Below, one piece after another: positions 1-47,052 of a stretch of DNA of 47,052 nt. A model generated the notes under the pieces. It was not told the origin of the DNA. It made no database searches and saw nothing but the letters and a program-made list of their open reading frames with translations. Source of the DNA: Rhodopseudomonas sp. BR0M22 (GTDB lineage: Bacteria; Pseudomonadota; Alphaproteobacteria; Rhizobiales; Xanthobacteraceae); the NCBI RefSeq assembly GCF_010907035.1, contig NZ_QUMK01000044.1:1-47052 (forward strand). The letters run 5' to 3'. The translations under genes and the position numbers were made by a program. How positions within the stretch are numbered: position 1 is the first letter of the stretch; each line of letters starts with the position of its first letter.

Positions 1-998
1 GGCCAGACGTAGCTGCGATCGAGCGGCACTGCCGCCTCGGCGCGCGCGCGATCGACATCGCCGGCTTCGAGCAACGTGCGGGTCGTCGCCGGATTGGCTC
101 GGAGCGCGTTGGCGAGATCATCGAGGTCGGGCAGCGGCGGCGGCGGTTTCCATTCCACCTCGAGCAGCCTCGCGGCTTCGATCGCCTGCTCCTCGCGCTC
201 GGCGACCACGCCGACGAAATCGCGCATGGTGACGACCGCCACCAGCCCGCGAATATGCGCCACCGACGCCTCGTCGACTCGGATCAGGCTGTTGCCGATG
301 AACGGCCCGGCATCGACTCCGGCGTAAGGCGGACGCACTACGCGGCCGTGCAACATCCCCGGCACACGGACATCGTGGACATAAACGAAATTACCAGTCG
401 CCTTGGCAGGAATGTCGACCCGCGCCATCCGCCGGCCGACGATGCGGTGATCAGCGACCGGCTTCAACGCGACCTCGTCGGCGAGCATCAACCGTTCCTG
501 GCGTCCCCTGAGCAGCTCCGCATAGGACACGCCAACATTACCCCCGTCGCGTGGATGTACCACGCCGTCCGTCACAGTGAGCTTGTCGGCGGGCAGCTCG
601 AGCGCCGGCACCGCGAGCGCCACCAGATGATGGCGCGCCTGCGCCGCCGCTTTACGTAGCGGCACCGCGGTGACCTGAATGCTGTCGCTGGCGATGGTCG
701 CACCCTGGTTCGGCGTCCCCGAGGTGTGGCCGAGCACCATGGTCACGCGCTCGAACGGAACATCGAGTTCTTCCGCGACGATCTGCGCAAAGGCGGTGCG
801 GATGCCGGTGCCGAGATCGACGTGGCCGCTGAAGGCAAGCACCTGGCCACTGTCATCGAGATACAGAAACAGATCGAGCGCACCGTCCGGCGGCGGCGCT
901 GTCGGCACCAGACCCCTGACATGCTGCGCCGGGCGCAACACGCCCAACGTGCCGGAGCGAGCCAAGAGCTCGGAAGGCGCCGGAGTCGGCTCGCTCAT
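1..998 (-). CDS. Molybdopterin-binding hydroxylase large subunit, N-terminal part (isoquinoline 1-oxidoreductase/nicotinate dehydrogenase B type), cut by window edge
   Basis: The leftward frame stays open from an ATG at 998 to the window edge, giving about 332 residues without a stop. Near residue 57 it reads GHVDLGTGIRTAFAQIVAEEL. This is the aldehyde-oxidase-family motif at the N-terminus, an order typical of IorB/NicB-type subunits rather than xanthine dehydrogenase. Such subunits bind the Mo-cytosine dinucleotide cofactor and hydroxylate N-heteroaromatic rings with water as the oxygen source. The ATG overlaps the TGA of the small-subunit gene (ATGA at 995-998), so the two are co-translated. 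The Mo ligand region and any C-terminal cytochrome domain lie outside the window. The family call is firm; the substrate is inferred from the neighbouring reductase. Confidence 0.85.
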   Translation of the reverse strand, partial: MSEPTPAPSELLARSGTLGVLRPAQHVRGLVPTAPPPDGALDLFLYLDDSGQVLAFSGHVDLGTGIRTAFAQIVAEELDVPFERVTMVLGHTSGTPNQGATIASDSIQVTAVPLRKAAAQARHHLVALAVPALELPADKLTVTDGVVHPRDGGNVGVSYAELLRGRQERLMLADEVALKPVADHRIVGRRMARVDIPAKATGNFVYVHDVRVPGMLHGRVVRPPYAGVDAGPFIGNSLIRVDEASVAHIRGLVAVVTMRDFVGVVAEREEQAIEAARLLEVEWKPPPPLPDLDDLANALRANPATTRTLLEAGDVDRARAEAAVPLDRSYVW

Positions 999-1507
999 GG
1001 CGTCCCACCCTGCGCTGAGTCCGCGGCGTGATCGCAGCCCGGCGCGCCGGCGGCCGCCATCACCGCCCGCAGAATCTCCACATGGGTCCCGCAGCGGCAT
1101 AGATTGTAGCGCAGCGCCTGACGAACCTGATCTTCGGTCGGACACTGGTTGCGGCTGAGAAACGCCGCCGCGGTCATGATCATGCCGTTCAGGCAATAGC
1201 CGCACTGCGCCGCCTGTGCGTCGATGAATGCCTGCTGCACGGGATGCAACGCAGCCAGCGAACCGAGCCCTTCGAGCGTGGTGACCGAACGCCCCTCCAC
1301 GGTTTTCAGCGTGACGACACATGACCGCGCTGCAACGCCGTCGATCAGCACCGTGCAGGCGCCGCACTCCCCGAGCCCGCAGCCGAATTTGGGCCCGTTC
1401 AGTCCGAGATCGTTGCGAAGTACGTAAATCAGCCGGGTGTCGCGCGGCAGGTCGAAGCTATGGACAGCACCGTTAACGGTAAACGCGACCGGTCCGGCGG
1501 CGGTCAT
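995..1507 (-). CDS. (2Fe-2S)-binding small subunit of the molybdenum hydroxylase
   Basis: This 170-residue protein carries two [2Fe-2S] clusters that pass electrons from the Mo site of the large subunit. The plant-ferredoxin-type cysteines are in GCGLGECGACTVLIDG, near residues 38-53. The second cluster motif is CGYCLNG followed by NLCRCGTH. The length fits NdhS/NicA/IorA-type subunits. I chose the ATG at 1507, preceded by GGACGAG; the frame is open further upstream to 1657, but that stretch has no family features and would overlap the promoter. It is the first gene of a leftward operon, divergent from the reductase gene. The partner at 998 overlaps its stop codon. Confidence 0.88.
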   Translation of the reverse strand: MTAAGPVAFTVNGAVHSFDLPRDTRLIYVLRNDLGLNGPKFGCGLGECGACTVLIDGVAARSCVVTLKTVEGRSVTTLEGLGSLAALHPVQQAFIDAQAAQCGYCLNGMIMTAAAFLSRNQCPTEDQVRQALRYNLCRCGTHVEILRAVMAAAGAPGCDHAADSAQGGTP

Positions 1508-1615
1508 CTCGTCCGCGCCCCGCGGCACGCCAGAACCGGCTGCTGATAACTCCGGCGGCGGAGATGTCGGACGGTCCGGCAAGCACGGTTCCCCTGGTAA
1601 CGAAGCCTCGGCGAG

Positions 1616-1733
1616 ATTGTTTCTGTACCAATGATCATCGTCAAGTGCCGTTTGCACTGCGATGTGAGTTTGTGCAGTGCATGCTTATTCCTTGTGCTTG
1701 ACTTGCGCTCGGCGCGGCGATTTCATTGGTACA
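1616..1733. promoter_or_regulatory. Divergent promoter/operator between hydroxylase and reductase operons
   Basis: A perfect 11-bp inverted repeat lies at 1624-1634 (TGTACCAATGA) and 1723-1733 (TCATTGGTACA). An inner 8-bp inverted repeat lies at 1653-1660 (TGCACTGC) and 1674-1681 (GCAGTGCA). The leftward promoter candidate is TTGACG at 1644-1639, a 17-bp spacer and AACAAT at 1621-1616; the outer half-site sits inside the spacer. The rightward candidate is TTGACT at 1698-1703, 17 bp, then a poor -10 TTTCAT at 1721-1726; the other half-site overlaps the -10 and start. The symmetry suggests one repressor controlling both operons. The MarR protein at 10128 is the obvious candidate, but this is inference. 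Confidence 0.6.
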
Positions 1734-1783
1734 CATACAAATACAGGCAAGCCCCTCACGGTCGCCCTGGAGCCAGCAGCGGA

Positions 1784-3280
1784 ATGCAGAACGACATTAC
1801 GAACGGCTTAGGCGCGGCGAGCGACGGCAGGATCCGCTGCGACGCCTGTCCGGTGATGTGCTACATCAAGCCGGGCGCAAGCGGCGCCTGCGACCGCTAT
1901 GCCAATCACGAAGGCGAATTGGTGCGGGTCGACCCGCATGTGCTACTCGACCGCACCCTCGCGGAGGGCGGCGCGATCGTCCCTTTCCACCGCGACGGCT
2001 CCTGGGACGGCAAGCTGATCGCCGAAGGCCACACCTTCGTCACAGCGATCGGCGCTGGAACCACCTACCCCGACTATAAACCCGCGCCGTTCATCGTCTC
2101 GTCCGAAGTCAGCGGCGTCGACATGGTCACCGTCGTCACCGAGGGCATCTTCAGTTACTGCGGCGTCAAAGTGAAGATCGACACGGACCGTTTCCTTGGG
2201 ACCGAACAATCCGTCGTGCGCGCTTCGGGCGAAGCCGTTGGTCACGTCACCACTTCGGAATACGGCTCACAGATGCTGTCGCTCGGCGGCGTGCATCACC
2301 TCACCGGCGGCGGCAAGAAGGAAGGCCGTGTCACCTGCGACGTGCTGCTCGATCTGTGCAATCGCAAGCCGGTCGAGCTGACGATCGACGGCGGTGCAAA
2401 AGTGGTAGTTCAGGCCGGCCAGCCGCCGATAGTCAACGGCGTCACCGAGGAGCGAATGCGCGTCGGCTGCGGCTCCGCCACGATCGGCATGTTTGCCAAA
2501 CAGTGGTACGGACAGGTCGACGAAGTCGTCGTCGTCGACGATCACATCACCGGCGTATTGTCCGAGCATCAGGCCGGCAAGTTGCTCGGCGTGCCCGACA
2601 CCGGCATCAAGATGAAGGGGCGCCGCTCGACACCCGGTCGCTACTTCCAGGTCGCCGAGCCCGGCACCGGCTGGGGCGGCACCAACATCTCGGATCCGTT
2701 GTCGATCATTCACCCGTTCGACAAGAAGGTGGCTTGGCCGGGGCTGCGGCTGTTCTTCATCTCGACCACCGGCGAGCACGCCGCTTACTTCGAGCTGGAC
2801 GATGATCTGGCTCCTCGAGCCAAGGAGATGCCGCCCGGGCTCGTCGCTTCTTGCGCCCGCATCCGCGACAATTGCGAACCGGCGCTCTCGACCGTGCTGT
2901 TCATGGCCGGCGCAGGCGGCTCGCTCCGCTCTGGCGTCACCGAAGATCCGGTGCGCCTTACCCGCTCGGTGAAGGACGCGCTCACCTACGTCACCTGCGG
3001 CGGCGCGCCGGTCTACGTCTATCCCGGCGGCGGCATCACCTTCATGGTCGACGTGATGCGGATGCCGGAAAACGCCTTCGGCTACGTGCCGACCCCGGCA
3101 CTGGTGGCGCCGATCGAATTCACGCTGCGGCTGACGGACTACGCCGAGCTCGGCGGTCACATGGACGAAGTCCGCCGCGTCTCGTCGATGGCCGCCGGCG
3201 ACAGTCAGCGAGCAATCGCCCCGCATGCCGACAATCCTTGGCCGCTGTCGCCGAACGGCGCCAAGCGATCGTTCGGGTGA
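1784..3280 (+). CDS. 6-hydroxynicotinate reductase-like iron-sulfur protein
   Basis: This 498-residue protein resembles the 6-hydroxynicotinate reductase family known from nicotinate fermentation in Eubacterium barkeri. That enzyme reduces 6-hydroxynicotinate to the tetrahydro-6-oxo compound with reduced ferredoxin. A cysteine cluster at residues 19, 22, 26 and 36 (CDACPVMC then GACDRY) looks like a ferredoxin-type Fe-S site. The rest is one long, glycine-rich, soluble domain with no membrane segment. The ATG at 1784 is chosen because it directly precedes the Cys cluster; the frame is open upstream to 1631, but that part overlaps the operator. It is the first gene of a rightward operon, 3 bp before the UPF0280 gene. 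The family call rests on recollection of sequence features; the true substrate may be another hydroxylated N-heterocycle. Confidence 0.7.
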   Translation: MQNDITNGLGAASDGRIRCDACPVMCYIKPGASGACDRYANHEGELVRVDPHVLLDRTLAEGGAIVPFHRDGSWDGKLIAEGHTFVTAIGAGTTYPDYKPAPFIVSSEVSGVDMVTVVTEGIFSYCGVKVKIDTDRFLGTEQSVVRASGEAVGHVTTSEYGSQMLSLGGVHHLTGGGKKEGRVTCDVLLDLCNRKPVELTIDGGAKVVVQAGQPPIVNGVTEERMRVGCGSATIGMFAKQWYGQVDEVVVVDDHITGVLSEHQAGKLLGVPDTGIKMKGRRSTPGRYFQVAEPGTGWGGTNISDPLSIIHPFDKKVAWPGLRLFFISTTGEHAAYFELDDDLAPRAKEMPPGLVASCARIRDNCEPALSTVLFMAGAGGSLRSGVTEDPVRLTRSVKDALTYVTCGGAPVYVYPGGGITFMVDVMRMPENAFGYVPTPALVAPIEFTLRLTDYAELGGHMDEVRRVSSMAAGDSQRAIAPHADNPWPLSPNGAKRSFG

Positions 3281-3283
3281 CGT

Positions 3284-4198
3284 ATGGGCGCCGCCTCGCA
3301 GCTCAGATCGCCGACGGCTGGACGCGCCATACAGGCCGCGCTGCTCGCGGACGGCCGCCGTCTGCATCTGCATGATGGCCCGATCGACCTGATCATCGAA
3401 GCGACCGGCGAGCCGCCGGCGGTACGCGCGGCTTACGTCCGCGCAGCAGAACGCTTCGCCGGCCTTCTCGACGCCCTTTGCGCAGAGCTGCCGGGTCTGC
3501 GCGCGCCGGCCGGACCCGACGCCGCGCCGCTCGCCCATGTCGTGGCGCGCCACATGCAGCAGGCAGTGGCACCGTTTGCGGCCGACGTCTTCATCACGCC
3601 GATGGCAGCCGTGGCCGGCGCGGTCGCCGAACACGTTCTGCAGGCGCTGATCGGCCCCGGTATCACCCGCGGTTACGTCAATAATGGCGGCGACATCGCG
3701 CTGCATTTGCCGCCGGGCGCCACCGTCACGGTCGGCCTGGTCGCGCGGCCGGACCGGCCGGCCCTCGTCGGAACCGCCACGATCGATCATGCCAGCCCTA
3801 TCCGCGGCATCGCCACCAGCGGCTGGCGCGGCCGCAGCTTCTCGCTCGGCATCGCCGATGCGGTGACCGTCCTCGCTCCATCCGCGTCGATGGCCGATGC
3901 GGCCGCCACCGTGATCGCCAATGCGGTCGATCTGCCGGATCATCCCGGCATCGTTCGGGTGCCGGCATGCGAATTACAGCCCAACAACGATCTCGGCGCC
4001 CGTCTCGTTACGCGCAACGTTCCGGAGCTGTCCACGCCGGCACGAGCTGCCGCGCTCGAAGCCGGTCTCGATGTCGCACGGAATCTCGCCGCGCGCGGGC
4101 TGATCTGCGACGCCGCCCTGCACCTGCAGGGCGAGACCGTCAGCGTCGGCACCGCAACGCTCGTCCTCCAACCGCATCAGGAACTCGCCGATGCCTGA
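3284..4198 (+). CDS. UPF0280 family (ApbE-like) protein
   Basis: A 304-residue soluble protein of the UPF0280 family, which shares the ApbE (FAD:protein FMN transferase) fold. The visible ApbE-like signature is GYVNNGGDIALHL with NNGGD at residues 133-137, matching the NxGGD motif of ApbE proteins. No signal peptide is seen, so it should be cytoplasmic. It starts 3 bp after the reductase stop and overlaps the next gene by 8 bp, so it is part of the same transcript. The function is not established. Roles in flavin handling of the adjacent reductase, or a separate ring-processing step, are both possible. Confidence 0.75.
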   Translation: MGAASQLRSPTAGRAIQAALLADGRRLHLHDGPIDLIIEATGEPPAVRAAYVRAAERFAGLLDALCAELPGLRAPAGPDAAPLAHVVARHMQQAVAPFAADVFITPMAAVAGAVAEHVLQALIGPGITRGYVNNGGDIALHLPPGATVTVGLVARPDRPALVGTATIDHASPIRGIATSGWRGRSFSLGIADAVTVLAPSASMADAAATVIANAVDLPDHPGIVRVPACELQPNNDLGARLVTRNVPELSTPARAAALEAGLDVARNLAARGLICDAALHLQGETVSVGTATLVLQPHQELADA

Positions 4199-4775
4199 AG
4201 TCAAAGTCCGCAAGAAACTGCTGATCACCGAGGAGGTGTTCCACGAAGGTGGCCCGATCGCCTCGAGCCCGCGCAAGCGCAGTGCGATCATCGCCGTGAT
4301 CGAGAACCCGTTCGCAGGCCGCTATGTCGAGGCGATTTCCGGCTTCATGGACGATCTGACGCCGCTCGGCGTCGCGCTCGCGGGCGAGCTGTTGCAGGCA
4401 CTCGGCGGCGACGCCAAGGCGGTCGATGGCTACGGCAAAGGCGCCATCGTCGGCGCGAGCGGCGAACTCGAACACGGTGCCCTGTGGCATGTGCCCGGCG
4501 GCTACGCGATGCGTGAGATTCTCGGCGACGCGAAGGCGATCGTGCCTTCGACCAAGAAAGTCGGCGGCCCCGGTACCCGGCTCGACGTGCCGATCACCCA
4601 TGTCAACGCCTCCTACGTGCGCAGTCATTTCGACGCCATGGAGGTCGGCGTACCGGATGCGCCGAAGGCCGACGAGATCGCATTGGTACTGGTGATGAGC
4701 TGCGGTCCGCGCGTCCACGCCCGCGTCGGCGGGCTCGCTGCGGCTGACATCAAGGGCGAGGACGGGCTGCGATGA
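4191..4775 (+). CDS. DUF1185 (amino acid synthesis family) protein, copy 1
   Basis: This 194-residue protein belongs to the DUF1185/PF06684 'amino acid synthesis' family, whose one structurally studied member has a chorismate-mutase-like fold; no reaction is established. Characteristic segments are VIENPFAGRYVE near residue 36, the HVNASYVRSHFDAMEV region near 138, and a C-terminus ending KGEDGLR. It overlaps the 3' end of the UPF0280 gene by 8 bp and the start of the second copy by 4 bp. The tight packing ties it to the reductase operon and suggests a role after ring reduction, such as ring opening or tautomerisation. That role is inference. Confidence 0.8.
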   Translation: MPEVKVRKKLLITEEVFHEGGPIASSPRKRSAIIAVIENPFAGRYVEAISGFMDDLTPLGVALAGELLQALGGDAKAVDGYGKGAIVGASGELEHGALWHVPGGYAMREILGDAKAIVPSTKKVGGPGTRLDVPITHVNASYVRSHFDAMEVGVPDAPKADEIALVLVMSCGPRVHARVGGLAAADIKGEDGLR

Positions 4776-5356
4776 AGGCGAAAATCCGCAAGATCGTCGT
4801 TGTGGTCGAAGAAACGCTGACCGAGATGGGGCGCACGATCACGCCGCCGACACGCCAGGCCGCCGCTCTGGCGGTGATCGAGAACCCGTTCGCGGGCCGC
4901 TACGTCGAGGATCTCTCCGAACTGAGCGCGATCGGCGAGGAACTCGGCGGCCTGCTTGCCGCGAGAGCGGTGGCGGCGCTCGGGATCGAGGGACCGGAAG
5001 CCGAGAGCTACGGTAAAGCCGCGCTGGTCGGCGAGAACGGCGAGCTCGAACACGCCGCGGCGCTGCTGCATCCGAAAATGGGCACCCCGGTGCGCAAGGT
5101 GCTCGGCAAGGGCGCGGCTCTGATTCCGTCGTCGAAGCGACGCGGCGGGCTCGGCGCCGAATTGGACATCCCGCTCGGCCACAAGGACGCCGCCTATGTG
5201 CGCAGCCACTTCGGCGGCATGCAGGTGAACGTGCCGGATGCGCCGCGCGCGAACGAAATCGTGGTGGCTGTGGCGGTGACCGATTCCGGCCGGCCTCTGC
5301 CGCGAGTCGGCGGGCTCACCACCGCCGAGATCAAGGGTGAAGACGGTTTGCGTTGA
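4772..5356 (+). CDS. DUF1185 (amino acid synthesis family) protein, copy 2
   Basis: This is a tandem paralogue of the preceding gene with exactly the same length (194 residues). It shares VIENPFAGRYVE, the AYVRSHF-GM-V segment, VPDAP and the final KGEDGLR, but diverges elsewhere. The ATG overlaps the TGA of copy 1 (ATGA at 4772-4775), which points to translational coupling and perhaps a 1:1 complex. The stop is 39 bp before the binding-protein gene. The reaction is unknown. The divergence argues against simple redundancy; a heteromeric enzyme or two successive steps on related intermediates are plausible. Confidence 0.8.
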   Translation: MKAKIRKIVVVVEETLTEMGRTITPPTRQAAALAVIENPFAGRYVEDLSELSAIGEELGGLLAARAVAALGIEGPEAESYGKAALVGENGELEHAAALLHPKMGTPVRKVLGKGAALIPSSKRRGGLGAELDIPLGHKDAAYVRSHFGGMQVNVPDAPRANEIVVAVAVTDSGRPLPRVGGLTTAEIKGEDGLR

Positions 5357-5395
5357 GGACGTTGGCTGAGGTCGTGAACAGGAGGGCTTGAACGG

Positions 5396-6592
5396 ATGAA
5401 ATACGTAGCAGGACTGGCGTTGTCGGCGTTGCTGTTGGCCTCTGGCGCAGCACACGCCCAGCAGGGCGAAATCAAGGTCGGCGAGATCAATTCGTATTCG
5501 GCTTTGCCCGGCTTCACCGAACCCTATCGCAAGGGCATGGAGCTCGCCCTGAAGCAGATCAACGATGCCGGCGGCATCAAGGGCAAGAAGCTGGTCATCA
5601 TCTCCAAGGACGACGGCGCCAAGCCGGGCGACGCGCTGACCGCGGCCAACGAGCTGGTGTCTCGCGACGGCGTGGTGCTGCTCGCCGGCGGGTTCCTGTC
5701 GAATATCGGCCTCGCGCTGTCGGATTTCGCCAAGCAGAAGCAGGTTTTGTACATCGCCGCCGAACCGCTGACCGACGCGATCGTGTGGTCCAAGGGCAAC
5801 GACTACACCTTCCGCCTGCGCACGTCGAACTACATGCAGGCGTCGATGCTGGCCGAGGAAGCCGCCAAGCTGCCGGCCAAGAAGTGGGCCACCATCGCCC
5901 CGAACTACGAGTTCGGCCAGTCGTTCGTCGCCGCCTTCAAAGAGGCGTTGACGAAGAAGCGCCCGGACGTCGAGTTCATCGCCGAACAGTGGCCGCCGCT
6001 GAACAAGATCGACGCCGGTCCGGTGCTGCAGGCGATCGACGCCGCCAAGCCGGATGCGATCCTCAACGCAACCTTCGCCGGCGATCTCGTCAAGCTGGTC
6101 CGCGAAGGCAACACGCGCGGCGTGTTCAAGGACCGCGCGGTCGTGAGCTATCTCACCGGCGAGCCGGAATATCTCGATCCGCTGAAGGACGAAACGCCGG
6201 AAGGCTGGATCGTCACCGGCTATCCGTGGTACGCGATCAAGACCGCCGTGCATCAGGCGTTCCTCGACGCCTATCAGAAGGCATACAACGACTATCCCCG
6301 GCTCGGTTCGGTGGTCGGCTATTCGACGGTGAAATCGATCGCCGCCGTGCTGAACGCCACCGACGATCACTCCACCGCCAGCCTGATCAAGGCGATGAAG
6401 GAACTCAAGGTCGACACCCCGTTCGGACCGGTGGTGTATCGCGGCGCCGACCACCAGTCGACGCTCGGTGCCTATGTCGGCAAGACCGCCAAGAAAGACG
6501 GCAAGGGCATCATGGTCGACATCGAGTTCAAGAAGGGCGCCGACTACCTGCCGAGCGAAGCCGAGGCCGCCAAGCTACGGCCGGCGAACTAA
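5396..6592 (+). CDS. Branched-chain amino acid-type ABC transporter, periplasmic substrate-binding protein
   Basis: A 398-residue LivJ/LivK-like (Peripla_BP_6) binding protein. The signal peptide covers residues 1-22 and ends AHA before QQGEIKVG. The mature start, the EPYRKGMELALKQINDAGGIKGKKL block and the KLVREGNTRGVF block are typical of the family. A strong Shine-Dalgarno site (AGGAGGG near 5380) precedes the ATG. It follows the DUF1185 genes by 39 bp and leads the transporter genes. The family takes up amino acids, but also amides and aromatic acids. Given the neighbours, the ligand is more likely the heterocycle degraded here, or a carboxylated relative, than leucine. Confidence 0.88.
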   Translation: MKYVAGLALSALLLASGAAHAQQGEIKVGEINSYSALPGFTEPYRKGMELALKQINDAGGIKGKKLVIISKDDGAKPGDALTAANELVSRDGVVLLAGGFLSNIGLALSDFAKQKQVLYIAAEPLTDAIVWSKGNDYTFRLRTSNYMQASMLAEEAAKLPAKKWATIAPNYEFGQSFVAAFKEALTKKRPDVEFIAEQWPPLNKIDAGPVLQAIDAAKPDAILNATFAGDLVKLVREGNTRGVFKDRAVVSYLTGEPEYLDPLKDETPEGWIVTGYPWYAIKTAVHQAFLDAYQKAYNDYPRLGSVVGYSTVKSIAAVLNATDDHSTASLIKAMKELKVDTPFGPVVYRGADHQSTLGAYVGKTAKKDGKGIMVDIEFKKGADYLPSEAEAAKLRPAN

Positions 6593-6701
6593 TCCGACCG
6601 AACGGGCGGCGCAGCGGCGCCGCTCGTTCCGACCGGCCGCCGCACAGCGGGGGCCGTGATCCTCAGCAAGCCGACGACCCGAAGCACGAAAGGCGTCAGA
6701 C

Positions 6702-8621
6702 GTGGAACTTCTCTTTGTCCAGGCCCTCAGCGGACTTGCCAGCGCGGCATCGCTGTTCCTGGTGGCGTCCGGCCTGTCGATCATCTTCGGCGTCACCCGC
6801 ATCGTAAACTTCGCGCACGGCGCCTTCTATATGCTCGGCGCCTATGTGGCCTACACGCTGACCAGCCGCTTCGCCGGCCCGCTCGGATTTTGGGGCGGAC
6901 TGCTGGTCGCGAGTCTCATCGTCGCAGCACTCGGCGCGCTGATGGAGATGGTGCTGCTGCGGCGGATCTATCAGGCGCCCGAACTGTTCCAGCTGCTCGC
7001 CACATTCGGCGTCACGCTGATGGTGCAGGATCTGGTGGTGGTGATCTGGGGCGCCGACGATCTGCTCGGGCCGCGCGCGCCCGGCTTCACCGGTGCCTTC
7101 AGCCTGTTCGGCCGCAACATTCCGACCTACGACCTGCTGCTGATCGCGCTCGGGCCGGCTGTACTCGGCCTGTTGTGGCTGCTGTTCCACCGCACCCGCT
7201 GGGGCGTACTGGTGCGCGCCGCCACGCAGGATCGCGACATGGTGGCGTGCCTCGGCGTCAATCAGAAATGGCTGTTCACCAGCGTGTTCGCGCTCGGTGT
7301 GTTTCTCGCCGCGCTCGGCGGCGCGCTGCAGATCCCGCGCACCACCGTGACCCACTACATGGACCTTTCGATCATCGTCGAAGTCTTCGTAGTCGTGGTG
7401 ATCGGCGGCCTCGGCTCGGTGACCGGTGCCTTCGTCGCCGCTGTGCTGGTGTCCGAGCTGAACGCGCTCGGCATCCTCGCGCTGCCGAAAATCTCGCTGG
7501 TCGCGGTGTTCTTGGTGATGGCCGTGGTGCTGGTGGTACGGCCGTTCGGCCTTTTCGGCAAAGCCGAACGGGCTCCGCGCAGCAGCGCCGGCACCTCGTT
7601 CCGGCCGTGGAAGCCGATGACGAGCATCGAGCGGATCGGCGTAGCCCTGATCGTCGCGCTGGCGGCACTGCTGCCGCTGTTCGCCGGCAACTACGCGCTC
7701 AGCGTCGGCTCCGAGATTTTGGTGTTCGTGCTGTTCGCCGCCAGCCTGCACTTCATGATGACGGTCGGAGGCCTCGCGTCGTTCGGTCACGCCGCCTATT
7801 TCGGTCTGGGCGCCTATGGCGCAGCGTTCGCGATCAAGTTTCTCGGCGCGCCGATGGGCGTGGCGCTGCTCATCGGACCGCTGTTCGGCTTGGCCGGCGC
7901 AGTCATCTCCGGGTGGTTCTGCGTTCGCCTGTCCGGCGTGTATTTCGCGATGCTCACACTGGCCTTCGCCCAGATCATCTGGTCGGTGGCGTTCCAATGG
8001 GTCGAGGTCACCGGCGGCGACAACGGCATCCTCGGCATCTGGCCATCGCGCTGGGCGTCGAGCCCGGAGGGCTTCTTCTGGCTGACGCTGGCGATCGTCG
8101 CCGTCAGCGTCGCATTGCTGCGCGTGCTGGTGTTCTCGCCGTTCGGCTTCGGCCTCCGCGCCACGCGTGACAACACGCTCCGCGCCGACGCCATCGGCAT
8201 CGATCGCAAATCGGTGCAATGGGCGGCATTCATAGTATCGGGTACGTTCGCCGGGCTCGCCGGAGCGCTGTTCGCCTTCCTAAAGGGTTCGGTGTTTCCG
8301 GAGACGCTCGGCATTCCGATCTCGGTCGACGGCTTGGTCATGGTGCTGCTGGGCGGCATCGAGACGGTGTCGGGTGCGGTCGTCGGTGCCATCTTCTACA
8401 AGGCGCTGGCGATCTGGCTGATGAGTCAGACCGACCTGTCGAAGCTCGTGCTCGGCGCCATCATCGTGCTGCTGGTGGTGGCCTCGCCCAAAGGCATCGT
8501 CGGTTTCATCGAGCAGATTCGCCATCGACGACCTCCCAGCCCGAACGGCGCGGGGTCTTCGGCGGCACGCGCCGATGCTTCCGACGCGCTCGGTATCGCC
8601 AAGATGAAGGTCGCCGAATGA
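6702..8621 (+). CDS. Fused LivH-LivM-type ABC transporter permease
   Basis: A 639-residue inner-membrane protein joining two permeases normally encoded separately. Residues 1 to about 290 are LivH-like (SIIFGVTRIVNFAHGAFYMLGAY near the start, VVVVIGGLGSVTGAF later). Residues from about 310 are LivM-like (GGLASFGHAAYFGLGAYGAA, then VMVLLGGIETVSGAVVGA). The join is a hydrophilic linker around FGLFGKAERAPRSS. The GTG at 6702 is the start, preceded by AAGG. A tail of about 35 residues after the last membrane segment is hydrophilic. The stop overlaps the ATG of the ATPase gene. Natural LivHM fusions occur in this order, so it is not necessarily a broken gene. Confidence 0.88.
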   Translation: MELLFVQALSGLASAASLFLVASGLSIIFGVTRIVNFAHGAFYMLGAYVAYTLTSRFAGPLGFWGGLLVASLIVAALGALMEMVLLRRIYQAPELFQLLATFGVTLMVQDLVVVIWGADDLLGPRAPGFTGAFSLFGRNIPTYDLLLIALGPAVLGLLWLLFHRTRWGVLVRAATQDRDMVACLGVNQKWLFTSVFALGVFLAALGGALQIPRTTVTHYMDLSIIVEVFVVVVIGGLGSVTGAFVAAVLVSELNALGILALPKISLVAVFLVMAVVLVVRPFGLFGKAERAPRSSAGTSFRPWKPMTSIERIGVALIVALAALLPLFAGNYALSVGSEILVFVLFAASLHFMMTVGGLASFGHAAYFGLGAYGAAFAIKFLGAPMGVALLIGPLFGLAGAVISGWFCVRLSGVYFAMLTLAFAQIIWSVAFQWVEVTGGDNGILGIWPSRWASSPEGFFWLTLAIVAVSVALLRVLVFSPFGFGLRATRDNTLRADAIGIDRKSVQWAAFIVSGTFAGLAGALFAFLKGSVFPETLGIPISVDGLVMVLLGGIETVSGAVVGAIFYKALAIWLMSQTDLSKLVLGAIIVLLVVASPKGIVGFIEQIRHRRPPSPNGAGSSAARADASDALGIAKMKVAE

Positions 8622-9400
8622 CCGCGCTCCTCCAAGTCGAGACGCTGGCCAAATCCTATGCCGGTGTCCATGCCGTGAAGAACGTCTCGTTCGCGCTGTC
8701 GGCCGGCGAGATCCTCGCGCTGATCGGCCCCAACGGCGCCGGCAAGAGCACCTGCTTCAACATGCTCAACGGCCAGATTCGTCCCGACGCCGGATCGATC
8801 CGGATCGCCGGCGAGAACATCGTCGGGCTGCCGCCGCGTGCGGTGTGGCGGCGCGGCGTCGGCCGCACCTTCCAGATCACCGCGACGTTCTCGTCGATGA
8901 CGGTGCGCGAAAACGTCCAGATGGCACTGCTGTCGTATCACCGCCGACTGTGGGCCGTGCTCGGATATGCCGGCGCCAGCCATCGCGACGAGGCGGACCG
9001 TCTGCTCGATCTGGTCGGTATGCTGCAGCAGGCGGGCCGCCCCTGCGGCGAGCTCGCCTATGGCGACCTGAAGCGCCTTGAGCTGGCGGTGGCGCTCGCC
9101 AACCAGCCGCGGCTGCTCTTGATGGACGAACCGACCGCCGGCATGGCGCCGAAGGAGCGCGTCGAGCTGATGCGGCTCACGACCGACATCGCCCGCCGCA
9201 AGAAGATCGCTGTGCTGTTCACCGAACACGACATGGACGTGGTGTTCGAACACGCCGACGAGGTCATGGTGCTCAACCGCGGAGAGCTCGTCACCCGCGG
9301 CACACCGCAGCAGGTGCGCGCCGATCCGCACGTGCAGGCGATCTACCTCGGCGAGGGCCTGCTCTACGACGCCAAACACCGCGCGGAGGCGACACCATGA
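8618..9400 (+). CDS. ABC transporter ATP-binding protein, LivG type
   Basis: This 260-residue ATPase powers the importer. Walker A is GPNGAGKST (near residue 37). The signature region is LAYGDLKRLELAVAL, the LivG variant of LSYGD. Walker B is LLLMDEPTAGM, followed by TEHDMDVVFEHAD with the switch histidine. The ATG at 8618 overlaps the permease TGA, and GAAGG lies just upstream. The last codons overlap the LivF-type gene by 4 bp. The length is typical of LivG. Nothing is missing from the catalytic motifs, so the pair with the next gene should be active. Confidence 0.92.
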   Translation: MTALLQVETLAKSYAGVHAVKNVSFALSAGEILALIGPNGAGKSTCFNMLNGQIRPDAGSIRIAGENIVGLPPRAVWRRGVGRTFQITATFSSMTVRENVQMALLSYHRRLWAVLGYAGASHRDEADRLLDLVGMLQQAGRPCGELAYGDLKRLELAVALANQPRLLLMDEPTAGMAPKERVELMRLTTDIARRKKIAVLFTEHDMDVVFEHADEVMVLNRGELVTRGTPQQVRADPHVQAIYLGEGLLYDAKHRAEATP

Positions 9401-10101
9401 AGCTCGAAGTTGCCGAATTGAACAGCTTCTACGGTCCGGCCCACATCCTGTTCGACGTCGGCTTCGCGGTCGGCGACGGCGAGGTGGTGGCGATGCTCGG
9501 GCGCAACGGCGCCGGCAAGAGCACCACCTTCCGCACCATCATGGGCCTGGTGTCGCGCCGAGCCGGCCTGGTGAAGTTCGAAGGCGACGAGATCACGCGC
9601 TTGCCGTCCTACGAGATCGTGCGACGTGGCCTCGGCTATGTTCCGGAAGACCGCCGCATCTTTTCCGAACTCACGGTGGAGGAGAATTTCGAGGTCGGCC
9701 GCCAGAAGCCGCGCCCCGGCGCTGCCGCCTGGACGCCGGACCGCATCTACAAGCTGTTTCCGAATCTCGGCGAGATGCGCCGGCGCCTCGGCGGTGACAT
9801 GAGCGGCGGCGAACAGCAGATGCTCAGCATCGGCCGCACGCTGATGGGCAACCCGTCGCTGGTGCTGCTCGACGAGCCGTCCGAAGGGCTGGCGCCGAAG
9901 ATCGTCGAGCAGATGGCTGGCGCGATCCTGGCGATGAAGCGCGAAGGCCTCAGCATCGTCATATCCGAGCAGAACCTGCATTTCGCCAAGCTGATCTGCG
10001 ATCGAGCCTATATTATCGAGAAAGGACGAATTCGATTCTCCGGCACCATCGACGAGCTCGAAGCCCATCCCGAGATTCGGGACGCCTATCTGGCCGTGTG
10101 A
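9397..10101 (+). CDS. ABC transporter ATP-binding protein, LivF type
   Basis: The second ATPase of the importer has 234 residues. Walker A is GRNGAGKST, the signature is MSGGEQQML, Walker B is LVLLDEPSEGL, and the switch region is VISEQNLHFAKL, with glutamine and asparagine where LivG has histidine, as usual for LivF. Its ATG overlaps the TGA of the LivG gene. With the binding protein, fused permease and LivG it makes a complete importer. The MarR gene follows after 26 bp, so the regulator is probably on the same transcript. Confidence 0.92.
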   Translation: MKLEVAELNSFYGPAHILFDVGFAVGDGEVVAMLGRNGAGKSTTFRTIMGLVSRRAGLVKFEGDEITRLPSYEIVRRGLGYVPEDRRIFSELTVEENFEVGRQKPRPGAAAWTPDRIYKLFPNLGEMRRRLGGDMSGGEQQMLSIGRTLMGNPSLVLLDEPSEGLAPKIVEQMAGAILAMKREGLSIVISEQNLHFAKLICDRAYIIEKGRIRFSGTIDELEAHPEIRDAYLAV

Positions 10102-10127
10102 TCGGATCGGACCAAGAGGCAATTTGA

Positions 10128-10583
10128 TTGAATACGAAATCCACCACCAAGCGGCGCTCGGAGGGCAAGTCCGCCTCCTATCTGCTCGACACTCAGGTCG
10201 GTTTCATCCTGCGGCAGGCGCTGCAGCGCCATGCCACGATTTTTGTGGACCATATGGGCGAAGACCTGACCATGACCCAATGGGCCGCACTGTCGAAGCT
10301 GCTTGAAAAAGGCCCCTGCTCCCAGAACCTGCTCGGCCGCTACACCGCGATGGATGCCGCCACCATCAAAGGCGTCGTGGAGCGCCTGGTTCGACGCGGT
10401 CTCGTCGAGACCAACCCCGATCCGGACGACGGCCGCCGCCTGCTGGTGACGCTGACCGCTGACGGCGTCGCCCAGACCGAGCGCTTGATCCCGGCGGCGC
10501 ACGAGATCACCAAGGAAACGCTCTCCCCGCTGACGAAGGACGAACGCACCCAGTTTCTGGCGCTGCTGTCGCGCTTGAAATAG
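10128..10583 (+). CDS. MarR family transcriptional regulator
   Basis: A 151-residue MarR-type winged-helix protein. The DNA-binding part spans roughly residues 45-115: MTQWAALSKLLEKGPCSQNLLGRYTAMD, then TIKGVVERLVRRGLVE and the wing DPDDGRRLLVTLT. The frame begins with TTG at 10128, about 9 bp after AAGAGG; no ATG or GTG occurs before the conserved fold, so a TTG start is the best reading. It is the last gene of the catabolic/transport operon. MarR proteins often sense small aromatic acids, so it probably controls the operator at 1624-1733. That link is inference. Confidence 0.85.
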   Translation: MNTKSTTKRRSEGKSASYLLDTQVGFILRQALQRHATIFVDHMGEDLTMTQWAALSKLLEKGPCSQNLLGRYTAMDAATIKGVVERLVRRGLVETNPDPDDGRRLLVTLTADGVAQTERLIPAAHEITKETLSPLTKDERTQFLALLSRLK

Positions 10584-10907
10584 AGCGAGAACGCTTGGGT
10601 TCGGAACGGGACTCGCGCGTCGAAGGCCTTCACCGGACTTGGAAAAAGAAAGAGGAAAAGAAGGCCGAAAGGCAAATTCGGCGCGAGATGGATACGCCAA
10701 GCTATGCAGTTGCGCTGACCTATTGACCCATAGCTGACCTTCGATAAGGCCGTTGGGTTATAACCCAACGCCTATTCCGACCTGCTTGAACAAACTGATT
10801 ATCTTCGCAGTAGAGAACAGCCGCATGAATCCGCGATCCGAGTAGTATCAAAATCGACGATCTGGATGTCGGGCCGCAGTCGTTACGAAAGACAGCACCC
10901 ATGCGCA
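10584..10907. other. Gene-free gap with a 20-bp perfect palindrome
   Basis: This 324-bp gap separates the convergent MarR and GNAT genes. I see no credible gene in it. Its one notable element is a perfect 20-bp palindrome at 10751-10770 (CGTTGGGTTA followed by its reverse complement). No run of T follows on either strand, so it does not look like an intrinsic terminator. It looks more like an orphan operator or the remnant of a promoter region. Confidence 0.5.
10751..10770. repeat. Perfect 20-bp palindrome, operator-like
   Basis: CGTTGGGTTA is followed immediately by TAACCCAACG. The AT-rich centre and GC-rich arms suit a homodimeric winged-helix regulator. It lies 167 bp past the MarR stop codon, with no downstream gene on the + strand for 9 kb, so its target is unclear. 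Confidence 0.6.
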
Positions 10908-11465
10908 TCATTGTTCATCTGATTGTGCGGGTCGATCGGCACACACCTTTTCGAACCGGAACGATTCCCCGCCTGGGATACCCTCTCGGGTCTCGGGATG
11001 CGGATCCGGGTGATGAAGGTTGAAGAATTCGACGATCTTGAAGCCGCATTTGTTGACGTAGAAGTGGATGTTGCGCTTCTCGAAATACGGCGTGTGGGTT
11101 TCCCAGGCCCGTGTCTCGGGATACATCGCTTCGACCGCACGCCACGCTCTGGAGCCGATGCCTTTTCCGTGATGTTCGGCAGAGACGAAAAATAGATCCA
11201 GCGAATTGTGATGCGTGGCGGTGTCCATCGTCAGCACGATCCCGCCAACCCGCACGCCATCGAGCAAGATGTGATACGTGACCGAGCCCGGCGCATGGAA
11301 GAACTCGCCGAGTTCTGCATCCGACGGGATCGGACCTTCGGGCATCGTTCCGAACGCCGCCGCGAATCCGGCGGCGAACGCGTCCTGCAGACTTAGCTGG
11401 AAATCCACCAGATCCGCCTCCTGCGCCGGAACCAGGATGACACGATTTGCCTCGTTCAATTTCAT
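10908..11465 (-). CDS. GNAT family N-acetyltransferase
   Basis: A 185-residue acyltransferase of the GNAT fold. Visible features are the beta-4 strand SLDLFFVSAEHHGKGIGSRAW, in which HHGKGIG is the acetyl-CoA pyrophosphate loop (Q/RxxGxG/A variant). This is followed by the alpha-4/beta-5 segment TPYFEKRNIHFYVNKCGFKIVEFF, typical of the family. The ATG at 11465 has a good Shine-Dalgarno site (AGGAG, 8 bp spacing); earlier ATGs in the frame lack one. The substrate cannot be told. Its 5' region is duplicated at 13234-13392, on the other side of the glycosyltransferase gene. It lies downstream of the glycosyltransferase in the same direction. Confidence 0.83.
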   Translation of the reverse strand: MKLNEANRVILVPAQEADLVDFQLSLQDAFAAGFAAAFGTMPEGPIPSDAELGEFFHAPGSVTYHILLDGVRVGGIVLTMDTATHHNSLDLFFVSAEHHGKGIGSRAWRAVEAMYPETRAWETHTPYFEKRNIHFYVNKCGFKIVEFFNLHHPDPHPETREGIPGGESFRFEKVCADRPAQSDEQ

Positions 11466-11538
11466 TGCTTCGTCTCCTGCATCGTCGACCTGTTTTCCAA
11501 TCGTCTCACTCATAGAGCCGCCCGCCGATGCGTCATCC
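11381..11538. repeat. Direct repeat copy A (5' part of GNAT gene and its leader)
   Basis: About 158 bp here align with 13234-13392 in the same orientation with small indels. Shared blocks include CGTCCTG at the left edge, CAGGATGAC in the middle, ATTGCTTCGTCTC with the Shine-Dalgarno site, and GCCGATGCGT at the right edge. This copy is in the intact GNAT gene. Confidence 0.75.
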
Positions 11539-11582
11539 AAGGCCGCAGGCGAGCCGTCCCCCGCTTCTATTTTGGCGGGGCC

Positions 11583-13190
11583 TTAGCGAGTGACCTCAGC
11601 ATCGGCTTCCGGTAGCGCGAGCAACATGACCCAGCGGTCTGGCGGCAGGGTCTGCCCGAGCGCACTCCGTTCGGTGGTCACGGCGATCTGCTCGGCCCGT
11701 GGTCGCAGTGCGAGGACCCGGTCGACGCAGGCCGGTGCTGCGGCCGGACATATCCCGACAAAGCCGCTGCGACCGAGCGTTTCGGCCGAGATCCACGGCG
11801 TCAGTTCGGGCGCGCCGGCCAAGAACATGCGCGGATGGTCGGGGCTGTAGAACGATACGGTCGCGATCTCCTCGCTATCGCCGACTAGAATCCTGAGCGG
11901 CGTGCCGGCGCGCTCACGCCACAGGTCGGTTGCTATCGCCGCCAGACGATCCAGCCGCGGCGACAGCGCACGATTCGGTTCGAACAGCACCTTCACCGTC
12001 GCCAGCCCCGGCGCCGCCATCAACGCTCCCACCCCGAGCATCAGCAGGATCACCGCCGCCCTGGCCAAAGCGCGCAACGGCACCGCAAGCCGCGGCAACG
12101 TCAGAACGGCGAGCGGGACCAGCGAGAACAGCGGGGCGGTCCAATCGCTCTTCATCAAGACCGGCGTCGCAATGGCGGCGATGAGCGGCCCGATCGTCAA
12201 CACGGCGACGATGATCCAGATCTGGCAGGCGCGATCCAACGCGTCGGCCGGGGGTGCCGCCACACGCCGAAGCCGTGGCAGCAACACCGAGACGGCGCCG
12301 GCCACCAGCGCCGGCAGCAGCAGGGCGAAGGCGTGCAGCGTGGAGTCCATCGCATGCTCGGCCGCCGTCACGCGTTCCCACCCGAAATATTGCGAAGCGT
12401 AGCGGAACGGTGTGAAGCCGACCGCATAAAGCCAGTCGAGATGCGGAGCCATCGCCAGCACGAACACCGCGACCGCCACATAGGGCAACGGCGAGCGGAA
12501 CAACCGGTTACGGTCCGGCCGGGCCACCGCTGCGACCGCAATCGCCACCAGTGCCCACATGCCCCAGTATTTCGTCATCACCGCGGCGGCGCCGGCGAGC
12601 CCGATTACCACGCCCCACAGCGCGGTCCGCCGTGCGGCTGCGACGATATAGGCCCAAACGATCAGCACCACGAACGGCAGTTGCAACAAGTCGGGATTGA
12701 ACTTGTAGCCCTTGAAATTCAGGATCGGGTAGATCATCGCCAGCAGCGTGGCGAGCACGGCGCGCCGGCGATCGACCACCTTCCCGGCCAGCAACCTGAT
12801 CAGCAAGACGGTGGCGCCGGTGACGACCATCGCCAGCGCGTAGAAAGCCCAATCGCTGGTCGGAAACACGCTGAACCACGCCCGCGCCACCCACCCGGCC
12901 ATCGGCGGGTGCTTACCCGAGCCCCAGGCCAAGGTCTGGCCCCACGCGAACGCTTCCGTGCTGTCGGAATGCAGCACCTGAGCGAATTTCAGGATGGTCA
13001 GCACAGCGACCCACAGCAGCGCGTTGCTGAGGACAACGCCAAACAGCAACGGAGTGCCGAGCCGCGGGTGCACCAACGCCGCAGCGCCGCGGCGAATAGC
13101 GCGTTGCAACCAGCAATAGCGGATCACGGCCGGCCGGGACGAGGCCGCGCCCGGATCGCGACGAAGCGCGTCGGCATTCGCGAGATTCAT
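11583..13190 (-). CDS. GT39/ArnT-like membrane glycosyltransferase
   Basis: A 535-residue GT-C type integral membrane protein with about ten hydrophobic segments. It resembles the glycosyltransferase 39/83 group (dolichyl- or undecaprenyl-phosphate sugar dependent). The first large periplasmic loop carries DSTEAFAWGQ and GKHPPMAGW near residues 76-100, where the family keeps acidic and His/Pro residues. MTKYWGMW and APHLDWLY follow in later loops. Family members modify lipid A or surface glycans, but the acceptor cannot be told here. The ATG at 13190 has no clear Shine-Dalgarno site. Instead it overlaps the TGA of a decayed GNAT fragment (ATGA), suggesting re-initiation. It lies downstream of the RND operon in the same direction. 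Confidence 0.8.
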   Translation of the reverse strand: MNLANADALRRDPGAASSRPAVIRYCWLQRAIRRGAAALVHPRLGTPLLFGVVLSNALLWVAVLTILKFAQVLHSDSTEAFAWGQTLAWGSGKHPPMAGWVARAWFSVFPTSDWAFYALAMVVTGATVLLIRLLAGKVVDRRRAVLATLLAMIYPILNFKGYKFNPDLLQLPFVVLIVWAYIVAAARRTALWGVVIGLAGAAAVMTKYWGMWALVAIAVAAVARPDRNRLFRSPLPYVAVAVFVLAMAPHLDWLYAVGFTPFRYASQYFGWERVTAAEHAMDSTLHAFALLLPALVAGAVSVLLPRLRRVAAPPADALDRACQIWIIVAVLTIGPLIAAIATPVLMKSDWTAPLFSLVPLAVLTLPRLAVPLRALARAAVILLMLGVGALMAAPGLATVKVLFEPNRALSPRLDRLAAIATDLWRERAGTPLRILVGDSEEIATVSFYSPDHPRMFLAGAPELTPWISAETLGRSGFVGICPAAAPACVDRVLALRPRAEQIAVTTERSALGQTLPPDRWVMLLALPEADAEVTR

Positions 13191-13378
13191 TGGCTTGAAT
13201 CTGCGAACGCGATACGCAATCGAAGTCGATCATCGTCCTGTAGGCCGAACCGAGGATCCGTCAGATCCGCTTCCTGCTCCGGGACCAGGATGACGCGTAT
13301 TGCCTCATCCAATCTCATTGCTTCGTCTCTTGCATTGTCGACCTGTGTTTCCCAATCGTCTCGCTCATAAAGCCGCAC
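13187..13378 (-). pseudogene. Truncated copy of the GNAT gene 5' end
   Basis: The frame MRLDEAIRVILVPEQEADL, starting at an ATG at 13318, matches the intact GNAT start MKLNEANRVILVPAQEADL, then decays and stops after 43 codons. It keeps a Shine-Dalgarno-like AAGAGACGAAGCA before the ATG. Upstream, the match to the intact gene continues with small indels. The acetyltransferase core is absent, so it has no enzyme function. Its TGA overlaps the ATG of the glycosyltransferase gene, so it may now serve as a coupled leader peptide. Confidence 0.7.
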
Positions 13379-13392
13379 GCCGATGCGTGATC
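13234..13392. repeat. Direct repeat copy B (decayed GNAT 5' region)
   Basis: This is the partner of 11381-11538 in the same orientation, so the two copies flank the glycosyltransferase gene. Its right edge runs into the 3' end of the outer-membrane factor gene, whose last ten or so codons (ending THRRAAL) lie within the repeat. Confidence 0.75.
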
Positions 13393-15077
13393 GGACCGGC
13401 CGGATGCGGCCCGATGTCGACGTCGATCACCTCCGGCGTCAGCGCGTCGACCTCGCCGTCCCATCCACCTCCGAGGGCCTTGTTCAGTGCGATGTAGTCC
13501 GCAACAATCTTGACCCGGCTCTGCAGCAGCGCGTCTTCGGCACCGTAGAGCGAGCGTTCGGCAGTCAGGACGTCGAGAAAGCTCGACGATCCGGATCGAT
13601 ACAGCGACTGCGACAGGCTCGCCGCCTGCCGGTAGGCCGTGGTCGATGTCGTGAGGAATCGGCTTCGCGCGCGCTCGTGACCGAGCGACACCAGCGCGTC
13701 CTCGACGTCCTTCAACGCGGTGAGTACAGACGCTTGGTAGGCCAGAAACTGCTGATCACGCTGTGCCTGCGCGATCTCGACCGCAGCCCGCAATTTTCCG
13801 CCGTTGAAGATCGGGACCGTCAACGTCGGACCGAGCGACCAACTGATCGACGAGTTCTTGCCGAGATCGCCGAGCTTGGTGCCGGAGGTTGCAATGTTCC
13901 CCGTCAAGCTGACGCTCGGATACAACGCCGCTTCGGCCCGCCCGATCCGCGCCGTGGACTGCGCGTAGCGGCGCTCCGCCAGCCGCACATCGGGACGCAT
14001 CAGCAAGACATCGGCAGGAACACCGGCCGACACCGGCAGCTTCGGCGCCGGGATCGGCCTCGGCCTCGCCATGCGGTCCGCCAGCGCAGCCGGCGACCGT
14101 CCTGTCAGCACCGACAACCGATGCACGGTTTCGGCATACGCCGTCTCGAGCGTCGGAACGAAGGCGCGCGTCGTCGCCGCCTGCCCGGTCGCATTGGCGA
14201 GGTCCGCCGCGGAAGCCGTGCCCGCCGCCAAGCGGTTGCGGGTGATCTTGGTGGTTTCGTCCTGCGACAGCGCCGTGCGACGAGCGAGCGCGATGCGCGC
14301 CTGATAGCCGCGTGCTTGGACGTAGTTCGATGCGACGTCGCCGACCAGCGTCAGCAGCGCTGCGCGCAGATTCTCACCCGAGGCATCGATGCCGTATGCC
14401 GCCGCCTCCACGGTCCGGCGGTTGGCGCCGAACAGATCGAGCTCCCAGCTTGCATCGAAGCCCGCCTGATACAGACCAGACGTGCCGTTCTGTCCGACGG
14501 GCGATGACGGACTGCCGATATTTGTCCCACCGGGCACCGCCGACAAAGAGTTCGTCCCCTTCGCCAGCCGTGCCGACTCGCTGTTAGCGACCGTCGGAAG
14601 CAACGCTCCCACCGCCTGCCGATAGCTCGCCCGCGCCTCGCGCACGCGCGCGCTCGCCGTCGCGACATCCAGATTGCCATCCACCGCCTCGGTCACGAGC
14701 TGATCCAGCAACGGATCGCGAAGCCGGGCCCACCAGCGCGTCAGCGTGGGCGGCGCAGTCGTCACGCCCCCAGTCCGGCTCCAATGCGTCGGCGTCGCGA
14801 GAAGCGGCGTCCGATAGTCGGGTCCGACCGCGCATCCGCCGAGCAACGCCGCAACGAGGACCATCAGTATCGCAAAGGACGGCGCGGGCGCAGGCTTCGC
14901 AGGTGGGGCTGGCGGCTGCGCGGGTGGTGACGTCTTCGCAGGCGCCAGCGGAATCTCGATCGCGCAGCCGCTCAGCGCAGTCGCAGTCGACGTCAACGTC
15001 ACGACCATCGCTCCGGCGCGCCCGCAGCGCGTCAGCCACCGCCGAGCCCGCATCATCCCGGTTCGCGCTTCCATCAT
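13365..15077 (-). CDS. RND efflux outer-membrane factor (NodT/OprM-type lipoprotein)
   Basis: A 570-residue outer-membrane channel of the TolC/OprM class, the last gene of the efflux operon. The mature part begins CAVGPDYRTP, the NodT-family signature. Two OEP domains follow, with GLYQAGFDASWELDLFG and VSLTGNIATSG/PTLTVPIFNGGKLRA as landmarks. Unusually, there are two lipoprotein signals in tandem: TALSGC (Cys38) and, after a Pro/Ala-rich stretch, LVAALLGGC (Cys82). I start at the ATG at 15077 (AGGGA just upstream); a GTG at 15089 overlapping the pump stop is the alternative. Its C-terminal codons fall inside the duplicated GNAT leader. Confidence 0.88.
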   Translation of the reverse strand: MMEARTGMMRARRWLTRCGRAGAMVVTLTSTATALSGCAIEIPLAPAKTSPPAQPPAPPAKPAPAPSFAILMVLVAALLGGCAVGPDYRTPLLATPTHWSRTGGVTTAPPTLTRWWARLRDPLLDQLVTEAVDGNLDVATASARVREARASYRQAVGALLPTVANSESARLAKGTNSLSAVPGGTNIGSPSSPVGQNGTSGLYQAGFDASWELDLFGANRRTVEAAAYGIDASGENLRAALLTLVGDVASNYVQARGYQARIALARRTALSQDETTKITRNRLAAGTASAADLANATGQAATTRAFVPTLETAYAETVHRLSVLTGRSPAALADRMARPRPIPAPKLPVSAGVPADVLLMRPDVRLAERRYAQSTARIGRAEAALYPSVSLTGNIATSGTKLGDLGKNSSISWSLGPTLTVPIFNGGKLRAAVEIAQAQRDQQFLAYQASVLTALKDVEDALVSLGHERARSRFLTTSTTAYRQAASLSQSLYRSGSSSFLDVLTAERSLYGAEDALLQSRVKIVADYIALNKALGGGWDGEVDALTPEVIDVDIGPHPAGPITHRRAAL

Positions 15078-15085
15078 GTCTTCCC

Positions 15086-18000
15086 TCACGACTCGCGCCG
15101 GCCCGACAAGGCGACCGCGTCAGGCGGGGACAGGCTGGCGGCGATCTCGGTGGCGGGCGCGCCCTTGAACACACGCCGGACCACGACGAACAACAGCGGT
15201 GCGAAGAAAATGCCCAGCAGAGTCGCCGACAACATGCCGCCCATCACGCCGATGCCGATCGAATTCTGCGCCGCCGAGCCTGCGCCGCTGGCCACGACCA
15301 GCGGCGTGACACCGAGGATGAATGCAAACGAAGTCATCAGGATCGGCCGCAACCGCTGCCTTGCGGCGAGCAAGGTGGCGCGATGCAATCCCAGCCCCGC
15401 CTGCTGGCGCGCGATCGCGAATTCGATGATCAGGATGGCGTTCTTGGCCGCAAGGCCGGTCGTGGTCAGGAGGCCGACCTTGAAGTACACGTCGTTGGTC
15501 TGACCGAACATCAGCGCGGCCGCCAGCGCGCCGAACACGCCGACCGGCACCGAGAGCATCACGGCGAACGGGATCGACCAGCTCTCGTAGAGCGCCGCCA
15601 GACACAGGAACACCACAAGAATGGAGATCGCGTACAGCGAGGTCGCCTGATTGCCGGAGAGCTGCTCCTGCCGCGACAGCGCGGTCCATTCGTGGCCGAA
15701 GCCGGCGGGCAGGCCGGTAACGAGGCGATCGATCTCCGCCATGGCGGCGCCGGAGCTGATCGACGGTGCGGCATCGCCCTGGATCTGAACCGCGGCCGCG
15801 CCGTTGTAACGCTCGAGCCGCGGCGAGCCGAAGGTCCAGCGGCCGGACGCGAAGGCGGAGAACGGCACCATCGCGCCGGAGCTGTTGCGGACGTACCAGC
15901 GATTCAGGTCCTCCGGCTGCATGCGGAAATCCGCCGCCGACTGCAGGTAGACCCGCTTGACACGGCCACGGTCGATGAAATCGTTGACGTAGCTGCTGCC
16001 CCACGCGATCGACAGCGTCGAGTTGACGTCGGCAAGATTGAGGCCGAGCGCACTCGCCTTCTCCTGATCGATGTCGATCGAAAACTGCGGCGTATCATCC
16101 TGCCCGTTGGGCCGGGTCCCGCTCAGCAGCCGGCTTTTTCCGGCAGCGCCGAGTAGCTGATCGCGCACGGCCATCAGCTTGTCGTGCCCCGCGCCGTTGA
16201 TGTCCTTGAGATAGAAATCGAAGCCGTTGCTGGTTCCGAGCCCTTCGATCGCCGGCGGCGCCAGCGCAAACACCTTCGCGTCGCGAATGCCGGCGAACAC
16301 CGCCATGGCGCGTTCGGCCACCGCATTGGCGGAGAGGTCGGTGTCTTTGCGTTCGGCGAAGTCCCTCAGACGCACGAAGGCCATGCCGACATTCTGGCCG
16401 GCTCCGGAAAATGAAAAGCCCGTCACCGTCATAAGGCCATCCACCGCTTTGGTCTCGTGATCGAGAAAATGGCGGGTGACCTTGTCGAGCACGCGCTCGG
16501 TGCGGTCCGTGGTGGCGCCGACCGGCAATTGCACCGACACCATCAGCAACCCCTGGTCTTCTTCCGGCAGGAACGAACTCGGCAGGCGGATGAACAATGC
16601 GCCGGCAGCCACGATGACGAGCACGAACGCGACCAGCCCTTGCCGCGGACGCCGCAGCATGCCGCGCGCCCCGGTCTGATAGGCATCCGTGCCTCGGCCC
16701 AGCACGCGGTTGAACCATCCGAACACGCCGCGCTTCTCGTCGTGCGCCTTCGGCGGCCGAAGAATCGTCGCGCACAAGGCCGGCGTCAGCACCAGCGCCA
16801 CGATCACCGACAGCACCATCGCGGAGACGATCGTCACCGAGAACTGCCGGTAGATCACCCCGACCGAGCCGCCGAAGAACGCCATCGGCACGAACACAGC
16901 CGACAGCACCGTGGTGATGCCGATCAGCGCGCCGGTGATCTCCCTCATCGAACGGACCGTGGCCTCGCGCGGCGACAGCCCCTCGTCGTGCATCACGCGT
17001 TCGACGTTCTCGACCACCACGATTGCGTCGTCGACCAGAAGGCCGATCGCCAGCACCATGGCGAACATGGTCAGCGTGTTGATCGAATAGCCGGCGAGCG
17101 CCAGCACGCCGAAGGTGCCAAGCAGCACGACCGGCACCGCCAGCGTCGGAATCAGCGTGGCGCGAAAGTTCTGCAGGAAAACCAACATCACCACGAAGAC
17201 GAGGACGACCGCCTCGACCAGCGTGCGGGTGACGTCGCGGATCGAGATCTCGACAAAGGGCGTGGTATCGTAGGGGTAGACGACCTTGACGCCTTGCGGC
17301 AACGTCGGGGCCATCTCGTTGACCACCGCCTTGACGGCAGCGGCCGTCCTGATCGCATTGGCGCCGGTCGCCAGATTGATCGCGAGCCCCGTGGCCGGCA
17401 GGCCGTTGTAGGTCGACGCGCTGGTGTAGTCCTCCGCGCCGAGTTCGACGGTGGCGACATCGTTGATCCGGACCATCGATCCGTTGGTATCGCTCTTGAC
17501 GACGATGTTGCGGAATTGCGCCGGCGTCTGCAGCCGGCTCTGCGCGGTGACGGTCGCGTTGAGCTGCTGGCCCTTACGCGCAGGAAGGCCGCCGAGCTGA
17601 CCGGCCGAGACCTGGGTGTTCTGCGCCTGGATCGCCGCGGTGATGTCGGCCGGCGTCAACGCGTATTTCAGCAGCTTCTCCGGATCGAGCCAGATCCGCA
17701 TCGCGTAGCCGCCGCCGAACAGCTGGGTATTGCCGACGCCTTCCACCCGCTTGAGCCTGTCGTTGAGCGAGCTCTTCACATAGTCGGCGAGATCGGTCTC
17801 GCTCATCTTGCCGTTGGTCGAGACGAAGCCGACAATCATCAGAAAGCCGTTGGTCGATTTGGTGACCGAGAGCCCCGTGGTCTGGACGATCGACGGCAGC
17901 AGCGCGGTGACGAGCTGCAGCTTGTTCTGCACCTGCATCTGCGCGACGTCGGGATTGGCCTTGTTGGTGAAGGTGAGCGCGATCTCGGCCTGGCCGCTCG

Positions 18001-18253
18001 AGGTCGACGACGCAGTCATGTAGTCGAGGTTGTCCAGCCCGGTCATGCCTTGCTCGATGACCTTGGTCACCGAATTCTCGACCGTCCGCGCATCCGCGCC
18101 CGGATAGCTGGCGCTGATCTGGATCGTCGGCGGCGCGATCTCCGGATATTGCGACACCGGCAACGTGGTCAGCGCCAACAGCCCGCCGAGCATGATCACG
18201 ATCGCGATCACCCAGGCGAAGATCGGCCTTCGGATGAAGAATGCGGAGATCAT
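15086..18253 (-). CDS. RND multidrug efflux pump permease (HAE1 family)
   Basis: A 1055-residue inner-membrane proton-driven pump of the AcrB/MexB type. The N-terminus [24 protein letters not shown] is the classic first membrane helix. TM4 contains [17 protein letters not shown] with the paired Asp of the proton relay. Two large periplasmic loops follow TM1 and TM7, and the second half has [20 protein letters not shown]. The length is full for the family. The ATG at 18253 overlaps the adaptor stop (ATGA) and its own stop sits at the outer-membrane factor start, so all three are co-translated. Substrates cannot be read from sequence; the HAE1 subclass exports hydrophobic and amphiphilic drugs. 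Confidence 0.93.
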
Positions 18254-19476
18254 GGCTCTGCCTTTGGACGCGCGGCGCGTCGTTGCAGCGGCAGGCGCCC
18301 GCGCACTTCGCCGGTCGTGTCGTCGACAACAACTTCGGCAGCGGCGGCCTTCTGCCCAGGGCGCACATGCTGCGCGCCTTCGACGATCACCCGATCGCCT
18401 TCGCGAACGCCGGCGCCAACCAGCCAGTTGTTGCCGACGCTGCGGGTCACGGACAGAACGCGCTCTTCGACCTTGTCGTCGTTGTCGAGGAACATCGCGA
18501 CCGCCTCACCCTTCGTGTTCCGAGTGACGGCACGCTGCGGCACCAGGAAGCTGTCGGGCGCGACGCCTTCTTCGACGACGGCGCGCGCAAACATGCCGGG
18601 CAGCAGCAGACGCTGCGGATTGGGAAACACCGCCCGCAACGTCACCGTGCCGGTCGAGGTGCTGACATTGGCCTCGGAGAATTCGAGCTTGCCGGACAGC
18701 GGATAGATCGCACCGTTTTCCAGCTTCAGTTTCACCGCGACATGCGGACCGCTCACTTTCAGGCGCCCGGAGTCGATCGCGTGCCGTAGGTTGAGCAGGT
18801 TGGTGCTCGACTGAATGACGTCGATGAAGATCGGGTCGAGCGTGCGGATCGTGGTCAGCAGCCCGGTCTGGCCCGCAGTGACCAGTGCGCCGGGGGTCAA
18901 GGACGAACGGTCGGTTCGGCCGCCGATCGGCGCTTTGATCGTGGTGTAGTCGAGATTGATCCTGGCTGTTTCGACCGAAGCCTTTGCGGTGGCCACCTCC
19001 GCCTTCGCCTGAGCGAGCGCGGCAACGGCATCGTCGAAATCCTGCTTGCTGACGGCATTCTGTTTGACGAGTCCCTGATAGCGCTCCGACTTGGCATGCG
19101 CGCTGGGCACGACAGCTTCCGCCTTCCGCAACGCCGCGACTGCGCTGTCATAGGCTGCCTTGTAGGGGGCGGCGTCGATCTGATAGAGCGACGCGCCCTC
19201 GGCGACCTCGCTGCCCTCCTTGAACAGGCGCTGCTGAACGATACCGGAGACCTGCGGACGCACCTCGGCCGTCTGCGAGGCAACGACGCGGCCAGGAAGC
19301 TCCGCAGTCATCACCACCGCCTGCGGGTGAAGCGTCACGACACCGACCTCGGGACGGCCGACGCCGGCGGGATCGACGCCGTGATCGGCAGACTGCGGCT
19401 TGCAGCCCACAAGCGCCACGGCAAACGCCAGTGCCACGATCGCGGCAACGGTTGATTGGGACAACACGGGCTTCAT
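18250..19476 (-). CDS. RND efflux periplasmic adaptor (membrane fusion protein)
   Basis: A 408-residue lipoprotein adaptor of the AcrA/MexA type, linking the pump to the outer-membrane factor. The lipobox is ALVGC (Cys25). A lipoyl/barrel-sandwich half-motif, [20 protein letters not shown], is followed by an alpha-hairpin rich in Ala/Lys, the second half [11 protein letters not shown], and a C-terminal beta-barrel with [15 protein letters not shown]. The ATG at 19476 is chosen because it gives a proper lipoprotein signal. It is the first gene of the operon, divergent from the small secreted protein and the two-component genes at 19776-21962, which probably regulate it. Confidence 0.92.
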
Positions 19477-19775
19477 TCTCGAGGGAGTACGACGCACGCC
19501 CCCAGCCGGAGCTTGGGAGTGCAATACGATGAGGCGCGAGACTTACCCGGCGCGCATTGGTCGCGTGTGGAGACGATGTGGAGGATTGATGGAGGCGGCG
19601 ATCCCACGACCGCCCAGAGACAGCCCGCCAGCGGACAAATGTGAATTAACTCAATTGATTACGGGAATGTTGACGTCGCCGGACGGTCGTGCGGTCGGCA
19701 GGATTTTGGCCGCGATCTTCGCTAACAAGAGACGGGTCGCCGATCAGCGACGCTGAAAGGGAGCAATGTGATCCG
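19477..19775. other. Divergent intergenic region upstream of the RND operon
   Basis: This 299-bp region must hold the promoters for the leftward efflux operon and the rightward small secreted protein. An AT-rich patch at about 19640-19665 contains the 8-bp palindrome TCAATTGA (19651-19658), the best operator candidate. No clear -35/-10 pair could be assigned. Confidence 0.35.
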
Positions 19776-20105
19776 ATGAGAAAGTTGCTATTAAAGGCCG
19801 CGATCCTGATGGGCACGCTGTCGTTGTGGAACGGCGGCGCGCTGGCAATGCCGCTCGGACGCGCGCCGCTGTACGCATCGCCGGATGTGATCCAAGCCGA
19901 CTGGCAATGCGGCCGTGGTTGGCATGTCACGTCCTGGGGCACCTGCCGTCCCGATCGCCGTCTCGGCTATCGGTTTTCTTCGTGGCCGTACCGCTATGAT
20001 GGTTACCGCGCCGACGCCTGGAGTGACGAATACAACTGGCCTCACGACGACCCCTCGCATGACGACGATACTCCGCCCGCCTACGACTGGTCATGGGATC
20101 ACTGA
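19776..20105 (+). CDS. Small secreted Trp/Asp-rich protein of unknown function
   Basis: A 109-residue protein with an N-terminal signal peptide (MRKLLLKAAILMGTLSLW, cleavage after GGALA, near residue 24). The mature part has two Cys (WQCGRGWHV, WGTCRPD) that could form a disulfide, many Trp/Tyr, and an acidic tail (HDDPSHDDDTPP). AAGGGAG lies about 13 bp before the ATG. I do not recognise a family. It sits between the RND promoter and the response regulator gene (70 bp downstream), so it could be a periplasmic accessory to the sensor kinase, comparable in position to stress proteins next to BaeSR or CpxAR. That role is a guess. Confidence 0.65.
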   Translation: MRKLLLKAAILMGTLSLWNGGALAMPLGRAPLYASPDVIQADWQCGRGWHVTSWGTCRPDRRLGYRFSSWPYRYDGYRADAWSDEYNWPHDDPSHDDDTPPAYDWSWDH

Positions 20106-20175
20106 CCCGGGCAACCTCGAGCTGCGCCGATCCCGCCAACCATCGCGATCGGCGCACTCCGGTTGGACATGAACG

Positions 20176-20862
20176 ATGAACGAACTCATCCTGATCGCTG
20201 AAGACGAGCCGGAAATCACCAAGATCCTCGACGCGTATCTGGTGCGGGAAGGATTCCGCACCGTGAGTGCGGCCGATGGACAGACTGCTCTCGATCAGCA
20301 CGCGATCCTGAAACCGGATCTCGTTCTGCTCGATGTGAAGATGCCGAAGATGGATGGCTGGGACGTCCTCGCCGAGTTGCGTCGCCGGGGCGAGACGCCG
20401 ATCATCATGATCACCGCGCTCGATCAGGATCTCGATCGTCTGCAGGGATTGCGTCTCGGCGCCGACGACTACGTGGTCAAGCCGTTCAACCCGCTCGAGG
20501 TCGTTGCCCGCACCAAGGCGGTTCTGCGACGGTCGGGTCACGCGACCAGTCGAACGATTCTTCGCATCGGTAAGCTCGAAGTCGACCTCGAGAGTCACCT
20601 GGCGAAGGTGCATGGCGACGAGGTCGCGATGCCGCTGCAATTGACCCTGACGGAATTCCGACTGCTGGCTCATATGGCAAAGGCGCCGACGCGGGCTTTC
20701 GGCCGCAACGAACTGATCGACGCCTGCCTCCCGGGCGGCGACGCGCTGGAGCGGACGGTCGACAGTCATGTCAGCAATCTGCGACGCAAGCTCGACGATG
20801 CAGGCGCGACCGGCATGATGTCGGTGGTGCGAGGCGTCGGCTACCGACTGACGGCCGCATGA
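20176..20862 (+). CDS. OmpR-family response regulator (BaeR-like)
   Basis: A 228-residue DNA-binding response regulator. The receiver domain (residues 1-120) shows the acidic pocket AEDEPE, the phospho-acceptor Asp53 in LLDVKMPKMDGWD, the conserved Thr in IMITALD and Lys in VVKPFNP. The OmpR-type winged helix (about 130-226) includes LTLTEFRLLAHMAKAPTRAFGRNELID and ERTVDSHVSNLRRKL. The last codons overlap the kinase gene by 4 bp. Next to an RND operon it is probably the efflux regulator, as BaeR is in enterobacteria; the link is by neighbourhood. Confidence 0.88.
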   Translation: MNELILIAEDEPEITKILDAYLVREGFRTVSAADGQTALDQHAILKPDLVLLDVKMPKMDGWDVLAELRRRGETPIIMITALDQDLDRLQGLRLGADDYVVKPFNPLEVVARTKAVLRRSGHATSRTILRIGKLEVDLESHLAKVHGDEVAMPLQLTLTEFRLLAHMAKAPTRAFGRNELIDACLPGGDALERTVDSHVSNLRRKLDDAGATGMMSVVRGVGYRLTAA

Positions 20863-21962
20863 AACGGTATCGCCTCAGCGGGCAGATCACACTGTCGATG
20901 AGCGTCGTCGCCGCCATCGCGGTGCTGATGGTGTTCGTCGGCACGTTCATCTTCTACAGCATTTATATGACCTGGTTTCCACCGCCGCCGGGTCCGCCGC
21001 CGTTGCTGCCGGAAGCGCCCGACTTCATCCTGATCGCGATCTTCCTTCTGCTCGGCCTCGCCATCGCGATCCACGCCGCACTGCGGCTGACGCGGCGCAT
21101 CCTCGCACCACTCAATTCGCTCGCCGAAGGCGCCCGCAAGATCGCAGCCGGCGACCTCACCGCGCGGGCGGTGCCGGGCGATCGCTCGCTCGGCGAAACC
21201 GCCCAACTCGTCGATGACTTCAACGCGATGGCCCAGCGTCTACAGGACGTAGCGCAGTCGATGGCGTCGTGGAACGCAGCCATCGCTCATGAACTGCGGA
21301 CGCCGCTGACGATTCTGCGTGGTCGCCTGCAAGGGCTCACCGACGGCGTCTTCGAACCAAGCGATGAGCTGTTCAGGAGTTTGCTGGCTCAGGTCGAGAA
21401 CCTGTCACGTCTGGTCGACGATCTGAGGGTCGTGACCCTCTCGGACAGTCAGCGCCTGGACATGCGCGTCGAGCCGACGGATCTCGCCAGCGAGGTGGAG
21501 CAGGCTGTCGAGGCGATGCGCCCTGCTCTCGAAGGAGCCGGCTTTTCTGTTCAGATGACAACCGAGCCGGTGACGCTGCCATGCGACGGCCCGCGGATCC
21601 GACAGGCCCTACTCGCGCTTTTGGAAAACGCGCGTCGCTACGCGACGCCCGGCGTGATCGAGATCCGGATGACTCTGGAGACGTCCGAGGTGGCCATCGC
21701 CGTTGAAGACGAGGGGCCCGGCTTGAGCGCCGAGTTCGCAGCACGAGCCTTCGATGCTTTCGCACGCGCCGAGCCTTCCCGGTCCCGGCAATTCGGCGGC
21801 TCGGGCCTCGGATTGTCGGTAGTGCGTGCGATCGCCGAGGCGCATGGCGGACACGCCCGATACAGCACCTCGGAAAACGGCGGCTCTGTATTCGAGATCG
21901 TCTTTCCCATCGTCGGCGCCCCAGCCGACTCCAATGCTGCATCTTGCGCGCCGAGAGTCTGA
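20859..21962 (+). CDS. Membrane sensor histidine kinase (BaeS-like)
   Basis: A 367-residue kinase partner of the preceding regulator. Two membrane helices (about residues 12-34 and 52-70) enclose only a very short, proline-rich periplasmic segment (FPPPPGPPPLLPEAPD), so sensing is probably within the membrane or through a partner. A HAMP domain follows. The phospho-acceptor is His144 in AHELRTPLT. The ATPase domain has the N-box ALLENARRY, G1 EDEGPGL and G2 GGSGLGLSVV. The ATG overlaps the regulator's stop codon. No downstream terminator was clear. Confidence 0.88.
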   Translation: MKRYRLSGQITLSMSVVAAIAVLMVFVGTFIFYSIYMTWFPPPPGPPPLLPEAPDFILIAIFLLLGLAIAIHAALRLTRRILAPLNSLAEGARKIAAGDLTARAVPGDRSLGETAQLVDDFNAMAQRLQDVAQSMASWNAAIAHELRTPLTILRGRLQGLTDGVFEPSDELFRSLLAQVENLSRLVDDLRVVTLSDSQRLDMRVEPTDLASEVEQAVEAMRPALEGAGFSVQMTTEPVTLPCDGPRIRQALLALLENARRYATPGVIEIRMTLETSEVAIAVEDEGPGLSAEFAARAFDAFARAEPSRSRQFGGSGLGLSVVRAIAEAHGGHARYSTSENGGSVFEIVFPIVGAPADSNAASCAPRV

Positions 21963-22185
21963 CGACTGCGTGACTACGCGTCCAACCGTCGCAGCTGTAA
22001 ATCGAAAGTCGCACACCAAACGCCGAGCCTGTCCCATTCGGGGACCGATGACGTCGGCTTATGGCCCCTAAGCAGACGTCGTGGATAGGGCCCAAGGCGA
22101 GCCGGAGTCAACGAATCGCGACACTGAAAGCAGCATCCAGGCCGCTGACGCCGCCGCGCGCGGCTTCGGCATTGGGCCGGCAGGT

Positions 22186-23097
22186 CTACCTCAGGTAACT
22201 CGCCAGGGTCAGGCTTTGCACCGTCGCAATAGCGGAATAGGAAGCCGTGAGTTGTGCCTGATAGGTCGCCAGCGCCGCCGTCACTGCCGCGACGTCCACG
22301 CTGGTCAGATCGGTGGCCAAAGACTGTGCAAACGATTGATAGTCGGATTGGACCGTGTTGGCGCGCTCGATCGACGCCGCCGAATTGGAGATCCGGCTTT
22401 GCACGGTGCCGATCGCATCGGTCGCGCTGGTGACAAGATCAAGCGCCTCCTCGAGCGTGTCCGACGATAGCGACGAAGCGTTGGCGATCAGATTCATCGC
22501 CCGCATCGCCTGCTCGAACGCCGGATCGTCTGCGGTGACACCGTAGGTCACCGTCTGAGTGTCCGACACCCGCGCCGACGCCAGCTCGTCGTCGCCCTGA
22601 TAGTACGAGGTGTCGGAGCTGGACGGTGTGGTCGCGGCCGGGTAGGTCGCGCTGGACACGTCGACCGGCGCGGTATCGGTGCGGGCGCCGCCGAACAGAT
22701 ACTGCGCGCCGTATTTGCTGTTCAGTAGAGCGGCCATTTGATTGAGCGCGTCCTGCGCGGACTGGATCACGCTGGATGAATCCGTGCTGGCGGCGTTGCT
22801 CGCCGCGGTCAACGTGCTGCGGAAGCTCGACAGCAGGTCGGCGATCGAATTCACCGACGCATACATCACCTCGATCTTGCTGCCGGCCTGGGTCGCGGTG
22901 TCGATGTAGGTCTGGGCACGGGCGACCGAGACCTGCAGGTTGACGATCTGCTTGGCCCCCGAGCCGTAGCCACCGAAATCGGTGGAAACGACGCCGGACG
23001 CCTCCTGCATCTGCATCGTGGTCATCGTCGCCTGGCTCTTGAGAGCGGCAGCGATCATCTGCTGGCTGGCTGCGAAGGTGGCGACGCGCATGGTCAT
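22186..23097 (-). CDS. flgL: Flagellar hook-filament junction protein FlgL
   Basis: A 303-residue flagellin-like protein, the last gene of the flagellar block. The N-terminal helix region (TFAASQQMIAAALKSQATMTTMQMQEASG) and a C-terminal coiled region (SNSAASIERANTVQSDYQSFAQSLATDLTSVDVAAV) match FlgL (HAP3). The centre is Ser/Thr-rich and contains KYGAQYLFGGARTD, a family hallmark. It joins hook-side FlgK to the filament. It starts 11 bp after flgK. A short flagellin is possible, but the YLFGG motif and its place after flgK favour FlgL. Confidence 0.88.
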   Translation of the reverse strand: MTMRVATFAASQQMIAAALKSQATMTTMQMQEASGVVSTDFGGYGSGAKQIVNLQVSVARAQTYIDTATQAGSKIEVMYASVNSIADLLSSFRSTLTAASNAASTDSSSVIQSAQDALNQMAALLNSKYGAQYLFGGARTDTAPVDVSSATYPAATTPSSSDTSYYQGDDELASARVSDTQTVTYGVTADDPAFEQAMRAMNLIANASSLSSDTLEEALDLVTSATDAIGTVQSRISNSAASIERANTVQSDYQSFAQSLATDLTSVDVAAVTAALATYQAQLTASYSAIATVQSLTLASYLR

Positions 23098-23108
23098 GGC
23101 GGCCTCCG

Positions 23109-24872
23109 TCAGCCAGCGCTCTGCACGGCGGAGAGCAACGCTTCGAACATCTCGTTGATCGCCTGGATCAGTTGCGCGGCCGCCGCGTACTGATTCTGCA
23201 GATTGCTGAGCTTGGCAGTCTCCTCGTCGACATTGACGCCGCTCTGCGACGACAGCGCGCTCGACAATGTCGACTGCGTGGTCTGCTTGGCAGTGTAGGC
23301 GTCCTCCGCAGAGCTGGCGATGGTGGCGACGTGGGCGATAATTTCCGCGGCGTAATCGGCGAACGAGCTGTCGCTGGCTCCGAGCCCGCCCACCGCCGCG
23401 AAGCTGGTCGATCCGGTGAGCGCCGAATACAGCGCGTCCGTGACAGTCGACGAGCCGGCGCTGAGGACCGTATCGCCGATTGTCAGACTCGCGGACGACG
23501 ACAGCGACGACGTCGGCAGCTTGGAGGAATCGGCGAGAAGGCCGGCAGCGACCTTGAAATCGGAGGCACCGGTGGCGGTCACGATATCGTTCAATCCGAG
23601 GAAATCGGACAGACCGGCGCCGTCGTCACCGATCGATCCGGTCATGTTGGCGATCGCGATGCCGTTACTCGCGCTCGAGGCCGCAATCACGACGTGCCCG
23701 GAGGAATCGATCGACGCCGAGAGGCCCGAGATGCCGTTGATCGCGCCGACCAGATCGCCGACCGTCGCATAGCCGGAGAGGTCGAGGTCGCTGTAGCTGA
23801 CGAGGGATCCACTCTGATCGGCCACAGCAATACGCACGGTCCCGGTGCCGTTCAGCGCCGTCGATGACGTGACGGCGGTGGTTCCGGTCAGAGTCGATTT
23901 CGGCGGCAGCGCGGTGCCGAGATTCGATGCCGCGTTGATGCTGTCGGCCAGCTCGGTGGCCAGCTGGTCGAGCTGCGCCTGAGCCGCCGGAAGCGTCGTG
24001 TCGCGCAGCGCGATCAGCGCGCCGATCGATCCGGACGAGATCTGTCCGGTGACATCGACGCCATCGACGGTGATGCCGGAGAAGCCGCCCGCCGACGATG
24101 CGCTATAGGTGGTGGACGAAGTCACCGTCGATGCCGGCGTGTACGACAACTCGTGCACCGCGCTGTCGAGCAGTGCCTGGCCCGACCCGGTGTAGATCTG
24201 CATGTCGCCGCCCGACGTGATGAAGTAACTGACGTTCATCTGGTTGGCGATCTGCTGAGCCGCAGTATTACGCTGGTCCTCGAGATCGCCGGTGGCCTGC
24301 CCCGAAGCGGCCGCCAATTTGATCTGGGAGTTGAGATTGGCGATCAAGTTCAACTGTTCGTTGACGTCGTCGATCCCAGCGTCAATCGATTGGTCGGCAT
24401 CGCTGCGCAGATCCTGGATGCCGCTTGACGTATCGCGGAGCTGGGTGGCGAGCGTGTCGAGAGAGCTGATGACATTGGCCTTCAGCGACGAACTGCTCGG
24501 ATCGTTGCTCAGCGACGACAATGCCTGCTCCAGCGTCGTCAACGTGTCGGCGAGCGACGTGTTGGAGCTGTCACTGCTGGTGCCGTACAACGCCTGCAAT
24601 TGGTCGAGGTAGCTGTTGGTCGTGGTCGCCGAGCCAAGCTGCGAAGTCGCCTGGACCAGCGACTTCAAGAGCAGCTTGTCGACATTGCTGGAGATGCCGG
24701 TGATCGTGGTCCCGGTACCGACGCCGCCGGTGACGGTGGCCGCTTGGTTCGCGGTCTTGACCGTATACCCCGTGGTCGAGGCATTGGAGATGTTCGACGA
24801 GGTGACGCTGATCTGCACCTGCGTCGTCATCAGGCTGCTGAGTGCGATACTTCTGGCAATGTTCAGCGACAC
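23109..24872 (-). CDS. flgK: Flagellar hook-associated protein FlgK
   Basis: A 587-residue HAP1. The N-terminus has the rod/hook-type helix LMTTQVQISVTSSNISNASTTGYTVK with the flagellar basal-body rod motif. The C-terminus has SGVNVDEETAKLSNLQNQYAAAAQLIQAINEMFEALL, diagnostic of FlgK. The middle is a Ser/Thr/Ala-rich variable domain. It is exported through the flagellar type III apparatus and sits at the hook tip. It lies between the FlgN-like chaperone gene (21 bp upstream) and flgL (11 bp downstream), the normal chaperone/cargo arrangement. Confidence 0.92.
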   Translation of the reverse strand: MSLNIARSIALSSLMTTQVQISVTSSNISNASTTGYTVKTANQAATVTGGVGTGTTITGISSNVDKLLLKSLVQATSQLGSATTTNSYLDQLQALYGTSSDSSNTSLADTLTTLEQALSSLSNDPSSSSLKANVISSLDTLATQLRDTSSGIQDLRSDADQSIDAGIDDVNEQLNLIANLNSQIKLAAASGQATGDLEDQRNTAAQQIANQMNVSYFITSGGDMQIYTGSGQALLDSAVHELSYTPASTVTSSTTYSASSAGGFSGITVDGVDVTGQISSGSIGALIALRDTTLPAAQAQLDQLATELADSINAASNLGTALPPKSTLTGTTAVTSSTALNGTGTVRIAVADQSGSLVSYSDLDLSGYATVGDLVGAINGISGLSASIDSSGHVVIAASSASNGIAIANMTGSIGDDGAGLSDFLGLNDIVTATGASDFKVAAGLLADSSKLPTSSLSSSASLTIGDTVLSAGSSTVTDALYSALTGSTSFAAVGGLGASDSSFADYAAEIIAHVATIASSAEDAYTAKQTTQSTLSSALSSQSGVNVDEETAKLSNLQNQYAAAAQLIQAINEMFEALLSAVQSAG

Positions 24873-24893
24873 GTCGACCTCGCCGTCTGGGCG

Positions 24894-25349
24894 TCAGGCC
24901 CGGATGTTGGTGCCGCTGGAGGTGCTGCGCTGGACGATTCGCCCAGCGGCGCTGTAGGGCGACGCACCGGCCATCTGCTCACGAATAGCGGACATCACCG
25001 TTTCGATCCTGCGCTGGCTGGCTTCGATCGCCGCCCGCAGCCGGATCAGGTTCTCATCCATCGATCGTCGCAAGCATTCGATCCGCGCTGTGAACTTCGC
25101 CTGCAGCTCGGCATTGTTCGCCGGAAGTCTGACGCGACGCGCCGACACCTCGCCGACCCACAGCTCGAAGTACTCGGCGAGCCGGGTCTTCACCTCGGTT
25201 TGACGCGACTGCGACGCCGGCAGGCCGATGGCCAGAGCCGTGTTTTCGGCGGCGATCACATCGATCAGCGCGTCGATCAACTCGATCAGCTCTTCGATCC
25301 GTTGCGCGCTCTCTGCGTCGCTCATATGCCGCACTCGATCCGGCGTCAT
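24894..25349 (-). CDS. FlgN-like flagellar export chaperone
   Basis: A 151-residue all-helical, charged protein with a heptad-like pattern. The N-terminal region IEELIELIDALIDVIAAENTAL followed by KTRLAEYFELWV is typical of FlgN proteins, which hold FlgK and FlgL for export. The ATG at 25349 has AGGA 6-7 bp upstream. The stop codon of the preceding gene (TGA at 25353-25351) lies one base before it. Its position directly before flgK and flgL supports the chaperone role. Similarity is by pattern only, so I leave the symbol blank. Confidence 0.72.
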   Translation of the reverse strand: MTPDRVRHMSDAESAQRIEELIELIDALIDVIAAENTALAIGLPASQSRQTEVKTRLAEYFELWVGEVSARRVRLPANNAELQAKFTARIECLRRSMDENLIRLRAAIEASQRRIETVMSAIREQMAGASPYSAAGRIVQRSTSSGTNIRA

Positions 25350-25350
25350 G

Positions 25351-25632
25351 TCACGTCCTCGCTGTGTTGGCGTTTGTTGGTTGTGCGACGTGACGCTGCG
25401 CCAGTGCGGCGCAGCGCGCATAAGCCGTCGCGGCCCCGGACCGTGTGCGAGCGCCATTGAGCTCGACCAGCACCCGGTCGCGGCGCGCGACGGCGGCTGC
25501 CCGAAGCGCGCCGACCTCGCTCTCCAGGATGATTAGACGGCGCCGGTCATCGGACCGTGTCATCGCCATCGCAGCGGCCGTAGCGCGGCGCAGCCGTCGC
25601 AACAGTTGGTCGTCGTCGTCCCGGGCGAACAT
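25351..25632 (-). CDS. Small Arg/Ala-rich protein between flgE and the FlgN-like gene
   Basis: A 93-residue basic helical protein. It has a charged start (FARDDDDQLLRRLRR), a central helix with RRRLIILESEVGALRAAAVARRDR, and no signal peptide or membrane segment. The start codon is 3 bp after the flgE stop and the stop is 1 bp before the next ATG, so it is locked in the operon and very likely real. I recognise no family. The coiled-coil-like helices and position would fit a small chaperone or FliJ-like protein, without specific evidence. Confidence 0.6.
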   Translation of the reverse strand: MFARDDDDQLLRRLRRATAAAMAMTRSDDRRRLIILESEVGALRAAAVARRDRVLVELNGARTRSGAATAYARCAALAQRHVAQPTNANTART

Positions 25633-25635
25633 GCG

Positions 25636-26904
25636 TTACCTCATCGCCGAGATCAGCGTGGAGAACATCTCGTTGACCGCCGAGATCACCTGCGACGCCG
25701 CGGAATACGCCTGCTGCGCGGAAATCATGTTGCTGAACTCGGTATTGGTGTCGGCCGTCGACGCTTCGAGAACGCCGCCTTCGATGCTGCCGGCGCCGTT
25801 GGTGCCGGAGAGCTGCACCACCGCGGTTCCCGACGCCAGGGTCGCGGCGTACATGCCGTTGTCCTTGGCCTCGAGCTGGTCGGCCGCCGCAAAGGTCGCG
25901 ACCGGCACCTTGTAGATCGTCGTGGTCTTGCCGTTCGAGTAGGTTGCGCTGACCGCACCATCGTCGCCGATGGCGATGCTCGACAGCTTGCCGTAGGCCA
26001 TCCCGTCGGATTCGATGCTGGTCAGATCGACGGCAGGCGTGGTGGCGCCGGACGAATATTGGGTCAGACCGTCGGTGCCGTTGGCAGTACCGAGATCCAT
26101 GGTGATGACGCTGTCGGCCGCCCCGTTGGTCCAGCCTGTCACGCTGACCGTCGCCGGACTCGGGTTGGTGCTCGCCAGCGAACCGCCGCTGTTGAAGGTG
26201 ATGGCGATCGAGCCCGACGACGTTCCAGTTGCAGTCGAACTGTCCGACGCCAGTGTCGGATTGGCGAAGGTCGCGGTCCAACTGTTCTCGGCGGTCTTGG
26301 TCCAGGTGATCTGCATCGAATTCGCGGTGCCGAGCGAGTCGTACAGCGACATTGATGTGGTGAAGGTGTCGTTGACTGCGGCGTCGGCAGGAAGGTTGGC
26401 GGCGACGGACGTTGTCGTGGTGGCACTACCGCTGGTCGCCGCGACACTGGTGTCGATCGGCACCAGCGTATCGGCGCTGGCACCACCGACCACGTTGCCA
26501 TCGGCGTCGGTGCGCCAGCCGAGCAGATAGGCCCCGGAAGCGTTGACAAGATGGCCGCTACTGTCGAGCGTGAAGGAGCCGCTGCGGGTGTACAGCGTGG
26601 TCCCGCCGGCGACCGCCGTTGTCACGGGAAAGAAGCCGTTACCCGAAATGCCGATATCGGTCGAGCTGGTGGTGGCGGTGAGCAGACCCTGCGTCGTGAT
26701 ATTGGACTTCGACAGCACCGTCACGCCGCCCGAGGAGTAGGTGCTCGCGCCAGACGCGGCGGTGACCAGCTGACTGAACGACGCAGAGGTCGTCTTGTAG
26801 CCAACGGTCTGAGAATTAGCGATGTTGTCGCTGATCATCGCCAGCGACTGGCTCTGCGCGTTGAGCGCCGAAATCGCCGACGATAAGGCTCCGGTCAAAC
26901 TCAT
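25636..26904 (-). CDS. flgE: Flagellar hook protein FlgE
   Basis: A 422-residue hook subunit. The N-terminus has ALSSAISALNAQSQSLAMISDNIANSQTVGYKTT, with the rod/hook motif. ISGNGFFPV and LYTRSGSFTLDSSGHLVNASGAYLLGW mark the D1 region shared by FlgE/FlgF/FlgG. The C-terminus (SNMISAQQAYSAASQVISAVNEMFSTLISAMR) is the standard terminal helix. Its length fits hook protein, not rod. It is 18 bp downstream of flgD, its scaffold partner. Confidence 0.92.
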   Translation of the reverse strand: MSLTGALSSAISALNAQSQSLAMISDNIANSQTVGYKTTSASFSQLVTAASGASTYSSGGVTVLSKSNITTQGLLTATTSSTDIGISGNGFFPVTTAVAGGTTLYTRSGSFTLDSSGHLVNASGAYLLGWRTDADGNVVGGASADTLVPIDTSVAATSGSATTTTSVAANLPADAAVNDTFTTSMSLYDSLGTANSMQITWTKTAENSWTATFANPTLASDSSTATGTSSGSIAITFNSGGSLASTNPSPATVSVTGWTNGAADSVITMDLGTANGTDGLTQYSSGATTPAVDLTSIESDGMAYGKLSSIAIGDDGAVSATYSNGKTTTIYKVPVATFAAADQLEAKDNGMYAATLASGTAVVQLSGTNGAGSIEGGVLEASTADTNTEFSNMISAQQAYSAASQVISAVNEMFSTLISAMR

Positions 26905-26922
26905 CTCGAAACTCCGAACTGA

Positions 26923-27591
26923 TTACGAGGTGACGCCGACAACGCTGGAGACGGCGAGCGAGGTGTCGCCGATCTTCAGCATTGCAGTGCCCGAGGAGCT
27001 GTCGACCCCTGTGACCGTTCCGGTGACGGTGGTGTAGCCGTAGACCGAGTTGCCGGAGGAATCGGTGGCCGTGACCGCGAGCGAGTATGTGCCGCCATCG
27101 GCGAGCTGGGTGCCGGACGTCGTGGTACCGTCCCAGGTGAAGCTGTTGTTGCCGGCCGTGGTGGTGCCGCTGCCGGACCAAACAACGTTGCCGGAAGAGT
27201 CCGAAATTTCGAGCTTAACGTTCGACGCCGCCGAATTCAGCGAGTAGCCGAAGTTGATCTCCCCGTTCTCCAGGGTCGCAGAGTCCGCCTTGGCGGTGAC
27301 CGTCTGGCCGATGTAGTTCGATGAGTTCAGTGTCAGGAGACTGTTGAACGATGTCGTCAACGAGCTGAGGTTGCTGTTCAGCGTCTGCTGCTGCTCGAAA
27401 TTGGCGTAGGACGTGAGCTGCGAGATGAAGTCGTTGGTATCGGTCGGCTCCAGCGGATTCTGGTTCTGCAGCTCGGTCACGAGCAGGGTAAGAAAGTCAC
27501 TCGACGTCAGCGTCGATGAAGCGGTCGACGACAAGGTCGTGGTGGCGCTCGTGGCCGCGTAGGCGGACGACGTGGTGGCAGCGACGCTCAT
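26923..27591 (-). CDS. flgD: Flagellar hook cap/assembly protein FlgD, copy 1
   Basis: A 222-residue hook-capping protein. Key motif: FLTLLVTELQNQNPLEPTDTNDFISQLTSYANFEQQ (near residues 33-68), the FlgD N-terminal core. A FlgD Ig-like domain follows with SWTWDG-type residues (SFTWDGTTTSGTQLADGGTYSLAV). It directs polymerisation of FlgE, encoded next. A second flgD with the same core lies at 38840, so two hook systems probably exist. The 246-bp gap upstream to the 98-residue gene may hold a promoter. Confidence 0.92.
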   Translation of the reverse strand: MSVAATTSSAYAATSATTTLSSTASSTLTSSDFLTLLVTELQNQNPLEPTDTNDFISQLTSYANFEQQQTLNSNLSSLTTSFNSLLTLNSSNYIGQTVTAKADSATLENGEINFGYSLNSAASNVKLEISDSSGNVVWSGSGTTTAGNNSFTWDGTTTSGTQLADGGTYSLAVTATDSSGNSVYGYTTVTGTVTGVDSSSGTAMLKIGDTSLAVSSVVGVTS

Positions 27592-27837
27592 GGCAAGCTC
27601 CGGCGCGCACCGGCACGTTGTGCCGGATCGGCAATCAGTTGATGTCGTGGATGGTGAACCCGTTCGAAATTGAAACGGTCGGGCGCGCGTTTTCAGGCGG
27701 CTTTTCTGGTTAGCGGCCGCGAAGAAAAACCCCGCGGCGGCGACCGGCGTAACGCACGCGCCGATGCGCGCGGCGCATCACGGCGCCACGGCTTCGACCT
27801 GATCACGGTGTGGTTAGAGCGGGGTCGCCGAAGCCGA

Positions 27838-28134
27838 TCAGCTCGGATCGCGATCGTCGTCACGCGGCGGCGATGCGGCCGCCGGCGCTGCGGGATCGGT
27901 AGGGTCGCGGCGCACACGCGCCATGATCCGGTCGACCAGACCGTCGGGTGCCGTCACGGGTGGAGAGCTCATCAGCCGGCGCAACCGCTGTGCATCCGCC
28001 AGCGCGGCGCGGGCAGGTTCCGAATTGCGCAGCAGCAATTCGGCATCGCGGCGCACCTCTTCAGGCCAGCGCGACAGGTCATCGCCAAGTCGATCGAGCA
28101 GATTCTGGAAATCTGCGGCATCCATCATCTGCAT
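27838..28134 (-). CDS. Small soluble protein, possible ECF-sigma-associated factor
   Basis: A 98-residue protein with no signal peptide or membrane helix. The N-terminal motif FQNLLDRLGDDLSRWPEEVRRDAELLLRNSEPARAALADA resembles small proteins commonly found beside ECF sigma factors in alphaproteobacteria (LDRYG-DL-RWP type, from memory). The tail is Pro/Ala/Asp-rich. A sigma factor of fitting type is encoded at 31379-32035 in the same direction, separated by fliC, fliD and fliS. A role as its partner or anti-sigma factor is inference. The start could also be the ATG pair at 28128/28125. Confidence 0.6.
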   Translation of the reverse strand: MQMMDAADFQNLLDRLGDDLSRWPEEVRRDAELLLRNSEPARAALADAQRLRRLMSSPPVTAPDGLVDRIMARVRRDPTDPAAPAAASPPRDDDRDPS

Positions 28135-28228
28135 CCCATTCTGGGAGGGCTTGTGACCAGTTCAGGTCAACAGTTTGCAGAGATCTAGCATGTCGCCATT
28201 GACGGACTCTTAAGCAAGGCGGATCGCG

Positions 28229-28251
28229 AAAAAAGTTTGGCCGATGGCGGC
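28229..28251 (-). terminator. Possible weak terminator after fliS
   Basis: Read leftward, GCCG-CCAT-CGGC forms a short 4-bp hairpin (28251-28240), followed after 5 bases by six T (28234-28229). The stem is short, so termination is probably partial. It would separate fliCDS from the genes further down. Confidence 0.35.
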
Positions 28252-28252
28252 G

Positions 28253-28657
28253 TCATCGCCGCGGCAGCCCCCTCTCCGCCCCGGCCGCCACCTCCCGCCA
28301 CGCATCGCGAAGCTCGGTGAGGCTGGCGACGATCCGGTCGTAGCGCGTCTTGGCGTCGGGCCTGCCGTAGGACGTCAAGCAGGCCATAATCAGGGCGTGA
28401 TAGGTAGTGAACAGCCGCTCCGTCACCGCCGAGCCGCGGCTCAGGTCGAGGTGGTGACTCAGCCCGCGCAGGATGGTGACCGACCGCATCAGATGGGCGT
28501 GTCCCTCCTCGAAGCGCTTCTGTTCAGAAGCGATCACGGACCGGCGCAACGACAGGATCGCCCCGTCGATCAGCATGATCACGGCCTGCAGCGGGGGCAC
28601 CGTCACCGCAGCACGTTGGTACAGCTGGCTGGCGAGATGGGTGTTCGGATAAGCCAT
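28253..28657 (-). CDS. fliS: Flagellar filament export chaperone FliS
   Basis: A 134-residue helical chaperone that binds the C-terminus of flagellin in the cytoplasm and prevents early polymerisation. The family features are the early helix (LYQRAAVTVPPLQAVIMLIDGAILSLRRS), the ILRGLSHHLDLSRG block and the terminal helix with LTELRDAWREVA. It starts 2 bp after fliD. The fliC-fliD-fliS order is the classical one and supports the call. Confidence 0.9.
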   Translation of the reverse strand: MAYPNTHLASQLYQRAAVTVPPLQAVIMLIDGAILSLRRSVIASEQKRFEEGHAHLMRSVTILRGLSHHLDLSRGSAVTERLFTTYHALIMACLTSYGRPDAKTRYDRIVASLTELRDAWREVAAGAERGLPRR

Positions 28658-28659
28658 GG

Positions 28660-30354
28660 TCAGTCGTTGCTGGAGTTGAGAAGGGCTTTGAGGTAATCCA
28701 GCGTCGAGTTCGCGGATTCGATCGCCGCCTGGTATTTGGCGTAACGGAGCCGAAGGTTCTCTTCGAAAGTGGCCGCCGCCGAGTTGATGGTGTCCGCGCG
28801 TTGCTGCAGCGTGTCGTTCTGCGATTGAAGGTCGTTGATCAACGTCTGCAGGCTACCCGATGTGCTGTCGGACGCGTTCTGAGCGATCGAGGTCAGCATC
28901 GCGGCGACGCCGATGGAGGCCGTCACGGTGATGGACTCCGAGCCGGTCCCCCGGAACGTGAACGCGATTCCGGCGTAGTCGGTCCCGGCAGCGCCGATGA
29001 TCGAATTGCCGCTGATGGTGAACAGGCTGCTGTCGCCGTTGACGGACACCGAGCTCAGGGCGCCGCTGCTATCGACCTCGACATCCAGGGTGAACGAGGA
29101 CGGCGGTGACACGCTGGTGTTGACCACGCTCAGGCTGCTGGAAGACGGCGTCAATTGCGTGCTCAGAAGCGCGATCACGCCGTCGAGGTCGCTCGACAGC
29201 GTCGAGGTCAATGTCGAACTGTCCAGGGTCAGCTCGTTGCTGCTGTCGAACGCCAGGCCGAGATCAGCCAGCGACAAGCCGCCGATCGTGGTGTTCAGCG
29301 CCGCCGAGATCTGCGTCATCAGATCGCGCAGCGTGCTGTCGCCGAACAGCACCGCGTCGTCGCTGGCGGTCCCGTCGCTGCTGGTCGCCTGCTGGCCTAT
29401 GATGAATTCGCGCACCGCGTTGTAGTCGGTGACGAGCTGCTCCACGGCCGCAACGATGGTGTCGGCGTCCGGCTCGATGTCGAAACTGATGGTCGATCCG
29501 CTCGGGCTGGCTTGGAGCAGGTTGAAGGTGACGCCGTCCAGCACGTCATCGATATCGTTGGTGTCGCGACTGATCGTGATTCCGTCGAGGACGATGATCG
29601 CCGGCTGCGGCTGCTGCACCTCGTTGGCGAACGAACCGGATTCGTCGGTAACCCCCAGCGCTGTCATGATGTCGGTGCCGGAAACGGAACTAGTCTGGAT
29701 CGCGGCATTGTCGACCGAGGCGGACAGAAGCAATTCGTAGCTCGTGCTCGACACCTGGATCACCGAAGCCTGGACGTTGGTCGTCGAGCTCTGCGCGTTG
29801 ATCGCACTGGCGAGACTGGCCAGCGACATGCCCTCGGTGACGCTGATATCGACGCTGTCTCCGCCCTCCACGCCGATCGAGAATACGCCGCTGTAGCCGA
29901 GCGCGTCTGTCTTGTCGGCAACGCTGGTGCCGAGCACCTTGTGGGCGGTTGCGACCTGAGTGACAGTCAGCGTGTGGTCGCCCGTCACCGCACCATCGTC
30001 GATCGACATCGACAGCACCGAACTGGCGGAAACGTCACCGGTCGCGCTGATGGTGGCGGCGCGTGCGGCAAAGGCGCTGCCGGACATCGAATTGACGATC
30101 GAACTGGCAAGACTCTTGGTGTTTGTGGCCAGTGTCTCCAATAGACCCTGTGCCTCCTCATAGGCGGAGACCTTGGCCTCGTTGGCAGTGATCTTGGTTT
30201 CGATGCTGTCCGCCCGCGCGGTCTTGGAAGCGACGGAGGCCTCGATCAGGGTGTCCCAGTTGATGCTGGTCGAATTGCTGGTGCCGGTGGTGGTGATGGT
30301 GGCGGAGTTGGCGATCGAAGAGGCACTGCTGGTGCTGCTGCTGACGGACGTCAT
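28660..30354 (-). CDS. fliD: Flagellar filament cap protein FliD
   Basis: A 564-residue HAP2 cap. The N-terminal domain has INWDTLIEASVASKTARADSIETKITANEAKVSAYEEAQGLL, the FliD_N pattern. The FliD_C domain contains VEQLVTDYNAVREFI, LFGDSTLRDL and the SLADLGLAFDSSNELTLD segment. The C-terminal coiled coil (LQQRADTINSAAATFEENLRLRYAKYQAAIESANSTLDYLKALL) is diagnostic. It caps the growing filament. It lies between fliC, with a hairpin in the 67-bp gap, and fliS. Confidence 0.93.
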   Translation of the reverse strand: MTSVSSSTSSASSIANSATITTTGTSNSTSINWDTLIEASVASKTARADSIETKITANEAKVSAYEEAQGLLETLATNTKSLASSIVNSMSGSAFAARAATISATGDVSASSVLSMSIDDGAVTGDHTLTVTQVATAHKVLGTSVADKTDALGYSGVFSIGVEGGDSVDISVTEGMSLASLASAINAQSSTTNVQASVIQVSSTSYELLLSASVDNAAIQTSSVSGTDIMTALGVTDESGSFANEVQQPQPAIIVLDGITISRDTNDIDDVLDGVTFNLLQASPSGSTISFDIEPDADTIVAAVEQLVTDYNAVREFIIGQQATSSDGTASDDAVLFGDSTLRDLMTQISAALNTTIGGLSLADLGLAFDSSNELTLDSSTLTSTLSSDLDGVIALLSTQLTPSSSSLSVVNTSVSPPSSFTLDVEVDSSGALSSVSVNGDSSLFTISGNSIIGAAGTDYAGIAFTFRGTGSESITVTASIGVAAMLTSIAQNASDSTSGSLQTLINDLQSQNDTLQQRADTINSAAATFEENLRLRYAKYQAAIESANSTLDYLKALLNSSND

Positions 30355-30377
30355 GCGCTAAGGCTCCGCGGAAGTGG

Positions 30378-30402
30378 AGCGGACCGCGCCGGGCGGTCCG
30401 CT
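30378..30402. terminator. Perfect 10-bp intercistronic hairpin between fliC and fliD
   Basis: AGCGGACCGC (30378-30387) pairs with GCGGTCCGCT (30393-30402) around a 5-base loop. Only the + strand has a short T run after it. In the leftward fliC transcript it is therefore more likely an mRNA-stabilising or attenuating hairpin, giving more fliC than fliD message. Confidence 0.5.
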
Positions 30403-30421
30403 TTTCGTCGTGACGACGCGA

Positions 30422-31237
30422 TCAGCCGAGCAACTTGAGCAGATACTGCGGCATCTGGTTGGCCGCGGATTCCGCCGCGACCGCCGCCTGGACCTTGACC
30501 TCGGCGGAGGCCAATTTCGCCTGTTCCGACGCGATGTCGACGTCGGCGATCGCCGAGTTGGCGGCTTCGAGGTTTTCCGACTGGGTCGAAATCGAGTCCG
30601 ACGAGAAGTTGAAGCGCGATTCCAATGCGCCGATCGAGGCGCGTGCCGATGACACCGTATCGATCGCAGTGTCGAGAGCGGTCAGCGCGGTGGTCGCCCC
30701 GGCCTGGGTGGCGACACTGAGCGAATTCACACCGAGCGTCGCGGAGGTCAGGTCGCTGAGCGATACCGAGATGGTGTCGGTGGTGGAAGTGCCGACCATG
30801 ATCGAGGTGGTGGTGAAGTCGCCGTTGAGCAGGCTGGTGCCGCTGTAGCGGGTGCCGCTGGCGATGCTGTCGATCTGCGAGATCAGCTGCGAGAACTCCG
30901 ACTGGATGTAGCCACGGCTGTCGTCGGTGACGTTGCCGGACGACGCCTGCGTCGCCAGCGACTTCATGCGCGCCAGGATGTCGCTGATGTTGGAGGCGCC
31001 GCCGTCGGCAGTCTGAAGAATCGAGGTCGCCTGCGAGGCGTTGGTGGCAGCCTGCTGCAGCGTGGTGATGTCGGAGGAGATCCGGGTCGAGATCGCCAGG
31101 CCCGCGGCGTCGTCCGAGGCCTTGTTGATCCGCGAACCGCTCGACAGCTTGGCCAGCGAGCTCGACTCCTGCGCGGAGTTGACGTTGAGGAAACGCACCG
31201 CGGTGTTGGCGGCTGTGTTGGTGGAGATGACGGGCAT
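30422..31237 (-). CDS. fliC: Flagellin
   Basis: A short 271-residue flagellin made almost entirely of conserved D0/D1 helices. The N-terminal half has VRFLNVNSAQESSSLAKLSSGSRINKASDDAAGLAIS and a C-terminal half with ASIGALESRFNFSSDSISTQSENLEAANSAIADVDIA. The surface domains D2/D3 are nearly missing. The ATG at 31237 has AAGGAG 8 bp upstream. It lies 141 bp downstream of the ECF sigma gene in the same direction and leads fliD and fliS. No clear sigma-28 or sigma-54 promoter was found in front. Confidence 0.93.
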   Translation of the reverse strand: MPVISTNTAANTAVRFLNVNSAQESSSLAKLSSGSRINKASDDAAGLAISTRISSDITTLQQAATNASQATSILQTADGGASNISDILARMKSLATQASSGNVTDDSRGYIQSEFSQLISQIDSIASGTRYSGTSLLNGDFTTTSIMVGTSTTDTISVSLSDLTSATLGVNSLSVATQAGATTALTALDTAIDTVSSARASIGALESRFNFSSDSISTQSENLEAANSAIADVDIASEQAKLASAEVKVQAAVAAESAANQMPQYLLKLLG

Positions 31238-31378
31238 TGGCTCGCTCCTTCGGATGATGCGGCGGCGCCTGCCGCCTGTCTGGGACACTCCCGGACGCGG
31301 GGCGTCCCTCGTCCGCTGCGTACAACGGACGGACACCTCCCGATCAGGCGGACGAGGTCGAGGGCCGACCAGGTATGG

Positions 31379-32035
31379 TTAGCAATCGGTGAAGATGTGC
31401 CGGATGTCGCGCTCGTTCCGGCGCAGCAGATCGCGCAGTTGCTGGCGGCCTCGTTTGAGCAGCGACTCCACCGCCGACACCGTCGTCTCCATGACGTCGG
31501 CAATCTCGCGATTACTCATGTTCTCGTGGTAGGAAAGGATCACCGCAATGCGCTGCTGCTCGGGAAGTTGCTGCATCGCACGCTCAAGCAGGATCGTGAC
31601 TTCGTCGCGCTGGATCGCCGACACCGCGTCGGGTTGAGTGTCGGCCGGTTCTGGCACCGCATCGACATTGTCGGTGCGCGGCTGGCGATGCAGATCGATG
31701 CAGCGATTGGTGACGACGCGATACAGCCAGGTGGAGAACTTGGCGCGGCCATGCTCCCATTGTCCGCGCCGTGTCCAGACCTTCAGCATGGTGTCCTGCA
31801 CGACGTCTTCCGCATCGTCGCGGTTGCCGAGGATCCGCAGCGCGACGCTGAAGGCGCGATCGATGTGGCGCTCCACCAGGCGACGAAATGCGACCTCGTC
31901 GTCTTGGGCAAGTCGATCGAGCAACTCATCGTCTTCGTCGCGCGGGCGCACAGGCACGATCGACGCATCGAGCGCAGGCTCGGCCATCAACGGCGCGGCC
32001 TCGACCGGAGTACTGATATCGAGCGCATAGGCCAT
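31379..32035 (-). CDS. ECF-type RNA polymerase sigma factor
   Basis: A 218-residue sigma-70-family factor with only regions 2 and 4. Region 2 (about residues 45-115) contains RILGNRDDAEDVVQDTMLKVWTR and the region 2.4 helix STWLYRVVTNRCIDLHR. Region 4 (about 150-205) has LPEQQRIAVILSYHENMSNREIADVMETTVSAVESLLKRGRQQL. The ATG at 32035 follows GGGAG; an ATG at 32053 is less well placed. It directly precedes flagellin in the same orientation, which is unusual. It could drive the flagellar block or simply be a neighbour. Its control protein may be the 98-residue product at 27838. Confidence 0.87.
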   Translation of the reverse strand: MAYALDISTPVEAAPLMAEPALDASIVPVRPRDEDDELLDRLAQDDEVAFRRLVERHIDRAFSVALRILGNRDDAEDVVQDTMLKVWTRRGQWEHGRAKFSTWLYRVVTNRCIDLHRQPRTDNVDAVPEPADTQPDAVSAIQRDEVTILLERAMQQLPEQQRIAVILSYHENMSNREIADVMETTVSAVESLLKRGRQQLRDLLRRNERDIRHIFTDC

Positions 32036-32630
32036 TCCTATCTCCCGACCCATTGTGCCGAGCGTGTGAAGCTGTGCACGGATTCGTGGATTGATACGCG
32101 GCGGCCGGAGAAACCAGGCGGATAAATTTGCTCGATTGACCAAAGACTTAGATGGAATAATTTGCCCAGCGGGCGGCAAGTTTTGCCGAGCCAAGGTGAC
32201 GCGACCGCACGCGCGGCCCAACTCGAGCCCGCGGATTGTCGCGCAAGGATCGGATACTGCCCCACTCGTGCACCGGCCATCGAGACATCCGGCCACAGGC
32301 GGCCGGAAGCAAGTAATCTTCGTGCGCACAAGAGATGGATAAGCAAAATACTGACTCTGGCTGTGCCAAGGACTTCCGTCGAATCGATGACTTGACGCTA
32401 TCGCAGCTGCGCACAGCAAATCTTAATGAGTTTGGCCAGTTATGCGTTTCGGCGCGAGCGGGGTGGCACTGAGTGCACTCAGTGCAGACGTGGCAATGAA
32501 CTGAAATAATCGGCGACACTCGGCCTGACGTAGTACGGATCGCGTAGTATCTTGGACTTTTCCAGCGATTGAACCGCCCGGAATGGTCCGCTCGGCCGTA
32601 CAAATTCGGTCCAGACCGACAGGTACGCCG
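32036..32630. other. Divergent gap with a 20-bp palindrome
   Basis: This 595-bp region separates the leftward sigma factor gene from the rightward glycosyltransferase-like gene. It is more AT-rich near 32110-32170 and 32340-32440, as expected for promoters. I see no gene in it. A perfect 20-bp palindrome at 32466-32485 is the only strong element. Confidence 0.45.
32466..32485. repeat. Perfect 20-bp palindrome upstream of glycosyltransferase-like gene
   Basis: GCACTGAGTG is followed by its exact reverse complement CACTCAGTGC. It lies 146 bp before the ATG at 32631, a plausible operator position, and 431 bp from the sigma factor start. No T run follows on either side. Confidence 0.6.
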
Positions 32631-34055
32631 ATGATACATTTCGATCAGTTTCTGATTGCTTCCGAAGACAAGACACCGCGACTCGGTGTCGCACAGCGCC
32701 ACCGGCTGAGACAGCTAAGCGAACGCCGCAGCAAGTCGGTAATATATTGCGGAGCGGGACCTGTACCCGCCGATGCGCTCGTGATTTTGCTCGAGCCGAT
32801 CAACGCGCTACGCGCAGAGGCGCTGGTCGACGCTTTGGACGATGCCGCGACCATCGCAATTCCATGCAGCGCGAGTTCAGCGTTCGATCCGGTCAAGACG
32901 CGACTCGAGGCGCATGGCACGATCGGCGTCGATGGCGCCGATGCACCTCACCAGCTGTGGTGGGGTGGACGCAGGCCGCCCGCTGCGCCGACCGGAATCT
33001 ATCGACCCGACGGCATCGTGGTCACGACCTGCTACCTGCACGGGACACAGTCCGGCGAAGCACTGTTGCGCCTGCAGGCTGAGGCCGACCTGTTCGGGCT
33101 GAAGCCGATCGTCCAGGAGCTTCCGCAAACTCCGGTCGGCTACGTCGCATCGAAGATCGCCTTCATCATGGAGCAACTCGACCGGACGACGCGGCCTCTA
33201 CTCTGGATCGCTCCCGACGTCGCGGTGAAGCAACATCCGGTGCTGTTGCAGGCGCTGAATTTCGACGTCGCGTTTCATCGCCGCAAGGACGGCGTTGCCG
33301 ATCCTCGCGTGATGGCGTTCCGTCCCACCGAGGCCACCCGCGCACTGCTCCGGGTCTGGCAACGACTGAGCTTCGACTTTCCCGATCTGCCTGAGAGCTT
33401 CGTGTTCGATCAGGCCTGGATCCTGACCACCGCGCAGCAGCCGCTGGAGACGTCATGGCTGCCCGGAAGCTATTGCGAGGCAGATTCGACGATTCGTAGT
33501 GCCACCTTCCGGGTGCCTCCACCGGTGTTCGACATCGACACCGCCCTCTGCTCAGGGAGCTATCCGCGCATCGCCCGCCGGTTCGGCCGGCCACATGCGC
33601 CGGAGCCGGCGTTGATCATCAAGGGCAGGAATCCACAGAGGCATCCCGTCATGGTGGTGATCACCGGGCATCGCGATGCAGCGCCAGGCAAAGTCAGCAC
33701 CGCGTTTCAAGCGATCGCATCGGCATTCGCCGCTGATTGTGGAGGGTTCGCGCAACTCGAACTGGTGCTGTGCGAGGAGACAGCCGAGATGAGGCAGTTG
33801 ATGGCAAACTACGATGATGGCTGGGTGGTGCCGGCGGCGGCGGACGGACACTTCCCCCCGGACACCTTCGTCCGGCTCGGCCGACGTGCGGCGCTGGCAG
33901 ACGCCGCCGGTTCGCTCGACATCGCAGCGCCCAGCCCGGTCACCAATATCGTCAGCGCAGCGATGAGCGCCCAGGCAAGGTGGAGCCAGCACGGACTGGG
34001 CCCATTCATCCGCCGCCCGCACCATGCGACGATCCACCGATCCTCAGGCACGTAG
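32631..34055 (+). CDS. Glycosyltransferase-like protein of unknown function
   Basis: A 474-residue soluble protein with no signal peptide. A central part (about residues 130-310) resembles nucleotide-diphospho-sugar transferases: VTTCYLHGTQSGEALLRLQAEADLFGL, then PLLWIAPDVAVKQHPVLLQALNFDVAFHRR, where a DxD-type motif would be expected but reads APDV. FVFDQAWILTTAQQPLETSWLP resembles the conserved 'DQ' acceptor region. The ATG at 32631 is the first in frame with a weak upstream AGG. It stands alone beside the flagellar block. Flagellin or surface glycan modification is possible but unproven, and the missing canonical DxD weakens the enzyme call. Confidence 0.55.
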   Translation: MIHFDQFLIASEDKTPRLGVAQRHRLRQLSERRSKSVIYCGAGPVPADALVILLEPINALRAEALVDALDDAATIAIPCSASSAFDPVKTRLEAHGTIGVDGADAPHQLWWGGRRPPAAPTGIYRPDGIVVTTCYLHGTQSGEALLRLQAEADLFGLKPIVQELPQTPVGYVASKIAFIMEQLDRTTRPLLWIAPDVAVKQHPVLLQALNFDVAFHRRKDGVADPRVMAFRPTEATRALLRVWQRLSFDFPDLPESFVFDQAWILTTAQQPLETSWLPGSYCEADSTIRSATFRVPPPVFDIDTALCSGSYPRIARRFGRPHAPEPALIIKGRNPQRHPVMVVITGHRDAAPGKVSTAFQAIASAFAADCGGFAQLELVLCEETAEMRQLMANYDDGWVVPAAADGHFPPDTFVRLGRRAALADAAGSLDIAAPSPVTNIVSAAMSAQARWSQHGLGPFIRRPHHATIHRSSGT

Positions 34056-34198
34056 CCGAGCCTGAGCCGAAGCGGCATGCGCGGGGAGGCTCAGCGCAGC
34101 TGGGAGGAGTTGCTGGACCACGGTCAGCCGGGCCGGACGCCTCCTGCCGGGTCGCCCGGCTTCGCGCCCGCAGCGCAGCGCGAAGCGACGCCGTGCGC

Positions 34199-34395
34199 GT
34201 GCATGACGAGATCGACGTCGATCTGCCTCGCCGCCGGCCCTGCACGCCCTGCTTCAGGCAGCCGACCACGACGGACCGATGATGTTCGCGCGGATCGGCG
34301 TGACCCAGATGCTGCGCCGGCATCATCCGGAGCCGCCTCGTCCGCTGCGCGAGGACAAGCCGTGGGGCCGGCGCCGTCTCAAGCGCGACGAGTAG
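34199..34395 (+). pseudogene. Frameshifted small gene remnant
   Basis: One frame reads VHDEIDVDLPRR from 34199. The frame one base earlier then continues ALHALLQAADHDGPMMFARIGV and ends WGRRRLKRDE at the TAG at 34393-34395. The tail resembles a small uncharacterised protein family I associate with Bradyrhizobiaceae (MMFARIGV...WGKRKLKRD type, from memory). The upstream part in the tail's own frame is stopped by TGA at 34204. Either a frameshift has broken the gene, or translation starts internally at the ATG pair at 34285. Confidence 0.4.
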
Positions 34396-34443
34396 GCCGG
34401 TAGACTCGGTGCGGATTCCGTGGTGCGGAGCGTGGTGCAAACG

Positions 34444-34467
34444 AAAAAGCGGCCCGTTTCAGGCCGC
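34444..34467 (-). terminator. Intrinsic terminator of the tRNA-Met transcript
   Basis: Read leftward, GCGGCC (34467-34462), a 7-base loop and GGCCGC (34454-34449) form a 6-bp stem followed at once by TTTTT (34448-34444). It lies 33 bp past the tRNA 3' end. Confidence 0.8.
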
Positions 34468-34499
34468 CGTTACCGTCATCTAAGTCGTTGATTTTGATT

Positions 34500-34576
34500 T
34501 GGTAGCGGGAGAGGGACTTGAACCCCCGACCCCAGGATTATGATTCCCGTGCTCTAACCAGCTGAGCTACCCCGCC
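34500..34576 (-). tRNA. tRNA-Met (anticodon CAT), elongator type
   Basis: A 77-nt cloverleaf read leftward from 34576. The 5' acceptor strand GGCGGGG pairs with the 3' strand TCCCGCT (G-T wobbles at both ends). The D-arm is GCTC-AGCTGGTTA-GAGC and the anticodon stem is CGGGA/TCCTG around loop ATCATAA with CAT. The T-arm loop is TTCAAGT. The CCA end is encoded (34502-34500). The first base pair is G-T rather than the C1-A72 mismatch of the initiator, and it lacks the initiator's three G-C pairs at the anticodon stem base, so it is the elongator. Confidence 0.95.
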
Positions 34577-34626
34577 ACGGTGGTTCGTCGTCGGCCTTGC
34601 GAACGAAGGCGATGCGAACGCGCGGC

Positions 34627-34655
34627 ATATAAGGAGGCGCGGCTTGCCGTGTCAA
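34627..34655 (-). promoter_or_regulatory. Sigma-70 promoter of tRNA-Met
   Basis: Read leftward: TTGACA (34655-34650), a 17-bp spacer, then TTATAT (34632-34627). Transcription would start near 34620, about 44 bp before the tRNA 5' end. Confidence 0.75.
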
Positions 34656-34692
34656 GCAATGCCGGGCCGGGCGGGAAAACTACGGCATCCGA

Positions 34693-35031
34693 CTATTTGG
34701 GGCGCACCGTCGGATCGCCCCCCGGCGTGCCGGGCGGTGGAATCACCCGCATGGTGCCGACGTCCGGCGCCGGTGCGCGCATCTCCGGGTCGATGCCGCT
34801 CGGCGGGCACAGCACGCCGTCGGTTTTCGCCAGCTTCTCGCCGAGCGGCTGTGTCTGCCCGGTGGTCGCGCCAGGAGCGGTGGTGCCCGGCGGATTGGCG
34901 GTTCCCGGATGCGGGGTGCATGCGGTTGCGGCCGGCGGTGCGCCGACCGACGGTCTTGGCGGCACCTGCGCCGCAGCGGGTGCAATCGCCAGAACCAAAC
35001 AGCCGATCGCGATGGTCAGTCTCGATGTCAT
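34693..35031 (-). CDS. Small Pro-rich secreted protein of unknown function
   Basis: A 112-residue protein with a signal peptide (MTSRLTIAIGCLVLAIAPAAA, cleavage before QVPPRP). The mature part is dominated by Pro, Ala, Gly and Thr and is probably disordered. It has two Cys (TACTPHPG and VLCPPSG) and a conserved-looking end DVGTMRVIPPPGTPGGDPTVRPK. I do not recognise a family, though similar short Pro-rich periplasmic proteins are frequent in Bradyrhizobiaceae. It lies 45 bp downstream of the methyltransferase gene in the same direction. Confidence 0.65.
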   Translation of the reverse strand: MTSRLTIAIGCLVLAIAPAAAQVPPRPSVGAPPAATACTPHPGTANPPGTTAPGATTGQTQPLGEKLAKTDGVLCPPSGIDPEMRAPAPDVGTMRVIPPPGTPGGDPTVRPK

Positions 35032-35076
35032 GCCCGGACAACGTGCCGGGCGGCGCCGCGTTCCGGCGGCGAGCGG

Positions 35077-35715
35077 TCACAGTTTGCGATAGCGGATCAG
35101 CGAGAAATGGCCCATCGGCGGCATCGGTCGGCGCTCGGCCAATTCCACGCCGCCGTGACGCGCCGCCCAGTTCACCAGCCGTGCCCATGGGAACTCCGGT
35201 CGCCAGCCGAGCCGCCGCGCGATCGGCGAAAACGCCAGCTCGAACAGCTTGCGCGGCCCGCTCTCGGCGCCGATGTGGTTGACCAGGATCAGCTCGCCGC
35301 CCGGCTTCAGCACGCGGACGAAATCGTCGAGCGTCGCTTCCGGGTCCGGCACCGCGGTGATCACGTATTGAGCCACGACCGCATCGAAGTGGTTTTCCGG
35401 GAACGCCAGGTTCTTGGCGTCCATCACAGCCAGCACGTCGACATTGCTGAGGTTCAGCGTGCGGACGCGCTCGTGCGCCTTGCGCAGCATCGGCTCGGAA
35501 ATATCCACGCCGCACAGCCGCGTGGTCTTCGAATAATCCGACAGCGACAGTCCGGTGCCGACGCCGACATCGAGCACTCGCCCGCCGATCGCATCGGCCA
35601 CCGCGATGGTCGATTGCCGGCCGCTGTCGAACACTTTGCCGAAAACCAGATCGTAAATCGGCGCCCAGCGCGCGTAGGCTTTCGCCACGCCCGCGCGATC
35701 GATATCGTTAGCCAT
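35077..35715 (-). CDS. Class I SAM-dependent methyltransferase (PmtA-like)
   Basis: A 212-residue methyltransferase. Motif I is VLDVGVGTGLSL (near residue 46); VDISEPML with acidic Asp binds the SAM ribose; the post-motif DAVVAQYVITAVPDPEATLDDFVRVLKPGGELILVNH is motif II/III. The pattern and length fit the Rhodobacter-type phosphatidylethanolamine N-methyltransferase (PmtA), which would make phosphatidylcholine at the membrane. Ubiquinone-type methyltransferases look similar, so the substrate is uncertain. The ATG at 35715 lies 19 bp after mnmA, probably on one transcript. Confidence 0.78.
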   Translation of the reverse strand: MANDIDRAGVAKAYARWAPIYDLVFGKVFDSGRQSTIAVADAIGGRVLDVGVGTGLSLSDYSKTTRLCGVDISEPMLRKAHERVRTLNLSNVDVLAVMDAKNLAFPENHFDAVVAQYVITAVPDPEATLDDFVRVLKPGGELILVNHIGAESGPRKLFELAFSPIARRLGWRPEFPWARLVNWAARHGGVELAERRPMPPMGHFSLIRYRKL

Positions 35716-35734
35716 ACTCTGCCCCGAAAGTCCT

Positions 35735-36940
35735 TTAGCCGCGCACGGCGGCCAGCGCCGGCGCCTCGATTTGCTCGCGCCCGCCTGCGAACCGGCGCGG
35801 CGCGGCGCTCTTGATGAAGCCGCCGCCGAGCACACGGGCCTGGCCCTCGGCCGCGTCGTAGAACACGCAGGCCTGCCCCGGCGACACGCCCTCCTCTCCG
35901 ACCACGAGTTCGACCTCGTAGCCGCCGTTCGCCGCGCGCAGCCAGGCCGGCTGCGGCGCTCGCGTCGAGCGCACCCGGACGAACAACTCCAGGCCGTCGC
36001 CGATCACGTCGTCGAGCGCGCCGTCGCCGATCCAGTTGATGTCGCGCAGCACGATACGGTCCATCAGCAACGCTTCGCGCGGGCCGACCACGACCTGCCG
36101 CCGCGCCGCGTCGAGCCGCAGCACGTACAGCGGCGCGCGCGACGCGATGCCGAGACCACGGCGCTGGCCGACGGTGAAATGCACGATGCCGGGATGCTGG
36201 CCGAGCACACGGCCTTCGACATCGACGATGTCGCCCGGCTCCATCGCGTTCGGCTTCAGCCGCTCGACCACGTCTGTGTAACGTCCGGTCGGCACGAAGC
36301 AGATGTCCTGGCTGTCGTGCTTGTCGGCCACCGACAGGCCGAACTGCCGCGCCAGCTCGCGGGTCTGCGGCTTGGTCATGTCGCCGAGCGGGAAGCGCAG
36401 GAAATCAAGCTGCTCGCGCGTGGTGGCGAACAGGAAATAGCTCTGGTCGCGGTCGGCGTCGGCGGCGCACACCAGCGTGCGCGAACCATCCGGCAGCCGC
36501 CGCGACGACACGTAGTGGCCGGTCGCCAGCGCCGAGGCGCCGAGCTCGCGGGCGGTGGCGAGCAGGTCGCGGAATTTGACCGAGCGGTTGCACTCGATGC
36601 ACGGCACCGGCGTCTCGCCGGAGGCATAGCTGTCGGCAAAGCTGTCGATCACCGACTCGCGAAACCGGCTTTCATAGTCGAGCACGTAATGCGGAATCCC
36701 GATCCGCTCGGCGACCGCGCGGGCGTCGTGGATGTCCTGGCCGGCACAGCAGGCGCCCTTGCGATGGATCGCCGCGCCATGATCGTAGAGCTGCAACGTG
36801 ATGCCGACGACGTCGTAGCCCTGCGCCTTGAGCAGCGCAGCGGTCGTCGAGGAATCCACGCCACCGGACATCGCGACCACGACGCGGGTGTCCTGCGGAC
36901 GGCCTTCAAGATCCAGACTGTTGAGCATTGGTTCAGTCAT
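35735..36940 (-). CDS. mnmA: tRNA-specific 2-thiouridylase MnmA
   Basis: A 401-residue enzyme that makes s2U34 in tRNA Glu, Gln and Lys. The PP-loop SGGVDSS lies near residue 25 (ATP binding). The two catalytic Cys are C114 in VPCIECN and C214 in QDICFVP, matching the E. coli pair. The conserved GTGHYV-like ATGHYV and SYFLFAT segments are also present. The C-terminal beta-barrel has the PGQACVFYD motif. The ATG at 36940 is used. It is the first gene of a leftward pair with the methyltransferase. Confidence 0.95.
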
Positions 36941-37032
36941 GAGCTGCGACCGGCGTATGCCGCGCGGTCATCCTTCCGCATTGTCCAGAAGCGGCCGTGC
37001 CAATTCCGCAAACCTCGGTGAGGCCTGCTTTT

Positions 37033-37055
37033 AATATAGGCCGCATTCCGACGGC
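37033..37055 (-). promoter_or_regulatory. Possible mnmA promoter
   Basis: Read leftward, a -10 box TATATT (37038-37033) is clear. A -35 is poor (GATTGC-like, about 17 bp upstream). A start near 37026 would give an 85-base leader for mnmA. Confidence 0.4.
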
Positions 37056-37188
37056 GCAATCACAGCCGACCGGTTTTGCGGGCCGTGCTCGCGGCAAATT
37101 CTGCCGCAGAGGCAAAAAACGCGCGGCCAGGGCGGGGTCTCACCGCTCCTGATAGAATCTATGTCCATGAATTTACTTACATTTTTGT

Positions 37189-37205
37189 TTGGCCCGGTCC
37201 TTGCT
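37189..37205 (+). promoter_or_regulatory. Sigma-54 (RpoN) promoter of fliK
   Basis: TTGGCCCGGTCCTTGCT has GG at 37191-37192 and GC at 37203-37204 with exactly 10 bp between, and differs from the YTGGCACG-N4-TTGCW consensus at one position. The start of transcription would be near 37215-37216, downstream of the first in-frame ATG (37208). No enhancer site was identified. Confidence 0.72.
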
Positions 37206-37240
37206 GAATGAGTTCCGGAGTGAAGAGTGAGAGATCGCCC

Positions 37241-38827
37241 GTGGTCAACGTATCGCCAGACGTCGCAGCCAACACGCCCGCCCCGTCGCCCCGGATATCG
37301 GCGCGACCGGAACGGTCGTCGCAGACGGATAATTTTGCCGCGCTCGTGGACAGCAATACCGCTGCTTATGACAGGGCCAGCTCCGCGCCGGCGAAGGCGG
37401 ATCCTCGGCCCTCGAGCAATGCGGCGGACGATCGAAGCTCCCGCAGCGAAGCGGCGGACCGCCCGCGCAGCCGCGACAACTCCCGCTGCACCGACGACGC
37501 TGCACCGTCCGATCAGGTCTCCACCAAGCCCGATGCCAAGACCGGTGACACCGGCGGAACCGACAAGCCGAGTCCGGCCAAGGACAGCAAGACCGACAAA
37601 GCGGCCGAGAGCAAATCTTCCAAGGACGGCAAATCCGCCGATACCACGCCCGACGCGGATAAGAAGGACGGCGATCAGGCCGGCAAGGATGCGAGCGCGA
37701 CACCAGCGGCAGCGATTACGGCCGAAGCCGTGGCGCTGATCACGGCCAAGACCGACACGACAGCCGCCGCTCCGACTGCCGAGCCGGATGCTGCTGGCGC
37801 GTCGACCGGCACGCCGCTGGCGATCGCCTCGGCGGCAGCGTTGAAGGCCAAGGCCGCCGCCGAGACCGGCGCGGCCGCCGGCCAAACCGCCACCACCGAT
37901 CAGACTGCCGCAACCGAGACGGCCCAGACCGGCTTGGCGGCCGATCCCAAGCTCGCAGCTCTTGCCGCGCAGGCCAGCGGCGGCAAGACCACCGCAAAGA
38001 CCGACGCCACAGCGAAAACCGACGGCACCGCGAAGACAGACGGTAAGGAGACCAAGGCCGCCGCGACCGCTACGCCAGAGGCCGCGGCTCAGGCGACGAG
38101 CGGAAACGCCGCCACAGGCACACCGCTGCCACCGCAACCCGGCCAGACGACGTCCGACGGGCATCCGGCTGGCGAAGCGAAGCTCGCCCACGCGCTCGCC
38201 TCGGCCGGCGATGATGCCTCGTCGAAGGCCGGTGCCTCTCACCAGAAGCCGGACGCGACGATGCCGCAGCCGCAGGCCGATGCGAGCTCCATGCTGTCGC
38301 AAACGCCGATCGCTGTGCCTCAACATCTGCAGGCGACAGCGACTGGCGGCATCAACGCCGTAGCCGCGTCGCAGCTCACCGCAACCAAGGCCGCCAATGC
38401 GCCGGTGCCGCTCGACGGTCTCGCGGTCGAAATCGCGACCCGGGCGAAGGGCGGCGCAACCCGGTTCGATATCCGCCTCGATCCGGCCGAGCTCGGCCGC
38501 ATCGACGTGCGGATCGACGTCGACCGGCACGGCCAGGTGACGTCGCATCTGACGGTCGAGAAGCCGGAGACACTGCAGATGCTGCGGCAGGATCAGCCCC
38601 AGTTGCAGCGCGCCCTCGATGACGCCGGTCTGAAGACCGGCAATGGCGGGTTGCAGTTCAGTCTGCGCGACCAGTCGTCGTCGGGCCAGCAGGGCCAGCA
38701 TCAAGACAACGGCCGGCAATCGCAGCGGCTGGTGATCAGCCAGGATGACGCTCCGCCCGCGGCGAGCGTGGGACGAGGCTACGGCCGCATGCTCGGTGCG
38801 AGCGGCGGCGTCGATATTCGGATCTGA
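37241..38827 (+). CDS. fliK: Flagellar hook-length control protein FliK
   Basis: A 528-residue FliK. The long N-terminal two thirds are low-complexity, rich in Ala, Lys, Thr, Asp and Pro, as in other FliK rulers. The C-terminal FliK domain (about residues 390-490) contains ATRFDIRLDPAELGRIDVRIDVDRHG and HLTVEKPETLQMLRQDQPQLQRALDDAGL, the conserved switch region that changes export from hook to filament. I choose the GTG at 37241 because the sigma-54 promoter would start transcription downstream of the ATG at 37208, and GAGAG lies before the GTG. It is followed 12 bp later by flgD. Confidence 0.85.
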   Translation: MVNVSPDVAANTPAPSPRISARPERSSQTDNFAALVDSNTAAYDRASSAPAKADPRPSSNAADDRSSRSEAADRPRSRDNSRCTDDAAPSDQVSTKPDAKTGDTGGTDKPSPAKDSKTDKAAESKSSKDGKSADTTPDADKKDGDQAGKDASATPAAAITAEAVALITAKTDTTAAAPTAEPDAAGASTGTPLAIASAAALKAKAAAETGAAAGQTATTDQTAATETAQTGLAADPKLAALAAQASGGKTTAKTDATAKTDGTAKTDGKETKAAATATPEAAAQATSGNAATGTPLPPQPGQTTSDGHPAGEAKLAHALASAGDDASSKAGASHQKPDATMPQPQADASSMLSQTPIAVPQHLQATATGGINAVAASQLTATKAANAPVPLDGLAVEIATRAKGGATRFDIRLDPAELGRIDVRIDVDRHGQVTSHLTVEKPETLQMLRQDQPQLQRALDDAGLKTGNGGLQFSLRDQSSSGQQGQHQDNGRQSQRLVISQDDAPPAASVGRGYGRMLGASGGVDIRI

Positions 38828-38839
38828 GGAGCAACGCGC

Positions 38840-39553
38840 ATGTCCGTCGATTACTCAACCGCGACTACGCCGTACTCGGCCCCAAACCCGAACTATTCGG
38901 CCGACAGCGCGAAATCGAAGACCAGTTCGACACCTGGAATCGCCGACAATTTCCAGACCTTTCTGACGCTGCTGACGACGCAGCTGAAGAACCAGAACCC
39001 GATGGACCCGCTGGACACCAATCAGTTCACCCAGCAATTGGTCCAATTCGCCGGCATCGAACAGCAACTCAAGTCCAACGAGTCGCTGAGTTCGCTGGTT
39101 CAACTGCAAACCACCGCGCAGGCCACACAGGCGATGAACCTGGTCGGCGCCAACGCCATCGTCGACGGCAGCAAGACGCAGCTGGTGAAAAGCAAGGCGA
39201 CCTGGTCGCTGTCGACCGACAAGCCGGTCAGCGCGCAGGTCGCGATCGAGAGCGATACCGGCCAGACCGTCTACTCCGGAAAGTTCACGATCAATGCCGG
39301 CAACGATCAGGCATTCGCGTGGGACGGCCGCGGCAACGACGGCACCCAATGGCCGGACGGCAACTACAAGCTGTCGATCGTCGCCACCGACGCCTCCGGC
39401 AAGACGGCGACCGTCTCCACTCAAATTCAGGGGACGATCGACGCGGTCGACCTCAGCCAGACCCCGCCGAAACTGTCGATCGGCAGCCAGACCTTCACGC
39501 TCGATCAAATCAACAAGCTGGTCCGGGCGAACGCCAGCGCCACCTCGATGTAA
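38840..39553 (+). CDS. flgD: Flagellar hook cap/assembly protein FlgD, copy 2
   Basis: A 237-residue FlgD. The core is FQTFLTLLTTQLKNQNPMDPLDTNQFTQQLVQFAGIEQQLKSNESL (near residues 33-78), a closer match to canonical FlgD than copy 1. An Ig-like domain (AFAWDGRGNDGTQWPDGNYKLSIVATDASG) follows. GGAG precedes the ATG. It shares a transcript with fliK, a normal pairing for hook genes. The divergence from the copy at 26923 shows that it serves a different flagellum. Confidence 0.92.
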   Translation: MSVDYSTATTPYSAPNPNYSADSAKSKTSSTPGIADNFQTFLTLLTTQLKNQNPMDPLDTNQFTQQLVQFAGIEQQLKSNESLSSLVQLQTTAQATQAMNLVGANAIVDGSKTQLVKSKATWSLSTDKPVSAQVAIESDTGQTVYSGKFTINAGNDQAFAWDGRGNDGTQWPDGNYKLSIVATDASGKTATVSTQIQGTIDAVDLSQTPPKLSIGSQTFTLDQINKLVRANASATSM

Positions 39554-39583
39554 CGAGGCGGCGCGCCCGGGCCAGGCTGGCGT

Positions 39584-40402
39584 TCACTGCTCGATCAGCT
39601 TGTCGGCGAAGTAAGCGATCGTCTTGCGATACACCAGCGCTCTGTTCCACTCGCGCATCGCCTCGAAATTCGCCGACCCCTCTTCGTAGGAACCGCCGGC
39701 CTTCCAACCTGCGGTCTTGAGCAGATTGGCGGTCGAAGCCAGCACATCCGGCACGCTGTGGCGCAAGTCGACGTGGCCGTTGCCGTCGTAGTCGACGCCG
39801 TACTTGATATAGGAAGACGGCAGGAACTGGGTCTGACCGATCTCGCCCGCATAGGCGCCGACCATGTCGCGCAGGGTCAGGTCGCCACGCTGCACGATCT
39901 GCAGCGCGGCCATCAGTTCGCCCTGGAACAGATCGGTGCGGCGGCAATCATGCGCCAGCGTCGCCAGCACCCGGAATACCGGCAGCTTGCCCATATCGCC
40001 CTTGCCGTAATCGGTCTCCAGCCCCCAGATCGCCACCAGGATCTGCGGCGGCACGCCGAACTGGCGCTCGATCCGCGACAGCAGCGAGGCATTGCGCATC
40101 AGCATTGCGCGGCCGGCCTTGATGCGGCCGGCGCCGACCCGGGTGGAGACGTACTGCTCGAAGCTCTTGTTGAAGGTGCCGCGCTGGCGGCGATCGAATG
40201 CCAGCACGGCAGCATCCTCGGTGACGCCGCCGAGCGCCTGCGAGATCACACCCTGAGAAATGCCGGACTGCGCCGCCTCGGCGGAGAAGCTGGCGACAAA
40301 GCTGTTGAAGTCGCCGCCGCAGCGGGCGGCTTCCGCCGGCGCGGTAGCGAGTAACGCGCCGCCGAGGGCGCAGGTGACGAGGGCAAGACGCAGCTTCAAC
40401 AT
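39584..40402 (-). CDS. Lytic murein transglycosylase, MltB family
   Basis: A 272-residue periplasmic enzyme that cleaves peptidoglycan glycan strands. A signal peptide (MLKLRLALVTCALGGALLATAPAEA) precedes the mature start at residue 26. The catalytic Glu129 lies in AIWGLETDYGKG. GEIGQTQFLPSSYIKYGVDYDGNGHVDLRHSVPDVLASTANLL is the typical MltB substrate-groove block. Its proximity to fliK and flgD might be meaningful, since flagellar rods need wall gaps, but the genes are convergent, so no operon. It is not a lipoprotein, unlike E. coli MltB. Confidence 0.9.
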   Translation of the reverse strand: MLKLRLALVTCALGGALLATAPAEAARCGGDFNSFVASFSAEAAQSGISQGVISQALGGVTEDAAVLAFDRRQRGTFNKSFEQYVSTRVGAGRIKAGRAMLMRNASLLSRIERQFGVPPQILVAIWGLETDYGKGDMGKLPVFRVLATLAHDCRRTDLFQGELMAALQIVQRGDLTLRDMVGAYAGEIGQTQFLPSSYIKYGVDYDGNGHVDLRHSVPDVLASTANLLKTAGWKAGGSYEEGSANFEAMREWNRALVYRKTIAYFADKLIEQ

Positions 40403-40462
40403 CTGAATTTCATCTCCAAACAAACAGAACGGGGAGCAGGACGGACGGAGAACCGGCACGGA

Positions 40463-40482
40463 ATGCGTATTGATGCGTATTG
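40463..40482. repeat. 10-bp tandem direct repeat
   Basis: Two exact copies of ATGCGTATTG lie back to back in the divergent region between the transglycosylase (starting leftward at 40402) and the small membrane protein gene (40626). They may be regulator sites or replication slippage. Confidence 0.5.
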
Positions 40483-40625
40483 CTATGACAATCGCGCGAA
40501 TCTAACATTTCATGCTTGCGGTTGCGAGGCGGGACCAACAGCGCCATATCTAGACCATTCATCGCCCCCGCATCCGGCCCCTGGCACCACGCCCACGGGA
40601 CCTTGCCAATGAAGGGATCAACGCC

Positions 40626-40997
40626 ATGCCGCGCCGAGGCATCCTCAAAGGCCACCCGCTGTTTCGCCTGCTGGCGATCAACCTGGCGATCGGCGTGATG
40701 ATCGCGGCACTGCTGCTCGGCGGACTGCTGTATCTCAATCCCGGCCATCTGCGCGACCTGATCTTCGCCGACGACTCGCCCGGTACTGCACTTGGCCTGC
40801 TGCTGTTCGGCTTCGTCGTGACCTTCGGGTCGGCGGCGATGGGCTCAGCGATCATGGCGATGGGCACCGATCTGCGCGGCGGCGGCAAGGGCGGACGCAA
40901 GCTGGAGCTGCCGATCGAGCTGATCCCGGGCGCCAAGGCGATCCCGGTGCGCGCCGACCACGGTGCCCGCTCGGTGCGGCGCGACCACCTGCGCTGA
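40626..40997 (+). CDS. Small two-helix membrane protein of unknown function
   Basis: A 123-residue protein with two membrane helices (about residues 15-36 and 53-78), a small-residue-rich loop (TFGSAAMGSAIMAMG) and a basic cytoplasmic tail (GGGKGGRKLELPIELIPGAKAIPVRADHGARS). AAGGGA precedes the ATG by about 9 bp. A strong terminator follows at 41085. I do not recognise a characterised family. It is a single-gene transcript. Confidence 0.7.
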   Translation: MPRRGILKGHPLFRLLAINLAIGVMIAALLLGGLLYLNPGHLRDLIFADDSPGTALGLLLFGFVVTFGSAAMGSAIMAMGTDLRGGGKGGRKLELPIELIPGAKAIPVRADHGARSVRRDHLR

Positions 40998-41084
40998 TCC
41001 TGGCGCGCGGCGCATTCCCGCACCGCGCCTCCCCACCCGCTCCGATCCGCACAGTCCGCGCCATCCCGGCTCCTCTCGCATCAC

Positions 41085-41121
41085 AACCGCGCCGGTGGTT
41101 CACCGGCGCGGTTGTTTGTTT
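41085..41121 (+). terminator. Strong intrinsic terminator
   Basis: A perfect 13-bp stem (AACCGCGCCGGTG, 41085-41097, with its complement at 41101-41113) and a 3-base loop are followed by GTTTGTTT. It ends the small membrane protein transcript. On the opposite strand there is no T run. Confidence 0.85.
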
Positions 41122-41166
41122 GGCGATCGGAACTGTCGCGGATCACCGTGGCGAAACGGCGGCTGC

Positions 41167-41730
41167 TCAGGCCGCGCGGCGCTGATGCTTCCCCTCGCGG
41201 ATCTCCTCGATGATCTTGGCGGAGAATGCCTCGAGGTCGCCCGGGTTGCGCGAGGTGATGACGCCGTTGTCGGTGACCACTTGGCTGTCTTCCCACTTGG
41301 CGCCGGCATTGATCACGTCCTGCTTGATCGAATGATACGAGGTCATCCGCCTGCCCTTGGCGATGCCGGTTTCGATCAGTAGCCACGGCGCGTGACACAC
41401 CGCAGCCACCGGCTTGCCGGCCTGGTAGAACGCCTTGATCAGCTTCAGCGCGTTTTGGTCGACACGCAGCAGATCGGGGTTGATCTGGCCGCCCGGCAGC
41501 ACGATCGCATCGTAGTCATCGGCCTTCACCGAGCCGAGCTGCTTGTCGACTTTCACCGGCCGGCCCCAATCCTTGCCGCTCCAGCCTTTGATCTCGCCCT
41601 GTTCCGGCGACACGATATCGACCTGCGCGCCGGCCGCCTTCAGCCGATCGCGCGGCACTTCGAGTTCCGACTGTTCGAATCCGTTGGTGGCGAGAATAGC
41701 GACGCGCTTGCCATCGATTTGGCCTGCCAT
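41167..41730 (-). CDS. DJ-1/PfpI family protein (type 1 glutamine amidotransferase fold)
   Basis: A 187-residue soluble protein of the PfpI/YhbO branch. The nucleophile-elbow Cys112 is in AAVCHAPWLLIETG. A Glu in GFEQSELEVP (near residue 17) and DALVLPGG-type DAIVLPGGQINPD complete the usual triad context. The ITSRNPGDLEAFSAKIIEEI end is typical. Members act as stress-response glyoxalase/deglycase-like or peptidase enzymes; the exact activity is contested for the family. The ATG at 41730 gives a normal N-terminus. It stands alone. Confidence 0.9.
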   Translation of the reverse strand: MAGQIDGKRVAILATNGFEQSELEVPRDRLKAAGAQVDIVSPEQGEIKGWSGKDWGRPVKVDKQLGSVKADDYDAIVLPGGQINPDLLRVDQNALKLIKAFYQAGKPVAAVCHAPWLLIETGIAKGRRMTSYHSIKQDVINAGAKWEDSQVVTDNGVITSRNPGDLEAFSAKIIEEIREGKHQRRAA

Positions 41731-41939
41731 GATTGCTCTCCATGCTGGTCTTGAACGCCCCGCTGAGTAATCGCAGGCAAGAGCGATCGTTCCGCGGGGA
41801 ACAACACACGACAGGAAACACCCCACGAAGGTCGGCCCCGCCGGAGTCAACCGGCGCCCCATCAAGCGATCGATGCCCACGATTGGGTTGATAGCTCGCT
41901 ATCGGCGATGCAAGCGCCGAGCATCATCGGGCATGTGAG

Positions 41940-42281
41940 TTACTTCCCCGCCGCCGGCCAGAACACCGTCAGCCACACCGTCGGCTGGTCGGTCGCGGTG
42001 GCTTCGACGCGGTGGCGGCAGTGGGCGGGGATATCGATCCAGGTCCCGGGGGTGAGATCGACGGTCCGGTCGCCGTCTTCGAACCGCAGCACGGCGGAGC
42101 CGGCCAGCAGCACGACGAACTCGTCCTCTGTCTGATCGTACCAAAATCCATCCGGGCTCGACTGCCCGAACGAGACGATGCGCTCGATGCGGATGCCGCC
42201 GCGGGCCAGCAGGGTTTCCAGGACTTCGTCGGGGCCGGCGGGTGGCAGCAGATGCAGCAAATTTCCGTGCGGTGCGTCCAT
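41940..42281 (-). CDS. Single-domain cupin protein
   Basis: A 113-residue cupin. The metal-binding motifs are partly visible: DGFWYDQTEDEFVVLLAGSAVLRFEDG is motif 1 (G-x5-H-x-H position reads Y and Q here, with Glu present), and TPGTWIDIPAHCRHRVEAT is motif 2, with the His. The missing first histidines are notable. The ATG at 42281 has GAGGA 8 bp upstream; an upstream extension to 42440 is basic and unsupported. The function (isomerase, dioxygenase or ligand-binding) cannot be told. Confidence 0.82.
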   Translation of the reverse strand: MDAPHGNLLHLLPPAGPDEVLETLLARGGIRIERIVSFGQSSPDGFWYDQTEDEFVVLLAGSAVLRFEDGDRTVDLTPGTWIDIPAHCRHRVEATATDQPTVWLTVFWPAAGK

Positions 42282-42576
42282 CGTTTCAATCCTCAGCACG
42301 GAATTTGCCGCCGATCGGCGCCGGCCGCTATCCGTCTTGCGTTCGCGCTTGTGTTTCGCTGCGCGGCGTTTCATACCGCTTTTGCCTGCGCTGGCCGAGA
42401 TGCCCGCGCGCCCCGCCCGCCGGCCGCCGCTCCCGACCAACGGACGATGCGACCGAGTTCCGCCTTTTGTCCGACGTCAAAGCCGACGCGGATGAAACGG
42501 CGTCGGATACCGGCAGGGCGCGGCGGATCGCTTGGCCGGCGGTCCTCTCACTCAGCCTCTGAGCCTGGAGCTTTCC

Positions 42577-43692
42577 GTGCGCCCTGCCGTCATTGCCGCG
42601 ACCGGCCTCTACACCCCGCCCGACAGCGTCTCCAATGCCGAGCTGGTGGAGGCGTTCAACACCTATGTGGCGAACTTCAACGCGGCCAATAAGGCGCGGA
42701 TCGAGGCCGGCGAGATCGAGCCGCTGGCGCCGTCGTCCTCGGAATTCATCGAGAAGGCCTCGGGTATCAAGTCGCGCTACGTGGTGGCCAAGCCGGGGAT
42801 CATCGATCCGGAGGTGATGCGGCCGATCATTCCGGAGCGCTCCAACGACGAATTGTCGATCCTCGCCGAGATGGCGGTGACCGCGGCCGAGCAGGCGATC
42901 GAACGCTGGGGCAAGCCGCGCGAGCGGATCGGCGCGGTGCTGTGCGCCTGCTCCAACATGCAGCGCGCCTATCCGGCGATGGCGATCGAGGTACAGAACG
43001 CGCTGGGCCTTGGCGGCTTCGCGTTCGACATGAACGTCGCCTGCTCGTCGGCGACCTTCGGGCTGAAGACCGCGGCGGATTTCGTCGGCGGCGGCTCGGT
43101 CGATGCGGTGCTGATGGTCAATCCGGAGATCTGCTCCGGCCATCTCAATTTCCGCGACCGCGACAGTCACTTCATCTTCGGCGACGTCGCCACCGCGGCG
43201 ATCGTCGAGCGCGCCGACGATGCAGAAGGCGGGTGGTCGATCCTCGGCACCAAGCTGAAGACGCAGTTCTCCAACAACATCCGCAACAACGCCGGCTTCC
43301 TCAACCGCGCCTGGCCGGAAGGCCGCGACAACGTCGACAAGCTGTTCGTGCAGCAGGGCCGCAAGGTGTTCAAGGAAGTGGTGCCGCTGGTCTCGGAGAT
43401 GATCATCGAGCACGCCCGCGAGATCGGCATCGATCCGCACGGCCTGAAGCGGATGTGGCTGCACCAGGCCAACATCAACATGAACGAGATCATCGGCCGC
43501 AAGGTGCTGGGCCGCGATCCGACGCGGGACGAAAACGTCATCATCCTCGACGACTACGCCAACACCTCGTCGGCTGGCTCGATCATCGCCTTCCACAAGC
43601 ACCAGGACGACATGGCGCAAGGCGACCTCGGCCTGATCTGTTCGTTCGGCGCCGGCTACTCGGCCGGCACTGTGTTCGTGCAGAAGCGGTAA
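42577..43692 (+). CDS. Beta-ketoacyl-ACP synthase III family protein
   Basis: A 371-residue thiolase-fold condensing enzyme. The triad is Cys156 in NVACSSATFG, His296 in WLHQANINM and Asn329 in DDYANTSSAGS, matching KAS III (FabH) order. At 371 residues it is longer than E. coli FabH (317), with an extended N-terminal section (about residues 25-60). The GTG at 42577 is the start, with GGAG 6 bp upstream. It would condense an acyl-CoA with malonyl-ACP; whether it starts normal fatty acids or a special acyl chain is unclear. The downstream dehydrogenase is 109 bp away and may be separate. Confidence 0.88.
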   Translation: MRPAVIAATGLYTPPDSVSNAELVEAFNTYVANFNAANKARIEAGEIEPLAPSSSEFIEKASGIKSRYVVAKPGIIDPEVMRPIIPERSNDELSILAEMAVTAAEQAIERWGKPRERIGAVLCACSNMQRAYPAMAIEVQNALGLGGFAFDMNVACSSATFGLKTAADFVGGGSVDAVLMVNPEICSGHLNFRDRDSHFIFGDVATAAIVERADDAEGGWSILGTKLKTQFSNNIRNNAGFLNRAWPEGRDNVDKLFVQQGRKVFKEVVPLVSEMIIEHAREIGIDPHGLKRMWLHQANINMNEIIGRKVLGRDPTRDENVIILDDYANTSSAGSIIAFHKHQDDMAQGDLGLICSFGAGYSAGTVFVQKR

Positions 43693-43801
43693 TAGTCTCA
43701 CGTCGCCGTCTCCCCGTCATCGGGAGGCGCGCCCCTCGGCTTGCGTCCGCCGCCGTTGCGCCTATCTCCCGGGCATCGCCATTCGCCTCGAGGAGACCAC
43801 C

Positions 43802-44650
43802 ATGTCGCATCCCGCCATCGCTCGCGACCAGGTCGCCGTCGTCACCGGCGGCGCTTCGGGGATCGGCTTCGCCGCTGCCAAGCGGTTCCTGCAGGCCGGC
43901 ATGAAGGTGGCGATCGCGGATCTGAACGCCGATCATCTCGCCCGCGCCGCCGAGCTGCTGGCGCAGGTTGCCGGCAGCTCCGATGACGTGCTGTCCAAGG
44001 AAACCGATGTTTCCGACCCCGACCAGCTCGAAGCGCTGCGCGCCGCGGTGACGGCGCGGTTCGGCGGCGTCGACGTGCTGATGAACAACGCCGGCATCGA
44101 GCCGCCGAGCACCGCGCTCGGCCCGCGTGCCGCCTACCAGCGTATCCTCAATGTCAATCTGTGGGGCGTGATCCACGGCTCGCAGATCTTCGCGCCCGCG
44201 ATCATCGCCCGCGGCCGGGCGGGGCTGATCATCAACACCGGCTCCAAGCAGGGCATCACCACGCCGCCGGGCAACCCGGCCTACAACGTCTCCAAGGCCG
44301 GCGTGAAGGCCTATACCGAGGCGCTGGCGCACGAGCTGCGCAACACCGCAGGCTGTGCGGTGACCGCGCATCTCTTGATCCCCGGCTTCGTCTTCACGGC
44401 GCTGACCGCGCGCGGCCGCACCGAGAAGCCGGCAGGCGCGTGGACCGCCGAACAGACCGTCGACTTCATGCTGGAGCGGCTCGCAGCGCGCGACTTCTAC
44501 ATCCTGTGCCCGGACAACGACGTGCCCCGCAGCCTCGACGAACGCCGCATCGCCTGGGCGGCCGGCGATATCATCGAGAACAGGCCAGCCCTGTCGCGCT
44601 GGCACCCGGCCTGGGCGGATGCCTTCAAGGCGTTCGTCGAGGGCAAGTAA
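43802..44650 (+). CDS. Short-chain dehydrogenase/reductase (SDR)
   Basis: A 282-residue classical SDR. The NAD(P) motif TGGASGIG is at residues 15-22, DLNADH suggests an NAD-type acidic residue at the end of beta 2, NNAGIEPP follows, and the catalytic residues are Ser in INTGSKQG, Tyr161 and Lys165 (YNVSK). GAGGAGA lies just before the ATG. The C-terminal section (RSLDERRIAWAAGDIIENRPALSRWHPAWADAF) is longer than usual and may shape the substrate pocket. It could act after the KAS III-like enzyme, but the substrate is unknown. Confidence 0.9.
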   Translation: MSHPAIARDQVAVVTGGASGIGFAAAKRFLQAGMKVAIADLNADHLARAAELLAQVAGSSDDVLSKETDVSDPDQLEALRAAVTARFGGVDVLMNNAGIEPPSTALGPRAAYQRILNVNLWGVIHGSQIFAPAIIARGRAGLIINTGSKQGITTPPGNPAYNVSKAGVKAYTEALAHELRNTAGCAVTAHLLIPGFVFTALTARGRTEKPAGAWTAEQTVDFMLERLAARDFYILCPDNDVPRSLDERRIAWAAGDIIENRPALSRWHPAWADAFKAFVEGK

Positions 44651-44690
44651 CAAGCCGCGGCGCCCACATCGTCCTGAAGCGCATGCCGGC

Positions 44691-46454
44691 TCAAGCCTGC
44701 GCCGTCGCCACCGCGCCAACCGCCGCCCCGGCGCCAGCATCGAACAGCACGAAGCGGTTGCGGCCGGCGCGCTTGGCGGCGTAGAGCGCCGCATCGGCCT
44801 CCGCAAAGGCGGCGTCGATCGAGCTGCCCGAGATCACCCGGCAGGCGCCGATCGAAACCGTCAGCGCGATGTCCTGTCCTTCGTCGGAGCGGATCGGCGC
44901 GGCATTCATCGCGTCGACCATGCGCGCGCACAGCGCCCGCAGGCCGTCCGCATCGCGATCCTCGACCAGCACGACAAACTCGTCGCCGCCCCAGCGCGCA
45001 CAGGTGTCCCGCTCGGTGAGCAGCGGCGCGAGCCGCCGCGCGGTTTCGCACAGCAGGCGATCGCCGGCCAGATGGCCGAACACGTCATTGACGTCCTTGA
45101 AGTTGTCGAGATCGATCAGCAGCAGCCCGCCCGATCGCGGCGCCGACGGCGACTGCGCCAGCCACAGCTCGAACACCTGGGTGAAACCGCGACGGTTGGG
45201 GATCTCGGTCAAGAGATCGATATTGGCGAGCCGCCGCAGCTTCTCGGTCCGCTCGTCGACCAGATCCTCGAGCACGCGGGTGTGGTCGCGCACGGCGTGC
45301 GCCATGCCCGACAAGGTGCGCGACAGCCGGCCGATCTCGTCGCTGCCCTGGTCGACGACGATATGGTCGAAGTCGCCGTTTTCGACCCGCCGCGCCGCCG
45401 CCTCGACGGTGGCGAGCCGATCGAGCACGACCCGGCGGAACAGAATGGTGACGAGCGCGACCGTCGCCGTCATCATCACGATCAGCAACAAAGCGATCGG
45501 AGTGAACAAGCGGCGATCGATGATGGCGTCGATGTCCATCAGCGTCACGTTGAACCAGCCGAGCTGATCGAGATAGCCGACGCCGACCAGGAACTCGCGC
45601 CCCCCGAGCTTCATGAAACGCGACTCCACCGCTGCCGGGCCGGCGGAGACGCGGCGCATCATGGCGTCGAGTTCGGCGGCGTCGGCGGGACTGTCGACCT
45701 GCTGGAAGATCGTCTTCTTGGTCTTGGTGTCCTTGGTGAGACTGTGGAAATCGACCATCCGCGGATCGCGATGCGCCTGGATGGCGCCGGAATGATCGAC
45801 GAACATGCTGGTGACGCCGGTCTGCGGCAGCGCCACCACTTCGCGGATGAATTCGGTGAGGTCGACGCCGGTGCCGATCACGCCGAGAGTCTTGCCCTGC
45901 TCGCTGATGACGCAGTTGATCCAGACCTTGGTGACGGCGAGGTTGTCGTCGCGGTCGACGTTGAGCTGGCACGGCTGTCCGGCCGCGATCGTCTTGAAAT
46001 ACCAGCCGTCGCGCGGATTGTCGTGCTTGACCTGATAGCGAAGCTGGTTTCCGGAATAGTCGTTTTTGGCGTCGTTGAAGTAGTAATTACCGGACTGGTC
46101 GACGACGAAGAAATAGCTCTTGTCGTGAAACGACAGCCGGTAGTGCTCGAGTTCGGCCAGCCCGCGTTTGGCCTTGTCGGGATCGGCCTCGTCGCGAGCC
46201 CATTCGCGCACCGCCGGCGACCGGGCCACCGTCTCGGCCAGCGAGACCTCCCGGATCAGCGCCTCGAGGCCGCGGTAGCGGTCGAACAGCACCTGCTTCT
46301 CGGCGAACAACGTGCCGAGCGCCACCACGGTCTTACGGGTCAGAAATTCGAACGCCACATAGGCCGGCACGGCGACCAGCCCGAACACACAGACGGTGAC
46401 GACCAGAAACCGCGTCTTGAGGCTGGTGGCAATCTGATTCCAGAGAAAGCGCAT
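44691..46454 (-). CDS. Cache-HAMP-GGDEF diguanylate cyclase, membrane-bound
   Basis: A 587-residue cyclic-di-GMP synthase. The first membrane helix (about residues 14-36) is followed by a long periplasmic dCache-type sensor, with FHDKSYFFVVDQSGNYYFNDAKNDYSG and VIGTGVDLTEFIREV. The second helix (about 320-342) leads to a HAMP domain (RRVENGDFDHIVV). The GGDEF domain has the active motif RWGGDEF at 487-493. The position of the RxxD product-inhibition site reads TERD, so allosteric feedback is probably absent. It could link an external signal to motility or biofilm. The gene stands alone, convergent with the SDR gene. Confidence 0.9.
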   Translation of the reverse strand: MRFLWNQIATSLKTRFLVVTVCVFGLVAVPAYVAFEFLTRKTVVALGTLFAEKQVLFDRYRGLEALIREVSLAETVARSPAVREWARDEADPDKAKRGLAELEHYRLSFHDKSYFFVVDQSGNYYFNDAKNDYSGNQLRYQVKHDNPRDGWYFKTIAAGQPCQLNVDRDDNLAVTKVWINCVISEQGKTLGVIGTGVDLTEFIREVVALPQTGVTSMFVDHSGAIQAHRDPRMVDFHSLTKDTKTKKTIFQQVDSPADAAELDAMMRRVSAGPAAVESRFMKLGGREFLVGVGYLDQLGWFNVTLMDIDAIIDRRLFTPIALLLIVMMTATVALVTILFRRVVLDRLATVEAAARRVENGDFDHIVVDQGSDEIGRLSRTLSGMAHAVRDHTRVLEDLVDERTEKLRRLANIDLLTEIPNRRGFTQVFELWLAQSPSAPRSGGLLLIDLDNFKDVNDVFGHLAGDRLLCETARRLAPLLTERDTCARWGGDEFVVLVEDRDADGLRALCARMVDAMNAAPIRSDEGQDIALTVSIGACRVISGSSIDAAFAEADAALYAAKRAGRNRFVLFDAGAGAAVGAVATAQA

Positions 46455-46683
46455 CGGGCTTGGTGTGATCTCCGCCGAAACAAGCCGCCGTTCCGAGCGA
46501 CCGCCGAACGCGGCTGCGCCGACTGAACCACATACAAGTCAGATCTGAAGGCTTCACTAATGGTTCACGCTGTGGTGCCGATCGTATCGATCATCGATCG
46601 ACGCCGGGTCCGCCAGACATCTCCACCGGATGCGCCCTCGCCGCCGGTGCGCGAACGAACGGCACCGGCGCGGCGGTTCGGCT
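46455..46683. other. Intergenic region with an inverted repeat
   Basis: This 229-bp gap between two leftward genes holds an 8-bp inverted repeat GCCGGTGC/GCACCGGC (46643-46650, 46662-46669) just past the end of the histidine kinase gene. It has no T run leftward. The rest should hold the promoter of the GGDEF gene, but none was clear. Confidence 0.35.
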
Positions 46684-47052
46684 CTACCCCGCGTGGTCGA
46701 ACTCGATCCGGGCGGTGGTGCCTGGGCCGACCTCATAGGTGATGCGGCCGCCGATCTGCGCGGCAAGGTTGTGGATGATCTTGAGGCCGAGGCTGTGACC
46801 AGCGCCGGGGGCTTCGGCCGGCGTCATGCCCTTGCCGTCGTCCGCGATGGTGAAGACGATGCGGTCGCCGTCCTGCACCAGCCGCAGCGCGATGGTGCCG
46901 CGGCCATCGGGAAACGCGTGCTTCAGCGCGTTGGTGACGATCTCGACGGCGATCAACGACAGCGGCGTCAGCTTGGTGAGATCGAACTGCACCGGCGGCA
47001 TGTCGACCGTGAAGCGCACCTCGCTGGCCCCGGCCTCCATAGACCCCGAGGC
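46684..47052 (-). CDS. Histidine kinase (HWE/HisKA_2 type), C-terminal part, cut by window edge
   Basis: The frame is open from the window edge to a stop at 46684; the visible 122 residues are the ATPase end of a kinase. N-box: AVEIVTNALKHAFPDGRG; G1: IADDGKGM; G2: HSLGLKIIHNLAAQIGG; and a terminal strand GPGTTARIEF. The NALKHAFP form is typical of HisKA_2/HWE kinases, which often sense light or redox signals in alphaproteobacteria. The sensor part and phospho-acceptor histidine lie outside the window. Confidence 0.82.
   Translation of the reverse strand, partial: ASGSMEAGASEVRFTVDMPPVQFDLTKLTPLSLIAVEIVTNALKHAFPDGRGTIALRLVQDGDRIVFTIADDGKGMTPAEAPGAGHSLGLKIIHNLAAQIGGRITYEVGPGTTARIEFDHAG

Follow-up and report, generated by a model that had tools for sequence, protein, structure and literature searches.

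The locus raises the question of whether a reductive nicotinate-type pathway in Rhodopseudomonas sp. BR0M22 can dispense with its enamidase. The window (the whole stretch analysed, 47,052 nucleotides) carries Mo-hydroxylase subunits, a 6-hydroxynicotinate reductase (Hnr)-like protein, UPF0280, two DUF1185 proteins, a Liv-type importer and a MarR-family regulator, all found by profile and ORF evidence as the first-pass annotation had named them. That annotation saw no enamidase and proposed that DUF1185 and UPF0280 replace its step. The named families stand, but three gene descriptions had to be revised: hnr, whose ORF is open from 1631, has its best start by coding score at 1784; nicB is truncated where the contig begins; and the livH and livM permeases form a single ORF. 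The features are listed below.

Features in the window, with the evidence for each
Feature	Position	Strand	Evidence and remarks
nicB-like Mo subunit, N-terminal 332 aa	1..998	-	domain and ORF evidence; truncated by contig start
nicA-like 2x[2Fe-2S] subunit	995..1528	-	start uncertain
operator-like site TTGTTTCTGTACCAATGA	1617..1634	+	between divergent operons
second copy of TTGTTTCTGTACCAATGA-type site	1723..1740	-	opposite orientation to first copy
hnr, 6-hydroxynicotinate reductase orthologue, 498 aa	1784..3280	+	coding score, identity, tree
UPF0280 (NF003322), ApbE-fold protein	3284..4198	+	profile, model, fold search
DUF1185/PF06684 copy a	4191..4775	+	profile match
DUF1185/PF06684 copy b	4772..5356	+	profile match; best solved relative 2qtp (SPO0826)
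livK-like periplasmic binding protein	5396..6592	+	profile and ORF call
livHM permease fusion of 639 aa with two BPD_transp_2 stretches	6702..8621	+	GTG start uncertain
livG-like ATPase	8618..9400	+	profile and ORF call
livF-like ATPase	9397..10101	+	profile and ORF call
MarR-family regulator	10128..10583	+	profile and ORF call

The window is a whole contig (C98), and its start falls inside nicB. The remaining part of nicB (residues 336-1183 in the numbering of the orthologue from the relative G012; 86% identity to the orthologue) lies in the same genome at C19:5091-7631(-), and C19 (7631 bp) stops inside nicB at the point where C98 starts. 2Fe-2S and Mo-cofactor domains were found in the hydroxylase, and c-type haem domains are located on the C19 part of nicB. 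C19 also encodes a ferredoxin-NADP-reductase-like protein (Fpr; 81% identity to the G012 orthologue) and an enamidase (C19:2719-3915; 92% to G012 Ena), the latter on the same strand as the missing nicB part and a short way beyond it; the order of the nicB remainder, Fpr and enamidase genes is that of G012. The G012 enamidase in turn matches the solved E. barkeri enamidase 2vun over 384 residues (E 2.7e-107). An enamidase belongs to the cluster through the C19 orthologue. The absence of enamidase steps thus holds within the window but not in the genome, and the step appears to be missing because the assembly break splits the cluster between C98 and C19. Claims of an absent step at contig edges call for checking the remainder of the genome.

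The idea that DUF1185 and UPF0280 act as ring-opening enzymes in place of the enamidase drew on the window, where no enamidase is encoded, and now has next to no credibility. For this genome, and provided that the C19 enzyme is active, it is ruled out by the enamidase on C19, the match to 2vun and the E. barkeri locus, where enamidase stands alongside Hnr, UPF0280 and DUF1185, so the two families are not enamidase replacements. Among 35 enamidase loci of our panel, E. barkeri included, UPF0280 is present in 33 and DUF1185 in 34.

The reductive start, as first proposed, is borne out by the NicA/NicB-like subunits, the Hnr orthologue, the importer and the regulator. The window Hnr is 41% identical to the Hnr of the E. 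barkeri enamidase locus, and in the tree, the check that had been suggested for the reductase, it clusters with enamidase-linked Hnrs. A fold search with its predicted model brought up nothing reliable (best E 7.4e-3, prob 0.06).

The gene order recurs in all 8 relatives examined, as far as the compared stretches reach, and is therefore not due to chance. The 13-gene arrangement is complete in 5 of them (G012, G002, G028, G011 and G008), while in G007, G013 and G001 one side is cut by a contig end or by the compared stretch and the visible part agrees. Extra genes are inserted in the G028 version, and a free ferredoxin gene adjoining fpr was noticed in only one of the 8 relatives (G028). More widely, Hnr homologues also neighbour other hydroxylases and HyuAB: within the compared stretches, the 64 Hnr loci include 35 with enamidase, 15 with HyuA(B), none with both and 14 with neither. 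Such swapping of hydroxylase and ring-opening genes would fit a cluster in which the Hnr and enamidase homologues have shifted in specificity to another azaarene, e.g. a substituted pyridine carboxylate. We consider this improbable, for locus comparison and tree place the window among the NicAB+enamidase loci, the kind that includes the published nicotinate cluster. An ordinary reductive nicotinate cluster is the best reading and a kind already known; judged from sequence, the locus is very probably one of the Azorhizobium/Bradyrhizobium/Rhodopseudomonas kind, split by the contig end, with nicotinate as the putative substrate.

The content and order of the genes, the break between the contigs, the orthology and the co-occurrence were computed here, and we infer all reactions of the following scheme. 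The nicA-nicB-fpr-ena operon diverges from hnr-UPF0280-DUF1185a-DUF1185b-livKHMGF-marR. Nicotinate would be taken up by the Liv-type importer and converted by NicAB to 6-hydroxynicotinate, the electrons passing, as the domains suggest, to the enzyme's own c-type haem domains. By orthology, Hnr would receive electrons from NADPH through Fpr and a ferredoxin and form 1,4,5,6-tetrahydro-6-oxonicotinate, and the enamidase, an orthologue of a characterised enzyme, would open the lactam and release ammonia to give 2-formylglutarate. UPF0280 would be a helper of Hnr that most likely attaches or supplies its flavin, and DUF1185 might perhaps act on or handle the ring-opened product. The MarR protein would probably act at the two conserved putative sites between the operons; an alignment shows a similar operator-like site in the window and 7 relatives, and the search motif was built from both window copies. 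Near 1698, a candidate promoter pairing had unsuitable spacing and was discarded.

The UPF0280 protein matches NF003322 at 399 bits (cut-off 290), and its gene usually adjoins hnr. Co-occurrence of the families, put forward in the first-pass annotation as a check, is found for this pair. The genomes with UPF0280 (NF003322) are the same as those with a strong Hnr match in each of two draws (32 of 398 and 19 of 61), and, taking both draws together, UPF0280 is present in each of the 50 genomes where Hnr matches strongly. The distance correlation is 0.93 for Hnr and UPF0280 (58 loci) versus 0.98 for Hnr and enamidase (32 loci), and therefore gives no special support for co-evolution.

The predicted UPF0280 model (pLDDT 92.3) has an ApbE fold. 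In a PDB fold search with this model, ranks 3-40 consist entirely of ApbE-type proteins, of which 9 reach E <= 0.001, and Foldseek against FmnB gives E 4.4e-5, prob 1.00 and TM 0.43; hhalign of UPF0280 with ApbE reaches a probability of 96.7% (E 3.3e-10, 98 columns). ApbE flavin transferases are described with an Asp-Ser-His catalytic triad and the target motif D-x-x-[S/T]-G-A-[S/T] (PMC12052999). UPF0280 has the fold and the Ser, Asp and Thr positions in common with ApbE, Ftp and FmnB (AD..[AS]T and [TSA]SG in 59 of 59 UPF0280 proteins), whereas the H..DP.TG stretch with the general-base His is present in 0 of 59, and 0 of 62 Hnrs carry D..[ST]GA[ST], the motif of ApbE targets. In 39 of the 62 Hnr proteins, [ST]GAC ends at the fourth invariant N-terminal Cys, which we regard as a cluster ligand rather than a flavin site.

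The two missing motifs argue for a UPF0280 protein that shares the ApbE fold and has no flavin-transferase role, being a FAD-hydrolysing, flavin-carrying or substrate-binding protein instead; modest TM-scores to ApbE proteins (0.30-0.49) and relatives under the NF003322 cut-off in M. jannaschii and M. acetivorans point the same way. This comes close to an even chance, yet against it stand the strict pairing with Hnr, the window's own genome, in which no PF02424 ApbE match was found, and the E. barkeri Hnr, which reportedly holds a covalently bound flavin (Alhapel, 2006). Tentatively, and at somewhat less than even chance, we propose that UPF0280 may be a cytosolic non-canonical ApbE-fold flavin transferase with Hnr, a flavo-iron-sulfur reductase that lacks solved relatives, as its single target, with base and attachment site unlike those of ApbE, so that enzyme and maturase would form an obligate pair that persists as the hydroxylase and ring-opening genes around it are swapped. 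If UPF0280 does attach the covalent flavin that E. barkeri Hnr reportedly carries, this would be a second kind of ApbE-type chemistry. A family without assigned function that has a flavin-transferase fold and accompanies one enzyme is a testable lead. In the open-licence literature, a scope that makes absence weak evidence, we found no earlier functional proposal for UPF0280 and no title linking ApbE to nicotinate, nor any title on the DUF375/PRK04334/UPF0280 family among the matches listed.

Both DUF1185 proteins match PF06684 (E 1.2e-69 and 9.7e-73), and solved relatives are 2qtp and 3byq. DUF1185 genes also neighbour luciferase-like monooxygenases and aldehyde dehydrogenases, and the family is not tied to Hnr. 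Three possible roles were considered and not adopted: by fold analogy, a cyclic-amide hydrolase of the Ser-Lys type, as is cyanuric acid hydrolase, or a RidA-like enamine deaminase, and a hydroxy-lactone opener, suggested by neighbour counts and the relatives TgnF and HcdD; for HcdD, attempts at observing an effect are described as failed (PMC7913881).

A nicotinate cluster was reported in 2012 from R. palustris HaA2, Bradyrhizobium japonicum, Azorhizobium caulinodans and strain SG-6C, whose growth proceeds through 6-hydroxynicotinate; the cluster's role in the Rhodopseudomonas strain was inferred by BLAST (PMC3511419). The 6-hydroxynicotinate reductase, given there as 42% identical to the Eubacterium enzyme, is in common, and against the portion of that account considered here the window differs only by its contig break; the same portion names neither UPF0280 nor DUF1185 and assigns its unknown proteins no role. 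The E. barkeri nicotinate fermentation cluster differs further: at the N-terminus of its Hnr a 2[4Fe-4S] ferredoxin domain is fused, which the window Hnr lacks, it contains one DUF1185 gene versus two, and the panel search found no Fpr or Liv importer in its 21-kb locus. It shares with the present cluster the 2Fe-2S and Mo subunits of the dehydrogenase (for the Mo subunits the likeness is piecewise and only 23-34%), as well as Hnr (41%), UPF0280 (34%), enamidase (46%) and DUF1185 (54%).

All families assigned to positions 1 to 10583 by the first-pass annotation are present in the gene map of the window (see the table). The permease fusion is common to the window and its near relatives, and Neorhizobium locus L052 has two separate genes. 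Past marR, six of the seven genes scanned have family matches (an acetyltransferase, a PMT_2 glycosyltransferase-like protein, outer-membrane, RND and membrane-fusion efflux proteins and a response regulator), none of which points to a role in this pathway.

Coordinates in the window (contig C98), on C19 (another contig of the same genome, also locus L089) and in the Eubacterium barkeri locus L078
Feature	Sequence	Position	Remark
hnr (reductase gene)	C98	best start 1784	498 aa; gene calling
Liv permeases	C98	6702-8621	single fused ORF
Scanned gene past marR	C98	22186-23097	no family match
nicB, remainder	C19	5091-7631, minus strand	86% identity to G012
AMP-binding (acyl-CoA-ligase-like) gene	C19	168-1727	near enamidase
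Enoyl-CoA hydratase-like gene	C19	1807-2634	near enamidase
E. barkeri hnr	L078	frame open from 1827

The host genome is 5.29 Mb in 159 contigs and 99.99% complete, and the window is the entire contig C98, whose first base falls within nicB (Mo-hydroxylase subunit). When the same genome was searched with the 1183-aa NicB of the relative G012, residues 1-332 matched C98 and residues 336-1183 matched C19; since this match reaches base 7631 and C19 totals 7631 bp, the break passes through nicB. The facing ends of the split NicB read ...DRSYVW and MHGSIG..., and PYQ intervenes in G012. C19 also carries a ferredoxin-NADP-reductase-like protein (Fpr) and an enamidase, which match their G012 counterparts at 81% and 92% respectively; the enamidase of G012 in turn matches that of E. 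barkeri (PDB 2vun) at E 2.7e-107 over 384 residues. The enamidase step, previously held to be absent, is encoded in the same genome at its usual place; the headline inference of the first-pass annotation is an assembly artefact, and the cluster is of an ordinary, already described kind. The other two C19 genes in the table were not seen at that place in G012.

The complete order, marR-livF-livG-livHM-livK-DUF1185b-DUF1185a-UPF0280-hnr divergent from nicA-nicB-fpr-ena, is found in five relatives (G012, G002, G028, G011 and G008); G028 carries one additional gene in the hnr-nicA interval as well as a ferredoxin gene (109 aa) ahead of fpr. G013 and G001 have the same order within the limits of the fetched stretches, and in G007 the contig starts within nicB and the enamidase lies on a different contig. 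Mo-cofactor and cytochrome c domains are present both in the full-length NicB of G012 and in the C19 part of NicB in the window's genome, and three CxxCH motifs are readable in the NicB sequence. Between the divergent operons, TTGTNTNTGTACCAATGA occurs as two oppositely oriented copies whose starts are separated by 106 bases, and similar sites lie at the same places in 7 relatives aligned with the window. For a motif built from these same two sites, the window holds two exact matches, where 0.10 would be expected with up to 3 mismatches allowed. The MarR protein may bind both sites.

Strong matches to Hnr, the 6-hydroxynicotinate reductase orthologue, were detected in 32 of 398 genomes of the phylum, and UPF0280 (NF003322, adjoining hnr) exceeds its cut-off in the identical 32. 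At E <= 0.001 there are 36 genomes for Hnr and 34 for UPF0280, from which weak Hnr fragments (G058, G274, G283, G400) and weak UPF0280 matches (G351, G430) were set aside. In a draw made up of 60 relatives plus the window's genome, Hnr and UPF0280 again share one set of 19 genomes, including 8 of 16 of the window's genus, with G058 once more a weak Hnr match; the two draws partly overlap, and related genomes do not count as independent cases. NF003322 was also searched in M. jannaschii and M. acetivorans and matches both below its cut-off. Both genes are on the same strand in 58 of 58 loci measured, overlapping or at most 5 bases apart in 49. DUF1185 (PF06684) is found in 59 of the 398 genomes, namely in 31 of the 32 Hnr-bearing ones and in 28 that lack Hnr. 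What merits bench work in this cluster is the Hnr-UPF0280 pairing.

In all, 64 Hnr-bearing loci, weighted to near relatives, were screened with a tblastn panel (E <= 1e-8): the window, 49 from genomes of the phylum, 4 plasmid records and 10 other contigs (9 Bacillota, 1 labelled Deltaproteobacteria). L088 (25% identity), one of 11 contigs from a search with the 2vun sequence, gave no panel match and was left out. UPF0280 is present in 62 loci and DUF1185 in 61, with two copies in 23. UPF0280 is missing from L082, cut by a contig end, and from L094, which has it on a different contig; DUF1185 is missing from L082 as well, from the fetched stretch of L097 (G040) and genome-wide for L122 (G197). 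As ring opener, enamidase is found in 35 loci, HyuA (hydantoinase/oxoprolinase-type) in 15, both in 0 and neither in 14. Of these 14, six (the window, L064, L100, L102, L105 and L118) have an enamidase of at least 69% elsewhere in the genome and two (L112 and L119) an enamidase of 60-63% on a different contig; a genome-wide search for enamidase at E <= 1e-60 gave none for the remaining six. At this threshold 34 of 50 Hnr-bearing genomes match, including G040 and G056, which have HyuAB beside Hnr and a match of just 41-43% elsewhere, so enamidase and HyuA are exclusive within loci, not within genomes. On a quick Hnr tree (SH-aLRT only; long branches, L130 foremost), at least 3 changes are needed for the enamidase/HyuA label, which was set by hand from the genome-wide search for the window and the five loci grouped with it. 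This suggests an exchange of ring-opening genes around an hnr-UPF0280 pair that stayed together.

HyuA stands instead of enamidase in L052, L053, L055, L096-L099, L113, L114, L117, L121, L122, L125, L126 and L130 (three are plasmid records), with HyuB also in 12, suggesting an alternative ring opener, possibly ATP-dependent. On G181:C11 and G252:C11, contigs separate from the Hnr locus, an enamidase (60-63%) adjoins two DUF1185 genes. In L130 (G076) the hnr match is divided between two overlapping frames, a frameshift or sequencing error.

The first structural match of the UPF0280 model (pLDDT 92.3) is DVU1097, and ranks 3-40 are all ApbE, Ftp and FmnB flavin transferases (E 4.4e-5 to 0.1; TM-scores 0.30-0.49). 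Profile comparison with ApbE (96.7% probability, E 3.3e-10) aligned GGD, TSG and AD..(A/S)T. Two absences count against a plain flavin transferase: the ApbE His stretch occurs in 0 of 59 UPF0280 proteins (PMC12052999 gives the role of this His in ApbE), and 0 of 62 Hnrs carry the known ApbE target motif. In favour of UPF0280 as flavin transferase, PF02424 (ApbE) has no match in the window's genome; among six Hnr-bearing genomes of a 60-genome draw, PF02424 is found in none of G000 and G095 and at least once in G068, G076, G110 and G114, so the absence of ApbE alongside Hnr is no rule. Neither Pfam nor NCBIfam matches Hnr, its sequence matches in the PDB reach E 0.14 at best, and its model (pLDDT 79) gave no usable fold match; six Cys are invariant among 38 sequences. 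A covalent flavin was reportedly described for E. barkeri Hnr by Alhapel in 2006.

Around 20 DUF1185 copies from 19 of the 28 Hnr-less genomes (gene called in 19 of 20), a scan of 142 of 145 neighbouring proteins at E <= 1e-10 gave 14 aldehyde dehydrogenases, 12 luciferase-like monooxygenases, 11 flavin reductases and 10 alpha/beta hydrolases. In L161-L179, non-Hnr DUF1185 genes often adjoin genes of the first three kinds. This set resembles the make-up of the trigonelline (tgn) route. TgnF is named as a homologue in PMC7913881. The DUF1185 family serves more than one route.

The nicotinate route worked out in E. barkeri is confirmed in PMC9304392. Its locus L078, located via the 2vun sequence (100% identity), contains Hnr (41%), UPF0280 (34%), hydroxylase subunits, enamidase and DUF1185 (54%), so UPF0280 and DUF1185 co-occur with enamidase where the route was worked out, and the idea that they replace it does not hold. 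L078 has a single DUF1185, which follows the enamidase directly. E. barkeri Hnr has a fused N-terminal 2[4Fe-4S] ferredoxin domain, whereas Hnr of the window is without one, which, judged from sequence, would fit a separate Fpr/ferredoxin supply to window-type Hnr.
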